In this document: one piece after another, positions 1 through 64,000 of the stretch
Layout: the number at the start of each line of letters is the position of its first letter
Position numbering within the stretch: position 1 is the first letter of the stretch
DNA from: Hanstruepera flava
GTDB lineage: Bacteria; Bacteroidota; Bacteroidia; Flavobacteriales; Flavobacteriaceae
NCBI RefSeq assembly: GCF_023634025.1
Contig: NZ_JALJCW010000001.1
Coordinates: 417,501-481,500 of the forward strand
Length of the DNA stretch: 64,000 bases
Reading direction: 5' to 3'
Notes under the pieces: model-generated
What the model saw: only the letters and a program-made list of their open reading frames with translations
What the model was told of the DNA's origin: nothing
The model's database searches: none
Translations under genes and position numbers: made by a program

Positions 1-24
1 TGTTTTTAGTTCCCATCTTATATA

Positions 25-55
25 TTGTACAAGAATAATTATACTATTATCTTTG
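25..55 (+). promoter_or_regulatory. Promoter of thrS operon
   Basis: TTG at 25-27, a 20-base gap and TATCTTTG at 48-55 match the Bacteroidota sigma-A consensus (TTG-N19-23-TAnnTTTG). Transcription would begin near 60-63, about 20 bases before the thrS ATG. This argues against the longer reading of thrS from a TTG at 25, because that codon would lie inside the promoter. Confidence 0.7.
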
Positions 56-81
56 CCCATTCAAAACATGACATATATATA

Positions 82-2019
82 ATGATAGAAATTACTTTGC
101 CTGATGGCAGCATAAAATCGGTTGAAAAGAATTCCACTCCTATGGATGTGGCTAAATCTATTAGTGAGGGTTTAGCTAGAAATGTTATATCTGCTAAATT
201 TAATGATACAGTAGTTGAAACCAAAACACCTTTAACCGAAAATGGCAGTCTTATATTATATACGTGGAACGATGATGAGGGAAAAAAAGCCTTCTGGCAT
301 TCCTCTGCCCATATTTTAGCTCAAGCTATTGAAGAATTATATCCTTCTGCCAAGCTTTGGGTTGGACCAGCTATTGAAAACGGTTTTTATTATGATATTG
401 ATTTAGGCGAGGAAACCATTTCGGAAAAAGATTTCAAAGCTATTGAAAACAAAATGCTGGAAATAGCTCGTGGAAAACATGAGTTCAATATGCGTTCAGC
501 AACAAAAGAAGAAGCATTGTCTTATTATAAAGATAAAAACGAATATAAAGTAGATTTAATTGACAACCTAGAGGATGGCACCATTACATTTTGTGACCAT
601 TCCACTTTTACCGATTTATGTCGTGGTGGACATATTCCAAATACTGGAATTGTCAAAGCAGTAAAAATATTAAGTGTAGCTGGTGCCTATTGGAAAGGAG
701 ATGAAAACAATAAGCAGCTGACACGTGTTTATGGCATTTCGTTTCCAAAACAAAAAGAATTAACCGCTTATTTAGAATTACTTGAAGAGGCAAAAAAACG
801 TGACCATCGCAAATTAGGAAAGGAACTCGATTTATTTACATTCTCTCAAAAAGTTGGACAAGGCTTACCTTTATGGCTACCAAAAGGAGCCGCATTAAGG
901 GAACGTCTTGAAAACTTCTTGAAAAATGCGCAAAAGAAAGCAGGATACGAAATGGTTGTAACACCACATATAGGTCAAAAGGAATTGTATGTGACGTCTG
1001 GCCACTATGCTAAATATGGTGAAGATAGTTTTCAACCTATACATACTCCAAAAGAAGATGAAGAATTCCTGTTAAAGCCCATGAACTGTCCACACCATTG
1101 TGAAATTTATAAAAACAGTCAATGGTCGTATAAAGATTTACCTAAACGCTTTGCTGAATTTGGAACAGTATATAGATATGAACAAAGTGGTGAACTACAT
1201 GGTTTAACAAGAGTACGAGGGTTTACTCAAGATGATGCCCATTTATTCTGTACACCAGATCAATTAGATGAAGAATTTAAAAATGTTATTGATTTAGTAT
1301 TATATGTTTTTGGTTCTCTTGGTTTTGAGAATTTTACGGCACAAGTATCATTAAGAGACCCGGAAAATCCTGATAAATACATTGGCAGCGATGAAAATTG
1401 GGAAAAAGCTGAAGCTGCCATTTTAAATGCAGCTAAAGATAAAGGTCTTAATTATGTTGTTGAAACAGGAGAAGCAGCATTTTATGGGCCAAAATTAGAT
1501 TTCATGGTAAAAGATGCTTTGGGTAGGCAATGGCAACTAGGCACTATACAAGTTGATTATAATTTACCTGAACGTTTCGATTTAACTTATAAAGGTAGTG
1601 ACAATGAGTTACACAGACCTGTAATGATACATAGAGCACCTTTTGGTAGCATGGAACGTTTTGTGGCTATCTTGCTAGAGCACACCGCGGGAAATTTCCC
1701 TTTATGGCTTGTTCCAGATCAAGTTATTGTCTTGTCAATTAGTGAGAAATATGAAAAATACGCCAAAAAAGTTTTAAATTTGTTGGAAAATCACGAAATT
1801 CGCGCCCTAATTGACAATAGGAACGAAACCATGGGTAAAAAAATTCGGGAAGCCGAAATGAAAAAAATCCCATATATGATTATTGTTGGTGAGAATGAAG
1901 AGCAGGAAAACATGATATCTGTTCGTAAACATGGTGGTGAAGATCTTGGCATGATACGTGTAGAAGATTTTTCACAAATTATTGAAAACGAAATAAATAA
2001 GAATTTAAAACAATTTTAA
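82..2019 (+). CDS. thrS: Threonine--tRNA ligase
   Basis: Cytoplasmic class II aminoacyl-tRNA synthetase that charges tRNA-Thr. The 645-residue length is normal. The order is an N-terminal TGS domain (about residues 1-60), the editing domain with HSSAHILAQ near residue 74, then the catalytic core with the zinc-binding region MNCPHH and the class II motif 3 region [11 protein letters not shown], and a C-terminal anticodon-binding domain. An in-frame TTG at 25 would add 19 residues with no homology to the family and lies within the promoter, so ATG at 82 is preferred. It is followed closely by infC, rpmI and rplT, a common translation operon. Confidence 0.97.
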
Positions 2020-2047
2020 AATAAAGTTAAACTAAAATTATAAAGCC

Positions 2048-2602
2048 ATAGCAATACGTAGAAGAAAACAAGCTCCAAGACGAGTAAATCAGGAAGATCA
2101 ACACAGAATTAACTCTAAAATTAGAGCAGAAAAAATACGCCTAGTAGGTGATAATGTTGAAGTAGGAATCTACACAACAAAACAAGCATTAGCAATTGCT
2201 GATGAACAAGGTTTAGACCTTGTAGAAATATCGCCTAAAGCAGATCCTCCTGTATGTAAAGTAATGGATTATAAGAAGTTTCTTTACGAGCAAAAGAAAC
2301 GAGAGAAAGCTTTGAAAGCTAAAGCTTCAAAAGTAGTTGTTAAAGAAATTCGTTTTGGACCACAAACCGATGATCATGATTACGAATTTAAAAAGAAGCA
2401 TGCTGAAAAGTTTTTAAAAGAAGGTGCTAAATTAAAAGCCTTTGTATTCTTTAAAGGACGCTCAATTGTTTTTAAAGAACAAGGTCAAATTTTATTGTTA
2501 CGTTTGGCTCAAGATTTAGAAGAAATTGGCAAAGTGGAGCAAATGCCAAAATTAGAAGGTAAACGTATGACTATGTTTATCGCTCCAAAAAAGACGAAAT
2601 AA
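2048..2602 (+). CDS. infC: Translation initiation factor IF-3, AUA start
   Basis: IF-3 binds the 30S subunit and proofreads start codon and initiator tRNA. The family N-terminus is encoded in frame from 2048 ([20 protein letters not shown]) through residues matching the conserved VDLVEISP and PPVCKVMDY region. There is no ATG or GTG in frame upstream of 2264, where the first ATG lies inside the conserved core; the reading frame is closed by TAA at 2033-2035. The only sensible start is ATA at 2048 (a second ATA is at 2054), giving 184 residues, a normal IF-3 length. infC using a near-cognate start is known from E. coli (AUU), where it allows autoregulation because IF-3 rejects non-standard starts. 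The same logic probably applies here. An automatic call from the internal ATG at 2264 would lose 72 residues. Confidence 0.9.
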
Positions 2603-2661
2603 AACCCTGAATGGTTCAGGTTTAAAATAATAAGCGAAATAAATTAAACTAGGAAAGAAAG

Positions 2662-2859
2662 ATGCCTAAAATGAAAACGAAATCTAGTGCTAAAAAGCGA
2701 TTTAAAATCACTGGCACTGGAAAGATTAAAAGAAAGCACGCTTTTAAAAGTCACATCTTAACAAAGAAGTCTAAAAAGCGTAAGTTAGCATTGACTCATA
2801 GTACTTTAGTACATGATAACGATGTTGACAGCATTAAGGAACAATTACGATTAAAGTAA
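2662..2859 (+). CDS. rpmI: 50S ribosomal protein L35 (bL35)
   Basis: Short basic protein of 65 residues beginning [20 protein letters not shown], the typical bL35 signature, with a Lys/Arg-rich middle segment. It is part of the large ribosomal subunit. It lies 59 bases after infC and 89 bases before rplT, the usual infC-rpmI-rplT order. The infC-rpmI gap holds an imperfect hairpin (about 2602-2623), which could be a leader element for ribosomal protein autoregulation, but that is inference. Confidence 0.97.
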
Positions 2860-2948
2860 TATAGTTCGGTTAAATTATTTATAAACCCTGGAGTTAGGCT
2901 CATTTAAAGTATTGGAAACAATCGCCTACTACAAAAACAATTAAAATT

Positions 2949-3293
2949 ATGCCAAGATCAGTAAATTCTGTAGCAAAAAGAGCCAGAAGAAAAAAGGTTC
3001 TTAAACAAGCAAAAGGTTACTTCGGACGTCGTAAAAACGTTTGGACAGTAGCAAAAAATGCGGTTGATAAAGCGATGCAATATTCGTACAGAGACCGTAG
3101 AAACAAAAAGAGAACATTTCGTGCTTTATGGATAACGCGTATTAACGCTGGAGCTAGACAACACGGTATGTCTTATTCGCAATTTATGGGTAAATTAAAA
3201 GCTAACAACATCGAATTAAACCGTAAGGTTTTAGCTGATTTAGCTATGAACAACCCTGAAGCATTTGCGGCAATAGTAAATAAAGTAAAGTAA
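2949..3293 (+). CDS. rplT: 50S ribosomal protein L20 (bL20)
   Basis: 114-residue basic protein with the bL20 features: N-terminal [20 protein letters not shown], then the KGYFGRRKN stretch and the LWITRINA segment. It binds 23S rRNA early in large-subunit assembly. It is the last gene of the thrS-infC-rpmI-rplT operon and is followed by a strong terminator. In other bacteria L20 represses its own operon; nothing decisive for that is visible here. Confidence 0.97.
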
Positions 3294-3328
3294 GGCGTTT
3301 CGCCTATTGTAAAACATATTTCGCTTAT

Positions 3329-3358
3329 AAAAACCGACTCACTTGAGTCGGTTTTTTT
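3329..3358 (+). terminator. Rho-independent terminator of the thrS-rplT operon
   Basis: An 11-bp stem, AAAACCGACTC pairing with GAGTCGGTTTT around a four-base ACTT loop, runs straight into a T tract. It sits 36 bases after the rplT stop. Confidence 0.9.
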
Positions 3359-3435
3359 ATGCCTTAATTTTATTATTTAGTTAAATCTTTTTAGCATAAT
3401 AAATAAGCAATTAAAAAAACATACTTTTACGACAA

Positions 3436-4209
3436 ATGGAATATATAATAATTTGTTTAGTCGCATTCATCGCCTCAATTTTAACCTTCTTTTCTGGGTT
3501 TGGACTGGGAACTATTTTGCTTCCAGCCTTTTCATTGTTCTTTCCTGTTGAAATAGCAATTGCGCTTACAGGAGTAGTTCACTTTTTCAACAATATTTAC
3601 AAGCTTTTATTGGTGGGCAAAAATGCCAAAAGACATGTTCTTATTTACTTTGGTATTCCAGCAGTTATTGCGTCCTTTCTGGGCGCCTATTTATTAATAA
3701 ATATTACAGATTTAACACCTTTATACAAATACACTATTAATAGCAAGGAATTTACAATAACTCCCGTAAAGTTAATAATAGCTATACTCCTAATTGTTTT
3801 TGCCATTATTGAGTTACTTCCTTTTTTAAAGAAGTTGAATTTTAAGAAAAAGCATCTTCCAATTGGCGGCTTTTTAAGTGGTTTTTTTGGAGGTCTTTCT
3901 GGGCATCAAGGTGCTTTAAGAAGTGCTTTCTTAATTAATACTGGCTTAACCAAGGAAGCGTTTATAGGCTCCGCTGTTGTGATATCAGCTTTTGTAGATT
4001 TCACTAGAATCTCTATGTACTCAACGCGTTTTTTAGAATCTGGGCTAAATGATAATATTCCGCTTATACTTTGCGCAACAATTTCAGCTATTGTTGGCGC
4101 CTATTTTGGGAATAAAATGTTGAAAAAAGTCACCTTGGAATTTATCCAAAAGTTAGTAGCAGTATTACTTATTGTAATATCAATAGCTATAGGCGTAGGA
4201 TTACTTTAG
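3436..4209 (+). CDS. TSUP family (TauE/SafE) membrane permease
   Basis: 257-residue very hydrophobic inner-membrane protein with about eight transmembrane segments in two halves. Gly-rich loops such as SGFGLGTILLP near the N-terminus and GGFLSGFFGGLSGHQGALRS in the middle are the repeated signature of the TauE/SafE (TSUP) family, which carries small organosulfur or sulfite-type anions or unknown substrates. The substrate cannot be read from the sequence. Monocistronic with a weak TACTTTTA -7-like box at 3422. Its stop overlaps the convergent neighbour by four bases. Confidence 0.8.
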   Translation: MEYIIICLVAFIASILTFFSGFGLGTILLPAFSLFFPVEIAIALTGVVHFFNNIYKLLLVGKNAKRHVLIYFGIPAVIASFLGAYLLINITDLTPLYKYTINSKEFTITPVKLIIAILLIVFAIIELLPFLKKLNFKKKHLPIGGFLSGFFGGLSGHQGALRSAFLINTGLTKEAFIGSAVVISAFVDFTRISMYSTRFLESGLNDNIPLILCATISAIVGAYFGNKMLKKVTLEFIQKLVAVLLIVISIAIGVGLL

Positions 4210-5462
4210 GTTTTTTGCTTTTTCTTTCTAGCTGCAGGAAACAAAACATTATTTAATATCAAACGGTAACCTGGTGATGTTGGATATAAATCCAATTCGG
4301 TTTTTGGGTCTCCTACTCTATGTGTATAATCTTCAGGATCATGACCGCCATAAAAGGTGAAAAATCCTTTTCCTTTTATTCCATGGATATATTTGGCTTC
4401 TCCATTAGTTCGGTTTTCACCCAATACCAAAACATTTGATTTTATTTCATTTCTAGTAAACGATGTGGTTTGCCCCATAAATCCCTTAACTAAAGCTGTG
4501 TGGTTTTGACATAGCATAGTTGGAATAGGGTCCCATTTTGCCGAGAAATCCATTAGTGTAAAATAGTCTGTCATTTTAGGTATTCTACGTTTTTGGGTCA
4601 TATCAATTGAAGAAAACTCGTAAACCAACGGGTTGCGCTCTAGCGTAAAATTCTTAAAGGCAAACGTTTTGCTATAATCTATTTTTGACTGATAATTAGG
4701 TTCACTGGGATCGCCATCAAACATCGGTTCACAAATATCTACACCTTCAGCAGATAGCGCAATATCAAAACTATCTGTTGCACTGCACATGGCAAACATA
4801 AATCCACCACCAATAACATAATCCCGTATTTTTTTTGATACAGCTAATTTTTCTTCAGAAACTTTCCCGTATCCCAATCGCGTTGCTAATGCTTCAGCTT
4901 CTTTCTTTTCTTCAATATACCAAGCTGCTGTTCTATAATTACCATAAAACTTACCGTATTGGCCTGTAAAATCTTCATGGTGTAAATGCAACCAATCAAA
5001 CAACAACAAACCATCATTTAAAACCTCTTCATCATAAACTGTTTCATAGGGAATTTCAGCATATGTTAAAACCATAGTTACCGCATCATCCCAAGGTAAT
5101 TTACCTTTAGGTGTGTAAACCGCAATTTTTGGTGCTTTTTCCAAGACAACCGCTTCCATATTCTTACTAGGGCTACTAATCTCTTCTAAAATAGACTCTG
5201 CCCTTGCATTAGACAATACTTCAAACGACACACCCCTTATCTGACATTCGCGTTGAATACGTTCGGTATCTGGTAACAAGAATGAACCTCCCCTATAATT
5301 TAAAAGCCATTTTACTTTTAGTTGTTGTTGGAGTGTCCAATAGGTAATTCCATAAGCCTTTAAGTGGTTTTGCTGTCCTTCGGCATCCATAGGAACAAGT
5401 ATATAAGACGCAAAAGTATTAAGCGATACCAATAAGAAAAATATGAGGCTTAACTTTTTCAT
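4206..5462 (-). CDS. Secreted protein of the flavobacterial 'asparagine synthetase B-like' family
   Basis: 418 residues with a cleavable signal peptide (MKKLSLIFFLLVSLNTFASY). From memory, close relatives in Flavobacteriia are named asparagine synthetase B, but I see none of the AsnB landmarks: no N-terminal Cys2 nucleophile and no SGGxDS ATP pyrophosphatase loop. A Gly-rich strand-turn VIGGGFMFAMCSATDSFD (around residues 217-234) looks like a nucleophile elbow of a class I glutamine amidotransferase-like fold, with Cys as the candidate nucleophile. The C-terminal half has GKGFFTFYGGHDPEDY, which could supply a His. I infer an exported GATase-like or hydrolase-like protein of unknown substrate. 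Downstream of and codirectional with the AI-2E family gene. Confidence 0.7.
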   Translation of the reverse strand: MKKLSLIFFLLVSLNTFASYILVPMDAEGQQNHLKAYGITYWTLQQQLKVKWLLNYRGGSFLLPDTERIQRECQIRGVSFEVLSNARAESILEEISSPSKNMEAVVLEKAPKIAVYTPKGKLPWDDAVTMVLTYAEIPYETVYDEEVLNDGLLLFDWLHLHHEDFTGQYGKFYGNYRTAAWYIEEKKEAEALATRLGYGKVSEEKLAVSKKIRDYVIGGGFMFAMCSATDSFDIALSAEGVDICEPMFDGDPSEPNYQSKIDYSKTFAFKNFTLERNPLVYEFSSIDMTQKRRIPKMTDYFTLMDFSAKWDPIPTMLCQNHTALVKGFMGQTTSFTRNEIKSNVLVLGENRTNGEAKYIHGIKGKGFFTFYGGHDPEDYTHRVGDPKTELDLYPTSPGYRLILNNVLFPAARKKKQKT

Positions 5463-5528
5463 AGGTGAAATATACTGAAAAAATACCCCTTCATCCTGCT
5501 TTTAAAATAATTTTAACCAAGTAAAAGA

Positions 5529-6548
5529 CTAATGTTTGCCCGATAATAAATTAGCAATAACCCTTGTATTAGGAAATTGCTCTAGCATGATTTTTATGAA
5601 TACAGTTATTGGAATAGACATGATTAAGCCCGGAACTCCCCAAATATAACCCCAAAGCATAAGCATAACCAATACTGTAATAACATTTAACGAAAAAGAT
5701 TTTCCCATAAAAATAGGTTCTAAAATACTGCCAAATAACACTTGAACACCAGTAATTGAAACCACAAAAAAGAATAATGTGCTAGTTGGATCTAACTCTA
5801 TAAAAGCAAAAATTGATAGTAATACAACTGTAATTATTGATCCCACCATCTGCACAAAATTAATTAGGAATGCAAAAAGCCCCCAAAATATTGGGAAACT
5901 TACATCAAAAAAGTAACAGGCTAAACCTGTACCTATTCCTGTTGCCGCGCTTACTAAAAACTTAACTTTTATGAACGTAATTAAATCTTTTTCAATTTTT
6001 ACAAAGGTTTTTACCGAAGTATGTTTTTGTTTTAGAACTATGGTATTTAACACCTTTTGTATGTTGATAGATTCTGCCAACCAGAGCACCACAAAAAAAG
6101 CAGTCACTAGAATCATGGTCGTAGTTCTTCTAACAAAATCTATGGTTACACTAATATTTTCAGTATGAATAAACTCTTTTAAAACACTTTTTTTGTCTTC
6201 TATTTGAAAACCAAATGTTTCTTGGGCTGTTAGTAAAAGCATGTCGAATTTTTCTTCAGCCTTTACAAAAAAATCGGTTTCAGAATTTAAAACTTCACGG
6301 CTTGATATTTGAACTAATTCCGCCCCAATTTTTAATCCTCCAGCAATAATCAAAACCACTATAATTATGCTAGCCGCTTTAGGTACATTTTTTTTTCCTA
6401 GCCAACGCATTAGCGGCAAAAACAGCAATGCAATAAACATAGAAAAAATTAATGGTATAAAAATAAAGCCCAATATTTTTAACAAATAAAAAACCAAAGG
6501 AATTACAATAATTAGCAATAAAATATTGGTGGTGCGTCTCTCGTTCAT
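5529..6548 (-). CDS. AI-2E family transporter (PF01594-like permease)
   Basis: 339-residue integral membrane protein. It has paired N-terminal transmembrane helices (about residues 8-70), a soluble segment around 75-145, and a C-terminal membrane bundle containing the family-typical ILEPIFMGKSFSLNVITVLVM-like stretch and WGVPGLIMSIP. The family includes TqsA/YdiK, and individual members move autoinducer-2, Na+ or other solutes, so the substrate is not predictable. It lies 31 bases downstream of dnaB on the same strand and may be co-transcribed with it. Confidence 0.85.
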   Translation of the reverse strand: MNERRTTNILLLIIVIPLVFYLLKILGFIFIPLIFSMFIALLFLPLMRWLGKKNVPKAASIIIVVLIIAGGLKIGAELVQISSREVLNSETDFFVKAEEKFDMLLLTAQETFGFQIEDKKSVLKEFIHTENISVTIDFVRRTTTMILVTAFFVVLWLAESINIQKVLNTIVLKQKHTSVKTFVKIEKDLITFIKVKFLVSAATGIGTGLACYFFDVSFPIFWGLFAFLINFVQMVGSIITVVLLSIFAFIELDPTSTLFFFVVSITGVQVLFGSILEPIFMGKSFSLNVITVLVMLMLWGYIWGVPGLIMSIPITVFIKIMLEQFPNTRVIANLLSGKH

Positions 6549-6579
6549 AGTAGGATTTTAAAAACTTTCTTTAAAAAGT

Positions 6580-8115
6580 TTAGAATGGAACATCATTATC
6601 GTCAGGAGAACCAAAGGCATCATCTGGACTTGGAAAATTATCTGGCTTAAATGTATTATCGTTTGCTGCAGCATTCATTTTAGAATGGAACTCCTGGTCA
6701 AAAGGTGAATCAAAATCATCTAAATTATCAAACTTACCTAAATGTCCAACAAACTTCAAACGAATATTATCAAGACCACCATTTCTATGTTTTGCTACTA
6801 TAAACTCCGCTTGACCTTCAGTAGGTGATCGCTCTTCATCATCCCATTCATCAATTTTATAATATTCGGGTCTGTAAATAAAACTTACAATATCGGCATC
6901 TTGCTCAATAGCTCCAGATTCACGTAAATCTGAAAGTAACGGACGTTTACTACCTCCTCTAGTTTCTACAGCTCTTGATAACTGTGATAAGGCTATTACA
7001 GGAACACTTAATTCTTTTGCTAAAGCTTTCAAATTCCTAGAAATGGTTGATATTTCCTGTTCGCGGTTACCACCTTTTTGACTTCCTCCAGCCGTCATTA
7101 ATTGCAAGTAATCAATTATTATTAACCGGATACCATGTTGTGATGCGAGTCTTCTGGCCTTTGCTCGTAAATCAAAAATGGAAAGCGAAGGTGTATCGTC
7201 AATAAACAATGGTGCTTTTTCTAATCCTTTTACTTTTACATTTAACTGTTCCCATTCGTGTTTTTCCAGTTTACCTGTTCTTAATTTTTCTGAAGACAAA
7301 CCTGTTTCGCTAGAAATCAAACGGGTAATTAATTGAACAGAAGCCATCTCTAAAGAGAAAAATGCTACCGGAATATTTTGATCTACAGCAATATTTCTGG
7401 CCATAGATAAGGTTAAAGCCGTTTTACCCATACCAGGACGTGCAGCCACAATAATTAAATCGGAATCCTGCCATCCAGAAGTTAGTTTGTCCAACTTTGA
7501 AAATCCAGTTGGAATTCCACTTAAACCTTCTTTATTTGAAATTTCTTCAATTTTCTTTTTGGCCTGAATTACCAAACTTTGAGCGGTTTCACTGGACTTT
7601 TTAATATTTCCTTGTGTAACCTCATACAGTTTAGCTTCAGCTTTATCCAACAAATCAAAAACATCTTGAGTTTCATCGTAAGAATCTTCAATAATTTCAG
7701 ATGAAATTTTTATAAGACTACGTTGAATATATTTTTGCAAAATAATTCTTGCATGGAACTCAATATGTGCAGAAGACGATACTTTTTGAGTTAATGAAAT
7801 AAGATAAAAATCGCCACCTACCAAATCAAGCTTTTGATTTTTCTTAAGTTGGCTTGAAACGGTTAATAAGTCAATGGGCTCACTGTTTTCGAATAATTGA
7901 AAAACCGCTTCAAATATATGCTGATGTGCTTCCTTGTAAAAAGCTTCAGGGCTTAAAATATCGATTACCTCATCAACACCTTTTTTGTCAATCATCATGG
8001 CACCGAGCACAACCTCTTCTAAATCAATAGCTTGAGGTGGTATTTTTCCTTTTTCTAGGTTTATTATTGTGCTTTTATCGACTTGGTAGCCTTTTATTTG
8101 GTTAGGTTGTTTCAT
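6580..8115 (-). CDS. dnaB: Replicative DNA helicase DnaB
   Basis: Ring helicase that unwinds DNA ahead of the replication fork. 511 residues. The N-terminal domain begins around PPQAIDLEEVVLGAMM, and the RecA-like motor has Walker A ARPGMGKTAL (about residue 225), Walker B LIIIDYLQLM, and the conserved SDLRESGAIEQDAD segment. No intein is seen; the motor motifs are contiguous. The Asp/Pro/Phe-rich C-terminal tail (SPDDAFGSPDDNDVPF) resembles an acidic protein-interaction tail, similar in character to the SSB tip, though its role here is inferred. Upstream of the start is a cluster of DnaA-box-like repeats. Confidence 0.96.
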   Translation of the reverse strand: MKQPNQIKGYQVDKSTIINLEKGKIPPQAIDLEEVVLGAMMIDKKGVDEVIDILSPEAFYKEAHQHIFEAVFQLFENSEPIDLLTVSSQLKKNQKLDLVGGDFYLISLTQKVSSSAHIEFHARIILQKYIQRSLIKISSEIIEDSYDETQDVFDLLDKAEAKLYEVTQGNIKKSSETAQSLVIQAKKKIEEISNKEGLSGIPTGFSKLDKLTSGWQDSDLIIVAARPGMGKTALTLSMARNIAVDQNIPVAFFSLEMASVQLITRLISSETGLSSEKLRTGKLEKHEWEQLNVKVKGLEKAPLFIDDTPSLSIFDLRAKARRLASQHGIRLIIIDYLQLMTAGGSQKGGNREQEISTISRNLKALAKELSVPVIALSQLSRAVETRGGSKRPLLSDLRESGAIEQDADIVSFIYRPEYYKIDEWDDEERSPTEGQAEFIVAKHRNGGLDNIRLKFVGHLGKFDNLDDFDSPFDQEFHSKMNAAANDNTFKPDNFPSPDDAFGSPDDNDVPF

Positions 8116-8168
8116 GCTGACGAAAGTAAATAAAACAATGTTATTTTTTTAGTATTGTTAGCCCTACA

Positions 8169-8224
8169 TTGTTAACCATAAGTTAACAAACTAACTGTTA
8201 ATAAGTTAAAAATATTGTTGATAA
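8169..8224. promoter_or_regulatory. dnaB upstream repeat cluster (possible operator or DnaA sites)
   Basis: An exact inverted repeat TTGTTAAC-N5-GTTAACAA spans 8169-8189. It is followed by TGTTAATAA (8196-8204) and TGTTGATAA (8216-8224), spaced 20 bases apart, which match the DnaA box TGTGGATAA at seven and eight of nine positions. Binding by DnaA or another factor is inferred only. Confidence 0.4.
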
Positions 8225-8229
8225 GCATA

Positions 8230-8261
8230 AAAAAATCTGAAACTAATAATTCCAGATTTTA
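8230..8261 (-). terminator. Terminator of accA
   Basis: On the minus strand AAAATCTG pairs with CAGATTTT around a short loop and continues into a run of T residues, 23 bases beyond the accA stop. Confidence 0.75.
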
Positions 8262-8283
8262 AGTTTCTATGATTATTAGGGAG

Positions 8284-9237
8284 TTATCCTTTAAAAACAC
8301 CCATATCTAAATACTTATCCATACGATTATTAACTAAATCTTTTGGTGATAAGTTTTTTAGCTCCTCATGAGTTTTTAAAATGGCATCGCGAACAGCTAA
8401 AAAGGTTTTTTCTCTATCGCTATGCGCTCCTCCTAAAGGTTCTTTAATAATCTGGTCGACTAGTTTCATCTTTTTCATGTCACTGGCCGTTAATTTTAAT
8501 GCTTCGGCAGCTTGCTCTTTAAACTCCCAACTACGCCATAAAATTGAAGAACACGATTCTGGGGATATTACAGAATACCACGTATTCTCTAGCATCAACA
8601 CTTTATCGCCTACACCAATACCCAATGCACCACCAGATGCACCTTCACCAATAATAATGGTGATAATGGGAACTTTTAAACGTGTCATTTCAAGAATATT
8701 TCTTGCAATAGCTTCACCCTGACCACGCTCTTCAGCTTCTAAACCTGGGTAAGCTCCTGGCGTGTCAATTAATGTAATTACAGGAATTCCAAATTTTTCT
8801 GCAGACTTCATTAAACGCAACGCTTTACGATAGCCTTCAGGGTTGGCCATACCAAAATTTCGATACTGTCTTGTTTTGGTGTTATATCCTTTTTGTTGAC
8901 CAACAATCATAAAGCTTTGGTCTCCTATTTTACCTAAACCACCAATCATGGCCTTATCGTCCTTTACATTTCTATCACCATGCAATTCTAAGAACGAATC
9001 GCCAAAAAGGGCTTTTATATAGTCTAATGTATATGGTCTACTTGGGTGGCGTGACATTTGAACACGCTGCCAAGGTGTTAAGTTTTTGTATATGTCTTTT
9101 TTAGTCGCTATTAATTTTTTCTCAATCTGTTTGCAAGTTTCTGTAACATCAACATCGCTCTCCTCACCTATAACTTGACATTTCTGCAATTGCTCTTCAA
9201 GTTCTTTAATAGGAAGTTCAAATTCTAAATATTCCAT
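8284..9237 (-). CDS. accA: Acetyl-CoA carboxylase carboxyltransferase subunit alpha
   Basis: 317 residues, the normal AccA length. With AccD it transfers the carboxyl group from biotin-BCCP to acetyl-CoA, giving malonyl-CoA for fatty acid synthesis in the cytoplasm. Family stretches are clear: [20 protein letters not shown], the Gly-rich [20 protein letters not shown] oxyanion-type region, and [15 protein letters not shown]. It stands alone, as is common in Bacteroidota, between its own -7 box and terminator. Confidence 0.97.
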
Positions 9238-9267
9238 AGAAATTTGTTATTAAATTTAGTTAGTGTA

Positions 9268-9275
9268 CAAATATA
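9268..9275 (-). promoter_or_regulatory. -7 box of accA
   Basis: TATATTTG on the minus strand, 31 bases upstream of the accA ATG, is a perfect TAnnTTTG. No convincing TTG is seen at the expected -33 distance. Confidence 0.5.
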
Positions 9276-9298
9276 AAAACTTTAATCGTCTTTAAATA

Positions 9299-10195
9299 TT
9301 AAGCTGGATTTCTTTTTAGTTTTTTAGAGTTTTTTAGAATTCCATTTAGCATTACAACACTAATCACAATGGTAGCTCCAATATAAAAATTAAAACTCAT
9401 ATTCTCTTTTTCAGGAAAAATAATTATAGCTAATATGATTCCGTAAACCGGCTCTAAATTATAAGTTAGCACTACGGTATAAGGGTTAATATAGCGCATA
9501 ACATAAACCGAAGCAATAAAAGCATAAGCCGTACAAACAGACGCTAATATTAACAGATAAACAATATCGTAAACGTGCAACATAAAGAAATCAGTATTAA
9601 ATCCTGAATTGGAAAACAATAAGTACAAACTGATAAATGCCACTCCACTTATAAACTCGTAAAACGAGATAACTGTAGCCGTATGTTGCTCTAAAAATTT
9701 ACCGTTTAACACAGCAAAAAATGATGATAAAAAGGCTGAAATAATTCCTAAAACAATACCTAAAAGGTATTCCAACTCACTTTGGGTAATAATATATACT
9801 CCAATTATGACAATAATCCCAAAAATAATTTCATACCAAATAACCTTACGCTTATAAATCAATGGTTCAATTAGCGATGCAAAAAAGGCACCTGTTGAGA
9901 ACATGGCTAAAGCAATAGATACGTTAGACGCTTTTATTGAAGCAAAAAATGTAATCCAATGCAGCGCTATAATGATGCCCGCAAAACTCAACTTTAAAAT
10001 AGAACGAAAAGAAATTCTAATTTTTGCTTTAGAAAACACAACGTATAAAGCCATAAAAACCAAAGCAAAAAGCATACGATACCATACCAAAGGAATGGCA
10101 TCAATTGTTATTAACTGACCTAATATTGCTGTAAAACCAGCAATAAATACCAACACATGAAGATGCAGATAATTCTTAAGTTTAGCGTTTTGCAT
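9299..10195 (-). CDS. EamA family (drug/metabolite) transporter
   Basis: 298-residue inner-membrane protein with about ten transmembrane helices in two EamA repeats. The first repeat ends near FAGIIIALHWITFFASIKASNVSIA and the second holds VVLTYNLEPVYGIILA, both typical of the DMT superfamily. The substrate is unknown; relatives export amino acids or metabolites. The start overlaps the preceding LptF/G gene by 14 bases, so the two are probably translated from one mRNA with tgt. Confidence 0.85.
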   Translation of the reverse strand: MQNAKLKNYLHLHVLVFIAGFTAILGQLITIDAIPLVWYRMLFALVFMALYVVFSKAKIRISFRSILKLSFAGIIIALHWITFFASIKASNVSIALAMFSTGAFFASLIEPLIYKRKVIWYEIIFGIIVIIGVYIITQSELEYLLGIVLGIISAFLSSFFAVLNGKFLEQHTATVISFYEFISGVAFISLYLLFSNSGFNTDFFMLHVYDIVYLLILASVCTAYAFIASVYVMRYINPYTVVLTYNLEPVYGIILAIIIFPEKENMSFNFYIGATIVISVVMLNGILKNSKKLKRNPA

Positions 10196-11258
10196 TGTAA
10201 AGCAAGTAAACTGCTAAAATACCGAATAAAACATTAGGAAACCATACTGCAATTAAGGGGGGAAAATCAGATTGCGCAGCTAAAACTCCAAAAATTTTAT
10301 CGAAAAACACAAAAACCATGGCGATACAAATACCGAATGCCAAGTTAACACCCATTCCGCCACGTCTTTTTATAGATGAAACAGCAACAGCAATTACAGT
10401 AAGTATAAAGACAGAAACCGGTAAACTCCATTTTCTATATTGAACCAATTTATAACGGCTTATATTTGATGAGCCTCGCTTTTCCTCTTTCTCAATAAAC
10501 CTGTTTAACTCACCATATGGTAAGGTTTCAGCTATGTATTCTACAGGTGTTAAGTCTTCTAAATCAAATGGAAACACGGTATCCTTTCGTCTGGTATACT
10601 CCAATATATCACCATCTTCACCAATAGTTCTTTTAAGATATGAAAGAAGCTTATATGTTGAATCTTTTTCTACAAACCGAATGGAGTTAGCCTTGATTTT
10701 ATAAGTCATTTTGTTGTTTTCAAAATGCTCTAATGTAAAATTTTGCCCACTTTGTTGTTTAGCATCAAAACTACTGACATATATATAATCGTTATCGTTA
10801 ATCTGTCTATACACATTACGATTATCTACAGGACTCTTATTTGATTTTAAATATTTATAGTTAAAGTCATTAAAGCCTTTACTTGCATTTGGAGCCAAAT
10901 ACAGCCCTAAAGCTAATGCCAAAATTGAAACTATAAATGCACCAATTAAGTACGGTCTTAAAAACCTTGAAAATGAAACACCAGAACTTAAAAATGCAAT
11001 AACTTCAGTATTATTAGCCAATTTTGAAGTAAACCAGATAACCGATAAAAAAAGAAAAAGCGGGAACAGTAAGTGAGCAAAATAAATAGTGAAATCTAAA
11101 AAATATAGCATTACTTCACTAAATGGCACCTCATTCTCTAGAATTTTACCAATTTTTTCAGCTAAATGCACGGTTATACCTATTGGTATAAACAGCAAAA
11201 GCATTACAAAAAATGTAAATAAATACCGCTTTAATATGTACCAATCTAATATCTTCAT
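10182..11258 (-). CDS. LptF/LptG family LPS export permease (YjgP/YjgQ)
   Basis: 358 residues: three N-terminal transmembrane helices (about 10-125), a periplasmic beta-rich domain (about 130-270), and three C-terminal helices, the LptF/LptG architecture. The opening MKILDWYILKRYLFTFFVML is characteristic. With LptB it extracts LPS from the inner membrane and passes it to the Lpt bridge. I cannot decide between LptF and LptG from sequence alone. It lies five bases downstream of tgt and overlaps the EamA gene; the tgt-lptFG order is frequent in flavobacteria. Confidence 0.88.
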   Translation of the reverse strand: MKILDWYILKRYLFTFFVMLLLFIPIGITVHLAEKIGKILENEVPFSEVMLYFLDFTIYFAHLLFPLFLFLSVIWFTSKLANNTEVIAFLSSGVSFSRFLRPYLIGAFIVSILALALGLYLAPNASKGFNDFNYKYLKSNKSPVDNRNVYRQINDNDYIYVSSFDAKQQSGQNFTLEHFENNKMTYKIKANSIRFVEKDSTYKLLSYLKRTIGEDGDILEYTRRKDTVFPFDLEDLTPVEYIAETLPYGELNRFIEKEEKRGSSNISRYKLVQYRKWSLPVSVFILTVIAVAVSSIKRRGGMGVNLAFGICIAMVFVFFDKIFGVLAAQSDFPPLIAVWFPNVLFGILAVYLLYNAKR

Positions 11259-11263
11259 TGCTG

Positions 11264-12394
11264 TTACAAACGGTTATCCATTTGTCTAACCATTTTATCT
11301 TTCCAAGTCGAAAAATCTCCTGCTAATATATGTTTTCTGGCTTCACGAACCAACCACAAATAGAATCCTAAATTATGAATGGTTGCTATCTGTTTCCCTA
11401 ATAATTCATTTAATGTAAATAAATGTCGCACGTAGGCTTTAGTATATTCGGTATCTACAAAAGTAATGCCCATTTCATCCAAAGGTGAAAAGTCGTCTTT
11501 CCACTTTAAATTTTTAATATTAATCGTTCCGTGAGCTGTAAACAACATACCATTTCTTGCATTACGTGTGGGCATAACACAGTCAAACATATCAATGCCT
11601 AAAGCAATGTTTTCAAGAATATTAATGGGTGTTCCAACTCCCATTAAATATCGTGGTTTGTCTTCAGGAAGAATTGCAGTAACAACCTCTGTCATAGCAT
11701 ACATTTCTTCTGCAGGCTCACCTACCGATAAGCCACCAATTGCATTACCAACGGCACCTGCATTGGCTATATATTCTGCCGATTGTTGTCTTAGATCTTT
11801 ATATGTACTTCCTTGAACAATTGGAAAAAATGCTTGGTCATAATCATACTTTAAAGGTGTTTTCTCTAAATGGTTTATACACCTATCCAGCCAACGATGC
11901 GTCATATGCATTGAACGTTTGGCATAGTTATAATCGCATGGATAAGGTGTACACTCATCAAAGGCCATTATAATATCAGCTCCAATTGTACGCTGAATTT
12001 CCATAACATTTTCTGGAGTAAATGTGTGGTAACTCCCATCAATATGACTCTTGAATTTTACGCCTTCTTCTTTAATTTTTCTATTAGCTGATAACGAATA
12101 AACTTGATATCCGCCAGAATCGGTTAAAATATTGCGATCCCAATTCATAAATTTATGCAAGCCACCTGCCTGTTCTAATATATCAGTTTGAGGACGTAAA
12201 TATAGATGGTAGGTATTACCTAGTATAATATCAGGATTAATGTCTTGCTTTAATTCACGTTGGTGAACACCTTTAACTGTAGCAACCGTACCTACTGGCA
12301 TAAAAATAGGCGTCTCAATCGTTCCATGGTCAGTTGTTATAACACCAGCTCTTGCTTTAGTTTGCTTATCGGTACCTAATAAATTGAATTTCAT
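11264..12394 (-). CDS. tgt: tRNA-guanine transglycosylase (queuine tRNA-ribosyltransferase), zinc site lost
   Basis: Exchanges G34 of GUN-anticodon tRNAs for preQ1 on the way to queuosine. 376 residues. Catalytic features are intact: DSGGYQVYSL (general Asp), the GGLSVGEP segment and the nucleophile region FDCVMPTRNARNG. The C-terminal zinc site usually written CxCxxC...H is not present: where other bacteria have CDCYTCRN, this protein reads GITFVDTEYTKAYVRHLF (around residues 300-320), with no cysteines. Probably a lineage-wide trait of Bacteroidota rather than damage, since the flanking sequence is well conserved and the frame is open. Confidence 0.95.
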   Translation of the reverse strand: MKFNLLGTDKQTKARAGVITTDHGTIETPIFMPVGTVATVKGVHQRELKQDINPDIILGNTYHLYLRPQTDILEQAGGLHKFMNWDRNILTDSGGYQVYSLSANRKIKEEGVKFKSHIDGSYHTFTPENVMEIQRTIGADIIMAFDECTPYPCDYNYAKRSMHMTHRWLDRCINHLEKTPLKYDYDQAFFPIVQGSTYKDLRQQSAEYIANAGAVGNAIGGLSVGEPAEEMYAMTEVVTAILPEDKPRYLMGVGTPINILENIALGIDMFDCVMPTRNARNGMLFTAHGTINIKNLKWKDDFSPLDEMGITFVDTEYTKAYVRHLFTLNELLGKQIATIHNLGFYLWLVREARKHILAGDFSTWKDKMVRQMDNRL

Positions 12395-12415
12395 GACTTA
12401 TAATCTATCAAGGCG

Positions 12416-12423
12416 CAAAGATA
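12416..12423 (-). promoter_or_regulatory. -7 box of the tgt-lptFG-eamA operon
   Basis: TATCTTTG on the minus strand lies 21 bases before the tgt ATG. The nearest upstream TTG is 24 bases away (complement of CAA at 12448-12450), a little long for the consensus. A DnaA-box-like TTATTAACA is at 12467-12475. Confidence 0.5.
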
Positions 12424-12533
12424 ATTATCTGAATATTTTAAGCATTACAATTGTAATTAAATTAACTTATTAACAATAGCTATACCTTGTTAACAATACA
12501 AATTATTTTCTTTTATAAACTATCATAAAAACT

Positions 12534-12541
12534 TATTTTTG
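12534..12541 (+). promoter_or_regulatory. -7 box of the transketolase genes
   Basis: TATTTTTG lies 26 bases before the ATG at 12568. No good TTG at the -33 position is visible, only T-rich sequence. Confidence 0.45.
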
Positions 12542-12567
12542 ACCCTTGAAATTTTAACTACCTAAAC

Positions 12568-13413
12568 ATGCCAAGCACACAACAACTAGAAGATTTAACA
12601 ACACAGGTTCGTAGAGACATTTTACGAATGGTTCACAAGGTAAATTCAGGTCATCCTGGAGGCTCATTAGGCTGTGCCGAATTTTTTGTAACACTGTATC
12701 AAGACATCATGGAATACAGTACAGATTTTGATATGAACGGTATAGGTGAAGATTTATTTTTCCTATCCAACGGTCATATCTCACCTGTTTACTACAGCGT
12801 ACTTGCACGCTCTGGATTCTTTCCCGTAGATGAGCTTAATACGTTTCGTTTAATTAACTCACGTTTACAAGGACACCCAACTACCCATGAAGGATTACCT
12901 GGTGTACGTATTGCCTCTGGTTCTTTGGGTCAAGGTATGTCTGTTGCTATTGGTGCCGCTCAAGCTAAAAAATTGAATAAAGACTCACATTTAGTATATA
13001 GCTTACATGGAGACGGTGAATTGCAGGAAGGTCAAAATTGGGAAGCTATTATGTATGCTGCCGGTAACCAAGTAGATAATTTAATCGCTACGGTTGATTT
13101 AAATGGTCAGCAGATTGATGGTTCTACAGATACCGTTTTACCTATGGGCAGTTTAAGAGCTAAATTTGAAGCCTTTGGCTGGACGGTTGTAGACATTGAA
13201 AATGGTAATGACATTGAGTCTATTTTAAAGGGCATGGCGGAAGCTAAATCAAAAACAGGACAAGGTAAACCTGTTTGTGTGTTATTAAAAACGGTTATGG
13301 GTAATGGTGTAGACTTTATGATGCATACACATGCATGGCATGGTAAGGCTCCAAACGATGAGCAATTAGAAATTGGTTTATCTCAAAACCCAGAAACTTT
13401 AGGTGATTATTAA
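12568..13413 (+). CDS. Transketolase, N-terminal (thiamine diphosphate) subunit
   Basis: 281 residues corresponding to the first third of a full transketolase. It carries [26 protein letters not shown], and the ThDP/metal site [14 protein letters not shown] with a later DLNGQQIDG. Transketolase moves two-carbon units between sugar phosphates in the non-oxidative pentose phosphate pathway and works here as a two-protein enzyme with the next gene. Such split genes are common in many bacteria and archaea, so this is not a frameshift. The downstream partner begins 19 bases after its stop. Confidence 0.95.
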
Positions 13414-13432
13414 TCTGCAATCAACAACTAAA

Positions 13433-14386
13433 ATGAAAACATATACAAATACAGGAAGTAAAGATACACGCTCTGGTTTTGGAGCTGGATTAACCGAATT
13501 AGGACAAACTAATGAAAACGTTGTTGCATTGTGTGCCGATTTAATTGGCTCATTAAAAATGGACGATTTTAAAGCCAACCACCCTGAACGGTTTTATCAA
13601 GTAGGTATTGCCGAAGCTAACATGATAGGTATGGCAGCTGGCCTGACCGTAGGTGGTAAAATTCCTTTTACAGGAACTTTTGCCAACTTTTCTACGGGCC
13701 GTGTTTACGATCAAATTCGTCAAAGTGTTGCTTATTCTGGAAAGAATGTAAAAATTTGTGCTTCGCATGCCGGACTAACTTTAGGTGAAGATGGTGCCAC
13801 ACACCAAATACTTGAAGATATTGGCTTAATGAAAATGCTTCCTGGTATGGTGGTTATCAATCCATGTGATTATAACCAAACTAAAGCAGCTACAATTGCC
13901 ATTGCAGAACACAATGGTCCAGTGTATTTACGCTTTGGAAGACCAAAAGTTGCCAATTTCACACCAGAAAATCAAACATTTGAAATAGGTAAAGCTGTTC
14001 ATTTAACCGAAGGTAGCGATGTTACCATTGTAGCTACAGGTCACTTGGTTTGGGAAGCATTGGAAGCAGCTAAAACTTTAGATGAAAAAGGTATTTCTGC
14101 CGAAGTTATTAATATTCATACCATAAAACCACTTGACGACAAAGCCATTCTAGATTCTGTAGCCAAAACAGGTTGTATAGTTACGGCAGAAGAACATAAC
14201 TTTTTAGGTGGATTAGGTGAAAGCGTTGCAAGAGTATTAGCAACCAACAAACCAACTCCTCAAGAATTTGTGGCTACACAAGATACTTTTGGTGAATCAG
14301 GAACTCCAGCACAGCTTATGGACAAGTATGGGTTAAATAGTGCTGCCATTCAAGCAGCGGCTGAAAGAGTAATGCAAAGAAAATAA
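13433..14386 (+). CDS. Transketolase, C-terminal subunit
   Basis: 317 residues with the pyrimidine-binding domain ([33 protein letters not shown], the latter with the catalytic Glu of ThDP activation) and the C-terminal domain ([20 protein letters not shown]). A GTG at 13403 would give ten more residues and overlap the upstream gene; ATG at 13433 yields the conserved start [17 protein letters not shown] and is preferred. Forms an active transketolase with the preceding subunit. Confidence 0.95.
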
Positions 14387-14436
14387 TTAGCCTTATATTT
14401 CGTTTTTAATACAAAATCAATTTAAAAACGAATATT

Positions 14437-15018
14437 ATGAAAGCTATTTATTTATGTCTCTTTACATTTTTTATGGCGATTGGCATACATGCCCAATCTG
14501 CAAATGGATTTGGTTTTAAAGGCGGCCTCAACTATAATTCCAATGGCAGTTATTATGAATCTGCTATAAGTGCTGCTGAAAATCCTGATGGTAACGTAGG
14601 TTACCACTTTGGCGTTTTTGCGAAATTTGGAGGTTTTCTTTTTGCCAAACCCGAGTTGGTCTATACGAGTACCAAAAGTGATTATTCTGATGGCACATTT
14701 AAAATGCAAAAAATTGATGCACCTCTATTGGCAGGTGTAAAGCTTTTAGAGTTTTTAAATGTTTTTGCAGGACCTTCATTTCAATATATCATTGATTCGG
14801 ATTTTGATAACAATGATATTCGTGATATTGAAAATGATATTACTGTAGGCTTAAATATTGGTGTTGGTTTTAGCTTGAAAAAAATTGGTATTGATTTACG
14901 TTATGAGCGTGGATTTAGCAATAATGAAGCTACAATAATTAATGACAACAACCTCAATATTGGAAGACTTGATACCAGACCAGAACAATTTATCTTAAGC
15001 TTATCCTTAATATTATAA
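14437..15018 (+). CDS. Outer-membrane beta-barrel protein (porin family)
   Basis: 193 residues with a signal peptide (MKAIYLCLFTFFMAIGIHAQ) and alternating hydrophobic beta strands: GFGFKGGLNYN, YHFGVFAKFGGFLFAKPELVYT, DAPLLAGVKLLEFLNVFAGPSFQY, GLNIGVGFSLKKIGIDLRYERGF. It ends in a hydrophobic strand (QFILSLSLIL), as expected for barrel assembly. Matches the small OmpW/PorT-like barrel families frequent in Bacteroidota. No specific function can be assigned. It may have its own promoter near 14392 (TATATTTC) and is closed by the terminator at 15021. Confidence 0.8.
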   Translation: MKAIYLCLFTFFMAIGIHAQSANGFGFKGGLNYNSNGSYYESAISAAENPDGNVGYHFGVFAKFGGFLFAKPELVYTSTKSDYSDGTFKMQKIDAPLLAGVKLLEFLNVFAGPSFQYIIDSDFDNNDIRDIENDITVGLNIGVGFSLKKIGIDLRYERGFSNNEATIINDNNLNIGRLDTRPEQFILSLSLIL

Positions 15019-15020
15019 AA

Positions 15021-15050
15021 CAAAAAAGCCGCTTTAAAGCGGCTTTTTTG
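15021..15050. terminator. Bidirectional terminator
   Basis: A perfect 30-bp palindrome, with AAAAAAGCCGCTTT and its complement on the two sides, lies between two convergent genes. It supplies an A tract on one side and a T tract on the other, so it can stop both the barrel gene and the FKBP gene. Confidence 0.9.
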
Positions 15051-15066
15051 TTTTTGTTAATATGTC

Positions 15067-16092
15067 TTATTCTGGAATTGTGTTAACATCTAAAAAATCT
15101 GGTGTTCCATCGTCTGTTCTATCCAGCATTACAAACGTTTCAATTGTAATAATTCCGTTTTCTTCAGTTCTACTCATTTCATATTCGTTTTCAGCTAAAA
15201 CAGGTTCTGTTTCTCCCATGTTGGTATCCACGACATAAGTGTTATACCCTAATTCATCAGCTGTAAAATAGCCATCTCCATCATCTTCATTATCGATAAA
15301 ATTTGGACCGAAGTCTCCATCAGTATCATCATCAAAAAGGTCACCATTCATATTTAAATCTTCTAAATACGAATATACATTGTCACCATCATGATCTAAA
15401 AGTGTACGCTCGTATAGGTCAAATTTAAAAATCAAAGGTGTATAACTCGGCACTCCAATCAATGGTTGTTGAAAATACCCTAAACCAGAAGGAATAAAAA
15501 CTGCGCCAATTCCGTGTCCATGATATGTGACAGTACCATCTCCATTATCTGTAAAACTTGTACTGGTTTTAAATTCAATAACACCTTGTTGAAAACCTGG
15601 CACCACACCTGCAGAAGACCCAACGGTAATTAAATTAAATGAAGCCGGATTCACTGCGCTATCAAACACGTGTCCTGTTGTTGTACTTCCTTCATATATT
15701 AGTTTAGCCTCATCGCAAAAATGAATTTCATTACCACTTCCTTGACGAACATTTAGATAATACAACTTATAATCAATACCAGAATCTTCAACAATTTTGT
15801 ACTGTAATTGCGGACTATCCATTAGAGAAATCTTATCACTATTAGCACCAGCTATAGTATCAAAAACTATCTCAAAAGTATCATTATCTGGATTATCAGG
15901 ATTTGAGAAATCAAAATCTTCGTAGTTAAAAAAATGTGTACTCAAGAATTCTTCTATTTCAGCTAAATCCTCTTCGTAAACTTCACCTTTATCTCTAGGA
16001 GGTACAGTATTAGGACTGTCGTCATCATTATTACATGAAGATAACACCATAAAAAGTCCAATGAATAACAGTACTAATTTTCTTAATTTCAT
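15067..16092 (-). CDS. FKBP-type peptidyl-prolyl isomerase lipoprotein with Asp-rich tail
   Basis: 341 residues. A lipobox at SSCNNDDD with Asp residues just after Cys fits the Bacteroidota surface lipoprotein export signal. A central FKBP-like region (about 110-215) contains EAKLIYEGSTTTGHVFDSAV, GVVPGFQQGVIEF and YHGHGIGAVFIPSGLGY. The C-terminal 100 residues are rich in Asp/Asn repeats (DHDGDNVYSYLEDLNMNGD, DDDTDGDFGPNFIDNEDDGD), resembling thrombospondin type 3 calcium-binding repeats. Probably an outer-membrane-attached foldase; substrate unknown. Confidence 0.82.
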   Translation of the reverse strand: MKLRKLVLLFIGLFMVLSSCNNDDDSPNTVPPRDKGEVYEEDLAEIEEFLSTHFFNYEDFDFSNPDNPDNDTFEIVFDTIAGANSDKISLMDSPQLQYKIVEDSGIDYKLYYLNVRQGSGNEIHFCDEAKLIYEGSTTTGHVFDSAVNPASFNLITVGSSAGVVPGFQQGVIEFKTSTSFTDNGDGTVTYHGHGIGAVFIPSGLGYFQQPLIGVPSYTPLIFKFDLYERTLLDHDGDNVYSYLEDLNMNGDLFDDDTDGDFGPNFIDNEDDGDGYFTADELGYNTYVVDTNMGETEPVLAENEYEMSRTEENGIITIETFVMLDRTDDGTPDFLDVNTIPE

Positions 16093-16173
16093 TATTGCTT
16101 ATTTTTGTGGAGCAAGATACAATTTTTAAATAATTTTGCACAACAACATTAACGTAGTTTTTAGACGAATTGT

Positions 16174-16554
16174 ATGCGAATAGACAAGTATTTATGGTGC
16201 GTTAGATATTTTAAAACCAGAAGCATAGCAACAGCTGCTTGCAAAAAAGGGCATGTACGTGTTAATAGCGATACAGCAAAGCCAAGTCGAGAAGTTTATC
16301 CTACAGATAAAATTGAGGTGCGCAAAGATCAAATTAATTATAACTTAACCGTTAATGATATTCCTCCAAATCGTGTAGGTGCCAAATTAGTTGATATTTA
16401 TAGAACAGACACCACACCCAAAGAAGCTTTTGCTGCTACTGAATTGTTAAAGTATTCTAAAGATTACTACCGAAAAAAAGGAACTGGTAGACCAACAAAA
16501 AAAGATAGGCGTGATATAGATGATTTTTATGATGAAAATGATTCAGCCAATTAG
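16174..16554 (+). CDS. S4-domain RNA-binding protein (Hsp15-like)
   Basis: 126 residues. The N-terminal S4 domain begins at residue 1 (MRIDKYLWCVRYFKTRSIAT) and includes GHVRVNSDTAKPSREV, as in Hsp15/HslR, which binds stalled 50S subunits carrying nascent chains. The C-terminus is basic (YYRKKGTGRPTKKDRRDID), typical of flavobacterial members. A TAATTTTG -7 box at 16131-16138 with TTTG 23 bases upstream may be its promoter, divergent from the FKBP gene. Confidence 0.85.
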   Translation: MRIDKYLWCVRYFKTRSIATAACKKGHVRVNSDTAKPSREVYPTDKIEVRKDQINYNLTVNDIPPNRVGAKLVDIYRTDTTPKEAFAATELLKYSKDYYRKKGTGRPTKKDRRDIDDFYDENDSAN

Positions 16555-16577
16555 ATGCCTTTTTAAAATATCTATTC

Positions 16578-16585
16578 TATCTTTG
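16578..16585 (+). promoter_or_regulatory. -7 box of the phosphoribosyltransferase gene
   Basis: TATCTTTG, 16 bases before the ATG at 16602, fits TAnnTTTG. There is no clear TTG at -33. Confidence 0.45.
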
Positions 16586-16601
16586 AAAAAAATGACTTTT
16601 T

Positions 16602-17108
16602 ATGAATTCTGAAATTAATAACATGATACTTGATCATGATACTGTTATTCACAAAATAAGACGAATAGCATATCAAATTTATGAAAGTAATGTTGATGAA
16701 AAAGAAGTGATTTTAGCCGGAATTGACAGCAATGGTTATGTTTTGGCTAAAAAGTTAAAGTCTATTTTAAAAAAAATATCGCCTATCGAGCCTGTTTTAT
16801 GTCGTGTTGAAATCGACAAAAAAGCGCCTAGAAATGCCATAAAAACATCGCTAAAACCTGAAGAATACAAAGACAAATCTGTAGTTTTAATTGATGATGT
16901 TTTAAATTCTGGAACTACTTTGGTTTATGGTGTGAAGCACTTTTTGGATGTTCCTTTAAAACAATTTAAAACTGCTGTTTTAGTTAACAGAAATCATAAA
17001 AAGTATCCCGTTAAAGCCGATTTTAAAGGTATATCTCTTTCCACTTCTTTACATGAGCATGTAGATGTAATTCTTGACAAAAAACCTTATGAAGTGTTTT
17101 TAAAATAA
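16602..17108 (+). CDS. Phosphoribosyltransferase, PyrR-like
   Basis: 168 residues of the type I PRTase fold, with the PRPP-binding loop VVLIDDVLNSGTTLVYG (about residues 93-109) and an upstream AGIDSNGYVLAKKL segment. Closest in layout to PyrR/Hpt-like enzymes, which either make UMP from uracil and PRPP or regulate pyrimidine genes. No pyrimidine genes are nearby, so the substrate is open. A second ATG eight codons in (16623) is an alternative start. The end overlaps aroK by nine bases, convergent. Confidence 0.82.
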   Translation: MNSEINNMILDHDTVIHKIRRIAYQIYESNVDEKEVILAGIDSNGYVLAKKLKSILKKISPIEPVLCRVEIDKKAPRNAIKTSLKPEEYKDKSVVLIDDVLNSGTTLVYGVKHFLDVPLKQFKTAVLVNRNHKKYPVKADFKGISLSTSLHEHVDVILDKKPYEVFLK

Positions 17109-17618
17109 TTCCAAAAGAATTGTTTTTACAATGGTATCAACATCAGAATTGGCATTTAATACAATGTCTGCTTGATTATAATGGGAAAGTCTTTCAAACA
17201 AATGCTTGCCAACAAATTCTGCCATATCATCTAAATTAGAAATATGAGCCACCAAAGGCCTGTTTGCTTTATCGTGAAACAATCTTTTAGTTAATTCAGC
17301 TATTCCAACACTCAAATAGATACTGGTAACATTATTGTTTTTGGTAATTAGATTTATGTTATTGCCATAGCAAGGCGTACCACCTCCTAATGCTATTACA
17401 GATTTATTTGAATTTATAAGGACTTCACTTAAACACTGATTTTCTACTTTTCTAAAAAATATTTCACCTTTAGTATTAAAAATATCTGTGACAGATAAAC
17501 TTTCTTTTTCTTCAATTACCTCATCTAAATCAATGAACTGCCAATCTAAAATTTGAGCTAATTTTTGACCAATAATAGACTTTCCAGAAGCCATATAGCC
17601 CATTAAAATAATATTCAT
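17100..17618 (-). CDS. aroK: Shikimate kinase
   Basis: 172 residues, normal for AroK. Phosphorylates shikimate at O3 in the chorismate pathway. Walker A is GYMASGKSIIGQ near the N-terminus; the shikimate-binding Asp/Arg region is FIDLDEVIEEKES and FFRKVE, then ALGGGTPCY and the lid with NRPLVA. aroE for the preceding step lies elsewhere in this window at 44.3 kb. Confidence 0.95.
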   Translation of the reverse strand: MNIILMGYMASGKSIIGQKLAQILDWQFIDLDEVIEEKESLSVTDIFNTKGEIFFRKVENQCLSEVLINSNKSVIALGGGTPCYGNNINLITKNNNVTSIYLSVGIAELTKRLFHDKANRPLVAHISNLDDMAEFVGKHLFERLSHYNQADIVLNANSDVDTIVKTILLELF

Positions 17619-17747
17619 TTTTCTGTTGTTATTTGATAATTAAAAAGATACTTCCTCACCAAACAAAAAAACAAAAAAATCTCTAAAAAAAGTATTGTTT
17701 TATTAATTAAACATTATATATTTGCACCCTCGTTACAGAGAAACAAT

Positions 17748-17820
17748 GACCGGGTAGCTCAGTTGGTAGAGCATCTCCCTTTTAAGGAGAGGGTCCTGGG
17801 TTCGAGCCCCAGCCCGGTCA
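17748..17820 (+). tRNA. tRNA-Lys (anticodon TTT)
   Basis: Full cloverleaf: acceptor GACCGGG with CCCGGTC, D arm GCTC...GAGC, anticodon stem TCTCC/GGAGA around loop CTTTTAA giving anticodon TTT, T arm CTGGG/CCCAG with loop TTCGAGC, discriminator A at 17820. The CCA is not encoded, so the CCA-adding enzyme at 61.6 kb is needed. Confidence 0.97.
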
Positions 17821-17821
17821 C

Positions 17822-17852
17822 AAAAAAGTTAAGCATTTGCTTAACTTTTTTT
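17822..17852 (+). terminator. Terminator after tRNA-Lys
   Basis: AAAAAAGTTAAGC pairs with GCTTAACTTTTTT around a short ATTT loop and is followed by more T-rich sequence. It separates the two tRNA transcripts. Confidence 0.85.
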
Positions 17853-17874
17853 ATTTTTACTCTTTTCTAATAAT

Positions 17875-17960
17875 GCGCACGTGGCGGAATTGGTAGACGC
17901 GTTAGGTTGAGGGCCTAATGACCGCTTTTGGTCGTGGAAGTTCGAGTCTTCTCGTGCGCA
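17875..17960 (+). tRNA. tRNA-Leu (anticodon GAG)
   Basis: 86-base class II tRNA: acceptor GCGCACG with CGTGCGC, D arm with GGTAGACGC, anticodon stem TTAGG/CCTAA around TTGAGGG giving anticodon GAG, a long variable arm (GACCGC...GGTC), the T-loop TTCGAGT and discriminator A. CCA is not encoded. Confidence 0.96.
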
Positions 17961-17982
17961 CTTCATAATTTTCTGCTAAATC

Positions 17983-18015
17983 TTTGTTTGATTACAATAA
18001 ATTAATTTATTTTTG
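17983..18015 (+). promoter_or_regulatory. Promoter of the CarH-like regulator gene
   Basis: TTTG at 17983-17986 and again at 17987-17990, with gaps of 21 and 17 bases to the -7 box TATTTTTG at 18008-18015, fit the consensus. The -7 box runs into TTTGTTTAAT, similar to the crtI operator candidate, so autoregulation by the regulator is plausible (inference). Confidence 0.65.
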
Positions 18016-18036
18016 TTTAATAATTTATTGAAATAA

Positions 18037-18933
18037 ATGAACAATATTAAAACAAATTTCAGTATCAAGGATTTAGAGCACCTCTCGGGAGTTAAAGCTC
18101 ATACCATTAGAATTTGGGAAAAACGCTACAACTTATTACAACCTAATAGAACAGATACCAATATTAGGTATTACAGTCTTGAAAGTTTGCAAAAACTATT
18201 GAATGTAACCTTTTTGTACAACAATGGCTTTAAAATATCTAAAATAGCCAAGATTAATGATGTAGATATAGCCAATACAGTAAAAGAACTTTCTGCCAAA
18301 GAGCAAGAAAGTGACCATGCCATTAGTATGTTTAAACTGGCTATGTTAAATTTTGACAAGGTATTATTTTTTAAAACCTTTGATGGTTTAGCTAAATATA
18401 AATCTTTTTCAGATATTTTTATTGAAGTTTTTGTACCATTAATGAGTGAAATTGGTCTTTTATGGCAAACCAATACCATTACACCTGCTCAAGAACATTT
18501 TATTTCAGAATTAATAAAACAAAAGCTGCTTGTAAATATTGAAACACATCAAACAAAGAATCCTATTGTAAACGACAGGACATTTGTTTTGTACCTACCA
18601 CTAAATGAAATTCATGATTTAGGCTTATTATTCGTTAATTACCAATTAGTTAAAGCAGGATACCACACCATTTATTTAGGACCAAGTGTTCCAATAATAA
18701 GCTTGAAAGATGTTTTAAAGCAATATAGCAACATTACTTTCATTTCTTACTTTACGGTTAAACCCGATGGTGATGCTATTTTAGATTACTTAAATGAGTT
18801 TAAAACTGAACTGCTTTCAAATGACAATAAACTTTTAATTTTTGGTCGATTAATAGACAATATAAACCCTAACAACTTAGATAAGTCTATAAAAGCATAC
18901 CATTCAGTCGAGAATTTCATAAAAGAAATATAA
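18037..18933 (+). CDS. MerR-family regulator with B12-binding domain (CarH/LitR-like photoreceptor)
   Basis: 298 residues. N-terminal MerR helix-turn-helix (SIKDLEHLSGVKAHTIRIWE, about 8-75), a helical bundle (about 95-170), then a Rossmann-like cobalamin-binding domain (about 180-298). The key light-sensor residues are visible: W143 with E153-H154 (the Wx9EH motif that caps the adenosyl group in CarH) and E191-I-H193-D-L-G196 (the ExHxxG motif with the lower-ligand His). Known CarH proteins bind DNA as adenosylcobalamin tetramers in the dark, repress carotenoid genes and release DNA in light. The position directly before crtI supports that job. B12 binding here is predicted, not shown. Monocistronic or leading the crt operon, 45 bases before crtI. 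Confidence 0.88.
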   Translation: MNNIKTNFSIKDLEHLSGVKAHTIRIWEKRYNLLQPNRTDTNIRYYSLESLQKLLNVTFLYNNGFKISKIAKINDVDIANTVKELSAKEQESDHAISMFKLAMLNFDKVLFFKTFDGLAKYKSFSDIFIEVFVPLMSEIGLLWQTNTITPAQEHFISELIKQKLLVNIETHQTKNPIVNDRTFVLYLPLNEIHDLGLLFVNYQLVKAGYHTIYLGPSVPIISLKDVLKQYSNITFISYFTVKPDGDAILDYLNEFKTELLSNDNKLLIFGRLIDNINPNNLDKSIKAYHSVENFIKEI

Positions 18934-18962
18934 AATTATGTTTTTTTTGTTTAGCATTTTTA

Positions 18963-18980
18963 TATATTTGTTAAACAAAT
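18963..18980 (+). promoter_or_regulatory. crtI -7 box with overlapping 15-bp palindrome (candidate operator)
   Basis: TATATTTG at 18963-18970 is a perfect TAnnTTTG. The palindrome ATTTGTT-A-AACAAAT spans 18966-18980, overlapping the -7 box and the first two bases of the crtI ATG. A TTTG lies at 18946-18949 but only 13 bases upstream, short for a -33 element. If the start point is six to eight bases after the box, the crtI mRNA would be leaderless or nearly so. A regulator bound here would block both polymerase and the 5' end. Confidence 0.5.
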
Positions 18981-20445
18981 GAAACAGCAAATTATAATAA
19001 TCGGTTCAGGGTTCTCATCTCTTTCAGCTTCATGCTATCTAGCTAAAGCGGGATATGATGTAACTATTTTTGAGAAAAACAATACCATTGGTGGTCGTGC
19101 GAGACAATTAAAAAAAGACGGTTTTAGTTTTGATATTGGTCCAACTTGGTATTGGATGCCAGATGTTTTTGAACGCTTTTTTAAAGACTTTAACAAAAAG
19201 CCTTCAGAATATTATACTCTTGAAAAGTTAAATCCTGCATATTCTGTTTATTTTGATAAAAACGATTTTATAACCATTGAAAATACACTCGATAAAATTT
19301 ACGATGCTTTTGAAAAAGAGGAATCGGGAAGCTCAAAATTACTCAAAAAATTTATTGATAAAGCAAAAGACAACTATAACATTGCAATAAAGGATCTCGT
19401 TTATAATCCTGGTGTATCTCCATTAGAACTTGTAACACTTAAAACAATTATAAAGCTAGATCAGTTTTTTAGTACTATAAAAAAAGATGTTAGAAGAGCG
19501 TTCAAAAATGAAAGGCTTGCTAAAATTTTAGAGTTCCCCGTTTTATTCCTTGGCGCCAAACCTAGTGACACGCCATCATTCTATAGCTTTATGAACTATG
19601 CCGATTTTGGTTTAGGTACATTCCATCCTAAAAAAGGTATGTACCAAGTAATTTTAGCTTTGGAAACTTTATCCAAAAGTTTGGGGGTGAAAATTAAAAC
19701 CAATGCTCCTGTTGAAGATATTGAAATACTTGGCAAAAAAGTAATCGGTATTACCTCAAATGGTGAAAATTATAGCTGCGATATCCTGTTAAGCGGTGCA
19801 GATTATCACCATACAGAAACTTTGTTAAAACCCGAATTCAGGCAATATTCAGAAAAATATTGGGAGAATAAAACATTTGCACCTTCATCTCTATTGTTCT
19901 ATGTTGGTTTTAACAAAAAATTAAAAAACGTTAATCATCACACTCTATTTTTTGATGTTGATTTTGATAAACATGCACACTCCATTTATGATAATCCTGA
20001 ATGGCCAGATGAACCTTTGTTTTATGCCAGTTTCCCTTCCATTACAGATTCCAATGCTGCACCCGAAGGTAAAGAAGCTGGAATTTTTTTAATTCCGCTA
20101 GCACCTGGGCTTAAAGACACCAAAAAATTACGAAGTGAGTTTTTTACCAAAATTATGGATAGGTTTGAAACCCTAACCTCTCAAAACGTCAGAAGTTCAA
20201 TACTATTTGCAGAGTCTTTTTGTATTAACGATTTTATTAAAGATTATAATTCTTACAAAGGCAACGCCTATGGTATGGCAAATACCCTCATGCAAACCGC
20301 TTTTTTAAGACCTAAACTTAAAAGTAATAAAGTTAAAAATTTGTATTTTACTGGGCAATTAACAGTTCCAGGGCCTGGAGTTCCTCCATCGTTAATTTCA
20401 GGAAAACTTGTTGCAGAACTCATTAATAAACACCACGCAAATTAA
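18979..20445 (+). CDS. crtI: Phytoene desaturase (CrtI type)
   Basis: 488 residues. FAD-dependent desaturase turning phytoene into lycopene at the membrane. The N-terminal dinucleotide fold IIIGSGFSSLSASCYLAKAG is followed by the family motif EKNNTIGGRARQLKKDGFSF and GPTWYWMPD. The C-terminal FAD segment is YFTGQLTVPGPGVPPSLISG, the classic bacterial CrtI signature. First gene of crtI-crtB-crtZ-crtY, with two bases separating it from crtB. Confidence 0.95.
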   Translation: MKQQIIIIGSGFSSLSASCYLAKAGYDVTIFEKNNTIGGRARQLKKDGFSFDIGPTWYWMPDVFERFFKDFNKKPSEYYTLEKLNPAYSVYFDKNDFITIENTLDKIYDAFEKEESGSSKLLKKFIDKAKDNYNIAIKDLVYNPGVSPLELVTLKTIIKLDQFFSTIKKDVRRAFKNERLAKILEFPVLFLGAKPSDTPSFYSFMNYADFGLGTFHPKKGMYQVILALETLSKSLGVKIKTNAPVEDIEILGKKVIGITSNGENYSCDILLSGADYHHTETLLKPEFRQYSEKYWENKTFAPSSLLFYVGFNKKLKNVNHHTLFFDVDFDKHAHSIYDNPEWPDEPLFYASFPSITDSNAAPEGKEAGIFLIPLAPGLKDTKKLRSEFFTKIMDRFETLTSQNVRSSILFAESFCINDFIKDYNSYKGNAYGMANTLMQTAFLRPKLKSNKVKNLYFTGQLTVPGPGVPPSLISGKLVAELINKHHAN

Positions 20446-20447
20446 TC

Positions 20448-21287
20448 ATGAAATCAATCTTTGACAATGTATCGCACTCATGCAGCAAAATGGTTACTAA
20501 AACATATAGCACCTCGTTTTCGCTAGCTACTAAAATGCTTGCCCCTTCCATTCGCCAAGACATTTACAATATTTATGGCTTTGTTAGGTTTGCCGATGAA
20601 ATTGTAGATAGTTTTCACAATTATAACCAAGCCCAGCTATTTGAGGAATTTGAAAAAGATTTAAATCTGGCTTTAGAACGTAAAATAAGCTTAAACCCTA
20701 TTCTTAATGCATTTCAAGAAACTTATCATAAGTACAATATAAACATTGAATTAGTTAATGCTTTCATGAAAAGTATGCGAACCGATTTATTTAAAACAAC
20801 CTATCTAACTGAAGAGGAATACAAAGAATATATTTATGGTTCAGCAGATGTAGTAGGTTTAATGTGCTTAAAAGTATTTGTTAATGGTAACGAAGAACAA
20901 TATAAAAACCTAAAATCTACTGCAATGCATTTAGGTTCAGCGTTTCAAAAAGTGAATTTTTTACGCGATTTAAAAAGTGATTACGAAGTTCTTAATAGAT
21001 CTTATTTTCCAAACACAGATTTGTCAAAACTAGACGAGGAGTCTAAACTATCTATTATAAACGACATTGAAAATGATTTTGAGTTAGGATTAGCTGGCAT
21101 TAAACAGTTGCCTATAGAAGCCAAATTTGGTGTTTTTGTGGCTTATCGCTATTATAAGCAATTATTGAAAAAGTTAAAAAAAACTCCAGCACTTCAAATT
21201 AAAAACGCTAGAATTCGTGTACCGAATTATAAAAAAATTGAACTTCTTACTCGTAGTTATGTAAAATATCAACTAAATTTACTGTAG
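20448..21287 (+). CDS. crtB: Phytoene synthase
   Basis: 279 residues of the all-helical squalene/phytoene synthase fold. Condenses two geranylgeranyl diphosphates to phytoene. The two Asp-rich diphosphate-Mg sites are visible as RFADEIVDS (about residues 42-50) and NFLRDLKSDY (about 169-178). Substrate-binding KTYSTSFSLATKML is at the N-terminus. Short spacing to crtI and crtZ indicates one mRNA. Confidence 0.95.
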   Translation: MKSIFDNVSHSCSKMVTKTYSTSFSLATKMLAPSIRQDIYNIYGFVRFADEIVDSFHNYNQAQLFEEFEKDLNLALERKISLNPILNAFQETYHKYNINIELVNAFMKSMRTDLFKTTYLTEEEYKEYIYGSADVVGLMCLKVFVNGNEEQYKNLKSTAMHLGSAFQKVNFLRDLKSDYEVLNRSYFPNTDLSKLDEESKLSIINDIENDFELGLAGIKQLPIEAKFGVFVAYRYYKQLLKKLKKTPALQIKNARIRVPNYKKIELLTRSYVKYQLNLL

Positions 21288-21288
21288 T

Positions 21289-21738
21289 ATGACGGTTTTA
21301 CTTTGGATATTAATTTTTTTAGGCACATTCTTTTTCATGGAGTTTATGGCATGGTTTACCCATAAGTATATTATGCATGGTTTCCTTTGGTATTTACATA
21401 AGGACCACCATCGTAAGGATCATGACAGTTGGTTTGAAAGGAATGATGCATTCTTCATTTTTTACGCTGTAGTTAGCATCACACTGTTTTTACTTTGGAA
21501 ATACAACGACTTTTGGGCTGGATTACCAATAGGTCTTGGAATATTTGCCTATGGTTGCACGTACTTTTTAGTCCATGATATTTTTATTCATCAGCGTTTT
21601 AAACTATTCAGAAATGCTAATAATTGGTATGCCAGAGGTGTAAGGCGTGCTCATAAAATTCATCATAAGCATTTAGGAAAACATGATGGCGAGTGCTTTG
21701 GAATGTTATTCGTACCTTTTAAGTACTTTAAAAAATAG
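21289..21738 (+). CDS. crtZ: Beta-carotene hydroxylase (CrtZ)
   Basis: 149-residue membrane di-iron hydroxylase of the fatty acid hydroxylase superfamily. The His motifs are HKYIMH, HKDHH, HDIFIHQRF and HKIHHKH, between hydrophobic helices. Adds 3- and 3'-hydroxyls to beta-carotene, giving beta-cryptoxanthin and zeaxanthin. It starts one base after the crtB stop. Confidence 0.95.
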   Translation: MTVLLWILIFLGTFFFMEFMAWFTHKYIMHGFLWYLHKDHHRKDHDSWFERNDAFFIFYAVVSITLFLLWKYNDFWAGLPIGLGIFAYGCTYFLVHDIFIHQRFKLFRNANNWYARGVRRAHKIHHKHLGKHDGECFGMLFVPFKYFKK

Positions 21739-21759
21739 TTTTAAACCTTCAAAAGCTAT

Positions 21760-22911
21760 ATGCCGAAGCTATTACATTTCGATTATATAATTATTGGAAG
21801 TGGATTGGCAGGTTTACAATTAGCACTAAACTTAAGTCGTGACGATTTCTTTAAAAATAAACAAATTGCCTTAATAGATTCAAAAAATAAAACCGAAAAT
21901 GATAAAACATGGAGTTTTTGGGAAAAAGGCTCTAGTGAATGGGATAAAATAACACATAAAACCTGGAATACTGCCCTTTTCTATTCGCACAAAGTTAATT
22001 TAAAACTTGACTTAGAAGATTATACCTACAAAACCATCCGTTCAATAGATTTTTACACTTTTGCAATCAATGAACTGAAAAAACAGGATAACATACACTT
22101 TGTTTTAGACACCATAAATGGCCTAGAAGAACAGGAGCAGGTAAAAGTATTGGGTAAAAAACAAAACTATGTAGGCCAACACGTATTTGACAGTAGGATT
22201 CCTAAAGATTTTTTTTCTAACAAAAAGCATGTTCTAGTCCATCAACATTTTAAAGGCATTGTAGTAAGAAGTAAGGCACCTTGCTTTAATCCGGACAACT
22301 TTACCATAATGGACTATCGTTTTCAATACAAAAACACAACCAGCTTTATTTATGTACTACCATTTTCTGAAACCGAAGCTTTAATTGAATACACTTTTTT
22401 TACTCCACAACTAGTTAACGAACACGTTTATGATGAGGCTATATCCAGTTATCTAAAAAACAAGTTAAATATAGACCAATACACAATTACAGAAACCGAG
22501 CGTGGCAATATACCTATGACAGATTTTGAATTTTGGAATTATAATTCAAAACACATCACAAAAATTGGTACAGGTGGCGGATGGGTTAAAGGATCTACTG
22601 GATATGCTTTTAAGCACACACAAAAAAACGTTAGTACCATAATTAGCAATCTAAAAGCCCATAAATTGCCTTCACAAAAAATAATAAAGAAAAAATATAA
22701 ATTCTACGACAAAATTTTTCTTAACGTATTACATGAAAATAATGATAAGGGTGTTTGGATTTTTGAACAGTTTTATAAAAAGAATTCAATAAACACGATG
22801 TTTCAATTTTTAGATGAAGACACCTCGTTCTTTCAGGACTTAAAAATTATGAATTCCCTATTCTCCATTACTTTTATAAAAGCTTTTTTTAGGGTTTTAT
22901 TCAGATATTAG
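21760..22911 (+). CDS. crtY: Lycopene beta-cyclase (CrtY family)
   Basis: 383 residues with an N-terminal FAD/NAD-binding fold (DYIIIGSGLAGLQLALNLS) and the cyclase signature DKTWSFWEKG, then MDYRF, PFSETEALIEYTFF and GNIPMTDF. Converts lycopene to beta-carotene. Last gene of the operon; together the set predicts zeaxanthin as end product, the usual yellow pigment of marine flavobacteria. No ketolase (crtW) is seen in the window. Its 3' end overlaps the convergent thioredoxin gene by 15 bases and no terminator is visible. Confidence 0.93.
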   Translation: MPKLLHFDYIIIGSGLAGLQLALNLSRDDFFKNKQIALIDSKNKTENDKTWSFWEKGSSEWDKITHKTWNTALFYSHKVNLKLDLEDYTYKTIRSIDFYTFAINELKKQDNIHFVLDTINGLEEQEQVKVLGKKQNYVGQHVFDSRIPKDFFSNKKHVLVHQHFKGIVVRSKAPCFNPDNFTIMDYRFQYKNTTSFIYVLPFSETEALIEYTFFTPQLVNEHVYDEAISSYLKNKLNIDQYTITETERGNIPMTDFEFWNYNSKHITKIGTGGGWVKGSTGYAFKHTQKNVSTIISNLKAHKLPSQKIIKKKYKFYDKIFLNVLHENNDKGVWIFEQFYKKNSINTMFQFLDEDTSFFQDLKIMNSLFSITFIKAFFRVLFRY

Positions 22912-23460
22912 TCTATCTAAAGTAGCCCTTATTTTATCACTATTCCAATTGGCAGCTCCACCTTTATCAACTACTATATTTCCTGACTTATCAATCACGT
23001 AGGTTTTTGGTATGCTGTGGATCTCAAAATAACTCGGTGGATTATTAATAGGATTATAAAATTTAAAACTAAAACCTCTTTTATCCTTAAATTTTACGAT
23101 GGTTTCTGGCTTTTCGTTTGATACCAATAAGAATAATACCTTGTCATTATAATCCTTGTATAAGACTTCAATACTTGGCATTTCGGCAATACAAGGTGGA
23201 CACCAGGTTGCCCAAAAATTAACAAAAACAACTTGACCTCTGGCGTTATTAAAATCAAAAGGATTTCCGTCTTCATCTACCAACTTCCAATTATAATCTG
23301 AAACTGTTTCTTGGTCTGAATTATCAATTGTTGATGGGCTTATTAAAGCTAAACCACTGTGAATAAAAACCTGTATAGGTTGTCTGGTTTGCGGTACAAT
23401 TAATAATACAATTACTATTATGAAGATTATATTACTCGTCTTTAGTTTTGGCCTTTTCAT
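22897..23460 (-). CDS. TlpA-like membrane-anchored thioredoxin
   Basis: 187 residues with one N-terminal transmembrane anchor (about residues 10-28) and a thioredoxin domain facing the periplasm. The active site is VNFWATWCPPCIAEMPS (CxxC at about residues 92-95) and the cis-Pro region is HSIPKTYVID. Similar to TlpA/ResA-type reductants that keep periplasmic cysteines reduced, for example for cytochrome c maturation. No cytochrome genes are adjacent, so the partner is unknown. The gene starts just after a strong hairpin. Confidence 0.9.
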   Translation of the reverse strand: MKRPKLKTSNIIFIIVIVLLIVPQTRQPIQVFIHSGLALISPSTIDNSDQETVSDYNWKLVDEDGNPFDFNNARGQVVFVNFWATWCPPCIAEMPSIEVLYKDYNDKVLFLLVSNEKPETIVKFKDKRGFSFKFYNPINNPPSYFEIHSIPKTYVIDKSGNIVVDKGGAANWNSDKIRATLDRLISE

Positions 23461-23464
23461 TTTA

Positions 23465-23506
23465 AAAAATTAAAGCATAGTTTCTTTGACGAAACTATGC
23501 TTTAAA
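23465..23506 (-). terminator. Strong hairpin, probable terminator of the lipoprotein gene
   Basis: A perfect 15-bp stem (arms 23470-23484 and 23491-23505) with a six-base loop, followed on the minus strand by ATTTTTT, lies between the lipoprotein stop and the thioredoxin start. It ends only a few bases before the thioredoxin ATG, so it could also act as a leader hairpin for that gene. Confidence 0.65.
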
Positions 23507-23536
23507 ACTAACAAAAACAAAGTTGCAATAATCAAC

Positions 23537-24409
23537 TTATCTGCTTACTGAGCCACTAGGTAATGATCCCAAATTCTGACCAAAGTCGTGAACAGCTGGT
23601 GCCGTTGCCATTCCTGCTGTACCAACCAAAGGCTTCATAGCAAAAGGAGCTGGTGAGTTATCTGGTACGGGCTCAACCGATATAACTACTGTTCTATTTC
23701 TAATATCCAGTGGAAATGTTTCTCCTGCTGGTTCGTTTAAAAAGAAATCTTCTCCAGGAACTGGAGGACCTGGTTGTACAGTTTCACTAAAAGGCGCAGC
23801 AGCATCAGCCATATCAAAAACATTGAATGTTCCTGTTGTTAATGGGCCTGAATCTCCAACTACCCAACCTTCGTATGTCCATCCATCTGGTAACGTAGGT
23901 AAATTAAAATTGGAAACTGGTGGCATTCCAGGAGTACCAAACCAAACACCATTCTCATCATTACCATTATTCACACCACTTTCGTCAGTAGGTGTTCTTA
24001 AAAAGAAAGCGCCAGAAGCATTAGAAAAATCACCCACAATACCAGTATCGACACTGGCTGTATTACCTGAAAAATCGCCAGCCAAAACTTTAGTGTCTGC
24101 TGGTGCAGGGTCACTATCGACAGCTGGTTCGATTGATAGTACAAACGTAGTTGCACTATTCAATTGTGCTGTGTTAACCAAAAACGTTTGTGGAAATGAA
24201 ACACTAGAAAATGTTCCTGTTGAAATAGGTGCTCCATCTACAATAATCCAACCTTCATAAACATAATCTGAACCTAAAGACTCCAATCCGGAAAGGTTTA
24301 GTGTTAAAGGAGAACTAGTTGGTGCATTAGAATTATTGTCATCGTCATTACTACAAGATGTAATTATAACAGACAATGCCAAAACCGAAAAAAACATTTT
24401 TTTAATCAT
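23537..24409 (-). CDS. Lipoprotein with two RskA-like repeats
   Basis: 290 residues. The lipobox SCSNDDDN has an acidic run after Cys, as in surface lipoproteins of this phylum. The mature part has two copies of one domain of about 110 residues: copy one around residues 40-135 (YVYEGWIIVDGAPISTGTF ... FVLSIEPAVDSDPAP ... KVLAGDF), copy two around 165-280 (WTYEGWVVGDSGPLTTGTF ... VVISVEPVPDNSPAP ... KPLVG). The YEGW..G.P.STGTF...SVEP...P layout resembles the C-terminal domain of RskA-type anti-sigma-K factors (GYQLWLI...G, TVEP). No zinc-binding anti-sigma domain is present. Function unknown; a periplasmic or surface binding role is inferred. Confidence 0.7.
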   Translation of the reverse strand: MIKKMFFSVLALSVIITSCSNDDDNNSNAPTSSPLTLNLSGLESLGSDYVYEGWIIVDGAPISTGTFSSVSFPQTFLVNTAQLNSATTFVLSIEPAVDSDPAPADTKVLAGDFSGNTASVDTGIVGDFSNASGAFFLRTPTDESGVNNGNDENGVWFGTPGMPPVSNFNLPTLPDGWTYEGWVVGDSGPLTTGTFNVFDMADAAAPFSETVQPGPPVPGEDFFLNEPAGETFPLDIRNRTVVISVEPVPDNSPAPFAMKPLVGTAGMATAPAVHDFGQNLGSLPSGSVSR

Positions 24410-24462
24410 TGCATTTTAATTTTAAAGTTATTACCCAAAATTAAAATAGCAAATGCATTAAA

Positions 24463-24482
24463 AGTGTTAGCTAGCTAACACT
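24463..24482. terminator. Perfect 20-bp palindrome overlapping the crp-like gene end
   Basis: AGTGTTAGCTAGCTAACACT is an exact 20-bp palindrome that includes two bases of the Crp-family stop codon. On the minus strand it is followed by TTTTAATG, only a weak T tract. It may be a terminator, or a site for a dimeric regulator in front of the lipoprotein gene. Confidence 0.4.
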
Positions 24483-25152
24483 AACTGGCATTTTTAAAAA
24501 TTCTGATTTCTTTTCGGTTAAAATCTAAATAGTTTTCTGATTTCAGTTCTTGAAGTAAAATATTAAGTGTCGGCCTAGAAGTCCCTATTAGGGAAGCGAT
24601 ATCTTTTTGTGTGTAAGGATGTTTAATAACATGATCTCCTGTTTGCTCGCAATCATAACCATATTCAGTACATAATTCATTTAGAAATTCTACTAACCTA
24701 GTTTTTGCATCCTTAAATAAGAGCAACTGCAAACGTCGTTCAAGCTTCTTGAACTTAAAGCCAATAAATTTATATATTTTAAAACTGAAGGTTTGATTAT
24801 CGCGCATTAAATCATGCATGGTTTGAACACCTATAGGACAAATAGATGTATTATTATCCAAAGATTGAGCGAATTCATCACGAACCGATTCTCCTAAAAT
24901 AGCTTTTTCCCCAAAAAGCTCACCTCTTGTTAAAATAGCTTTAACTACTTCATCTCCGTTCTCACTGTAATAACCGATTTTAACTTTACCTTTTTCAATA
25001 AGATAAACCTTATTGGCAGCATCGGCTTCAAAATAGATATAATCTTTTTTCTTATAAGCATCAAAATCATGATTAGACTTGTATGCCTTGAATTTATGTG
25101 GACATAAAACTTTAAACAAGTTTACATCTTCAAAAAACCACAGATTACCCAT
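24481..25152 (-). CDS. Crp/Fnr-family transcriptional regulator
   Basis: 223 residues: N-terminal cyclic-nucleotide-binding-like beta roll (about 20-130, with DAANKVYLIEKGKVKIGYYS and GELFGEKAILG), a long dimer helix, and a winged helix with TQKDIASLIGTSRPTLNILL (about 183-202). The cAMP phosphate-binding residues of E. coli CRP are not obvious, and there is no Fnr-type Cys cluster at the N-terminus, so the ligand is unknown. It lies upstream of the lipoprotein gene on the same strand; a local target is possible. Confidence 0.85.
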   Translation of the reverse strand: MGNLWFFEDVNLFKVLCPHKFKAYKSNHDFDAYKKKDYIYFEADAANKVYLIEKGKVKIGYYSENGDEVVKAILTRGELFGEKAILGESVRDEFAQSLDNNTSICPIGVQTMHDLMRDNQTFSFKIYKFIGFKFKKLERRLQLLLFKDAKTRLVEFLNELCTEYGYDCEQTGDHVIKHPYTQKDIASLIGTSRPTLNILLQELKSENYLDFNRKEIRIFKNAS

Positions 25153-25213
25153 TGATTTGAAATTGTTAGTTAGTCAGATTGTCGTAATGGAAACCAAATA
25201 CTTACAAACAAAA

Positions 25214-25244
25214 AAAAACTCCTAACTAACAGTTAGGAGTTTTT
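25214..25244 (-). terminator. Terminator of aconitase gene
   Basis: ACTCCTAACT pairs with AGTTAGGAGT around AAC, with flanking A and T tracts. On the minus strand it ends in a long T run 20 bases after the aconitase stop. Confidence 0.85.
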
Positions 25245-25264
25245 AATATTGTCGTTAATTATAA

Positions 25265-27532
25265 TTAAGCGTTTTGCTTCTTTATTAAATTTAAAGCCGA
25301 ACCTTCATTAAACCAATCAATTTGCGCTTGGTTATATGTGTGATTAACTTCAATGACATCTTTTGTACCATCCTTATGTACAAACTCAATATGTAAAGGT
25401 TTGTCTGGTGCAAAGCCATCTAAATCTAAAAAGTTGATAGTATCATCTTCTTGAATTAAATCGTAATCGTTTTCATTGGCAAATGTCAAACCTAACATAC
25501 CTTGCTTTTTAAGATTTGTTTCATGAATACGCGCAAAAGATTTCACAATTACCGCCGCAACACCTAAATGTCTAGGTTCCATAGCAGCATGTTCTCTTGA
25601 AGAACCTTCTCCGTAATTATGATCACCTACAACTACTGAATAGATTCCCTTAGCTTTATATTGACGAGCAACATCTGGAACACCTTCATAATCACCATTT
25701 AACTGGTTTTTAACAAAGTTTGTTTTCTTGTTATATGCATTAACAGCACCAATTAACATATTATTTGAAATATTATCCAAATGTCCACGGTAACGCAACC
25801 AAGGTCCAGCCATAGAAATATGGTCAGTTGTACACTTTCCAAAAGCCTTTATTAACAATTTAGCACCTTTAATCTCTCTTCCAATAGGTTCGAATGGTGT
25901 CAACAATTGTAAACGTTCTGAACTTGGATCTACTGTTACTTCAACATGGCTACCATCTGCCACTGGAGCTAAATACCCATTGTCATCTACTTCAAAACCT
26001 TTAGGTGGCAATTCCCATCCTGTAGGTTCATCTAACATAACCTCTTCCCCATTTTCATTTATCAACTTATCGGTTAATGGATTAAAATCTAATCGTCCAG
26101 CTATAGCAATAGCAGCTGTTAATTCTGGAGAAGCTACAAATGCATGTGTGTTAGGATTACCATCTGCACGTTTCGCAAAGTTTCTATTAAAAGAATGCAC
26201 AATACTATTTTTAGGTGCATTTTTAGGATCTTCATAACGCGCCCATTGTCCAATACATGGTCCACAGGCATTGGTAAATATTTTGGCATCTAATTTTTCA
26301 AATACTTGTAGAATTCCATCACGTTCGGCTGTAAACCTAACCTGCTCCGAACCTGGATTAATTCCAAATTCAGCTTTAGTCTTTAAACCTTTATCCAACG
26401 CTTGTTGGGCAATTGAAGAAGCACGTGATAAATCTTCATATGATGAATTGGTACAAGAACCTATTAAACCCCATTCTACTTTTATAGGCCAATCATTAGC
26501 TTTTGCTTTTTTAGTCATTTCAGAGCCAACTGATGTTGACAAATCTGGTGTAAACGGACCGTTTAATAATGGACCCAATTCAGATAGGTTAATTTCTATA
26601 ACTTGATCAAAATACTGTTCTGGATTAGCATAAACTTCATCATCACCTGTTAAATACGTTCTAATTTCATTAGCTGCATCGGCAACATCTGCTCTATCTG
26701 TAGCACGTAAATAACGCTCCATTGAGTCATCATATCCAAATGTTGATGTGGTGGCGCCAATTTCGGCTCCCATGTTACAAATGGTTCCTTTTCCAGTACA
26801 AGACATTGCGGTTGCTCCTGGCCCAAAATATTCAACTATAGCTCCAGTACCTCCTTTTACGGTAAGAATTTCAGCTACTTTTAAAATCACATCTTTTGGG
26901 GCAGTCCATCCTGATAACTTACCAGTTAACTTAACACCAATAAGCTTCGGGAATTTTAGCTCCCAAGCCATACCTGCCATTACATCAACTGCATCTGCTC
27001 CACCGACTCCAATAGCAACCATTCCCAATCCACCAGCATTAACAGTATGCGAATCTGTACCTATCATCATTCCTCCTGGAAAAGCATAGTTTTCCAAAAC
27101 TACTTGATGTATTATTCCAGCTCCAGGTTTCCAGAAACCTATACCATACTTATTAGATACAGACTCCAAGAAATTAAATACCTCATTACTTGTGTTAAGC
27201 GCATTTTGCAAATCTTGAGTAGCACCTACTTTTGCTTGAATTAAATGATCGCAATGTACCGTTGTGGGAACCGCAACCTTATCTTTACCAGCCTGCATAA
27301 ACTGCAACAAAGCCATTTGAGCTGTAGCGTCTTGACATGCAACTCTATCTGGTGCAAAGTCTACATAATCCTTACCGCGTTGGAAAGCTTGGGTTGGTTT
27401 GCCATCCCATAAATGTGAATATAATATCTTTTCAGAAAGAGTTAAAGGCTTACCCACTATTTCTCTTGCTGCATCAACACGCTCTGACATTGTAGCGTAA
27501 ACCTTTTTTATCATGTCAATATCAAATGCCAT
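25265..27532 (-). CDS. Aconitate hydratase
   Basis: 755 residues. [4Fe-4S] enzyme isomerising citrate to isocitrate in the TCA cycle. Length and start resemble the mitochondrial-type aconitase branch rather than AcnB. Cluster ligands are visible: [10 protein letters not shown] (about residue 357) and ACGPCIGQW (about 420-426). Earlier motifs include [20 protein letters not shown], and the C-terminal swivel domain carries [19 protein letters not shown] with substrate-binding Arg residues. Monocistronic with its own terminator. Confidence 0.96.
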
Positions 27533-27570
27533 ATAATATCTTTTTTAGGTGATTAATTTTTTTAGTCCTG

Positions 27571-27578
27571 CAAAATTA
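27571..27578 (-). promoter_or_regulatory. -7 box of the aconitase gene
   Basis: TAATTTTG on the minus strand, 39 bases before the start, fits TAnnTTTG. No TTG is seen at the usual -33 distance. The rest of the 27533-27732 gap is A/T-rich with no further structure that I can support. Confidence 0.4.
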
Positions 27579-27732
27579 CAAAATATCCAAGACATTTAAA
27601 AATAGTGTAATGAAATACTGAATTTCATGAGAATAATTCAAAAAATACTACGCTTTTACATAATATTTTAAGATTTTGATAATTTTACTATTGAAAAAAT
27701 AATAAATTAACAACAATTAGAGATTGAAAATT

Positions 27733-28686
27733 TTAGAATAAATCCCTAATAATTTGTTCCTCAGTAATCCCTTCGGCTTCTGCTTTGTAATTTTTAATAA
27801 TTCTATGCTTAAAAATAGAATGTGCTACGGCTTGCACATTTTCAATATCAGGAGAAAATTTACCATGAATTGCTGCATGGGTTTTAGCTGCTAATATTAA
27901 GTTTTGAGATGCTCTTGGCCCAGCTCCCCAATCAATATAGTTTTTTACTAAATCTGTTGCCTCAGGACTGTTAGGCCTTGTTTTGCCCGTCATTTTTACG
28001 GCATATTCTACAACATTATCTGCTACTGGAATTCTTCTAATAAGATGCTGAATATCTAAAATCTCTTGTGCAGTGAATAACGCATTAACGGTTGCCAGTG
28101 TATCTGTAGTAGTAGATTTAACAACCTGTACTTCTTCCTCAAAAGTTGGGTAACTTAAATTTACAGCAAACATAAAACGGTCTAATTGAGCTTCTGGCAA
28201 TGGGTAAGTTCCTTCTTGCTCTATTGGGTTTTGGGTTGCCAACACAAAATATGGCAAGCTTAATTTGTAATGATGACCAGCAACGGTTACAGCACGTTCT
28301 TGCATAGCTTCCAATAAAGCGGCTTGCGTTTTAGGTGGCGTACGGTTGATTTCGTCTGCTAAAATAATATTTGAAAATATAGGGCCTTTAATAAATTTGA
28401 AGGTTCGGTTTTCATCTAGTATCTCGCTACCCAATATATCACTAGGCATTAAATCTGGTGTAAACTGAATACGTTTAAAATCTAACCCCAACGCTTGTGC
28501 TATTGTATGAACCATTAATGTTTTTGCTAAACCTGGAACACCTATCAGTAAGGCATGTCCACCCGAAAAAATTGAAATCAAAATTTGATTAATTACTTCA
28601 TCTTGACCTACAATTACTTTAGCAATTTCAGTTTTTAAGTCTTTATATTTTTTTACAAATGATTCTATCGCAGCTACGTCTGACAT
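27733..28686 (-). CDS. MoxR-family AAA+ ATPase
   Basis: 317 residues. Walker A GVPGLAKTLMV (about residues 43-53), Walker B IILADEINRTPPKTQAALLEAMQE, sensor 1 LATQNPIEQEGTYPLPEAQ and arginine finger DRFMF. MoxR ATPases act as chaperones, often with VWA-domain partners (for example in BatA-type operons). No VWA gene is seen here; instead it is the last gene after three foldase genes, two bases downstream of the SurA-like gene. That context points to envelope protein maturation. Confidence 0.93.
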   Translation of the reverse strand: MSDVAAIESFVKKYKDLKTEIAKVIVGQDEVINQILISIFSGGHALLIGVPGLAKTLMVHTIAQALGLDFKRIQFTPDLMPSDILGSEILDENRTFKFIKGPIFSNIILADEINRTPPKTQAALLEAMQERAVTVAGHHYKLSLPYFVLATQNPIEQEGTYPLPEAQLDRFMFAVNLSYPTFEEEVQVVKSTTTDTLATVNALFTAQEILDIQHLIRRIPVADNVVEYAVKMTGKTRPNSPEATDLVKNYIDWGAGPRASQNLILAAKTHAAIHGKFSPDIENVQAVAHSIFKHRIIKNYKAEAEGITEEQIIRDLF

Positions 28687-28688
28687 TC

Positions 28689-30131
28689 TTATTTCTTTAA
28701 CCAGTTACTTGTAAAATCGCAATCTCTATACTCACCATTAATCTTGATATAGGTATCTTTAATTTTCTGGTCTTGCCAAGCATCGATTGCTTTAATACGT
28801 TTTTCATTAAGTGCTAGCTCTTTAATTTTCAAATAGTCACGAGCATAATCTGCTACGTGCTCATCGACACGGTCGCTAACCATTAATATTTTGAACTTAA
28901 TATTTCCCGTTCGTCCTCTATCTGTTTGAATTAAACTAATTTCATCTTCTTTTAAATCTTGAATTTGGGCGTATAACTCTGGGTCCATTTTGGTTAATTC
29001 AAAATTATAATCTTGAGTTGCCGGGTTAATTAAAAATCCGCCCTCACTCCTTGTCTCTTTTTCATCACTTGATTCCCTAGCAGCATCTGCAAAACTTATA
29101 TCTCCATCTACTATACGTTGTCTAATTTTGACCAACTTCTCTCTAGCTTCTGCAACGGCCTGTTCTGAAACTTTAGGAATTAAAAGAATATGGCGCACAT
29201 CGTATTCCTGACCTCTAATTTTTTCAAGGTAAATTATATGATACCCAAAATCAGTTTCAAATGGTTCGGAAATTTCACCTTCTTGTAACGAGAAAGCAAC
29301 CTCTCTAAACTCTTTTACCATTCGAGGTCGTTTTCTGTTTAAGGTGTAAAGCCCTCCAGTTTTAATAGATTCTTTATCATCTGTGTACAAAACCACTTTT
29401 GACCTAAAACTTGCTCCATTTTCAATAACATCTGCTTTAAATTGATTTAACTGATTTATGACACGTTGTTTTTCTTCTTCAGAAACTTGAGGTTCTATTA
29501 CAATTTGTGATACCTTTAATTCGGTTCCAAAAGTAGGGCGTTCATCTTTAGGTATTTTATTAAAAAATTGTCTAACCTCTTCTGGTGTAACCTCAACATC
29601 TGCTATAATTTTTTGCTGCATTTCACTTGCAAGCTTATTGCTTTTGTTAATCTCGTACATTTCATCCCTAAAGCTCTTTTCATCAGGTTTATTATAGAAA
29701 GCCAATAACTCTTCCATCGTTTTTCCTGACTGCGCCAAAAATTGTTGAATTTGATAATCTACGTTTGAACGTATTTCTGCATCAGAAACCTCTACACTAT
29801 CTTGAATAGCATGATGCGCATACAGCTTATCTTCTAGAAGTTTACCAAATAGCTGGCAACGTGTTACGCCTTCTAACGAAGCACCTTGAGCCTTTAACTG
29901 TAAAAGCGTTCGGTCTACATCAGAATCTAAAACAACATAATCTCCTACAACAGCAGCAACACCATCTAATTTTAAAGCTCCAGCCGTTAATACTGAATCT
30001 ACTTTTTGTTGTTTTGGTGTCTCTTCTTCTATAATTTCTTGAGAAATAACTTGCATTGGCAATAACAAAACCCCAAGCAACATTAATGTTGACTTAATTA
30101 TATATTTCAAATTTCTTGTTTTTAATAGCAT
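28689..30131 (-). CDS. SurA-like periplasmic peptidyl-prolyl isomerase
   Basis: 480 residues with signal peptide and VDSVLTAGALKLDGVAAVVG opening the SurA N-terminal chaperone domain. Two parvulin domains follow: about 180-285 (LKVSQIVIEPQ ... GFHIIYLEKIRG, where the family reads YGYHI) and about 287-390 (YDVRHILLIPKVS ... EGGFL). Folds outer-membrane proteins in transit. The start is uncertain: ATG at 30131 overlaps the upstream gene by 38 bases; TTG at 30110 (MKYIIKSTLMLLGVLLLP) or ATG at 30083 are alternatives. The TTG version keeps Lys residues before the hydrophobic core, as a signal peptide needs. Confidence 0.9.
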   Translation of the reverse strand: MLLKTRNLKYIIKSTLMLLGVLLLPMQVISQEIIEEETPKQQKVDSVLTAGALKLDGVAAVVGDYVVLDSDVDRTLLQLKAQGASLEGVTRCQLFGKLLEDKLYAHHAIQDSVEVSDAEIRSNVDYQIQQFLAQSGKTMEELLAFYNKPDEKSFRDEMYEINKSNKLASEMQQKIIADVEVTPEEVRQFFNKIPKDERPTFGTELKVSQIVIEPQVSEEEKQRVINQLNQFKADVIENGASFRSKVVLYTDDKESIKTGGLYTLNRKRPRMVKEFREVAFSLQEGEISEPFETDFGYHIIYLEKIRGQEYDVRHILLIPKVSEQAVAEAREKLVKIRQRIVDGDISFADAARESSDEKETRSEGGFLINPATQDYNFELTKMDPELYAQIQDLKEDEISLIQTDRGRTGNIKFKILMVSDRVDEHVADYARDYLKIKELALNEKRIKAIDAWQDQKIKDTYIKINGEYRDCDFTSNWLKK

Positions 30132-30948
30132 CTTTAGTAATGTCTTTTTCTAGCTCTTTAATTAACTCTAATTTTCTTTTGTTTATAACTATTTGATCTA
30201 TAGTAGGCTTTACATATTCTAATGGAGCTGTATTGTTTCGCTCAAGCACATCATTAATATGCATCAAATATAGTCCTAATGAATCTTTGAGTTGTATAAA
30301 ATTAGATTTTTTTAACAATTGATTTTTGTTTTCTGTTGTTATTGCCGGAATTTTATCTATGACCTGATTTACTTTTATCCAAATAGAATCATTAAGCGAA
30401 TACGATTTAAACTGAACAGCTATTGAATCTAAATCGCGTTTATCCTGTACATTGTAGCGTTCTAGTTTTTTTTTGATATCAGCAGTATCAAATCTGTTTT
30501 CATCCAACTGTATATAGCGAAACTTAATTAAATCTTCATTTAAATTAAAAATTCCAATATTTTCCTGATAATAGGTTTGAGCTTCTTGAATTGAAACAAC
30601 AGTATCTATACTCCTTGTTACAAGAGCCTCCAAGTAAGCCGAAGCATATAAATCCTTTTTATAATCTTCAGCCATTTTATCAAACTCATTTAGCTTTTGC
30701 TCATTTAAATTAACTCGTGCTCCAGCAACTAAAAGTTGCTCTGTGGCCCATTGATTTATAAAATTGGTTACTCTAATAGTACTGTCTTCTTGAGTAATCC
30801 CTTCGGTCAGCAAGTGCTGAATATCTTCTTGATACAAATAAGTTTCATTAACACGTGCAATAGGGTTCCTGTCATCTACTTGTTTAAAAAAATAATTACA
30901 CGAAGTAAAGCATACTATGCTAATTAATATGACAGCTCTTTTTTTCAA
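30094..30948 (-). CDS. Lipoprotein resembling the SurA N-terminal domain
   Basis: 284 residues. Short signal ending in the lipobox FTSCNYFF. The opening of the mature part (PIARVNETYLYQEDIQHL) is the pattern of the SurA/PpiD N-terminal chaperone domain. No parvulin domain with the usual HI(L/Y)(V/I) motif is evident, so it may be a catalytically dead chaperone. Sits between two PPIase genes on one mRNA; it begins immediately after the upstream gene's stop and overlaps the next. Confidence 0.72.
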   Translation of the reverse strand: MKKRAVILISIVCFTSCNYFFKQVDDRNPIARVNETYLYQEDIQHLLTEGITQEDSTIRVTNFINQWATEQLLVAGARVNLNEQKLNEFDKMAEDYKKDLYASAYLEALVTRSIDTVVSIQEAQTYYQENIGIFNLNEDLIKFRYIQLDENRFDTADIKKKLERYNVQDKRDLDSIAVQFKSYSLNDSIWIKVNQVIDKIPAITTENKNQLLKKSNFIQLKDSLGLYLMHINDVLERNNTAPLEYVKPTIDQIVINKRKLELIKELEKDITKDAIKNKKFEIYN

Positions 30949-32898
30949 TTAGTTACTTTTAATTTGCGTTTTAACTTTATCTAAAACGGGTTCGTTAATT
31001 GCTATGGGATATTTCTGTTTTAGCTCTTCTAACCATACAGTTTCTTTGTACTGTTGATAATCGCTGATAATTTGACCTTTGGCTTCATCGTAGGATTTTA
31101 GCGATCTTGGCATGACTTCTGTTATCTTAACTACAACATATGCATCGTTATGATTATAGATTTTAGACACCCCTTTTTCAAATTTAACTGCTTTGGGCAA
31201 AGCTTGATGTGTCGCTTCCATTACTCCAACTGAGAAAATTACATGCACCTCGCCATTGACATTAATTTCCTTTTTTATATCATCTGGAGATGTACCCAAT
31301 TCAAGTAACTTCTTTACTTGTTTAATAGTCGTTTTGTCTGATGAGGAAGCTACAATAGCATCTACGCGCTCATTCCAATAATATTTTGTTTTATTGTTTT
31401 CATAATAATTTTGGACCTCAACAGAATCTGTTTGTGCTGTATTCCAAATTTCTGTTTCCATAAGATCGAATAACAGTAACCCATCTCTATATTCATTGAC
31501 AATATGTGCAAAATCTTCGTTCTCGTACTCTAAATTTTCTTCTTGATAAGCCATTAAATTTTGACTTAAAAAGTTATTATATTCATCATTAACCAAGCCT
31601 GAAATTGTTTTCTTGGCTCTTGACTTTCGCTGCATTTTATATAAATACTGCGCAAAGTCATCATAGGACACTGTTTTTTTATCAATAACTACAAGTGTTT
31701 TATTCGCTGTAAAATCTTCCGGAATTTCCCATTTTCCAACAAAATAGTCTTTGGTTACAATAGATTCAAAATAAGCCAAAGCAGCTTCATTATCTGTAAC
31801 GTTGTATCGTGTTTTTAATTTACTTACAATGGAGTTATCAATAAGTTTAGACCTAGAATCTCTTTTCACCTTAACTTCAAGCTCTGGCTTCATTTCCTGA
31901 AAGGACTTAACGCCTTGTTTATCAATAAGTTTTATAATATGCCATCCAAACTCCGTAACAAATGGTTTTGAAATATCTCCAGGGCTCTCGAGACTAAAAG
32001 CAATATCTTCAAACTCAATAGAACTTAATTGACCGCCCGAAAAGGTATTGAGCCTACCGCCATTTGCAGCAGAACTTTTATCTTCGGAAAACTGTTTAGC
32101 CAAGGCCTCAAAAGACTCACCCTGTTGAATTTTTTGATAAATTTCGTTAATTCGGGTTTCAGCACTCTCTTGATTTTCACCTTGCTTGTTAGCTACCATT
32201 ATGTGAGCTACAGTAAGTTCTCCTCTAGATTCACGTTTATCTTCAACTATTACAATGTGATATCCAAATTGGGTTTTAAATGGCATAGAAATCTCACCTA
32301 AATCTGTATTATAAGCCATGCTTTCAAATTCATATACCATTTTAAATCCAGAAAAATAACCTAACTCTTCAGCATAAACAGTTTTTCCGTTATGAACCTC
32401 ATTTTTCACCTTGACAAACCCTTCCGCTTTAACTCTATCACGCAATTTAAGCAGCTCATTATATGCTAACAAAGTATCTTCAGGACTTGCACTAGCATCC
32501 ATTCTAATTAAAATATGACTTGCTTTTACTTCATTAGTCATACGATAATAAGCTTCTTCCACCAACTCATCGGTAACTTCGGTATCGGTCAAATAGTTTT
32601 TTGCTAACTGCTTTTTGTAATTGTTAAGTTCTCTTACATAAGTAGCGTTTTTATCCAACCCCTTTGCTTTTGCTTCAGCAATCTTTAACTTATAATTAAT
32701 AAAAAGATTTAAATATTCGTCTATATCTTTTTGAGATTCGTCTTGAACCAAATCTAAATTCTTATTGAAAATCCTAACAAACTCCGAAGCATAAACAGGT
32801 TCGTCTGCTATTGTAAATAATACATCATTATTAGTGACTTGAGAGTGCACTCGTATAAAAAAAAGCGCTAGAAATACAAACAAAAATTTTCTAATCAT
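30949..32898 (-). CDS. PpiD/SurA-like peptidyl-prolyl isomerase, two parvulin domains
   Basis: 649 residues with signal peptide (MIRKFLFVFLALFFIRVHSQ) and no extra membrane anchor visible. Parvulin domains at about 120-220 (VKASHILIRMD ... FGYHIVIVEDKR) and about 225-325 (LTVAHIMVANKQ ... FGWHIIKLIDKQG). The remaining 300 residues form a helical chaperone-like region repeating a degraded domain. First gene of a four-gene operon driven by the promoter at 32929-32958. Confidence 0.9.
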   Translation of the reverse strand: MIRKFLFVFLALFFIRVHSQVTNNDVLFTIADEPVYASEFVRIFNKNLDLVQDESQKDIDEYLNLFINYKLKIAEAKAKGLDKNATYVRELNNYKKQLAKNYLTDTEVTDELVEEAYYRMTNEVKASHILIRMDASASPEDTLLAYNELLKLRDRVKAEGFVKVKNEVHNGKTVYAEELGYFSGFKMVYEFESMAYNTDLGEISMPFKTQFGYHIVIVEDKRESRGELTVAHIMVANKQGENQESAETRINEIYQKIQQGESFEALAKQFSEDKSSAANGGRLNTFSGGQLSSIEFEDIAFSLESPGDISKPFVTEFGWHIIKLIDKQGVKSFQEMKPELEVKVKRDSRSKLIDNSIVSKLKTRYNVTDNEAALAYFESIVTKDYFVGKWEIPEDFTANKTLVVIDKKTVSYDDFAQYLYKMQRKSRAKKTISGLVNDEYNNFLSQNLMAYQEENLEYENEDFAHIVNEYRDGLLLFDLMETEIWNTAQTDSVEVQNYYENNKTKYYWNERVDAIVASSSDKTTIKQVKKLLELGTSPDDIKKEINVNGEVHVIFSVGVMEATHQALPKAVKFEKGVSKIYNHNDAYVVVKITEVMPRSLKSYDEAKGQIISDYQQYKETVWLEELKQKYPIAINEPVLDKVKTQIKSN

Positions 32899-32928
32899 GG
32901 CTGTTTAACTTATTTATCTGAATAGTTG

Positions 32929-32958
32929 CAAAAATAGGAATATTAACCTATTAAACAA
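32929..32958 (-). promoter_or_regulatory. Promoter of the foldase-MoxR operon
   Basis: Minus strand: TTG (32958-32956), a 19-base gap and TATTTTTG (32936-32929), an ideal Bacteroidota promoter. Transcription would start about 20-25 bases upstream of the ATG at 32898. Confidence 0.75.
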
Positions 32959-33059
32959 GTTACACCAACAAACGGAAGTGAAAGTTTTTTAGTATGTTTT
33001 TTTTAGTCATGTGGTTACCTCTAAAATTTATATCTTTAATTATCTAAAATGCAATCAAG

Positions 33060-33515
33060 ATGAAGTATACAACAGAAATGATTATAAATGTCCCTTTAAA
33101 AGAGTTTATTGAAAAATTGGATAACCCAGAAAACATGAAACATTGGCAAAAAGGACTGATTGATTATGACCATGTTTATGGAACACCTGGCGAAATTGGT
33201 TCAAAAATGAAGTTGTCATACAAAATGGGCAAACGCGAAATGGAACTTATTGAAACCATTACATTCAACGACCTACCTTATGCCTTACACGCCACTTACG
33301 ATACGAAAGGCATGCATAACATACAGGAAAACTTTTTTGAAGAATTGGCTGAAAACCAAACCAAATGGACCTCGAAAAACGAATTTATTCCAACCAGTTT
33401 TATGCTGCGTATGATGACACTTTTGATGCCCAATGCTTTTAAAAAGCAAACCAAAAAATATCTCACCGATTTTAAGAACTTTGCAGAAAAAGGAACATCA
33501 GTAGTAAAACCATAA
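33060..33515 (+). CDS. SRPBCC (START-like) domain protein
   Basis: 151 residues. The layout fits the SRPBCC/polyketide cyclase fold: an N-terminal strand MKYTTEMIINVPLKEFIEKL, NPENMKHWQKGLIDYDHVYG, central strands (GSKMKLSYKMGKREMELIETI) and a C-terminal helix. Binds an unknown hydrophobic ligand. Monocistronic, in front of the relA/spoT gene. No catalytic residues can be assigned. Confidence 0.75.
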   Translation: MKYTTEMIINVPLKEFIEKLDNPENMKHWQKGLIDYDHVYGTPGEIGSKMKLSYKMGKREMELIETITFNDLPYALHATYDTKGMHNIQENFFEELAENQTKWTSKNEFIPTSFMLRMMTLLMPNAFKKQTKKYLTDFKNFAEKGTSVVKP

Positions 33516-33592
33516 TTTTCTTAAAAGTACACTCTAAAAATTTATCTAATAATTTGGTTGGCTGTTAGTCTTGTTTATACTATTTTTAATTT

Positions 33593-36285
<2,693 letters not shown>

Positions 36286-36297
36286 CAAAATTACAAC

Positions 36298-37569
36298 ATG
36301 GCAGTAGATCTACTACTAGGATTACAATGGGGAGACGAAGGCAAAGGGAAAATTGTCGATGTATTAACCTCAAAATACAATATTATTGCACGTTTTCAAG
36401 GTGGTCCAAATGCTGGGCACACACTTGTTTTTAACGGTATGAAACACGTACTTCATACCATTCCTTCTGGAATATTTCACGATGATGCCATTAATTTAGT
36501 TGGTAACGGTGTAGTAATAGATCCTGTAATTTTTAAAAAGGAGTTGGATAAACTTGCCGAACAACATGTTGACTATAAAAAATCACTATACATTTCAAGG
36601 AAAGCACACATTATTTTACCAACGCACCGTTTGCTGGATGCTGCTAGTGAAACTGCCAAAGGCAAAGCCAAAATAGGCTCCACCTTAAAAGGTATTGGTC
36701 CAACATATATGGATAAAACCGGTAGAAATGGTATTCGCGTTGGTGATTTGGAATTGGCCGATTGGAAAGAAAAATATCGTGCTTTAGCCAACAAGCACGA
36801 AGCCATGATAAACTTTTACAATGTTGACATTCAATATGATTTAAAAGAATTGGAAAACGAATTCTTTGAAGCCGTAAAGGTTTTAAAATCGTTAAAATTA
36901 ATCGACTCTGAAGAGTATATTTTTCAAGCACAAAAAGAAGGTAAAACTATTTTAGCCGAAGGTGCACAAGGCTCATTATTGGATATTGATTTTGGAACCT
37001 ATCCGTTTGTGACCTCAAGCAATACTACTGCTGCTGGTGCGTGTACTGGTTTAGGTGTGGCTCCTAATAAAATTGGTGATGTATTTGGTATTTTTAAAGC
37101 CTACACTACTCGAGTAGGTTCTGGACCATTCCCTACAGAATTATTTGATAAAGATGGTGAGACCATGGCCAAAGTAGGTCATGAGTTTGGAGCCACTACA
37201 GGAAGACCACGTCGTTGTGGTTGGTTAGATTTGGTTGCTTTAAAATATGCCTGTCAAGTAAATGGTGTTACCCAACTTATGATGATGAAAGCCGATGTTC
37301 TTTCAGGTTTTAAAGCTTTAAAAGTTTGTACCGCTTACAAATATAAAGGCGAAACCATTACACATTTACCTTATAATATTGAACCCGAAAATGTAGAACC
37401 TATCTATACAGAATTTAAAGGTTGGGCAGCCGATTTAACAGAAATGTCTGAAGCATCACAGATGCCAGATGAGTTAAATGCGTATATAGCTTTCTTGGAA
37501 AAAGAGCTAGAAATACCTATTACCATAGTATCTGTTGGACCTGACAGAAAACAGACTATTTTTAGGTAG
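36298..37569 (+). CDS. purA: Adenylosuccinate synthase
   Basis: 423 residues. Joins IMP and aspartate with GTP to give adenylosuccinate, the first committed step to AMP. The N-terminal P-loop is GLQWGDEGKGKIVD, followed by GGPNAGHTLVFNG, KGIGPTYMDK and EGAQGSLLDIDFGTYPFVTSSN, then the GTP-binding TTGRPRRCGW. Complete and typical; a terminator follows. Confidence 0.98.
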   Translation: MAVDLLLGLQWGDEGKGKIVDVLTSKYNIIARFQGGPNAGHTLVFNGMKHVLHTIPSGIFHDDAINLVGNGVVIDPVIFKKELDKLAEQHVDYKKSLYISRKAHIILPTHRLLDAASETAKGKAKIGSTLKGIGPTYMDKTGRNGIRVGDLELADWKEKYRALANKHEAMINFYNVDIQYDLKELENEFFEAVKVLKSLKLIDSEEYIFQAQKEGKTILAEGAQGSLLDIDFGTYPFVTSSNTTAAGACTGLGVAPNKIGDVFGIFKAYTTRVGSGPFPTELFDKDGETMAKVGHEFGATTGRPRRCGWLDLVALKYACQVNGVTQLMMMKADVLSGFKALKVCTAYKYKGETITHLPYNIEPENVEPIYTEFKGWAADLTEMSEASQMPDELNAYIAFLEKELEIPITIVSVGPDRKQTIFR

Positions 37570-37593
37570 TTTCAATCAACAAAACAAATTATT

Positions 37594-37629
37594 AGACCTG
37601 TTAAGATTTCATTCTAACAGGTCTTTTTT
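37594..37629 (+). terminator. Terminator of purA
   Basis: AGACCTGTTA pairs with TAACAGGTCT around a 14-base loop (AGATTTCATTC region) and is followed by TTTTTT. Located 25 bases after the purA stop. Confidence 0.8.
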
Positions 37630-37649
37630 AATTAAAAAAAACTTAAACC

Positions 37650-37681
37650 TTGACAACAGTTGGCTATAATGCTTATTTTTG
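37650..37681 (+). promoter_or_regulatory. Promoter of the OstA-like gene
   Basis: TTG at 37650-37652, a 21-base gap and TATTTTTG at 37674-37681 fit the consensus closely. Supports a start just downstream (37698). Confidence 0.7.
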
Positions 37682-37697
37682 GCTTAAAATTTAGAAT

Positions 37698-39533
37698 TTG
37701 AAATTATACAAGTTATTATATTGCTTTCTTCTTATTACCGCTAGTGTTTTTACTTCAGTTCAAGCACAAGAACAAAAAACCATTGAAATAAAATATTCTG
37801 GTTTTTTAGACATTAAAGAAGGTGAAACACCTGGCTTAAAAGTTATGCTCCGTGACGACAGACAACAAGTTCACGTATTCCATGAAGGTGTTGACATGTG
37901 GTGCGATAAAGCCTTGCTCTATAGCGATGAAAACTTTGTTGAAGCTTATGGCAATGTGAAAATGAAACAAGGCGACACCATTAATATGAACGCCAAATAT
38001 GTGGAGTATAGTGGTAAAACCAAATTAGCTTTTGCAAGTGGTAACGTAGTTTTAACCGAGCCCAATTCAGTCTTAACCACAGACACTTTATATTTTGATA
38101 GAGTGAAACAGCAATCGTTTTATAAAAGCGGAGGTCGTGTAGTTCGTGATTCGTCTGGAACTATTACCAGTAAAATTGGGCGTTACTATATGAACTCTAA
38201 AAAATACCAGTTTGTTAAAGATGTTGTTGTTGTAAATCCGGACTACACCATAAAGACCAATAATCTCGATTTTTATTCAGAATCGGGTCATGCCTATTTA
38301 TTTGGTCCATCAACCATAACCACCAAAGAAAGTAAAACGTATTGCGAAAAAGGATTTTACAATACCCAAACCAAACAAGGCTATGCGGTTAAAAAATCAC
38401 GAATAGACTACGACAATCGTATTTTTGAAGGCGATAGCATGTTTTTTGACAACACGAGAAGCTTTGCTTCTGCCACAAATAATATTAGGGTTACAGATAC
38501 GGTAAACAATAGTATTATAAAAGGGCATTACGCCGAAATTTACAAAGAAAAAGATTCGGTTTTCATTACCAAACGCGCATTGGCAATTACTGTTCAAGAA
38601 AACGATTCGATATATATGCATGCCGATACTTTGATGGTTACAGGCAAACCCGAAAAACGTATTACTCGTGCATATTACAATGCTAAATTCTATAAATCTG
38701 ACATGAGCGGAAAAGCTGATTCGGTTCATGTGGATCATGCTTCGGGCCTTACACAAATGATTAACCTGTCTCGCTTTTCATCAACGGATCCATTTGCTAA
38801 AAGCAGGCATCCTATAATTTGGAATTTACAAAACCAAATGACTGGAGATACCATTCATCTCATTTCCAATCCAAAAACCGAAAAGATAGATTCGCTTTTG
38901 GTTTTTAATAATGCCTTTATTATCAGTAAGGACACAATTAGTGAAAATGGCTTTAACCAAATTAAAGGCAAAACTTTAGTAGGATTATTCGATGACAACA
39001 ATACTTTACGCCAAGTAGATATCGATAAAAATGCTGAATCCATCTTTTTCGCAAGAGATGAAAACCAAGAGTTGTTTAGTATAGACAAAGCCAAATCTGG
39101 TAGAATTTCTATGTTCTTTAGCGAAGGAACCATTGAACAATACAATCGTTATAATCAAGTAGATGCTGTAAGTTATCCAGAATCACAATTTCCTGAAAAC
39201 GCTAGGCTGCTTCGTGGTTTTGTTTGGCGTGATGAAGAGCGTCCAAAAAGCGTTGAAGATTTATTTAGCGATGATCCTCCTCTGGTTTTACCAGTGATAA
39301 AAGGTTTAGATGACTATGTTCCTCAAGAAGAGTTTTTTGACGATGCCATGTTAGAACGTATTGAAAAAGCCGGTAACAGTACCAAAAAACAAAACAATAA
39401 GCAACAACAAAAAGGCACTATTGAAAAACCGTCTAAAGCATCGCGAAATATCCCTAAAGATAAGCTAGAGCAAATTGACAAAAAGAAGAAAGCTAAAAAC
39501 AGGAAAAAACCAACGCTAGAAACAGATGATTGA
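37698..39533 (+). CDS. OstA/LptA-like LPS transport protein
   Basis: 611 residues with a signal peptide (MKLYKLLYCFLLITASVFTS) read from a TTG start. No ATG gives the signal, and the promoter position agrees. The mature part is a long beta-jellyroll of OstA/LptA type repeats: NVKMKQGDTINMNAKYVEY, GNVVLTEPNSVLTTDTLYFD, and many YxxN/ADTL turns. The C-terminal 80 residues are Lys/Gln-rich and probably disordered. Much longer than LptA (about 180 residues), so likely a periplasmic bridge component or a related LptC/D helper in this phylum. Followed by an aminotransferase gene whose start overlaps its stop. Confidence 0.82.
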   Translation: MKLYKLLYCFLLITASVFTSVQAQEQKTIEIKYSGFLDIKEGETPGLKVMLRDDRQQVHVFHEGVDMWCDKALLYSDENFVEAYGNVKMKQGDTINMNAKYVEYSGKTKLAFASGNVVLTEPNSVLTTDTLYFDRVKQQSFYKSGGRVVRDSSGTITSKIGRYYMNSKKYQFVKDVVVVNPDYTIKTNNLDFYSESGHAYLFGPSTITTKESKTYCEKGFYNTQTKQGYAVKKSRIDYDNRIFEGDSMFFDNTRSFASATNNIRVTDTVNNSIIKGHYAEIYKEKDSVFITKRALAITVQENDSIYMHADTLMVTGKPEKRITRAYYNAKFYKSDMSGKADSVHVDHASGLTQMINLSRFSSTDPFAKSRHPIIWNLQNQMTGDTIHLISNPKTEKIDSLLVFNNAFIISKDTISENGFNQIKGKTLVGLFDDNNTLRQVDIDKNAESIFFARDENQELFSIDKAKSGRISMFFSEGTIEQYNRYNQVDAVSYPESQFPENARLLRGFVWRDEERPKSVEDLFSDDPPLVLPVIKGLDDYVPQEEFFDDAMLERIEKAGNSTKKQNNKQQQKGTIEKPSKASRNIPKDKLEQIDKKKKAKNRKKPTLETDD

Positions 39534-40723
39534 TGGCAAGTTCAGACTTTTTTAAATATCAAGCGCAAACCTCACCTCATCCTTTGGCAATGGAAGTCTC
39601 ACATGCCGAAGGCAGCCTAATTTTCGACAAAAACAAAAAACAGTATTTAGATTTTGTTGCTGGTGTTTCAGCCTGCACCCTAGGACACAAACACCCAAAA
39701 GTTGTTAATGCCATTAAAGACCAGTTGGATAAATATCTTCATGTTATGGTTTATGGTGAGTATGAGCAAGAACCTGCTGTTAAACTCACTAAATTATTGG
39801 CTAGTCAACTACCTAAAACCCTTCAAAAAACCTACCTAACAAATTCAGGTACTGAAGCTGTTGAAGGCGCTATAAAATTGGCTAAACGTGCTACTGGTAG
39901 AAGTGAAGTTATTGCGGCACATCATGCCTATCATGGAAATACTATGGGAGCCATGAGTGTTATGGGATATGAAGAACGCAAGCAAGCATTTAGACCCTTA
40001 ATTCCAAATATTCGATTTATAAATTTCAATTCAGTTGAAGATTTACGGTATATTTCATCACAGACGGCATGTGTTATTTTAGAAACTATTCAAGGAGGTG
40101 CTGGATTTATTGAACCAAAAAATGACTATCTATTAAAAGTTCAGGAACGTTGCCAAGCGGTTGGAGCTTTATTGATTTTAGATGAAATACAACCTGGAAT
40201 TGGACGTACCGGAAAACTATTTGGCTTTGAAAACTACAATTGTGTTCCAGATATTTTAGTTACAGGTAAAGGATTGGGTGGTGGTATGCCAATTGGTGCG
40301 TTTACGGCTTCAGAAAGACTAATGGATTTACTTCAAGACCGACCAAAACTTGGCCATATTACTACTTTTGGCGGACACCCAGTAATTGCAGCTGCCGCAC
40401 ATGCAACCCTAAAAGAGGTTATTGATAGTGACTTAATGGCTAAGGCATTAGAAAAAGAAAACCTGGTTCGTAAGCATTTAAAGCATCCGCTTATTACAGA
40501 AATAAGAGGAATAGGCTTAATGCTCGCAGCTATAACAGCTTCAGAAGACATAACCAACAAAGTTATTTTGGAGGCTCAAAATCAAGGGCTTATCTTATTT
40601 TGGTTACTGTTTGAACCTAAAGCCATACGTATTACACCACCGCTTACCATTACAAATGATGAAATTATTACAGGTTGTAACATCATTAAAGAAATCTTAA
40701 ATAAAATATCATCTGAAGCCTGA
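39533..40723 (+). CDS. Class III aminotransferase (aspartate aminotransferase family, ArgD/RocD-like)
   Basis: 396 residues of fold type I PLP enzyme. Substrate-side segments GVSACTLGHKHPKVV, TNSGTEAVEGAIKLAKRATG, ILDEIQPGIGRTGKLFGFEN, and the PLP lysine in LVTGKGLGGGMPIGAF (about residues 243-258). Members transfer amino groups from ornithine, acetylornithine, or other diamines; no arginine genes are near, so the substrate is open. An upstream in-frame TTG at 39530 is possible; ATG at 39533 shares its A with the OstA stop codon (TGATG overlap), implying coupled translation. Confidence 0.9.
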   Translation: MASSDFFKYQAQTSPHPLAMEVSHAEGSLIFDKNKKQYLDFVAGVSACTLGHKHPKVVNAIKDQLDKYLHVMVYGEYEQEPAVKLTKLLASQLPKTLQKTYLTNSGTEAVEGAIKLAKRATGRSEVIAAHHAYHGNTMGAMSVMGYEERKQAFRPLIPNIRFINFNSVEDLRYISSQTACVILETIQGGAGFIEPKNDYLLKVQERCQAVGALLILDEIQPGIGRTGKLFGFENYNCVPDILVTGKGLGGGMPIGAFTASERLMDLLQDRPKLGHITTFGGHPVIAAAAHATLKEVIDSDLMAKALEKENLVRKHLKHPLITEIRGIGLMLAAITASEDITNKVILEAQNQGLILFWLLFEPKAIRITPPLTITNDEIITGCNIIKEILNKISSEA

Positions 40724-40863
40724 TTTTCAATACGCTGATAATCAATTACAAATCCATCAACAGACCCTAATGTTGATTATTTTGTTAAAAACATTTACCG
40801 AATTCAAGTCAATCGTCCATTTAGAACAGTACATTTATTAGCGGAAACCATATAATAGTGCTT

Positions 40864-42252
40864 ATGGAGTTACGTCCCAACGACAACAACAATTTATCAC
40901 TTACCAGATTTGAATCAATGCTAAAAACAAACAACGTTTTGTTTTTTGATTCTGAAGAATTCGAAAACATCATCCACCATTATCTCAACCAAGGCAAAAT
41001 TGCATTAGCAAAAAAAGCCATAAAATTGGGCTTGCAACAACACCCTACTTCAACAAACTTAAAACTTTTTAAAGTTGAAGTTTTTGTTTTTGAAAACGAT
41101 TTGGATCGTGCCGACTCAATGATTAATGAGCTCTATGCTTTAGAGCCTTTAAACGAAGAAATTTACATTCAAAAAGCTAACATTCTATCCAAACGTGATG
41201 ATCATGCGAAAGCTATTGAAGTATTAAAAAAAGCACTCGAACTTTCTGAAGACCCAATAGACATATACTCTTTAATTGGAATGGAGTATCTGTTTTTGGA
41301 TCAATTTGAAGATGCTAAAACATGCTTCATGAAATGTTTGGAAGCTGATTTAATGGACTACTCTGCGCTTCACAACATGATTTATTGTTTTGAGTTTTTA
41401 GGCCAACATGATGAAGCCATTTCCTACTTAAATACATTTTTAGATAATAATCCATACTGCGAAATTGCTTGGCATCAATTAGGCAAACAATATTTTGAGC
41501 TGAAAGATTACAAAAAAGCATTAGCTGCTTTTGATTTTGCAATTATTTCAGATGATACTTTTATAGGAGCTTACCTTGAAAAAGGTAAGGTTTTAGAAAA
41601 ACTAAAAAAGTATGAAGAAGCTATTGAAAGCTATAGTCTAACACTTAAGCTAGATGACCCTACGTCGTTTGCATTATTGCGCATTGGTCAATGTCATGAA
41701 AAATTAGGAAATAAAGATTTGGCAGTACAATACTATTATAAAACGGTTAAAGAAGATCCACTCCTTGATAAAGGTTGGATAGCCATTACCAAATTTTACA
41801 ATAAGAGAAAAAACTACCAAAAGTCATTATATTATATTAACAAGGCTATAAATATTGATTCTGATAATGTAATATATTGGAAATTATATGCACAAATTAA
41901 CCAACGTTTAGGCTTTTTGGAAGAAGCTGAACGCGGCTACAAAAGAGCTTTAGAATTAGGAAACTACGAATTAAGCACTTGGCTAACTCGAGGTGATATT
42001 TTATGGCAATTGGGCGAGCCAGAGGCTGCTATATACAACTTATTGCAAGCATCAGAATTCTATCCTGAAAATGCCGAAATTGAATTTAGGCTTGCCGGTT
42101 TATATTATACGCAAAATGAAACTGAAACAGGATCGTATCATTTAAAAAACGGCATTCGTTTTAACGCAGAATTCGCCATTATAATTGAAGAATTATTTCC
42201 TAAAGTCTATACAAATTCGCAGGTTAAATTGCTGCTAAAAGCCGAACTTTAG
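40864..42252 (+). CDS. TPR-repeat protein
   Basis: 462 residues, almost all helix-turn-helix tetratricopeptide repeats. Clear repeats include PIDIYSLIGMEYLFLDQFEDA, NPYCEIAWHQLGKQYFELKD and SDNVIYWKLYAQINQRLG. No signal peptide, so cytoplasmic; a scaffold or protein-protein binding role is expected but unknown. A GTG at 40858 would add two residues. The 134-base gap before it contains no gene. Confidence 0.85.
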   Translation: MELRPNDNNNLSLTRFESMLKTNNVLFFDSEEFENIIHHYLNQGKIALAKKAIKLGLQQHPTSTNLKLFKVEVFVFENDLDRADSMINELYALEPLNEEIYIQKANILSKRDDHAKAIEVLKKALELSEDPIDIYSLIGMEYLFLDQFEDAKTCFMKCLEADLMDYSALHNMIYCFEFLGQHDEAISYLNTFLDNNPYCEIAWHQLGKQYFELKDYKKALAAFDFAIISDDTFIGAYLEKGKVLEKLKKYEEAIESYSLTLKLDDPTSFALLRIGQCHEKLGNKDLAVQYYYKTVKEDPLLDKGWIAITKFYNKRKNYQKSLYYINKAINIDSDNVIYWKLYAQINQRLGFLEEAERGYKRALELGNYELSTWLTRGDILWQLGEPEAAIYNLLQASEFYPENAEIEFRLAGLYYTQNETETGSYHLKNGIRFNAEFAIIIEELFPKVYTNSQVKLLLKAEL

Positions 42253-42275
42253 TTCACTAGTCTTACTTAAATTAC

Positions 42276-42305
42276 TACCTTTGATTTTCTATTTTAAAAT
42301 CAAAG
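42276..42305 (+). promoter_or_regulatory. -7 box with overlapping 10-bp inverted repeat
   Basis: TACCTTTG at 42276-42283 overlaps the left arm of an exact inverted repeat CTTTGATTTT (42279-42288) and AAAATCAAAG (42296-42305) with a seven-base gap, ending one base before the DUF368 start ATG. It could be an operator or a 5' RNA hairpin masking the start. No T tract, so unlikely to be a terminator. Confidence 0.45.
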
Positions 42306-42306
42306 C

Positions 42307-43317
42307 ATGCAAAGACGAAATATTGACTATTTGTTAATAACACTCAAGGGAATTGCAATGGGTGCAGCAGATGCCGTACCTGGTGTTTCAGGTGGCACAA
42401 TTGCTTTTATTTCTGGTATTTATGAAGAACTTATTGATACTATAAGCAATATTAATCTTTCACTTTTTAAAGTTTTAAAACGCGATGGCATTTTGGCATT
42501 TTGGAGAGCCTTAAACGGTAGTTTTTTGCTTGCATTATTATTGGGCATTATAGTAAGCTTTGTTTCCTTTATGCGACTTGCAAAGTATCTTATTGAATTC
42601 CATCCTATTTTAATTTGGTCGTTTTTCTTTGGCCTTATTATAGCCAGCATATATTTTGTAGGAAGGCAAATAAAAAAATGGCATCTTGGTTCAATATTAG
42701 CACTAATAATTGGTGCAGTTGCAGCCTATGCCATAACACTCTTGCCAAGTTCAGCAAATAACGAACATCCACTTTTTCTTTTCTTAGCTGGTGCTTTAGC
42801 AATCTGCGCCATGATTTTACCTGGTATTTCCGGTTCCTTTATATTAGTGGTATTGGGTGCTTACAAAACTTTAAGCGACGCCTTTCATGATTTTGACATT
42901 AAGCGTATTTTAATTTTTGCATCAGGTGCTTTAGTTGGTTTATTAAGCTTTAGCCATATTTTAAAATGGCTGTTCAAAAACTATCATAATGTAACATTGG
43001 CTTTGTTAACGGGCTTTATATTTGGTTCCTTAAATAAAGTATGGCCTTGGAAAATTACTGAATCTGTTATGGTTAAGGATACTGGAGAAATTTTACCCTT
43101 TTCAGATATATCAACTTTAAACAACTTAACCCTTTACCAACAACAGATTATGGATTTTGAATCACTAAAGGTCGTTTCAGAAAAAAGCATTTCGGCTTTT
43201 GCCTATTCAGAATTAAACAACAATATCGACCCTCAATGGCTTCCAGCCATCCTGCTTATGATTGCTGGATTTTTAACTATTTTTATTTTAGAAAAACTAG
43301 GTACCGAAAATAAATAA
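42307..43317 (+). CDS. DUF368 membrane protein (polyprenyl-phosphate transporter family), copy 1
   Basis: 336 residues, about eight transmembrane helices. Family marks: KGIAMGAADAVPGVSGGTIAFISGIYEE and AICAMILPGISGSFILVVLGAYK, the paired PGxSGG/S loops, then FGSLNKVWPWK. DUF368 proteins were recently assigned as polyprenyl-phosphate (C55-P) transporters (PopT) that return the lipid carrier for peptidoglycan, O-antigen and related pathways. Assignment to this copy is by family. Stop and next start overlap (TAATG). Confidence 0.88.
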   Translation: MQRRNIDYLLITLKGIAMGAADAVPGVSGGTIAFISGIYEELIDTISNINLSLFKVLKRDGILAFWRALNGSFLLALLLGIIVSFVSFMRLAKYLIEFHPILIWSFFFGLIIASIYFVGRQIKKWHLGSILALIIGAVAAYAITLLPSSANNEHPLFLFLAGALAICAMILPGISGSFILVVLGAYKTLSDAFHDFDIKRILIFASGALVGLLSFSHILKWLFKNYHNVTLALLTGFIFGSLNKVWPWKITESVMVKDTGEILPFSDISTLNNLTLYQQQIMDFESLKVVSEKSISAFAYSELNNNIDPQWLPAILLMIAGFLTIFILEKLGTENK

Positions 43318-44336
43318 TGCAAAGCACAAGAACTTTTACCGATAGAATATTCCTTTTTTTAAAAGGGTTAGCTATGGGTGCCGCAAACAAAGTTCCTGGT
43401 GTATCTGGTGGTGTTGTGGCTTTTGTAGCTGGCTTTTATGAAGAGTTTATCTATTCATTGCAAAAATTTAACGCTAAAGCTTTTAAATTGCTGATTAATG
43501 GTAGATTTAAAAGCTTTTACCAATATGTAAACGGAAGGTTTTTAAGTGTTCTGTTTTTGGGTACTGTAGTAAGCTACTTTAGTGTTTCCAAAATTTTAGA
43601 CTACTTAATAAAGCACTATGAATTATATGTGTGGAGTGTTTTTTTCGGCATGATTATAGGCTCTATTTATTATATAAGAAAAGATTTTAAAGATTGGAAT
43701 TTTAAAACCAATTTAGCTTTAATTATTGGTATTGTTTTGGGTGTAAGTATCAGTTTTTTAGACCCGGCAAAAGAAAACGACAATCTATGGTTTGTTTTTT
43801 TCTGTGGTATAATTAGTGTTTCTGGCATGACTCTACCTGGTTTTTCAGGGTCGTTCATCTTAATACTTCTTGGAAACTATGTCTTATTATTGGTCGACTC
43901 TGTAAATGCACTTTACGATACGTTTGCTGATATTTTACGAGGTGATTTCAATTTTGTTCAAGACGCTGTTCGTATGCGCATGCTTAAAGTTTTAGGTGTG
44001 TTTACTCTAGGATCTATTGCCGGACTCGTAAGTTTTTCGCATATATTAAACTATATTCTCAAGCATTACAAGAGCATAACTTTAGCTACCATAATTGGGT
44101 TCATTACGGGATCTCTTGGAGTAGTTTGGCCCTGGAAAGAAACAGTTTATAAATTACAAACCGATGGGAGTTTAATATTAAATTCCGAGGGCAATCCTAT
44201 AGTAGAAAACTACAAACGTTATATGCCAGAAATAAGCATTGAAACATTATTGGCAGTAGTTTATATTATTGTTGGAGTTCTTATTGTATTGGCTTTAGCC
44301 AAGTATGGCGAAAAAACGAAGAGAAAATATGCGTGA
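43317..44336 (+). CDS. DUF368 membrane protein (polyprenyl-phosphate transporter family), copy 2
   Basis: 339 residues, closely similar in layout to copy 1: KGLAMGAANKVPGVSGGVVAFVAGFYEE, ISVSGMTLPGFSGSFILILLGNY, and TGSLGVVWPWKE. The first loop reads AANKVPG where copy 1 reads AADAVPG, so the two have diverged in a conserved position. Tandem pairs are common in Bacteroidota. Stop overlaps the aroE start by eight bases. Confidence 0.88.
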   Translation: MQSTRTFTDRIFLFLKGLAMGAANKVPGVSGGVVAFVAGFYEEFIYSLQKFNAKAFKLLINGRFKSFYQYVNGRFLSVLFLGTVVSYFSVSKILDYLIKHYELYVWSVFFGMIIGSIYYIRKDFKDWNFKTNLALIIGIVLGVSISFLDPAKENDNLWFVFFCGIISVSGMTLPGFSGSFILILLGNYVLLLVDSVNALYDTFADILRGDFNFVQDAVRMRMLKVLGVFTLGSIAGLVSFSHILNYILKHYKSITLATIIGFITGSLGVVWPWKETVYKLQTDGSLILNSEGNPIVENYKRYMPEISIETLLAVVYIIVGVLIVLALAKYGEKTKRKYA

Positions 44337-45066
44337 GTTTGGCTTAATTGGTAAAGATATTTCGTACTCGTTTTCAAAAAACTATTTCAGCAATAAGTTT
44401 AACGATGAAAACATATTGGATGCTACCTATAAAAATTTTGATATTCAAACCATACATGAATTTCACGACGTACTGGAATCCAATTCGAATTTAATAGGTC
44501 TTAATGTAACCATTCCTTATAAAGAATCTGTTATACCATACCTGGACAAGCTTAACAAAAAAGCCAAAAAAATTGGAGCTGTTAACACTATTAAAATTAC
44601 AGAAAAAGGTAAGCTAATAGGTTATAATACGGATTGCTATGGATTTAAAAAAGCTATAAAACCACATCTAAAAGCCAAACATAAGCGGGCATTAATTTTA
44701 GGAACTGGTGGCGCCAGTAAGGCTATTGCTTTCTCCTTAAAGCAACTGAATATTGATTATCAGTTTGTTTCTAGAACACCTTCAAAAAAAGGATATCTAA
44801 CTTACAAATCTCTTACAGAAAATATTATAGACACCCATTTAATTATTGTAAACTGTACGCCTTTGGGAACCTTCCCTAATGTTGATGACGCTCCAACAAT
44901 TCCTTATCGTGCCATTTCAAAAAACCATATTCTGTTCGATTTAATTTACAACCCTAATGAAACTGTTTTTCTTAAAAAGGGTAAGCAAAATCAGGCGACT
45001 ACCATAAATGGTTACAGTATGCTGATATATCAGGCAGAAAAAGCCTGGAAAATTTGGACTAAATAG
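44329..45066 (+). CDS. aroE: Shikimate dehydrogenase
   Basis: 245 residues. NADPH-dependent reduction of 3-dehydroshikimate to shikimate. The N-terminal part has FGLIGKDISYSFSKNYF and NVTIPYKESVIPYLD with the catalytic Lys; the nucleotide fold is ALILGTGGASKAIAFSLK, then NCTPLGTFPNVDDAP. Relatives start at the MREFGLIG level, so ATG at 44329 is chosen over 44305. The substrate-binding stretch NGYSMLIYQAEKAWKIW is present at the end. Co-transcribed with the DUF368 pair. Confidence 0.93.
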   Translation: MREFGLIGKDISYSFSKNYFSNKFNDENILDATYKNFDIQTIHEFHDVLESNSNLIGLNVTIPYKESVIPYLDKLNKKAKKIGAVNTIKITEKGKLIGYNTDCYGFKKAIKPHLKAKHKRALILGTGGASKAIAFSLKQLNIDYQFVSRTPSKKGYLTYKSLTENIIDTHLIIVNCTPLGTFPNVDDAPTIPYRAISKNHILFDLIYNPNETVFLKKGKQNQATTINGYSMLIYQAEKAWKIWTK

Positions 45067-45100
45067 AAAGCTCTATTCATTTATAAATTCTTAATTAACT

Positions 45101-45131
45101 TTTGTAAATATTACAGTTGTTGTTATCTTTA
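45101..45131 (+). promoter_or_regulatory. Promoter of the DUF349 gene
   Basis: TTTG at 45101-45104, 19-base gap, then TATCTTTA at 45124-45131, one mismatch (last base) to TAnnTTTG. It lies 36 bases before the start codon. Confidence 0.5.
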
Positions 45132-45166
45132 ACGCTAGAGTATTTAAGAACCTTAACATTTATAAG

Positions 45167-47143
45167 ATGTCAGAGCACGATAACCTGCAAGAAGCAGATG
45201 GAAAAAAAGATGAAATTCAATCTCAAACTGAAACCAAAACCCCAGAAGTAACTGAAAACACAACTGAAACTGAAGAGTCCATAGAAACCCCACTTGGAGA
45301 GTCAACAGAAACAGAAACAGAAACAACTCCTGAAGTAGAAAGTAAAGATGAAGACGCTATAAATGAGATTGACGAATCTAATGCTGAAGATGCTGAAGAC
45401 GAGGGCAATGCTGACAGACATCATATTGAGGAAAAAGAATATGATAAAATGTCTTTAGAAGATCTAGCTAATGAATTGGATAAGCTAGTTACCAAAGAAA
45501 AGGTTCAAGCCATTAAATCACATGTAGAAAATATTCGTTCTGAATTTAAATCTAAATTCAACTCCCTTTTAGAAGAGAAAAAAGAAGAATTTTTAAACGA
45601 TGGTGGCAATGAAATAGATTTCTATTACTCAAGCCCAATACAAAAACGTTTTAAAGATACCTACAAGGAGTACAGAAATAAGTTAAATGCATACTATAAA
45701 AACATTGAAAAAAGCTTAAAAGACAATCTTGCCGAACGTCTCGAAATAATTGAAGAAATAAAGGGCCTCATAAATGTTGAGGAAAACATAAACACAACTT
45801 ACAAACATTTTAAAGAGCTGCAGGAACGCTGGAAAAATGCAGGACCAATTCCAAGGGACAAATACAATAACGCTTGGAACAGTTACCATCATCATGTAGA
45901 AATTTTTTATGACTTTTTGCATCTAAACCGCGATTTAAGAGATTTAGATTTCAAACATAATTTAGAGCAAAAGCTAAAAATTATTGAACGTGCCGAAGAA
46001 TTGGCAAAAGACGATAATTTAAATCGTGCTTTTAGAGAACTTCAGGTACTTCATAAAATGTGGAAAGAAGAGTTAGGGCCTGTTGGCAAGGAACATCGTG
46101 AAGAAATTTGGGAACGTTTTAAAAGCGCAACCAAAACCATTCATGATAGGCGTCAAGTATACTTTGCAGAACTCGATACCATTTACGAGAAAAATCTTGA
46201 GGTAAAACAAGACCTTATTTCAAAAATTCAAGCCATTGCAGAGAAGGGAGCAGATTCGCATAATGCTTGGCAAAATGCCATAAAACAAGTAGAAGAATTA
46301 CGAAATGAATTTTTTAGTGCTGGTAAAGTGCCCATTAAAGTCAACGAAGCTACATGGGCAAAATTTAAAGAGGCTGTCAGACAATTTAACCGCAATAAAA
46401 ATGCCTTTTATAAGAATCTGAAAAAGGCGCAATATGATAATCTCCAGAAAAAACTTGACCTAATAAAAATTGCTGAAGACAATAAGGATAGTGAAGATTT
46501 TCAAACCACAACACCTTTAATGAAACGCATACAAAGCGATTGGAAGAAAATTGGTCATGTACCCAGAAAAAACAGCGATAAAATTTGGAAGCAATTTAAA
46601 ACAGCATGCAATCATTATTTTGATAGACTTCATGCTGCAAAAGATGCTGCCAATGCAGAAGGCAATGAAGCTTATACTGAAAAAGTTAAACTACTCGACA
46701 CATTAAAAAACCTAGAATTAACTGGCAAAAAAGAAGACGATTTAGCTACCATTAAAGATATTATCAACTCATGGAAACAAATTGGCAATGTACCTGGAAA
46801 CAAACGTTATATTGAAGGCAAGCTCCATAAAACTCTAGATGGTGTTTTCAAGAAATTAAAGCTTAACCCGAATGAAGGTGAAATGATAAAGTTTGAAACT
46901 AAATTAGAAAATTTAAGTAATGCTGAAGATTCTAGACATCTAGACAATGAACGTCAATTTATAAGAAAAAAGATAAATGAAGTTAAAGCAGAAATCAATC
47001 AGTTAGAAAACAACTTACAATTTTTTCAAAATGTAAACGATGACAATCCTTTAGTTCAAGAAGTACATAAGAATATTGAAAAGCACAAACAAGATTTAAA
47101 TCTTTGGAAAACGAAATTGAATAAGATAAAAAGTATTTCCTAA
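45167..47143 (+). CDS. DUF349 domain protein
   Basis: 658 residues. The N-terminal 85 residues are Glu/Thr-rich and disordered-looking (runs such as TETETETTPE), followed by about five DUF349 repeats of some 70 residues each with the pattern FKELQERWKNAGPIPRDKYN, LHKMWKEELGPVGKEHREEI and MKRIQSDWKKIGHVPRKNSD. Highly charged, helical, no signal peptide: cytoplasmic. DUF349 is widespread in Bacteroidota and its role is not established to my knowledge. The gene stands alone and ends in a terminator. Confidence 0.9.
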   Translation: MSEHDNLQEADGKKDEIQSQTETKTPEVTENTTETEESIETPLGESTETETETTPEVESKDEDAINEIDESNAEDAEDEGNADRHHIEEKEYDKMSLEDLANELDKLVTKEKVQAIKSHVENIRSEFKSKFNSLLEEKKEEFLNDGGNEIDFYYSSPIQKRFKDTYKEYRNKLNAYYKNIEKSLKDNLAERLEIIEEIKGLINVEENINTTYKHFKELQERWKNAGPIPRDKYNNAWNSYHHHVEIFYDFLHLNRDLRDLDFKHNLEQKLKIIERAEELAKDDNLNRAFRELQVLHKMWKEELGPVGKEHREEIWERFKSATKTIHDRRQVYFAELDTIYEKNLEVKQDLISKIQAIAEKGADSHNAWQNAIKQVEELRNEFFSAGKVPIKVNEATWAKFKEAVRQFNRNKNAFYKNLKKAQYDNLQKKLDLIKIAEDNKDSEDFQTTTPLMKRIQSDWKKIGHVPRKNSDKIWKQFKTACNHYFDRLHAAKDAANAEGNEAYTEKVKLLDTLKNLELTGKKEDDLATIKDIINSWKQIGNVPGNKRYIEGKLHKTLDGVFKKLKLNPNEGEMIKFETKLENLSNAEDSRHLDNERQFIRKKINEVKAEINQLENNLQFFQNVNDDNPLVQEVHKNIEKHKQDLNLWKTKLNKIKSIS

Positions 47144-47165
47144 TAACCAAACAACCAAAAAAACT

Positions 47166-47202
47166 AAATCCCGCTTGCAGTATAAAACTCAAGCGGGATT
47201 TT
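47166..47202 (+). terminator. Terminator of the DUF349 gene
   Basis: AAATCCCGCTTG pairs with CAAGCGGGATTT around a 12-base loop, 22 bases after the stop. The T tract is short (TTTT). Confidence 0.8.
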
Positions 47203-47366
47203 AGCTCTAACTAAACTAACTAAATAGTTATTTTCCCAACCAAAATAACCAACTTACCAAATGATACTTTTAAGGAAGTAAATTATGCTATTAATCAATA
47301 AAAAAAGCATCATTTGTTATATATACGGTAATTTTTGAATTTTGGATTTTTTAGCGCTTAAAAAAA

Positions 47367-47426
47367 TTAAATATTTTTGGCCTCTTCCCAAATGATAGTA
47401 TTTGAAAATCATAGATTTTCTAATTC
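47367..47426 (-). pseudogene. Vestigial mazG 3' end downstream of mazG
   Basis: After the mazG stop, the same reading frame contains a second copy of the MazG C-terminal word: WEEAKNI followed by TAA (47390-47367), matching WEEAKHLPK of the gene itself 66 bases (22 codons) upstream. TAG (mazG stop) and a TGA lie between the copies, so it is not translated with mazG. It looks like the remnant of a longer or duplicated C-terminus. The other sequence between 47203 and 47366 is A/T-rich with an inverted repeat CAAATGAT (47258-47265)/ATCATTTG (47309-47316) and no gene I can support. Confidence 0.4.
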
Positions 47427-48206
47427 CTATTTTGGTAAGTGCTTCGCTTCTTCCCAAAATTTATCCATTTCAGCAAGTGTCATATCTTTCAGATTTCTAT
47501 TTAACGCTTTAGATTTTTGTTCTAAATACTGAAACCGTTTAGAGAATTTTTTGTTGGTACGCTCTAAAGCATTTTCAGGATTTACATTTAGGAATCGTGC
47601 ATAGTTAACCAAAGAAAAAAGTACGTCTCCCATTTCACTTTCAATAGCATCTTGGTTATTTGATTTAACTTCAGATTGCAACTCGCCCAACTCCTCTTCA
47701 ACCTTTTCCCAAACTTGATTAGGCTCCTCCCAGTCAAAACCGACACCTGCTACTTTATCTTGAATTCTATTAGCCTTTACAAGTGCTGGCAAACTTTTAG
47801 GAACACCTTCTAAAACACTTTTTTTACCTTCCTTTAACTTTAGTTTTTCCCAATTACGTTTTACATCTTCTTCATTATCTACCTTTACATCACCATAGAT
47901 ATGCGGATGCCTATTAACTAATTTGTCGCAAATGGAATTACAAACATCTGCAATATCAAAATCCTTTGTCTCACTACCTATTTTTGAATAAAAAACGATA
48001 TGTAAGAGTACATCGCCCAACTCCTTTTTTATTTCTTCTAAATCATTATCTAAAATAGCATCACCCAACTCGTAAGTCTCCTCTATCGTTAAATGCCTTA
48101 AGCTTTCCATAGTTTGCTTTTTATCCCACGGACATTGCTCTCGCAATTCGTCCATAATAGTTAATAATCTATCGAAGGCTTTTAATTGGTTAGCTCTAGA
48201 ATTCAT
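47427..48206 (-). CDS. mazG: Nucleoside triphosphate pyrophosphohydrolase MazG
   Basis: 259 residues. Two tandem MazG modules. The first has the metal-binding ExxE/ExxD pattern in CPWDKKQTMESLRHLTIEETYELGDAI with ELGDVLLHIVFYS; the second has VEEELGELQSEV and ESEMGDVLFSLVNYARFL. Hydrolyses non-canonical or all NTPs to NMP and PPi, as a house-cleaning enzyme. Last in a minus-strand block after the DUF5606 and def genes. Confidence 0.95.
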   Translation of the reverse strand: MNSRANQLKAFDRLLTIMDELREQCPWDKKQTMESLRHLTIEETYELGDAILDNDLEEIKKELGDVLLHIVFYSKIGSETKDFDIADVCNSICDKLVNRHPHIYGDVKVDNEEDVKRNWEKLKLKEGKKSVLEGVPKSLPALVKANRIQDKVAGVGFDWEEPNQVWEKVEEELGELQSEVKSNNQDAIESEMGDVLFSLVNYARFLNVNPENALERTNKKFSKRFQYLEQKSKALNRNLKDMTLAEMDKFWEEAKHLPK

Positions 48207-48262
48207 TTTTGAAGTTTTGATAAAATTACAATTAATATAGCATTACGATTTAATATAAAATG

Positions 48263-48288
48263 AAAAAATCCAGCTTTAGGCTGGATTT
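48263..48288 (-). terminator. Terminator of the DUF5606 gene
   Basis: AAATCCAGC pairs with GCTGGATTT around a short TTTAG loop. On the minus strand it is followed by TTTTTTC, 20 bases after the DUF5606 stop. It lies upstream of mazG, so mazG probably has a separate start. Confidence 0.75.
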
Positions 48289-48307
48289 GTAAATATGACA
48301 ATATCAC

Positions 48308-48730
48308 TTATTCTTCCTCTTCTGCTGAAGCAACTTCAACTTCATCAAAGTTTAACAAGTTATGTTTCTGCAACAAATTATACCATTGTACAATTTTCTT
48401 TATGTCGCTGGCATAAACACGGTCTTCATCATAATCTGGAAGTACACCAAATAAATATTCTTCCAGTACATCCTTACTGTCCTTATGGCTAATAGATGTT
48501 TGGTTGCCGTTTTCTTTATCGCTAATTAATTGAAAAACCTCAATAAGTGGTTTTTCCTCTGTTAGTGTATAAATAGCAATTTCGCTTAAAATACTTACGT
48601 TATGATGAATTCCAACAGATAGTCGTTTTCCATCAATTAAAGATTCAGCAATAAAGCCGCTACGTGTTTGAGTAATCATTTTGTACAAACCCGGTTTTCC
48701 CGCAATTGCTAATATTTTATCTAGACCCAT
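48308..48730 (-). CDS. DUF5606 domain protein
   Basis: 140 residues. MGLDKILAIAGKPGLYKMIT and GFIAESLIDGKRL are the family's signature opening. The C-terminus ends in an acidic tail (EVASAEEEE). The family is limited to Bacteroidota as far as I know, almost always next to def, mazG and ruvX, which suggests a shared house-keeping role. Function unknown. Confidence 0.85.
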   Translation of the reverse strand: MGLDKILAIAGKPGLYKMITQTRSGFIAESLIDGKRLSVGIHHNVSILSEIAIYTLTEEKPLIEVFQLISDKENGNQTSISHKDSKDVLEEYLFGVLPDYDEDRVYASDIKKIVQWYNLLQKHNLLNFDEVEVASAEEEE

Positions 48731-48783
48731 AATCTTAATTTAAAGTGCGCAAATATCTTATGTTTACTATTGCTAAACAAGTA

Positions 48784-49374
48784 TTATCGTTTCTTTTTTT
48801 GGTTTGGAAAACGCATTTTGTAATCTACGTTAATCTTACCTTTTGATATGTTGGACAGCCTGCCTTTAATTAAACGTTTTTTTAGGCTAGAAAGTTTATC
48901 GGTAAACAAAATCCCTTCAATATGGTCGTACTCGTGTTGAATAACACGAGCTATTAAGCCATCAAAGGTTTCTGTATGAGGCTTAAAATTCTCATCAACA
49001 TAAGAAATGGTTATTTTAGGTTTTCTAAAAACGTCTTCCCTAACATCCGGAATACTTAAACAGCCTTCATTAAATGCCCACTCATCGCCTTCTTCCTCAA
49101 TAATTTCAGCATTAATAAAAGTGCGTTTAAAATCTTTAAGACTTTCTTGCTCTTCTGAAGATAAGTCGGGGTCTTCAGCAAACGGTGATGTATCTACTAA
49201 AAACAAACGAATTGGCAATCCTATTTGGGGTGCAGCCAACCCAACACCATAAGCATTATACATAGTTTCATACATATTATCCAACAACTCATTTAGTTTA
49301 GGATACTCTTTTGATATATCCTTACCCTTTTTCTTTAAAACTGGGTCACCATAAGCAACAATAGGTAAAATCAT
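48784..49374 (-). CDS. def: Peptide deformylase
   Basis: 196 residues. Removes the formyl group from nascent N-terminal Met. The three metal/catalytic motifs are present: GVGLAAPQ (about residues 43-50), EGCLS (Cys ligand, about 103-107) and QHEYDHIEG (two His ligands and the Glu base). The insert between motifs I and II (PFAEDPDLSSEEQESLKDFK) is somewhat longer than in E. coli, as is usual in this phylum. Confidence 0.96.
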   Translation of the reverse strand: MILPIVAYGDPVLKKKGKDISKEYPKLNELLDNMYETMYNAYGVGLAAPQIGLPIRLFLVDTSPFAEDPDLSSEEQESLKDFKRTFINAEIIEEEGDEWAFNEGCLSIPDVREDVFRKPKITISYVDENFKPHTETFDGLIARVIQHEYDHIEGILFTDKLSSLKKRLIKGRLSNISKGKINVDYKMRFPNQKKKR

Positions 49375-49396
49375 TTATTTGTTATTTTCATTGGTG

Positions 49397-49404
49397 CAAA
49401 AGTA
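49397..49404 (-). promoter_or_regulatory. -7 box of def
   Basis: TACTTTTG on the minus strand, 22 bases before the def start, is a full TAnnTTTG match. No TTG at -33. Confidence 0.45.
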
Positions 49405-49426
49405 CAATTCTTAAAGTAATACGCAT

Positions 49427-49455
49427 AAAAAAACTCCTTTAATAAAAGGAGTTTT
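49427..49455 (-). terminator. Terminator of the small secreted protein gene
   Basis: AAAACTCCTTT pairs with AAAGGAGTTTT around AATA. On the minus strand it ends in a TTTTTTT run about 35 bases after the stop of the 81-residue ORF. Confidence 0.85.
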
Positions 49456-49490
49456 AATTTACTATGGATATGAAATTATTTGTATGATAA

Positions 49491-49736
49491 TTAACAAACA
49501 ATGCTTTTATCTGCAACAAAAAATAAATCAACCTTACCTTTAAGTTTAGAATTTATCTTTGCATTTAAAATGTCTTTTTTCTTAGCTGCAGTTTCTTTGC
49601 TCGCAATAGCCTCTTCCTTCATAATACCGTTAAGAACCACAACTTTTTCTTCGTTTTGAATCTCTAAATTAGATTGTGCCTTTAGGTTATTTAAACCTAA
49701 AAATATAAAAACACATAAAATTAAAAATCGTTTCAT
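49491..49736 (-). CDS. Small secreted protein, unknown
   Basis: 81 residues with a clear signal peptide (MKRFLILCVFIFLGLNNLKAQ) leaving about 60 residues. The mature part is Lys/Glu/Ala-rich (MKEEAIASKETAAKKKDILN), probably helical, and ends FFVADKSIVC with a C-terminal Cys. I do not recognise a family. It has its own -7 box, an upstream cluster of ATCGAT sites and a terminator, so it is a real, separately controlled gene. It sits between def and ruvX, which are usually closer together in relatives. Confidence 0.65.
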   Translation of the reverse strand: MKRFLILCVFIFLGLNNLKAQSNLEIQNEEKVVVLNGIMKEEAIASKETAAKKKDILNAKINSKLKGKVDLFFVADKSIVC

Positions 49737-49764
49737 TGCCTTATTATTTTAATTTGAGACATGA

Positions 49765-49900
49765 CAAATATAGTATCGATGAAATGCATTATTGTAAAAA
49801 AATTGTTGAATAGCGACATAAAATCGATTATAAGATAAAGGCGTGTATTTCATCGATAAACGTAGTGTTAATAACCCTTTACAGAGGGTGTTTTATCGAT
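49765..49900. promoter_or_regulatory. Regulatory region with four ATCGAT sites
   Basis: The minus-strand -7 box TATATTTG is at 49765-49772. Upstream of it ATCGAT occurs at 49775, 49823, 49852 and 49895. The first and third form an exact inverted repeat ATCGATGAAAT (49775-49785)/ATTTCATCGAT (49847-49857). There is no TTG at -33, and ATCGAT lies right next to the -7 box, as expected for a regulator-dependent promoter. The gap 49737-50013 contains no gene. Confidence 0.5.
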
Positions 49901-49961
49901 TCAAAATTGCATTGAGTATAAACAAGCAGCTAGAAAGCATTAAGGGTTTTGAATGAAAAAT

Positions 49962-49992
49962 AAAAAAAGCCCCTTGAAAAAAGGAGCTTTTA
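49962..49992 (-). terminator. Terminator of the T9SS-sorted protein gene
   Basis: On the minus strand AAAAGCTCCTT pairs with AAGGGGCTTTT (one G-U pair) and is followed by TTTTTTTA. Located 22 bases beyond the stop of the gene at 50014. Confidence 0.75.
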
Positions 49993-50013
49993 AGCATTGT
50001 TGTAAAATAAGTA

Positions 50014-50607
50014 TTATTGAGTAATAATTAGTTTTTTGGTTACAGATGACACATCTGTACTAATTTTAAGTAAGTAAACACCATTTGGCATATTTGATAA
50101 TGACAATTGCTTTCTACTTAAATTAGTAATGTTATCTCTTAAAATCAATTTTCCCGTAACTGCATACAATTCAATATTAGCACTTATATTCTTACCAAAA
50201 ACGATATTTATATTTCCGTTGTTTGATACTGGATTGGGGAATACTACCAAACTGTTTAAAACAGCTTCAAAAGTTTCTCGTGAGAGTGTCTCTCCTGTAA
50301 GATCACCTCCAGTATATTCACATGTTGCAGTTCCAAAATCAACAGTAAATTCATTAATGTTTGAAATAGGACTGCCAGATGTTAAATCGTAAATAGATAA
50401 TGACATATCACAAGATGCCAATGTAAAAACACTTCCATCAACTGTTACTGTGTTTGGTCTTTCAGCACAAGACAAAGAGCCAGTCTCATAAAAGAAAAAC
50501 AACGATGTGGAATTAGAAAATCCGTTAGCAGGACATATTTGTGCTAAACTGCTATTGAAATAGAATAGTGCGAAAATCAACACTAAAGTAGGGTAAAGTT
50601 TTCTCAT
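50014..50607 (-). CDS. Type IX secretion (type A) sorted protein
   Basis: 197 residues. Signal peptide (MRKLYPTLVLIFALFYFNSSLAQ), a short Cys-containing central part (four Cys: CPANGF, SLSCAERP, ASCDMS, ATCEY) and a C-terminal type A sorting domain of about 75 residues (VVFPNPVSNNGNINIVF, IELYAVTGKLIL, MPNGVYLLKI, KKLIIT). The domain directs export through the outer membrane by the type IX system, so the protein should be exposed or released. The central region has no family I recognise. Confidence 0.88.
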   Translation of the reverse strand: MRKLYPTLVLIFALFYFNSSLAQICPANGFSNSTSLFFFYETGSLSCAERPNTVTVDGSVFTLASCDMSLSIYDLTSGSPISNINEFTVDFGTATCEYTGGDLTGETLSRETFEAVLNSLVVFPNPVSNNGNINIVFGKNISANIELYAVTGKLILRDNITNLSRKQLSLSNMPNGVYLLKISTDVSSVTKKLIITQ

Positions 50608-50629
50608 AATGATTAAGATTTGGTTTGGT

Positions 50630-50661
50630 CAAATATAATTTTAGGCTTTATTCCATTTCAA
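50630..50661 (-). promoter_or_regulatory. Promoter of the T9SS-sorted protein gene
   Basis: Minus strand TTG (50661-50659), a 21-base gap and TATATTTG (50637-50630), 22 bases before the ATG. Good match to the consensus. Confidence 0.7.
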
Positions 50662-50760
50662 TAAAATAGTTTAAATTCCTAAAAATTCGATTATTTGAAA
50701 AACAATTACATTTAATCGTTAAAAACGAACATAATATCGACGCAAATAGCTATATATCAG

Positions 50761-51171
50761 CTAATTGTAATGTAAATAACTTTGAAGTATTAATGTAGCG
50801 CTAATTTCATCAACCAAAGATTTATTTTGGCGCTTCTTTTTAGATAAACCACTATCAATCATAGTTTGGAAAGCCATTTTAGAAGTAAAACGTTCGTCAA
50901 CACGCTTAACGGGAATATCTGGAATGACGGTTTCTAGTTTTTTAAGAAAAGGGACAATTAAAGCTTCGCTCTCAGATACTTCATTGTTCATCTGTTTGGG
51001 CTCTCCAACCAAAAACAATTCTACATCTTCTTTTTCAGTATAATCTTTTAAAAAAGGTATAAGATTTTTGGTTTCTACAGTTGTTAATCCTGATGCAATA
51101 ATTTGCAATTCATCTGTTACGGCTAAACCCGTACGAACCTTTCCAAAATCTATTGCTAAAATTCTTCCCAT
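50761..51171 (-). CDS. ruvX: Holliday junction resolvase-like protein RuvX/YqgF
   Basis: 136 residues of RNase H fold. Opening ILAIDFGKVRTGLAVTD carries the first catalytic Asp; then VELFLVGEPKQMN, VKRVDERFTSKMA with the second acidic site, and LVDEISATLILQSYL with the third. Acts in 16S rRNA 5' processing or resolves junctions; the exact role in Bacteroidota is not settled. A TAAATTTG -7 box lies eight bases before the ATG. Confidence 0.92.
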   Translation of the reverse strand: MGRILAIDFGKVRTGLAVTDELQIIASGLTTVETKNLIPFLKDYTEKEDVELFLVGEPKQMNNEVSESEALIVPFLKKLETVIPDIPVKRVDERFTSKMAFQTMIDSGLSKKKRQNKSLVDEISATLILQSYLHYN

Positions 51172-51179
51172 ATTGGCTA

Positions 51180-51187
51180 CAAATTTA
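51180..51187 (-). promoter_or_regulatory. -7 box of ruvX
   Basis: TAAATTTG on the minus strand lies only eight bases before the ruvX ATG, implying a leaderless or very short leader if used. No TTG at -33. Confidence 0.35.
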
Positions 51188-51263
51188 CCATTAATAATAC
51201 AGAAGACCTATTTGTCGGTATTGAATATTACAAGTTTCTATTTTAACAAATCAATTATACCTT

Positions 51264-51271
51264 TATCTTTG
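51264..51271 (+). promoter_or_regulatory. -7 box of the dapD operon
   Basis: TATCTTTG lies 21 bases before the dapD start. The -33 position has TTTTA rather than TTG, so the promoter is partial. Confidence 0.45.
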
Positions 51272-51292
51272 CTATATTATTGAAATCTAACT

Positions 51293-52108
51293 ATGAAACA
51301 ACTACAACAAATTATAGAAAACGCTTGGAATAATCGCGAATTACTAACCGATAAACTCACTATTGATAGTATACGAAATGTTATTGACTTAATAGATCAA
51401 GGTACATTGCGTGTAGCAGAGCCTACCAGCAATGGTTGGCAAGTTAATGAGTGGGTTAAAAAAGCTGTTGTGCTATACTTCCCCATACAGAAAATGGAAA
51501 CCTTTGAAGTTGGTATTTTTGAATATCACGATAAAATACCTTTAAAAACAGGATATCAAGACAAAGGCATTCGTGTGGTTCCTCATGCTGTTGCTAGACA
51601 TGGCGCCTACATATCAAAAGGAGTAATAATGATGCCTAGCTATGTTAACATTGGTGCTTATGTTGATGAAGGTACTATGGTTGATACTTGGGCTACTGTG
51701 GGTAGTTGTGCGCAAATAGGAAAAAATGTACATCTTTCAGGAGGTGTTGGTATTGGTGGTGTTTTAGAGCCCTTACAAGCAGCCCCAGTAATTATTGAAG
51801 ATAATGCATTTATAGGTTCACGATGTATAGTTGTTGAAGGCGTTAAGGTAGAACGTGAAGCTGTTTTAGGTGCTAATGTTGTTTTAACAGCTTCAACAAA
51901 AATTATTGATGTTACTGGCGATAAACCTAAAGAAATGAAAGGTATTGTTCCTGCACGTTCTGTTGTAATTCCTGGAAGTTATACCAAAAAATTCCCTGCT
52001 GGTGATTATAACGTGCCTTGTGCACTAATTATTGGAAAACGCAAAGAAAGCACCAATAAGAAAACATCGCTTAATGACGCTTTGCGTGAATATGACGTGG
52101 CCGTATAA
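51293..52108 (+). CDS. dapD: 2,3,4,5-tetrahydropyridine-2,6-dicarboxylate N-succinyltransferase
   Basis: 271 residues. Lysine/diaminopimelate pathway: succinyl-CoA plus tetrahydrodipicolinate. An N-terminal helical domain (WQVNEWVKKAVVLYF) precedes a left-handed beta helix with hexapeptide repeats (GAYVDEGTMVDTWATVGSCAQIGKN; IGGVLEPLQAAPVIIEDNAFIG). Followed without gap by a GT9 gene, so the operon mixes peptidoglycan precursor and glycan genes. Confidence 0.96.
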   Translation: MKQLQQIIENAWNNRELLTDKLTIDSIRNVIDLIDQGTLRVAEPTSNGWQVNEWVKKAVVLYFPIQKMETFEVGIFEYHDKIPLKTGYQDKGIRVVPHAVARHGAYISKGVIMMPSYVNIGAYVDEGTMVDTWATVGSCAQIGKNVHLSGGVGIGGVLEPLQAAPVIIEDNAFIGSRCIVVEGVKVEREAVLGANVVLTASTKIIDVTGDKPKEMKGIVPARSVVIPGSYTKKFPAGDYNVPCALIIGKRKESTNKKTSLNDALREYDVAV

Positions 52109-53176
52109 ATGAAGATATTAGTAATTCAACAAAAAATGATTGGCGATGTCCTTACAAGCAGTATCCTGTTTGAAGCACTTTGTGAGGAATATCCAAATGC
52201 TGAATTACATTACCTGATAAATACACATACATATCCTGTTGTTGAAAACCATCCTTGTATTGATAAGTTTATTTTTTTTACTCCCGAAATAGAATCAAGC
52301 AAAAAGGCACTCCTTCAATTCGCAAAATCAATCCAAAAAAAAGAATTTGATGTTGTAGTTGATGTATATTCCAAAATTTCCAGCAACATCATCACGCTAT
52401 TTTCGGGTGCCAAAACTAAAATATCATATCACAAATGGTACACAACGTTAGTTTATAATCATAACGTTAAACGACTAAAAGTAACTGACAGGAATTGTGG
52501 CCTAGCTATTGTTAATCGCATGCAACTTCTTGAACCTTTAGGTATTTCGTTTAATGCTATTCGTCCAAAAATTTATTTAACCAATAATGAAGTTGAAGAC
52601 GCTAAAAAACAGTTAAAATCAAACAACATTTCACTATCAAAACCATTGTTCATGATAAGTGTTTTGGGTAGTGGTTTAAACAAAACTTACCCATTAGATT
52701 ATATGGCATCAGTTATTGATGAGATAGCTGCGACAACAAATGGTCAAATATTATTTAATTACATTCCCAATCAATTAGTTGAAGCTGAAACCATCTATAA
52801 TGCTTGTAAACCTGAAACTCGAAAACAGATTTATTTTGATGTTTTTGGGAAAAGCCTACGTTCATTTTTGGCTTTAACTTCACTTTGCAATGCTATTATT
52901 GGAAATGAGGGTGGAGCCATTAATATGGCTAAAGCCTTAAACATAAAAACCTTTGCCATTTTCGCGCCATGGATTGACAAACAAACTTGGAGTATTTTTG
53001 AAAAAAATGGTGTTAATGAGTCTGTGCATTTAAAAGATTATAAACCCGAAATTTATAACGGTAAAATTGAAAAAGACATGAAGGCAGAAGCCAAAAATTT
53101 GTATATTCAATTTAAACCTGAATTATTCAAGGACAAATTAAATAAGTTCTTAAAGCCTTTTGCAGTAACAGCATGA
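52109..53176 (+). CDS. GT9 family glycosyltransferase (heptosyltransferase-like)
   Basis: 355 residues. Two Rossmann-like domains of GT-B type with MKILVIQQKMIGDVLTSSIL at the start and GNEGGAINMAKALNIKTFAIF near the C-terminus, features of the ADP-heptose:LPS heptosyltransferase family. The usual nucleotide-sugar His/Asp residues are not all recognisable. Probably adds a core sugar to lipid A-core. The start follows the dapD stop directly and its end overlaps the next gene (ATGA). Confidence 0.88.
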   Translation: MKILVIQQKMIGDVLTSSILFEALCEEYPNAELHYLINTHTYPVVENHPCIDKFIFFTPEIESSKKALLQFAKSIQKKEFDVVVDVYSKISSNIITLFSGAKTKISYHKWYTTLVYNHNVKRLKVTDRNCGLAIVNRMQLLEPLGISFNAIRPKIYLTNNEVEDAKKQLKSNNISLSKPLFMISVLGSGLNKTYPLDYMASVIDEIAATTNGQILFNYIPNQLVEAETIYNACKPETRKQIYFDVFGKSLRSFLALTSLCNAIIGNEGGAINMAKALNIKTFAIFAPWIDKQTWSIFEKNGVNESVHLKDYKPEIYNGKIEKDMKAEAKNLYIQFKPELFKDKLNKFLKPFAVTA

Positions 53177-53931
53177 TAAAACTTTCAGCAGTAATCATTA
53201 CCTACAACGAAGAAGAACACCTAGGCAAGTGCTTGGAATCTTTGGTTGATGTCGCTGATGAAATTGTGGTTGTTGATTCTTTTTCCACAGATCGTACTCC
53301 AGAAATCTGCAAATCTTTTAAAGTCCGTTTTCATCAGCAAAAATTTCTAGGCTATATAGAACAAAAAAACTATGCTTTATCATTAGCTAAATATGACCAT
53401 ATATTATCTCTAGATGGTGATGAGGCCTTATCTGAAGAATTAAAAGCTTCAATAAATCAAGTAAAAGCAAATTGGGAATTTGATGGCTATTACTGCAACC
53501 GATTAAATAATTATTGTGGTCAATGGATTAAGCATTCCGATTGGTATCCTGATAAAAAACTACGCTTGTTTAAAAAAGATTGTGGCGAATGGAAAGGCAT
53601 CAATCCACACGATCGCTTTACATTAAAAGCTAATTATAAGGCTGGTTTTCTAAAAGGCAATTTATTGCATTGGATTTATCGAGACTATTCAGAACACAAT
53701 CAAAAAGTTGAACGATTTTCTACTATTGCTGCAGAGGCTTATTATAAATTGGGCAAGCGTTCATCGATTTGGAAAATAGTTTACAGACCAACTTGGGCCT
53801 TTTTTAAAGCTTATTTTTTAAGATTAGGGTTTCTAGACGGATTAAACGGATTTATTATCTGTGTGCAGACCTATAATGTAACCTTCTTGAAGTATATTAA
53901 ACTTTATAGATTGTGGCATCCTAGGAATTAA
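53173..53931 (+). CDS. GT2 glycosyltransferase, WaaE/KdtX-like
   Basis: 252 residues of GT-A fold. LSAVIITYNEEEHLGKCLESL and DEIVVVDSFSTDRTPEI begin the nucleotide-binding part and ILSLDGDEALSEEL carries the DxD-type acidic site (DGDE). The WaaE/KdtX branch transfers a hexose to the LPS inner core, which fits the neighbours. Overlaps the convergent kinase gene by four bases. Confidence 0.88.
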   Translation: MIKLSAVIITYNEEEHLGKCLESLVDVADEIVVVDSFSTDRTPEICKSFKVRFHQQKFLGYIEQKNYALSLAKYDHILSLDGDEALSEELKASINQVKANWEFDGYYCNRLNNYCGQWIKHSDWYPDKKLRLFKKDCGEWKGINPHDRFTLKANYKAGFLKGNLLHWIYRDYSEHNQKVERFSTIAAEAYYKLGKRSSIWKIVYRPTWAFFKAYFLRLGFLDGLNGFIICVQTYNVTFLKYIKLYRLWHPRN

Positions 53932-54695
53932 TATTTTTTTGGTCGCCAAAACAGAATTTTATTTTTTAGGCGTCTCTTTCTATGAAATCTGTTTTGGAAG
54001 GCTTCGGTTTCTTTCCACATCAACTCAAAAACCTCATTATAATCACGATTAATAAGCTTGGCATACTCATCGCTCATAACTTCAACCATTGATTTATGAA
54101 TGGTTAATTTGGCAAAGTTTTTAATACGCTCTTCAAAACTCATGCTCTCAAAACGCATCCTGTTTAAATCTACCAAATAGAACTTATAGTCCCCTTCACC
54201 TGTCTTTATTAAGGTATTTCCTGGCGAATGATCTAAAAAGTTAATACCCTTTTCATGCAAATTATAGGTGAATCTTGTAAAGGCTCGCAGAATAGCTTCA
54301 TGGTTAGGGTAATTAAAATCCGTTGTTAATTCCCGATAAGTTAAATCATAGCGTAGATGTTCACTTATATAGTAACTGTTTTTAAAAAACAGTCCCGATT
54401 TAAACTCAAAATATGCTAGGGGTTGTGGTGTTCCAATATTGAATTCAATAAGCTTATTCGCATATTCAAAAGAGCGTTGTGCTTTACTTTTTCTAAAAAA
54501 CTTATAAGCTATTTTATTAAATATATTAGGTACTTTAAACGACTTAACATTAATAGTCATACTGTTTAAAGCAAATAATTTTAGTGAATTACGATCTTGA
54601 TTCCCAAAGTTTTCACCTGTGGTTTCATAATTAGCAACAATTTCTTTCAGTAATTGCTCATGAGCTTGAAACCCTTTATTTATCTTGTAATTCAT
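53928..54695 (-). CDS. LPS core kinase-like protein (WaaP/InaA/Kdo kinase superfamily)
   Basis: 255 residues with a eukaryotic-like kinase core: catalytic loop LDHSPGNTLI (about residues 152-161) and the metal-binding DLNR (about 174-177, in place of DFG). The Gly-rich loop is not obvious. WaaP/InaA relatives phosphorylate heptose or Kdo of the LPS core. The gene is opposite in direction to the surrounding transferases, so it probably has its own promoter in the 90-base gap before the GT4 gene. Confidence 0.82.
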   Translation of the reverse strand: MNYKINKGFQAHEQLLKEIVANYETTGENFGNQDRNSLKLFALNSMTINVKSFKVPNIFNKIAYKFFRKSKAQRSFEYANKLIEFNIGTPQPLAYFEFKSGLFFKNSYYISEHLRYDLTYRELTTDFNYPNHEAILRAFTRFTYNLHEKGINFLDHSPGNTLIKTGEGDYKFYLVDLNRMRFESMSFEERIKNFAKLTIHKSMVEVMSDEYAKLINRDYNEVFELMWKETEAFQNRFHRKRRLKNKILFWRPKKY

Positions 54696-54785
54696 ACTAC
54701 AATATTACAATAATATTTTGTTTTAATCTGTAATAAAATTAGCTGATAAGGGGCATTTTATTTAATTTGCAGAAAAGACTTTTTA

Positions 54786-55859
54786 ATGCCAAATATTTGT
54801 TTAGAATCGCATAATATTGATAATTTATTTTTTGGATTTGGACAATTCAACTACCACTTAATAAAAGGGTTTTATGAGCATCAAAAGTTGCTTGAAGATT
54901 CCAATTTAAATATTACTCTAATTAGCAAGCATCCCAAAGAATTAGAACTTCAATTTGGTAATGTATTCAGTTATAGAAAGTATAAATCATTGCATCGCAA
55001 AAAAGCATTTCGAATAAAAACAAAGTATGACCTATGGCATTCGTTAAATCAAAACACTAAAGTTGAACCCTACTTTAACATTCCGTATTTATTAACCGTA
55101 CATGATGTTAATTTTATGGAAGAGCTAAAGGGTGAAAAATTAAAAAAACGTGAAGAGTTATTTAAAAAAAAGCTTGAGCGTAGCAAGGCTATAACCTATA
55201 TATCTGAATACGCCAAGTCTATGACCCACTCCTACTTTAATGTACCTAAAGTTCCTGAATATGTGATTTACAATGGTAGTTCTAAACCTATTGAACTAGC
55301 CGACAACCATACGCCTGAATTCCTTCCTAAAACAGATTTCCTGTTTACAATTGGAGAAGTTTTAGAGAAAAAAAACTTTCATACGTTAGTTGACATGCTC
55401 AAATACTTACCTAATCTTAATTTAATAATATCCGGTAAAAAAACTACAGATTATGCCAAGTTTATTGAAAATAAGATATCTGAACATCAATTAGCTGATC
55501 GGGTATTTTTAACAGGCAAGATAAGTGAAACCGATAAGGCTTATTATTTAAAAAACTGTTATGCCTTTTGTTTTCCATCATTACGGGAGGGGTTTGGCAT
55601 TCCTCCTATTGAGGCTATGCAATATGGCAAACCTGTATTCTTATCTAACAAAAGTTCTTTACCAGAAATTGGAGGTAATATGGCATTCTATTGGGAACAA
55701 TTTAATCCAGAGTATATGGCAGAGCAGTTTAATAAAGGGATAAAAACTTATGGTGGTAATCCTGATATGAGAAAAGCTATTATCAACCATGCCAATTCAT
55801 ATAATTGGTCTAAAACTGCTGAACAATATATAAGGCTTTACAACGCCTTACTTAAATAG
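54786..55859 (+). CDS. GT4 family glycosyltransferase
   Basis: 357 residues of GT-B fold. The C-terminal nucleotide-sugar domain has FLFTIGEVLEKKNFHTLVDM, VFLTGKISETDKAYYLKNCY and the signature FCFPSLREGFGIPPIEAMQYGKPVF (EGFGIPPIEAM is the EX7E region) followed by SNKSSLPEIGG. Retaining transferase of unknown sugar. Ends overlap the convergent gene at 55848 by 12 bases. Confidence 0.92.
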   Translation: MPNICLESHNIDNLFFGFGQFNYHLIKGFYEHQKLLEDSNLNITLISKHPKELELQFGNVFSYRKYKSLHRKKAFRIKTKYDLWHSLNQNTKVEPYFNIPYLLTVHDVNFMEELKGEKLKKREELFKKKLERSKAITYISEYAKSMTHSYFNVPKVPEYVIYNGSSKPIELADNHTPEFLPKTDFLFTIGEVLEKKNFHTLVDMLKYLPNLNLIISGKKTTDYAKFIENKISEHQLADRVFLTGKISETDKAYYLKNCYAFCFPSLREGFGIPPIEAMQYGKPVFLSNKSSLPEIGGNMAFYWEQFNPEYMAEQFNKGIKTYGGNPDMRKAIINHANSYNWSKTAEQYIRLYNALLK

Positions 55860-56714
55860 GAATTTAAACCATTGCCCAAAATTCTTTTTTGCTATATAAA
55901 ACTTTGATGGTATAATGGCATTAATATCCATATTCTCACGAATTTCTCCTATAGTTTGACCTTCGCAAAACTCTAAATATTTCCATTTTTCTGGCTCAAT
56001 GTAAAAAAAGTCTTCCCTTTCTTTATAATTATGCTTATTGGTAGTTCGCCATTTTTCTAAAAAGGCTTCTTTGTTTTGTACTTCAATATTGTGTCCCCAA
56101 TTATCAAGCTTAAAAACTAATTCAGCTTCATCTCTCGCAATACTTTCGTGTAATAATATGTTTTGGGTGTAAATTATACGTTCCCTTGTAACTCTTGCAA
56201 CTTTATAATTTGGAAAATTTGTGGCAACAACAGCTTTTGTTGGGGATTTTACAAATAGAATTCCATCGTCCACATACTTATACAAATTAACCGAATACAT
56301 AGAAATTTGAATCTTGTGCTTTTCAGGGCTGTCTAAATATTTATCATACTTTCTTAAGTCTTTTACAAACTTTCCAAAATCCAACACATACTCATCACTA
56401 TCTATTTGTATTAGCCAGTTGCCAACACCCATTTTAAGAGAAAGCATATGGCGTTCACGATTATCATTTTCTATCGCAATTAGATTGGAATCGTAAAAAT
56501 CATCTTCATAAAGCTCAATTTTATTATCAACATCAAACGCTTTAAGCCATTTAAAAAAGGAATCGTCTATAGTAAAAGTTTCGCCTGCCCAAGTTCTATT
56601 CTTGTGGTCTTTTGCAATAAATATAGCATCAGCATCTTGATAAACTGGAGGTATGGATTTTTTTAATTTCTCATAATCATAAGACAACAAAAATCCAACG
56701 TGAATTTTTTTCAT
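55848..56714 (-). CDS. Putative GT-A type glycosyltransferase
   Basis: 288 residues. MKKIHVGFLLSYDYEKLKKS starts a nucleotide-binding-like strand and WLIQIDSDEYVLDFGKFVKDL (about 113-133) carries a DSDE acidic site like the DxD of GT-A enzymes. DADAIFIAKDHKN follows the first helix. The C-terminal half has unassigned sequence. Similar genes occur in flavobacterial polysaccharide clusters. Function unproven. Confidence 0.65.
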   Translation of the reverse strand: MKKIHVGFLLSYDYEKLKKSIPPVYQDADAIFIAKDHKNRTWAGETFTIDDSFFKWLKAFDVDNKIELYEDDFYDSNLIAIENDNRERHMLSLKMGVGNWLIQIDSDEYVLDFGKFVKDLRKYDKYLDSPEKHKIQISMYSVNLYKYVDDGILFVKSPTKAVVATNFPNYKVARVTRERIIYTQNILLHESIARDEAELVFKLDNWGHNIEVQNKEAFLEKWRTTNKHNYKEREDFFYIEPEKWKYLEFCEGQTIGEIRENMDINAIIPSKFYIAKKNFGQWFKFLFK

Positions 56715-56743
56715 AATTAAACAGGCTTTAGAACATCACTGCT

Positions 56744-56780
56744 CAAAAATAGTAAACAATACGAGATTATATTACATTTG
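56744..56780. promoter_or_regulatory. Divergent -7 boxes between two transferase genes
   Basis: TATTTTTG on the minus strand (56744-56751) and TACATTTG on the plus strand (56773-56780) face the genes at 56714 and 56801. Both are full TAnnTTTG matches; no clear TTG at -33 for either. Confidence 0.45.
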
Positions 56781-56800
56781 TTAGAAATATAAATTATACT

Positions 56801-57760
56801 ATGAGCCAAAACATTTGTGTAATTAGTTTTGACCACTGGAACTACGACCATCATATAGTCGACACTTTAAATGAATTAGGTTACAATAGCAACCACCTAA
56901 AAATTGATGGGTATCAACACGCCAGTTTTAAAGACAGGATTACCAATGTTTTTAGCAAGGTGTTTAGAGGAAAGAATTTAAAAAAAATTCGAAGGCAAGA
57001 ATACATTATTGATTGTCTTAAGTCACTTGGGAAACAAGACCAAATACTAGTTATAAACCCTGAAGTTATTGATAAGGATTTTCACTTAAAAATTAAAACG
57101 TTCTGCACAACCTATATGGCGTATCTATACGATAGTTTAGAAAGGCATCCTGTTGAACATTTATTTGACAACATATTTGATAAAATCTACTCCTTTGATA
57201 AAGAGGATATTAAAAAGCACAATTTAATTCCTTCAAACAACTACATTTACCTACCCAAACAACCGCCTTCTGAAACCAATGAATACAATGCTGTTTATGT
57301 GGGCTCATTAGATGATAGATTACCTGCTCTCATTAGTTTGGCTAAACTTTTAAAAACCCTAGAAGTTCCTTATAAATTTTTGGTAATTGGAAAAAAAAGA
57401 AAGCTAAAACCTTTAATTAAAGAATATGGTGATTTAATCCAATTTGATAGTACTAAACTAAACCAAAAACAATTAATAGATTTTTATTCACACTCTCAAA
57501 CGATAGTTGATTTGATAAGAGATAAACAAACAGGTTTAAGTTTTAGGTTTTTTGAAGCCATGGCATTGAGCAAAAAAATAATTACCAATAATGCCAATGT
57601 AAAGAACTATCCGTTTTATTCTGAAAGGAATATTTTTATTCTTGACAATAACAAACTGCTTAATGCTTCATTTTTTGAGCAAAAATACGAGCAAATAGAT
57701 AGTACTATCTATGAAAAATACACATTAAAAAATTGGGTTAAAACCGTTTTTAATTTATGA
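56801..57760 (+). CDS. Putative GT-B type glycosyltransferase
   Basis: 319 residues. NICVISFDHWNYDHHIVDTL at the start; the C-terminal half has NAVYVGSLDDRLPALISLAK and TGLSFRFFEAMALSKKIITNN, a pattern seen in glycosyltransferases of the CgeB/GT4-like type (R/K...E...A). The N-terminus carries a YDSLERHP segment. No precise family or sugar. Convergent with the next gene with a six-base overlap. Confidence 0.7.
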   Translation: MSQNICVISFDHWNYDHHIVDTLNELGYNSNHLKIDGYQHASFKDRITNVFSKVFRGKNLKKIRRQEYIIDCLKSLGKQDQILVINPEVIDKDFHLKIKTFCTTYMAYLYDSLERHPVEHLFDNIFDKIYSFDKEDIKKHNLIPSNNYIYLPKQPPSETNEYNAVYVGSLDDRLPALISLAKLLKTLEVPYKFLVIGKKRKLKPLIKEYGDLIQFDSTKLNQKQLIDFYSHSQTIVDLIRDKQTGLSFRFFEAMALSKKIITNNANVKNYPFYSERNIFILDNNKLLNASFFEQKYEQIDSTIYEKYTLKNWVKTVFNL

Positions 57761-58987
57761 ATCCAGGATTTTAAGTACTGTTTTTTCTGTAGCCTGTAAT
57801 GAGAATGGCTCTAAAATAGTTTTTGAGTAATTACTAATTGCTTCCCATTTTTCTGAATCTTGATAAATACTAATTATCTTTTCTGCTATTTCATTGGAAT
57901 TGTTGGCTACCATATCTTGTTCAAACATTCCAAAATCAAACCCTTCTGCTCCTATATCTGTAGTAACTACTGGTAAAGCATACTCTAAACTTTGCCCTAT
58001 TTTACCTTTTATTCCAGCTCCGTATCGCAAAGGCGCAATAAAAACTTTTGCAGATTTAAAATATGGTGTTATATCTTCTACAAAACCCAGAACATTAAAC
58101 TTTTCTGAATGTAATGCCAAAACATCATCTGTTGGATAACTTCCAATTATATTAACTTTTAATTCAGGTATTGTTTTCCAAATTAATGGCATTATTTTAT
58201 CATGTAAATACCTAATCGCATCAACATTTGGAGTATGGGAAAAACCGCCTACAAAAAGTAAATCTTTTCTATCTTCAAAAGGTGTTTTTACAATGTCTTC
58301 AACAAAATTATGAACATTGCTTAAAATAGTGGTTTTAGATAAATCTACATCAAAATCATTTAAAGCAACTTTATCGTCTTTAGAAATTAAAATAATTTCG
58401 TCTGCATTTTTACAAGCATTTAATTCTATTTCTAAATACGCATTAGCTTCTTTAAGTGTTTCCTTATTTTGGTTCAATTCCCATTCTCGTTTTAATCTTA
58501 AATAATGAAAATCAACCATATCATAAATAAACTTTGCTTTAGATGCAGCTTTTTTGGCAATTGAATAATATTTATCAAAAATACCAGGTCGATGTAACCA
58601 AATAAAATCGGCCTTTTTGGAAACCTGTTCTACAAACATTTCCCTTGTTACCAATTCAGAATTGCTGTTAAGGCACGGTACATATACGTGTACTCCAATG
58701 GCTTTGTATTTTTCTATATAGTTACTTCGGGCATACTTATATTCTTTTAAGTCAGCCATTAAAACAACCGTAAAGTTTTCTTTAAGCATTAACTTAATTA
58801 AACTAAACAGCCTCCTAGAGCCAGAATCCTTATCAAACTCTGGAATAATAGCATCAATTACAAAGACTATGGGCTTTGCTGAATCTAAATATTTAAAGTC
58901 GCAGAAAGCTTCTTTTTTAATTAATCGCCTTTCAAAAATTTTGTTTTTAACTTTAAGCTTAAAGCCTTTAACTATTTTAGGTTTCAT
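57755..58987 (-). CDS. GT4 family glycosyltransferase
   Basis: 410 residues. The opening is unusual for GT4 (KGFKLKVKNKIFERRLIKKE, basic), then AKPIVFVIDAIIPEFDKDSG. The C-terminal domain has LLFVGGFSHTPNVDAIRYLHD, VNIIGSYPTDDVLALH and the signature IAPLRYGAGIKGKIGQSLEYALPVVTTDIGAEG. Retaining transferase with unknown sugar. Controlled by a -7 box at 59031-59038. Confidence 0.92.
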   Translation of the reverse strand: MKPKIVKGFKLKVKNKIFERRLIKKEAFCDFKYLDSAKPIVFVIDAIIPEFDKDSGSRRLFSLIKLMLKENFTVVLMADLKEYKYARSNYIEKYKAIGVHVYVPCLNSNSELVTREMFVEQVSKKADFIWLHRPGIFDKYYSIAKKAASKAKFIYDMVDFHYLRLKREWELNQNKETLKEANAYLEIELNACKNADEIILISKDDKVALNDFDVDLSKTTILSNVHNFVEDIVKTPFEDRKDLLFVGGFSHTPNVDAIRYLHDKIMPLIWKTIPELKVNIIGSYPTDDVLALHSEKFNVLGFVEDITPYFKSAKVFIAPLRYGAGIKGKIGQSLEYALPVVTTDIGAEGFDFGMFEQDMVANNSNEIAEKIISIYQDSEKWEAISNYSKTILEPFSLQATEKTVLKILDS

Positions 58988-59030
58988 TTATCTGTTTAAA
59001 AAGTTTGAGTTATAAACAAGTTATAATTTG

Positions 59031-59038
59031 CAAAGATA
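59031..59038 (-). promoter_or_regulatory. -7 box of the GT4 gene
   Basis: TATCTTTG on the minus strand, 44 bases before the ATG at 58987, is a full match. A TTTG lies 16 bases upstream (complement of CAAA at 59055-59058), a slightly short spacing. Confidence 0.45.
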
Positions 59039-59049
59039 TCAGCAAAAAT

Positions 59050-60246
59050 TTAGCCAAAGGCTTTTATTTTAAGTTTTATTATGAAGAATAACGAATAATA
59101 AAATGGGTTTTTAGTATAAACCACATCGCTTATCCCAAATGCATACTTTAACATACTAGAAAAAGATTTTTTTCTTTTATTTTTCGTTATAAATGGAAAT
59201 AAAACTTCTACACCTTGCTTTTGAAGTTCTATTACTTTTTCTTCTTTTAAACTATCTCTTGTTTTTAAAACTACAATTACCTTATGCCGAATGGTATCCT
59301 TACCTCCTATTTCATTTAAAACATCATCTGTTAAATAATCTTCTAAATAAACTTCACACTTACCTATGTAGTCTTTATTTAAATAATTGGTGTTTAGTTT
59401 CAAACCATATGGTTCTTGGCTAAAAACTGCTTTCCATTTGTTATAAAACTTAATTCTGTTATTATCTATTAACCCTTGCTTACGTTCCTGATCTTCAGCA
59501 TTGTAAGAAATACTTTCAAAGTGAATAATTTTTGCAAAAGGTTGATAATAAACATCTAAATTGAACTTGTGTTTTAATTGCATACACAAGTCTGTCTCTT
59601 CATAATACGCAGGTAAAAACAATTCATCTAACTGAACCAAAGTATTGTCAGGTAGATTTCGTTTTAACAACAAGCAACAACCAGAACAATAATCCATTCG
59701 CTTTAAAAAATGATATCTTGGGTCGTCTGGAAAAAACTCTCTTCCAATGTTTACAGCTCCTCCATTTGCCAATAATACAGAACCAGCTTCAAGAATAACT
59801 CCTGAAGGGTGAATGGCCATGCCACCAACAGCTCCTACGCGTTCTTGGTCTTTAAAAACGGCCAAAAGCTCTTCCAATAACCTTGGCAAAACAATAACGT
59901 CATTATTAAGTAAAAGCACATACTCACCTTTTGAAGCTTTTACGCCATTATTAATATTCTTTAAAAACCCTAAATTTACTTCATTATGAATAACGTGAAT
60001 ACCGTTAATACGGTCAAGGTATTCTTTTGTATCATCAGTACTGTTGTCATTAATCAAAATTATTTCATAATCAATGCCCGAACACGCTCTCTTAATAGAA
60101 TACAAACAGTTTAACGTATAAGAAAGCTGATTGTAAACAGGTATAATTATTGAAACTAAAGGATTAGAGTTATGTTGAAAGGAAATAGAATTGTTATCAA
60201 AGAAATCAATAGGTAAAAATTCAAAATCAGGAATACTAGTATTCAT
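59050..60246 (-). CDS. GT2 family glycosyltransferase
   Basis: 398 residues. GT-A core with PLVSIIIPVYNQLSYTLNCL, YEIILINDNSTDDTKEYL, GEYVLLLNNDVIVLPRLLEE (N-N-D at the metal site), GGMAIHPSGVILEAGSV and PAYYEETDLCMQLKH (ED of the catalytic region). An extra 120 residues follow the GT-A core; no membrane helices. Likely a rhamnosyl or hexosyl transferase of the WbbL type (inferred from the CSGCCLLLKR segment). Confidence 0.9.
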   Translation of the reverse strand: MNTSIPDFEFLPIDFFDNNSISFQHNSNPLVSIIIPVYNQLSYTLNCLYSIKRACSGIDYEIILINDNSTDDTKEYLDRINGIHVIHNEVNLGFLKNINNGVKASKGEYVLLLNNDVIVLPRLLEELLAVFKDQERVGAVGGMAIHPSGVILEAGSVLLANGGAVNIGREFFPDDPRYHFLKRMDYCSGCCLLLKRNLPDNTLVQLDELFLPAYYEETDLCMQLKHKFNLDVYYQPFAKIIHFESISYNAEDQERKQGLIDNNRIKFYNKWKAVFSQEPYGLKLNTNYLNKDYIGKCEVYLEDYLTDDVLNEIGGKDTIRHKVIVVLKTRDSLKEEKVIELQKQGVEVLFPFITKNKRKKSFSSMLKYAFGISDVVYTKNPFYYSLFFIIKLKIKAFG

Positions 60247-60314
60247 AAAAAAATTGCTGTTATTTTGGAAAAGAATGTAGTATCTTGTTCAAAAATTTGT
60301 CAAATTTACTAACA

Positions 60315-60959
60315 ATGGATTACAACAACAAACCGTCTGGGTATTATCAACATGTACGTGAAGAAATGTTAGCATTTTTGCCTACCACGTCCAAAAAAAT
60401 ATTAGATGTTGGTTGTGCTCAAGGCGCCTTTGGTTTAGCAATGAAAACTAAAAACAATGCCGAGGTTTGGGGAATTGAACTAACGCCAGCTGCTGCAGAA
60501 AAGGCTAAAGAGGTTCTAGATAAAGTATTTATCGGTCCATGCGAACAGTTTTTAGATGAGCTTCCGGATAATTATTTTGACACGGTTTATTTTAATGATG
60601 TTTTAGAACACATGCAAGATCCGTATAAAGTGTTAGAGATTATTAAAACCAAACTATCAGATTCGGGTGTGGTAATAAGTTCTATTCCAAATATTAGATA
60701 TTACGAAGTTTTTGAGGAAATGTATTTTAAAGAAAATTTTGAGTACAAAGAAGAGGGTGTTTTAGACAAAACCCACTTGCGGTTTTTTACCAAAAAATCC
60801 ATTAGAAAAATGTATGAAGATTTAGGCTTTAAAATAATATCGCACGTAGGCATAAATAAAGGAAAATCCTTAAGGCCTTACCTTTACAACATACCAAGAC
60901 TATTTAAAGGACTCGACATGAGGTTCTTACAATTTGCTACTGTGGCTTCAAAATCATAA
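60315..60959 (+). CDS. Class I SAM-dependent methyltransferase
   Basis: 214 residues. Motif I ILDVGCAQGAFGLAM, then VWGIELTP (motif II acid) and FDTVYFNDVLEHMQDPYKVL (motif IV/V). Probably methylates a sugar or lipid-linked glycan given its neighbours; not shown. The track of open sequence extends to a TTG at 60285, but the family start is at the ATG at 60315 (MDYNNKPSGYYQ). The stop is followed after 18 bases by the Sua5 gene. Confidence 0.88.
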   Translation: MDYNNKPSGYYQHVREEMLAFLPTTSKKILDVGCAQGAFGLAMKTKNNAEVWGIELTPAAAEKAKEVLDKVFIGPCEQFLDELPDNYFDTVYFNDVLEHMQDPYKVLEIIKTKLSDSGVVISSIPNIRYYEVFEEMYFKENFEYKEEGVLDKTHLRFFTKKSIRKMYEDLGFKIISHVGINKGKSLRPYLYNIPRLFKGLDMRFLQFATVASKS

Positions 60960-60977
60960 TGATTTCCTGTTTAGGTT

Positions 60978-61538
60978 ATGGATTCTATATTAAAAAAGGC
61001 GGCTGATACGCTTGACCATTCCGGACTTATACTCTACCCCACAGATACTGTTTGGGGAATTGGCTGTGATGCCACAAACCCAAAAGCCGTTTCTAAAATT
61101 TATGCCCTAAAAAAGCGAGAAGAAAGTAAAGCCTTAATTTGTTTGGTCAAGGATTTAGACATGTTAAAATCTTACATTAAACATATTCCAAATACAGTTT
61201 TTGAAATTTTAAAAAACACTACTAAACCCACATCAATTATTTACAATAATCCCATTGGAATTGCCAAAAACCTAATAGCATCAGATAACACTTTGGCTAT
61301 TCGCGTAGTCAATCATGAATTTTGCAACAAGCTATTACAAACATTTAACAAGCCAATTGTTTCAACTTCTGCAAATATCAGTGGTGAACCAACTCCAAAA
61401 TCGTTTAAAGAAATACATCCTGACATTTTAAAAGGTGTTGACTATGTTGTAAATTTGCCAGACGAAAAAACAGAAGCCAAACCATCATCCATACTGAAAG
61501 TTGAGCATGATGGTAGTATAACTGTTATTCGTGAGTAA
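60978..61538 (+). CDS. L-threonylcarbamoyladenylate synthase (Sua5/YrdC/YciO family)
   Basis: 186 residues. ILYPTDTVWGIGCDATNPKAV, then KIYALKKREESKALICLVKDL and PIVSTSANISGEPTP are the YrdC signatures (KRxxSKPL-type loop; STSANISG). Makes threonylcarbamoyl-AMP for t6A37 of tRNA. Short version without the Sua5 C-terminal domain. tsaC-type function inferred from the family. Confidence 0.93.
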   Translation: MDSILKKAADTLDHSGLILYPTDTVWGIGCDATNPKAVSKIYALKKREESKALICLVKDLDMLKSYIKHIPNTVFEILKNTTKPTSIIYNNPIGIAKNLIASDNTLAIRVVNHEFCNKLLQTFNKPIVSTSANISGEPTPKSFKEIHPDILKGVDYVVNLPDEKTEAKPSSILKVEHDGSITVIRE

Positions 61539-61593
61539 ATCTCATATTTCAAACCTATTTTATAAAGAAATTTGAAGATTGTAATTAACACTT

Positions 61594-63012
61594 ATGAACT
61601 ACAAAAACGCCTTACTACATTCAGTATTTGATATAATTTCTAAATCTGCTCAAGAATTACAGGTAGACGCCTATGTTATTGGAGGATTTGTAAGAGATTT
61701 TATTCTTGATAGAGGCTCGCATAAAGACATTGATATTGTTGCTGTAGGTAGCGGCATAAAATTGGCCAAAAAAGTTGCCGAAAAATTACCCAATAAGCCT
61801 AAAGTTCAGGTTTTCAAAACTTATGGTACGGCTATGTTATGTACTGATGATATTGAAATAGAATTTGTAGGAGCCCGAAAAGAATCGTACAATGAGGATA
61901 GCCGTAATCCCATTGTAGAAAATGGCACTCTTGAAGATGACCAAAACCGAAGAGATTTCACCATCAATGCATTAGCCTTGAGTTTAAATGCTTCTAACTA
62001 TGGTGATTTATTAGACCCTTTTAACGGTATTCAAGATTTAGACGACAAAATTATTCGAACACCTCTAAACCCTGACATTACATATAGTGATGATCCACTG
62101 CGCATGATGCGCGCCATAAGGTTTGCAACACAGTTAAAGTTTAGAATTGAGGATGAATCGCTAGATGCCATTTCTCGAAATAACGAGCGTATTAAAATTA
62201 TTACCAAAGAGCGTATAGTTGTAGAATTGAATAAGATTCTAGAATCCAATAAACCTTCAATAGGCTTTTTATTATTGGAAAAAACAGGATTATTAAAACA
62301 TATATTACCTGAATTAACCGCCTTAAAAGGTATTGATGAAATTGAAGGTCAGCGTCATAAAGACAATTTCTACCACACACTAGAAGTTGTTGATAACATT
62401 TCGCAAAACACAGATAACCTGTGGTTACGTTGGGCTGCTTTGCTTCATGATATTGGCAAAGCACCTACAAAGCGTTTTGACAACAAAGTAGGATGGACAT
62501 TTCACGCCCATGAATTTGAAGGCTCGAAAATGGTCTATCGCCTATTCAAAAGATTAAAAATGCCATTGAATGATAAAATGAAATTCGTTCAAAAAATGGT
62601 ACTTATGAGTTCACGGCCAATTGTTTTAGCCAATGACATTGTAACCGATTCTGCCGTGAGACGCTTAATTTTTGATGCTGGTGAATATGTTGACGATCTT
62701 ATGACATTATGTGAAGCCGACATAACCACAAAAAATCCTAAAAAGTTTAAAAAATACCACAACAATTTTAAAATTGTAAGAGAAAAAATTGTCGAAGTTG
62801 AAGAACGCGATCATATCAGAAATTTTCAACCTCCAATTAGTGGCGAAGAAATTATGAAAGCCTTCAACTTAAAACCATCTCGAGAAATTGGCATAATAAA
62901 AGACAGCATAAAAGAAGCTATATTAGAAGGTGATATTCCAAACGATTATAAAGCCGCTTACCAACTCATGCTCAAAGAAGGTGAACGATTAGGTTTAAAA
63001 ACAGCTCATTAA
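61594..63012 (+). CDS. CCA tRNA nucleotidyltransferase with HD domain
   Basis: 472 residues. Class II nucleotidyltransferase: [24 protein letters not shown] (GG and DxD), [18 protein letters not shown], and [18 protein letters not shown]; the C-terminal HD domain has [16 protein letters not shown]. Adds or repairs CCA at tRNA 3' ends, needed for the two tRNAs in this window that do not encode CCA. The GNAT gene begins right after its stop. Confidence 0.95.
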
Positions 63013-63462
63013 ATGATAAAGCTTGTTAGAACAAATTCTGAAAACACAGACTTTATAGAACTAGTTAAAGCTTTGGATTCCTATTTAAAAGTTACCGATG
63101 GCGATGAGCATGATTTTTATAATCAGTTTAACAATATAGATGTTTTAAAACACACTGTTGTAGCCTACAATAACGGAATTGCCGTTGGCTGTGGTGCCTT
63201 TAAGAAATTTGACAAATACAGTGTTGAAATAAAACGCATGTTTACAAAACCCAATATAAGGCAATCTGGAATTGCCAAAAAAGTTCTTAACGAACTAGAA
63301 ACTTGGGCAAAAGAAAAAGGGTTTCAATCGGCTATTCTAGAAACAGGAAAACGCCAATTTGAGGCTGTTAACTTTTATCGTAAAAACAACTATTTGGACA
63401 TTCCAAACTATGGACAATATAAAAACATGGACAACAGTCTGTGCTTTAAAAAAACTTTCTAA
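63013..63462 (+). CDS. GNAT family N-acetyltransferase
   Basis: 149 residues. GNAT core with GIAVGCGAFKKFDKYSVEIKRMF (beta4) and the acetyl-CoA loop TKPNIRQSGIAKKVLNELE (R/Q-x-x-G-x-A/G), then AVNFYRKNNY. Acceptor unknown. It follows the CCA-adding gene immediately and is followed after 12 bases by ctaA. Confidence 0.88.
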   Translation: MIKLVRTNSENTDFIELVKALDSYLKVTDGDEHDFYNQFNNIDVLKHTVVAYNNGIAVGCGAFKKFDKYSVEIKRMFTKPNIRQSGIAKKVLNELETWAKEKGFQSAILETGKRQFEAVNFYRKNNYLDIPNYGQYKNMDNSLCFKKTF

Positions 63463-63474
63463 TTAAGAAAAAAA

Positions 63475-64000
63475 ATGAAAAAGGATAACAAAAAGGTTAT
63501 TTACTGGTTATTAACTGGCTGTATTTTAATTTTTATAATGGTGGTTGTAGGTGGTATTACAAGGCTTACACATTCTGGATTATCTATTTCTAATTACAAA
63601 TTAATTTCTGGCACCATTCCGCCAATGAATGAAGTAGAATGGCAGGAAGCTTTCGATTTGTACAAACAATATCCTGAATACCAAAAATTAAACAATCATT
63701 TCACACTTCAAGATTTCAAAGACATCTACTTTTGGGAGTGGCTACATCGTGTTATTGGTCGTTTTATTGGTTTAGTGTTTTTCCTTCCTTTCCTATATTT
63801 TTTAATTACAAAACAGCTTTCTAAACCCACTATACGAAAATCTATTGTACTATTAATAATGGGAGGTTTTCAAGGATTTTTAGGTTGGTACATGGTAAAA
63901 AGTGGATTGGTTGACAATCCAGATGTTAGTCATTACAGACTAGCCGCACACTTAACCACAGCCTTTATAACATTTGCTTACACCTTTTGGGTGGCATTGG
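63475..64000 (+). CDS. ctaA: Heme A synthase (CtaA/COX15 family), partial
   Basis: Starts at ATG 63475 and runs off the end of the window with 175 codons visible. MKKDNKKVIYWLLTGCILIF, VGGITRLTHSGLSISNYK, FKDIYFWEWLHRVIGRFIG and SHYRLAAHLTTAFITF show the membrane helices with the His residues that ligate heme. Oxidises heme O to heme A for cytochrome oxidase. The 3' end lies outside the window. Confidence 0.93.
   Translation, partial: MKKDNKKVIYWLLTGCILIFIMVVVGGITRLTHSGLSISNYKLISGTIPPMNEVEWQEAFDLYKQYPEYQKLNNHFTLQDFKDIYFWEWLHRVIGRFIGLVFFLPFLYFLITKQLSKPTIRKSIVLLIMGGFQGFLGWYMVKSGLVDNPDVSHYRLAAHLTTAFITFAYTFWVAL

Follow-up and report, generated by a model that had tools for sequence, protein, structure and literature searches.

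A candidate B12-dependent light regulon with inverted-repeat operators accompanies carotenoid genes in Flavobacteriaceae

A gene for a MerR-B12 protein in front of carotenoid genes in the flavobacterium Hanstruepera flava raises the question of whether its product senses light in the manner of CarH and, if so, which genes it controls. The pairing of a MerR-B12 gene with crt genes in a flavobacterium is already in print. In the 64,000-nucleotide stretch analyzed here (the window), open reading frames confirmed exactly the layout given by a sequence-only reading, with the regulator directly before crtI-crtB-crtZ-crtY at 18037-22911 (Table 1). CrtI scored 723 bits against NF058655 (NCBIfam search; cutoff, 640). 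The 149-aa protein encoded after crtB had no match in Pfam and NCBIfam searches at 0.001, and we take it to be CrtZ from its histidine motifs and its position; zeaxanthin is a plausible end product of this gene set. We postulate, with a probability of roughly 0.7, that the regulator is a CarH-like, adenosylcobalamin (AdoCbl)-dependent dark repressor of a photoprotection regulon, and the best reading of the comparisons below is that this regulon is widespread in Flavobacteriaceae.

Table 1. Features of the regulator-crt locus, in window coordinates
Feature	Position	Strand	Basis
tRNA-Leu(gag), landmark just 5' of the regulator unit	17875..17961	+	
Regulator promoter, -7 box TATTTTTG	18008..18015	+	sequence
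Predicted autoregulatory operator TGTTTAAT-N14-aATGAACA	18014..18043	+	main-clade conservation, codon bias
MerR-B12 (CarH-like) regulator, 298 aa	18037..18933	+	ORF, Pfam, residue alignment, predicted fold
Predicted crtI operator TGTTTAGC-N14-GTTAAACA, inverted repeat	18948..18977	+	conserved motif
crtI promoter, -7 box TATATTTG, within operator	18963..18970	+	sequence
crtI, phytoene desaturase	18979..20445	+	NCBIfam CrtID match above cutoff
crtB, phytoene synthase	20448..21287	+	Pfam SQS_PSY
crtZ-like, beta-carotene hydroxylase	21289..21738	+	His motifs, conserved position
crtY, lycopene cyclase	21760..22911	+	Pfam Lycopene_cycl

The regulator joins a MerR winged-helix DNA-binding domain (MerR_1, PF13411, 6.5e-15) to a B12-binding_2 domain (2.3e-10). 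Both light-sensor motifs that the sequence-only reading had reported as kept are indeed there: W143-x9-E153-H154, the Wx9EH motif of the helix bundle, and E191-x-H193-x-x-G196, which is D/ExHxxG with the lower axial histidine. W143, E153, H154, and H193 align with W131, E141, H142, and H177 of Thermus thermophilus CarH (TtCarH; numbering from PMC11796333). Across 88 distinct regulators (two short fragments were omitted from the alignment) these residues are nearly invariant, with W143, E153, E191, and the axial H193 in 88/88, H154 in 84/88, and G196 in 85/88; the whole Wx9EH motif is intact in 84/88. An AlphaFold2 model (pLDDT 87.6) found 5c8e and 5c8d as its top Foldseek matches (best E, 1.3e-13); the best PDB matches were dark, DNA-bound, and light structures of TtCarH, followed by CtMerR, and identity to Thermus CarH in the fold alignment was 18%. 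In the model, strands and helices alternate from near residue 178 up to the C terminus and align with CarH structures, and the Rossmann B12 domain, the loss of which defines class II LitR, is thus predicted to be present.

Other parts of the protein depart from the CarH pattern. The Rossmann half had no PF02310 match at E ≤ 0.001 in the Pfam search, and the regulator scored 74.7 bits against the NCBIfam CarH equivalog NF052513, below its cutoff of 400. The classic B12 motif, D/ExHx2G...SxT/V...GG (PMC9304148, partial text), is kept only in part: SxT/V and GG are not conserved in the window regulator, which has S237-Y-F and G270-R271 instead. Residue 271 is Gly in 3/22 regulators of a divergent group, and Gly is not among the five commonest residues there in the main clade. 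At the position of TtCarH His132 the window regulator has Gln144; main-clade regulators have Q (65/66) or H (1/66), and the divergent group has G, T, or S (22/22). In Thermus CarH, His132 forms the bis-His light state; CtMerR (Arg) and SasPcob (Gln) have no His at this position either (PMC11796333). TtCarH H132A was mostly still tetrameric after light (PMC10442372); an earlier report cited in that paper found that it disassembles. Of the signature of light-responsive B12 domains (GxxW, EH, GxxH, and GxxxP; PMC11796333), the window regulator has G140xxW143, E153H154, and G215xxxP219, while GxxH carries Asn190 for Gly, and Asn stands there in 51/66 main-clade regulators.

An alternative hypothesis is that the protein runs the regulon but is no B12 photosensor, being B12 independent like class II LitR or CarA and receiving the light or singlet oxygen signal through a partner. 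The unmatched PF02310, the altered SxT/V and GG, and the missing His132 equivalent all speak for it, and there are precedents: in Pseudomonas putida, class II LitR proteins, thought not to bind B12, act in light induction of the PhrB, FolE, and CryB genes (PMC9758184, partial text), and Myxococcus xanthus CarA works without B12 despite an intact B12 motif (PMC9304148, partial text). However, the Trp of Wx9EH that CarA has lost (same source) is kept without exception here, as is the axial His, and the genome encodes an adenosyltransferase (one Cob_adeno_trans protein, alongside one cobalamin riboswitch and three B12-binding proteins). We consider B12-independent action unlikely.

A conserved inverted repeat, TGTTTAAY-N14-RTTAAACA, overlies the crtI -7 box, which we read as Bacteroidota type, and coincides with one binding region that had been proposed earlier (18946-18980); the other proposed region (17983-18015) falls mostly 5' of the conserved predicted operator in front of the regulator. 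Besides the window there were 66 main-clade rows; crtI was adjacent in 60 and the gap was at least 38 nt in 46, which with the window makes 47 loci. Forty of these 47 crtI gaps scored at least 15/16 at spacer 14 and 7 scored lower, while at other spacers from 4 to 24 that score was reached by at most 1/47 crtI, 5/24 TetR-like, and 3/30 fasciclin promoters. None of 24 crtI promoters from regulator-lacking relatives, 13 of which come from genomes that pass a completeness and contamination filter, had a repeat of at least 15/16, including six at the same locus, where the same tRNA-Leu as in the window directly precedes crtI. Perfect sites were absent from 8 simulated 3.09-Mb genomes; the H. flava genome has perfect degenerate matches at crtI, at both promoters of a photolyase-related gene island described below, and at a fasciclin gene. 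With up to 3 mismatches, the two-part pattern occurred 56 times in this genome versus 45 in the control, hardly an excess, so the weight rests on near-perfect sites only. As a single site, TANNTTTGTTWAAC was not enriched in the same genome (8 versus 11 in the control) and is of use only as a two-part pattern. In the H. flava genome the two-part pattern also matches C2:15590 and C3:182682, before genes for secreted proteins; we do not count these two sites among the predicted targets.

The conserved sites are inverted repeats with a spacer of 14, not the tandem 11-bp direct repeats of published CarH operators, although the half-site TTAAACA contains the TnnACA of the published repeat. The halves at crtI also resemble direct repeats 21 bp apart; we rejected this reading, as the TetR-like and some fasciclin promoters keep the inverted reading only. 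At the regulator gene, where we take TATTTTTG to be a -7 box of the Bacteroidota TAnnTTTG type, the predicted operator extends over the start codon with its second half-site, which agrees only in part with the inverted repeat. A start could be assigned under the rule used for these counts in 62/67 distinct main-clade regulators; TGTTTA at -23 occurred together with ATGAACA in 46/62 loci and without it in none.

The repeat is not confined to the carotenoid genes. It precedes both parts of an island of cryptochrome-DASH, photolyase-related, and FolE genes, the operon of which begins with a TetR-like gene (TetR_C_23), and it also precedes a fasciclin lipoprotein gene. Scores of at least 15/16 at spacer 14 were found in 23/24 TetR-like promoters (from the best 30 of 45 matches) and in 22/30 fasciclin promoters, with 8/30 lower. 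The TetR-like gene occurs in 41/55 genomes with the regulator versus 4/25 without it (41/54 versus 4/18 among genomes at least 90% complete), and the fasciclin gene in 30/43 versus 0/12; the Fisher tests take no account of phylogeny, and the 25 and 12 genomes come from a regulator-lacking set of 57, 37 of which were identified by elimination and some of which are incomplete. One genome (G212) has a regulator copy directly 5' of the island. Long stretches were compared for 40 loci of the main clade and 20 of the divergent group, in part chosen by hand; many open reading frames neighboring the regulator loci are without annotation. The sequence-only reading had called the 18037-22911 unit self-contained. 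It is not: further predicted targets lie elsewhere in the genome, and there is no GGPP synthase among its five genes. The operator, its predicted targets, and the linkage of regulator to operator are in silico results.

These targets and the placement of their operators bear on two further alternatives. The first is that the regulator senses the cobalamin level (or oxygen or redox state) rather than light, tying photoprotection genes to B12 supply. A B12-binding repressor would answer to B12 on its own, and oxygen takes part in the light reaction of TtCarH (PMC10442372), but the predicted targets (cryptochrome, photolyase-related, and carotenoid genes) are light related and W and E of the photolysis site are invariant, which makes this hypothesis improbable. 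In the second, the protein would be an activator of the MerR type and would remodel a long spacer in the promoter. Classical MerR proteins use dyad-symmetric operators, and both the MerR domain and the symmetry of the repeat would suit such an activator. Spacer twisting needs one fixed position, however, and the operator varies in position: at crtI and fasciclin it covers both -7 box and start site, at the regulator's own gene it covers the start codon, and in the TetR-like promoter it lies 5' of the -7 box; we think activation of this kind very improbable. Operators over -7 and +1 fit repression.

A divergent regulator subtype ties the operator to the regulator itself. Its operator, TGTCYAAY-N14/15-RTTRGACA, is a variant of the main-clade TGTTTAAY form, and in 17/20 loci a fasciclin gene divergently adjoins the regulator. 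Sites of at least 15/16 are lacking from 5/20 regulator promoters of this subtype. Among its five TetR-like promoters (from the best 30 of 45 matches), two (G014 and G040) score like shuffles at spacer 14, with variant halves 15 apart in G040, and two (G230 and G253) fit both dialects equally. With these exceptions, the variant operator accompanies the divergent subtype, and this weighs against the idea that another protein, such as the TetR_C_23 protein of the island, binds the repeat. TetR-like proteins do bind palindromes, and this gene stands first in the island operon. Yet a perfect crtI repeat is still found in 6/8 main-clade genomes without a TetR-like gene, and four genomes with a TetR-like gene and no regulator (G059, G180, G228, and G249) have no crtI repeat; we give this explanation hardly any credence.

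We return to the CarH-like repressor, for which we infer AdoCbl binding, release by light, and repression rather than activation. In this mechanism the regulator would use AdoCbl as its light-sensing group and, in the dark, would oligomerize with AdoCbl and bind the TGTTTAAY-N14-RTTAAACA repeats. For crtI and the fasciclin gene, the bound repeats would cover both -7 box and start site; in the island promoters they would cover what is presumed to be the -33 region, and at the regulator gene its start site together with its start codon. Transcription would therefore be blocked. Light would break the Co-C bond and take the protein off the DNA, allowing joint expression of carotenoid synthesis, cryptochrome and photolyase-related proteins, FolE and its companions, fasciclin, and the regulator. 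Without B12, the target genes would be on. The earlier proposal of CarH-like AdoCbl light control of crt draws good support from the predicted fold, the sensor residues, and an operator that comes and goes with the regulator, while its model in Thermus differs in operator type and at His132.

A more specific claim, which we favor with less assurance, is that a CarH-like clade runs a B12-gated light regulon common to Flavobacteriaceae and works unlike known CarH. It would read a dyad-symmetric 30-bp operator (implying that the assembly on DNA has two-fold symmetry), and in one instance this operator would include the regulator's own start codon; it would sense light without a bis-His state; it would couple carotenoids to genes for cryptochrome, photolyase-related proteins, FolE, and fasciclin; and it would comprise two subtypes with matching operator dialects. 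A single motif points to genes that may be under light control throughout a large family of bacteria, so that a guess about one gene becomes a regulon open to testing, and it predicts that photoprotection in Flavobacteriaceae with the regulon depends on vitamin B12. The clade would also provide naturally occurring sensors that lack the bis-His ligand, and the dialect pair TGTTTAAY and TGTCYAAY could find use in green-light gene control.

Among flavobacterial reports, the zeaxanthin cluster of bacterium GF1 has a similar arrangement with a MerR-B12 gene, although its lycopene cyclase gene is elsewhere; control by that gene in response to photo-oxidative stress was suggested (PMC6974559, partial text). 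In Nonlabens spongiae a MerR-family gene comes first in the myxol cluster (PMC11855829, partial text). In the available parts of these two reports we found no operator, regulon, or sensor-residue analysis. MliR of Bizionia is a different MerR-like protein, with a DNA-binding and a coiled-coil domain (PMC9478572, partial text), and we rejected it as the same protein; Chryseobacterium lacus makes light-induced zeaxanthin, but genes of a car or lit operon were not found by those who described it (PMC7064467), and we did not take it as direct support.

The light regulon of Pseudomonas class II LitR/PplR, with PhrB, FolE, and CryB, resembles the island described here, but these proteins, which are believed not to bind B12, have the four-helix part only (PMC9758184, partial text). 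CtMerR of Chloracidobacterium and SasPcob of Saccharothrix, the latter listed as a photocobilin and not a MerR regulator, belong to the light-responsive set of B12 domains and, as here, have no His at the His132 position (PMC11796333). Myxococcus and Cystobacter CarA/CarH share crt control, plastic operators, and the half-site core; CarA is without the Trp of Wx9EH, its authors suggest that it also reads direct rather than inverted repeats (PMC9304148, partial text), and the word "photolyase" is absent from the text of that paper. The class I LitR proteins, CarH of Thermus thermophilus and Bacillus megaterium, have in common with the window regulator the MerR domain, the Wx9EH helix bundle, the axial-His Rossmann domain, and crt control, and the Thermus protein differs from it in the residues discussed above. 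The operators described in print for CarH consist of direct repeats of 11 bp, in tandem nnnnTnnACAn in Thermus and B. megaterium (PMC9304148, partial text), so the inverted repeat with its 14-bp spacer would be a new operator design for CarH-type regulators.

The regulator and the four crt genes behind it, which the sequence-only reading had described, were all recovered as open reading frames (ORFs) by an ORF check of the window. A domain search found MerR_1 and B12-binding_2 domains in the regulator, and residues 8 to 228 align to Thermus CarH (TtCarH), with the light-site Trp, Glu, and His, as well as the axial His, at matching positions. The CarH structures 5c8e, 5c8d, and 5c8f were the top PDB matches of a regulator model built from a 50-sequence alignment (mean pLDDT, 87.6), with CtMerR (8jbt/8jbs) next. 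A query of the protein against its own genome returned only itself at E≤0.01. The regulator was present in 242 of 299 Flavobacteriaceae genomes (protein search, E≤1e-8), and its closest named relative is that of Hanstruepera marina (91% identity).

Features of the regulator locus and the predicted regulon in H. flava (C2 and C3, own-genome contigs; L171 and L173, the corresponding fetched loci)
Feature	Position	Context
Regulator gene	18037-18933	Predicted CarH-like MerR-B12 protein, 298 aa
Putative autoregulatory site	18014-18043	Regulator start
Predicted crtI operator	18948-18977	Upstream of crtI
crtI	18979-20445	
Island, first predicted site		Upstream of TetR_C_23 protein, ABC1 kinase, NmrA/DUF2867 protein, cryptochrome DASH, photolyase-related protein
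Island, second predicted site		Upstream of hypothetical protein, DUF2805, FolE, small ORF, SDR, and a last ORF that we take to resemble glutathione peroxidase
Predicted operator	C2:179992	Before fasciclin lipoprotein; looks near-identical to crtI site
Same-form inverted repeat	C2:15590 (L171:6591)	Before secreted-protein gene
Same-form inverted repeat	C3:182682 (L173:4683)	Before secreted-protein gene

We aligned 88 distinct regulators, comprising that of the window and those of fetched relatives' loci, and split them by score into a main clade of 66, counting the window, and a divergent group of 22. Trp143, Glu153, Glu191, and His193 were kept in 88/88 and His154 in 84/88; four main-clade regulators (loci L044, L045, L046, and L137) have Asn or Arg instead of His154 in the Wx9EH motif. 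Position 144, which corresponds to Thermus His132, is Gln in all main-clade members but one (65 of 66), which has His, and is Gly, Thr, or Ser in the divergent group. With the window left out, crtI lies directly 3' of the regulator on the same strand in 60 of the 66 main-clade rows.

The gap before crtI is strongly conserved: TGTTTAAY is followed by a 14-base spacer containing the -7 box TATATTTG and then by RTTAAACA, nearly abutting the ATG. Promoters were scored for this 16-position inverted repeat at spacers of 4 to 24. At spacer 14, 40 of 47 crtI gaps (≥38 nt) scored at least 15/16, versus no more than 1/47 at each other spacer; the corresponding values were 23/24 versus at most 5 (at spacer 24) for promoters of the island TetR-like gene and 22/30 versus at most 3 for fasciclin promoters. 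Shuffled sequence sets gave at most one match, and the remaining sequence of 40 of these loci gave 2 matches in 4,061 windows. The single site beyond the regulator and crt regions of those 40 loci (L115:10723) was upstream of an island gene.

A two-part operator search of the H. flava genome, allowing ≤1 mismatch, returned three places, namely, crtI and two island sites 6.5 kb apart. Among the best 30 of 45 TetR-like matches, which were fetched, all 24 main-clade promoters carried the repeat (scores of 14 in 1, 15 in 5, and 16 in 18), and the promoter of the sole regulator-lacking genome, G059, scored like the shuffles. In one relative (G212), a regulator copy directly precedes the island genes and both island promoters have a perfect repeat; photolyase genes between these promoters were not found in the stretch read. 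The island TetR-like gene has an in-frame stop in four genomes (G107 [locus L202], G007, G241, and G247). The two secreted-protein genes in the table are possible further regulon members.

Upstream of the regulator itself, TGTTTA exactly 23 nt before the ATG and ATGAACA occurred together in 46 of 62 sequences; TGTTTA was never found without ATGAACA, which occurred alone in 6, and 10 had neither. The TnnACA core described for CarH sites (PMC9304148) is matched by ATGAACA. The second codon is AAC in 52 and AAT in 2, versus 13 and 34 for codon 3 (Fisher, 1e-13). Because of this pairing and codon bias, the predicted operator of the regulator gene seems to include its start codon.

Repeat and regulator tend to occur together. 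A close crtI was found in 24 of 57 regulator-lacking genomes, and the repeat was absent from all 24 upstream sequences (300 nt, or the full 138 and 211 nt in two genomes with less sequence), with a best score of 13; this 0/24 versus 40/47 gives a Fisher value of 5e-13, not corrected for phylogeny. Since tRNA-Leu(gag), which precedes the window regulator, stands directly before crtI in six of the 24 (L243, L248, L249, L251, L254, and L260), regulator and operator were likely lost jointly from this locus. The TetR-like gene was present in 41/55 regulator-positive versus 4/25 regulator-lacking genomes and the fasciclin gene in 30/43 versus 0/12 (E≤1e-30). It is unlikely that the TetR-like protein binds the repeat, because six of eight main-clade genomes without its gene retain a perfect crtI repeat.

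The divergent group has a predicted variant operator. Of the 20 fetched loci, 17 carry a divergently oriented fasciclin gene next to the regulator, and upstream of the regulator TGTCYAAY-RTTRGACA scored ≥15/16 at N14 in 11/20 and at N15 in 8/20 (either in 15/20), with none at other spacers of 6 to 22. The variant is often doubled, with copies 52 bp apart. Matches were less clean at the TetR-like promoters of five divergent-group genomes: G261 has a perfect variant operator, two fit both dialects at 14/16, G040 has variant halves 15 apart by inspection, and G014 has no operator. The clearest recognition-region differences are I26 to K (18/22) and K29 to S or T (17/22), and we infer that residues 26 and 29 may read the changed operator base. 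The genome of a congener of H. flava (G230, locus L081) yielded only a divergent-subtype regulator, alongside fasciclin-crtI-crtB-crtZ, so one subtype seems to take the place of the other among members of a genus.

The window CrtI exceeds the NCBIfam cutoff for CrtID, a bifunctional phytoene desaturase/3,4-desaturase; thus, the pathway may yield something other than zeaxanthin. In many relatives (L099 to L138), an unannotated ORF of ~230 aa replaces crtY after crtZ and is possibly another type of lycopene cyclase.

The predicted operator lies over -7/+1 at crtI, the fasciclin gene, and the regulator gene, whereas in the island it is immediately upstream of the -7 box; these positions fit a repressor. 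The Thermus model has a dark AdoCbl oligomer that binds DNA and is released by light (PMC4557120, PMC10442372). Together, the repressor-like positions and this model, if it applies to the regulator, would predict light induction of the targets. Imported B12 could serve as the source of AdoCbl: the genome encodes a single adenosyltransferase and three B12-binding proteins, and it carries one cobalamin riboswitch.

That a CarH-like gene can accompany the crt genes is not new. For bacterium GF1, a 2020 report described a MerR-B12 gene preceding the zeaxanthin genes and suggested control triggered by photo-oxidative stress (PMC6974559); in 2025, a MerR gene was described at the myxol cluster of Nonlabens (PMC11855829). 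We recognized no description of an operator or regulon of this kind in Bacteroidota among the matches listed, mainly from open-access literature. Class II LitR of Pseudomonas is tied to PhrB, FolE, and CryB (PMC9758184). Light-induced genes of M. kansasii include photolyase and two fasciclin-domain proteins, a possible parallel to the flavobacterial regulon; neither B12 nor LitR regulators are mentioned in the available portion of that paper (PMC9861118). The lack of His132 genuinely sets the regulator apart from TtCarH, in which the H132A variant mostly stays tetrameric according to PMC10442372, although an earlier report cited there says otherwise; the position is Arg in CtMerR and Gln in SasPcob (PMC11796333). 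CarH operators known so far are described as direct repeats in PMC9304148. Three features, backed by strong comparative sequence evidence, appear to be new: the predicted operator design, the wider regulon, and the operator dialects of the two subtypes.
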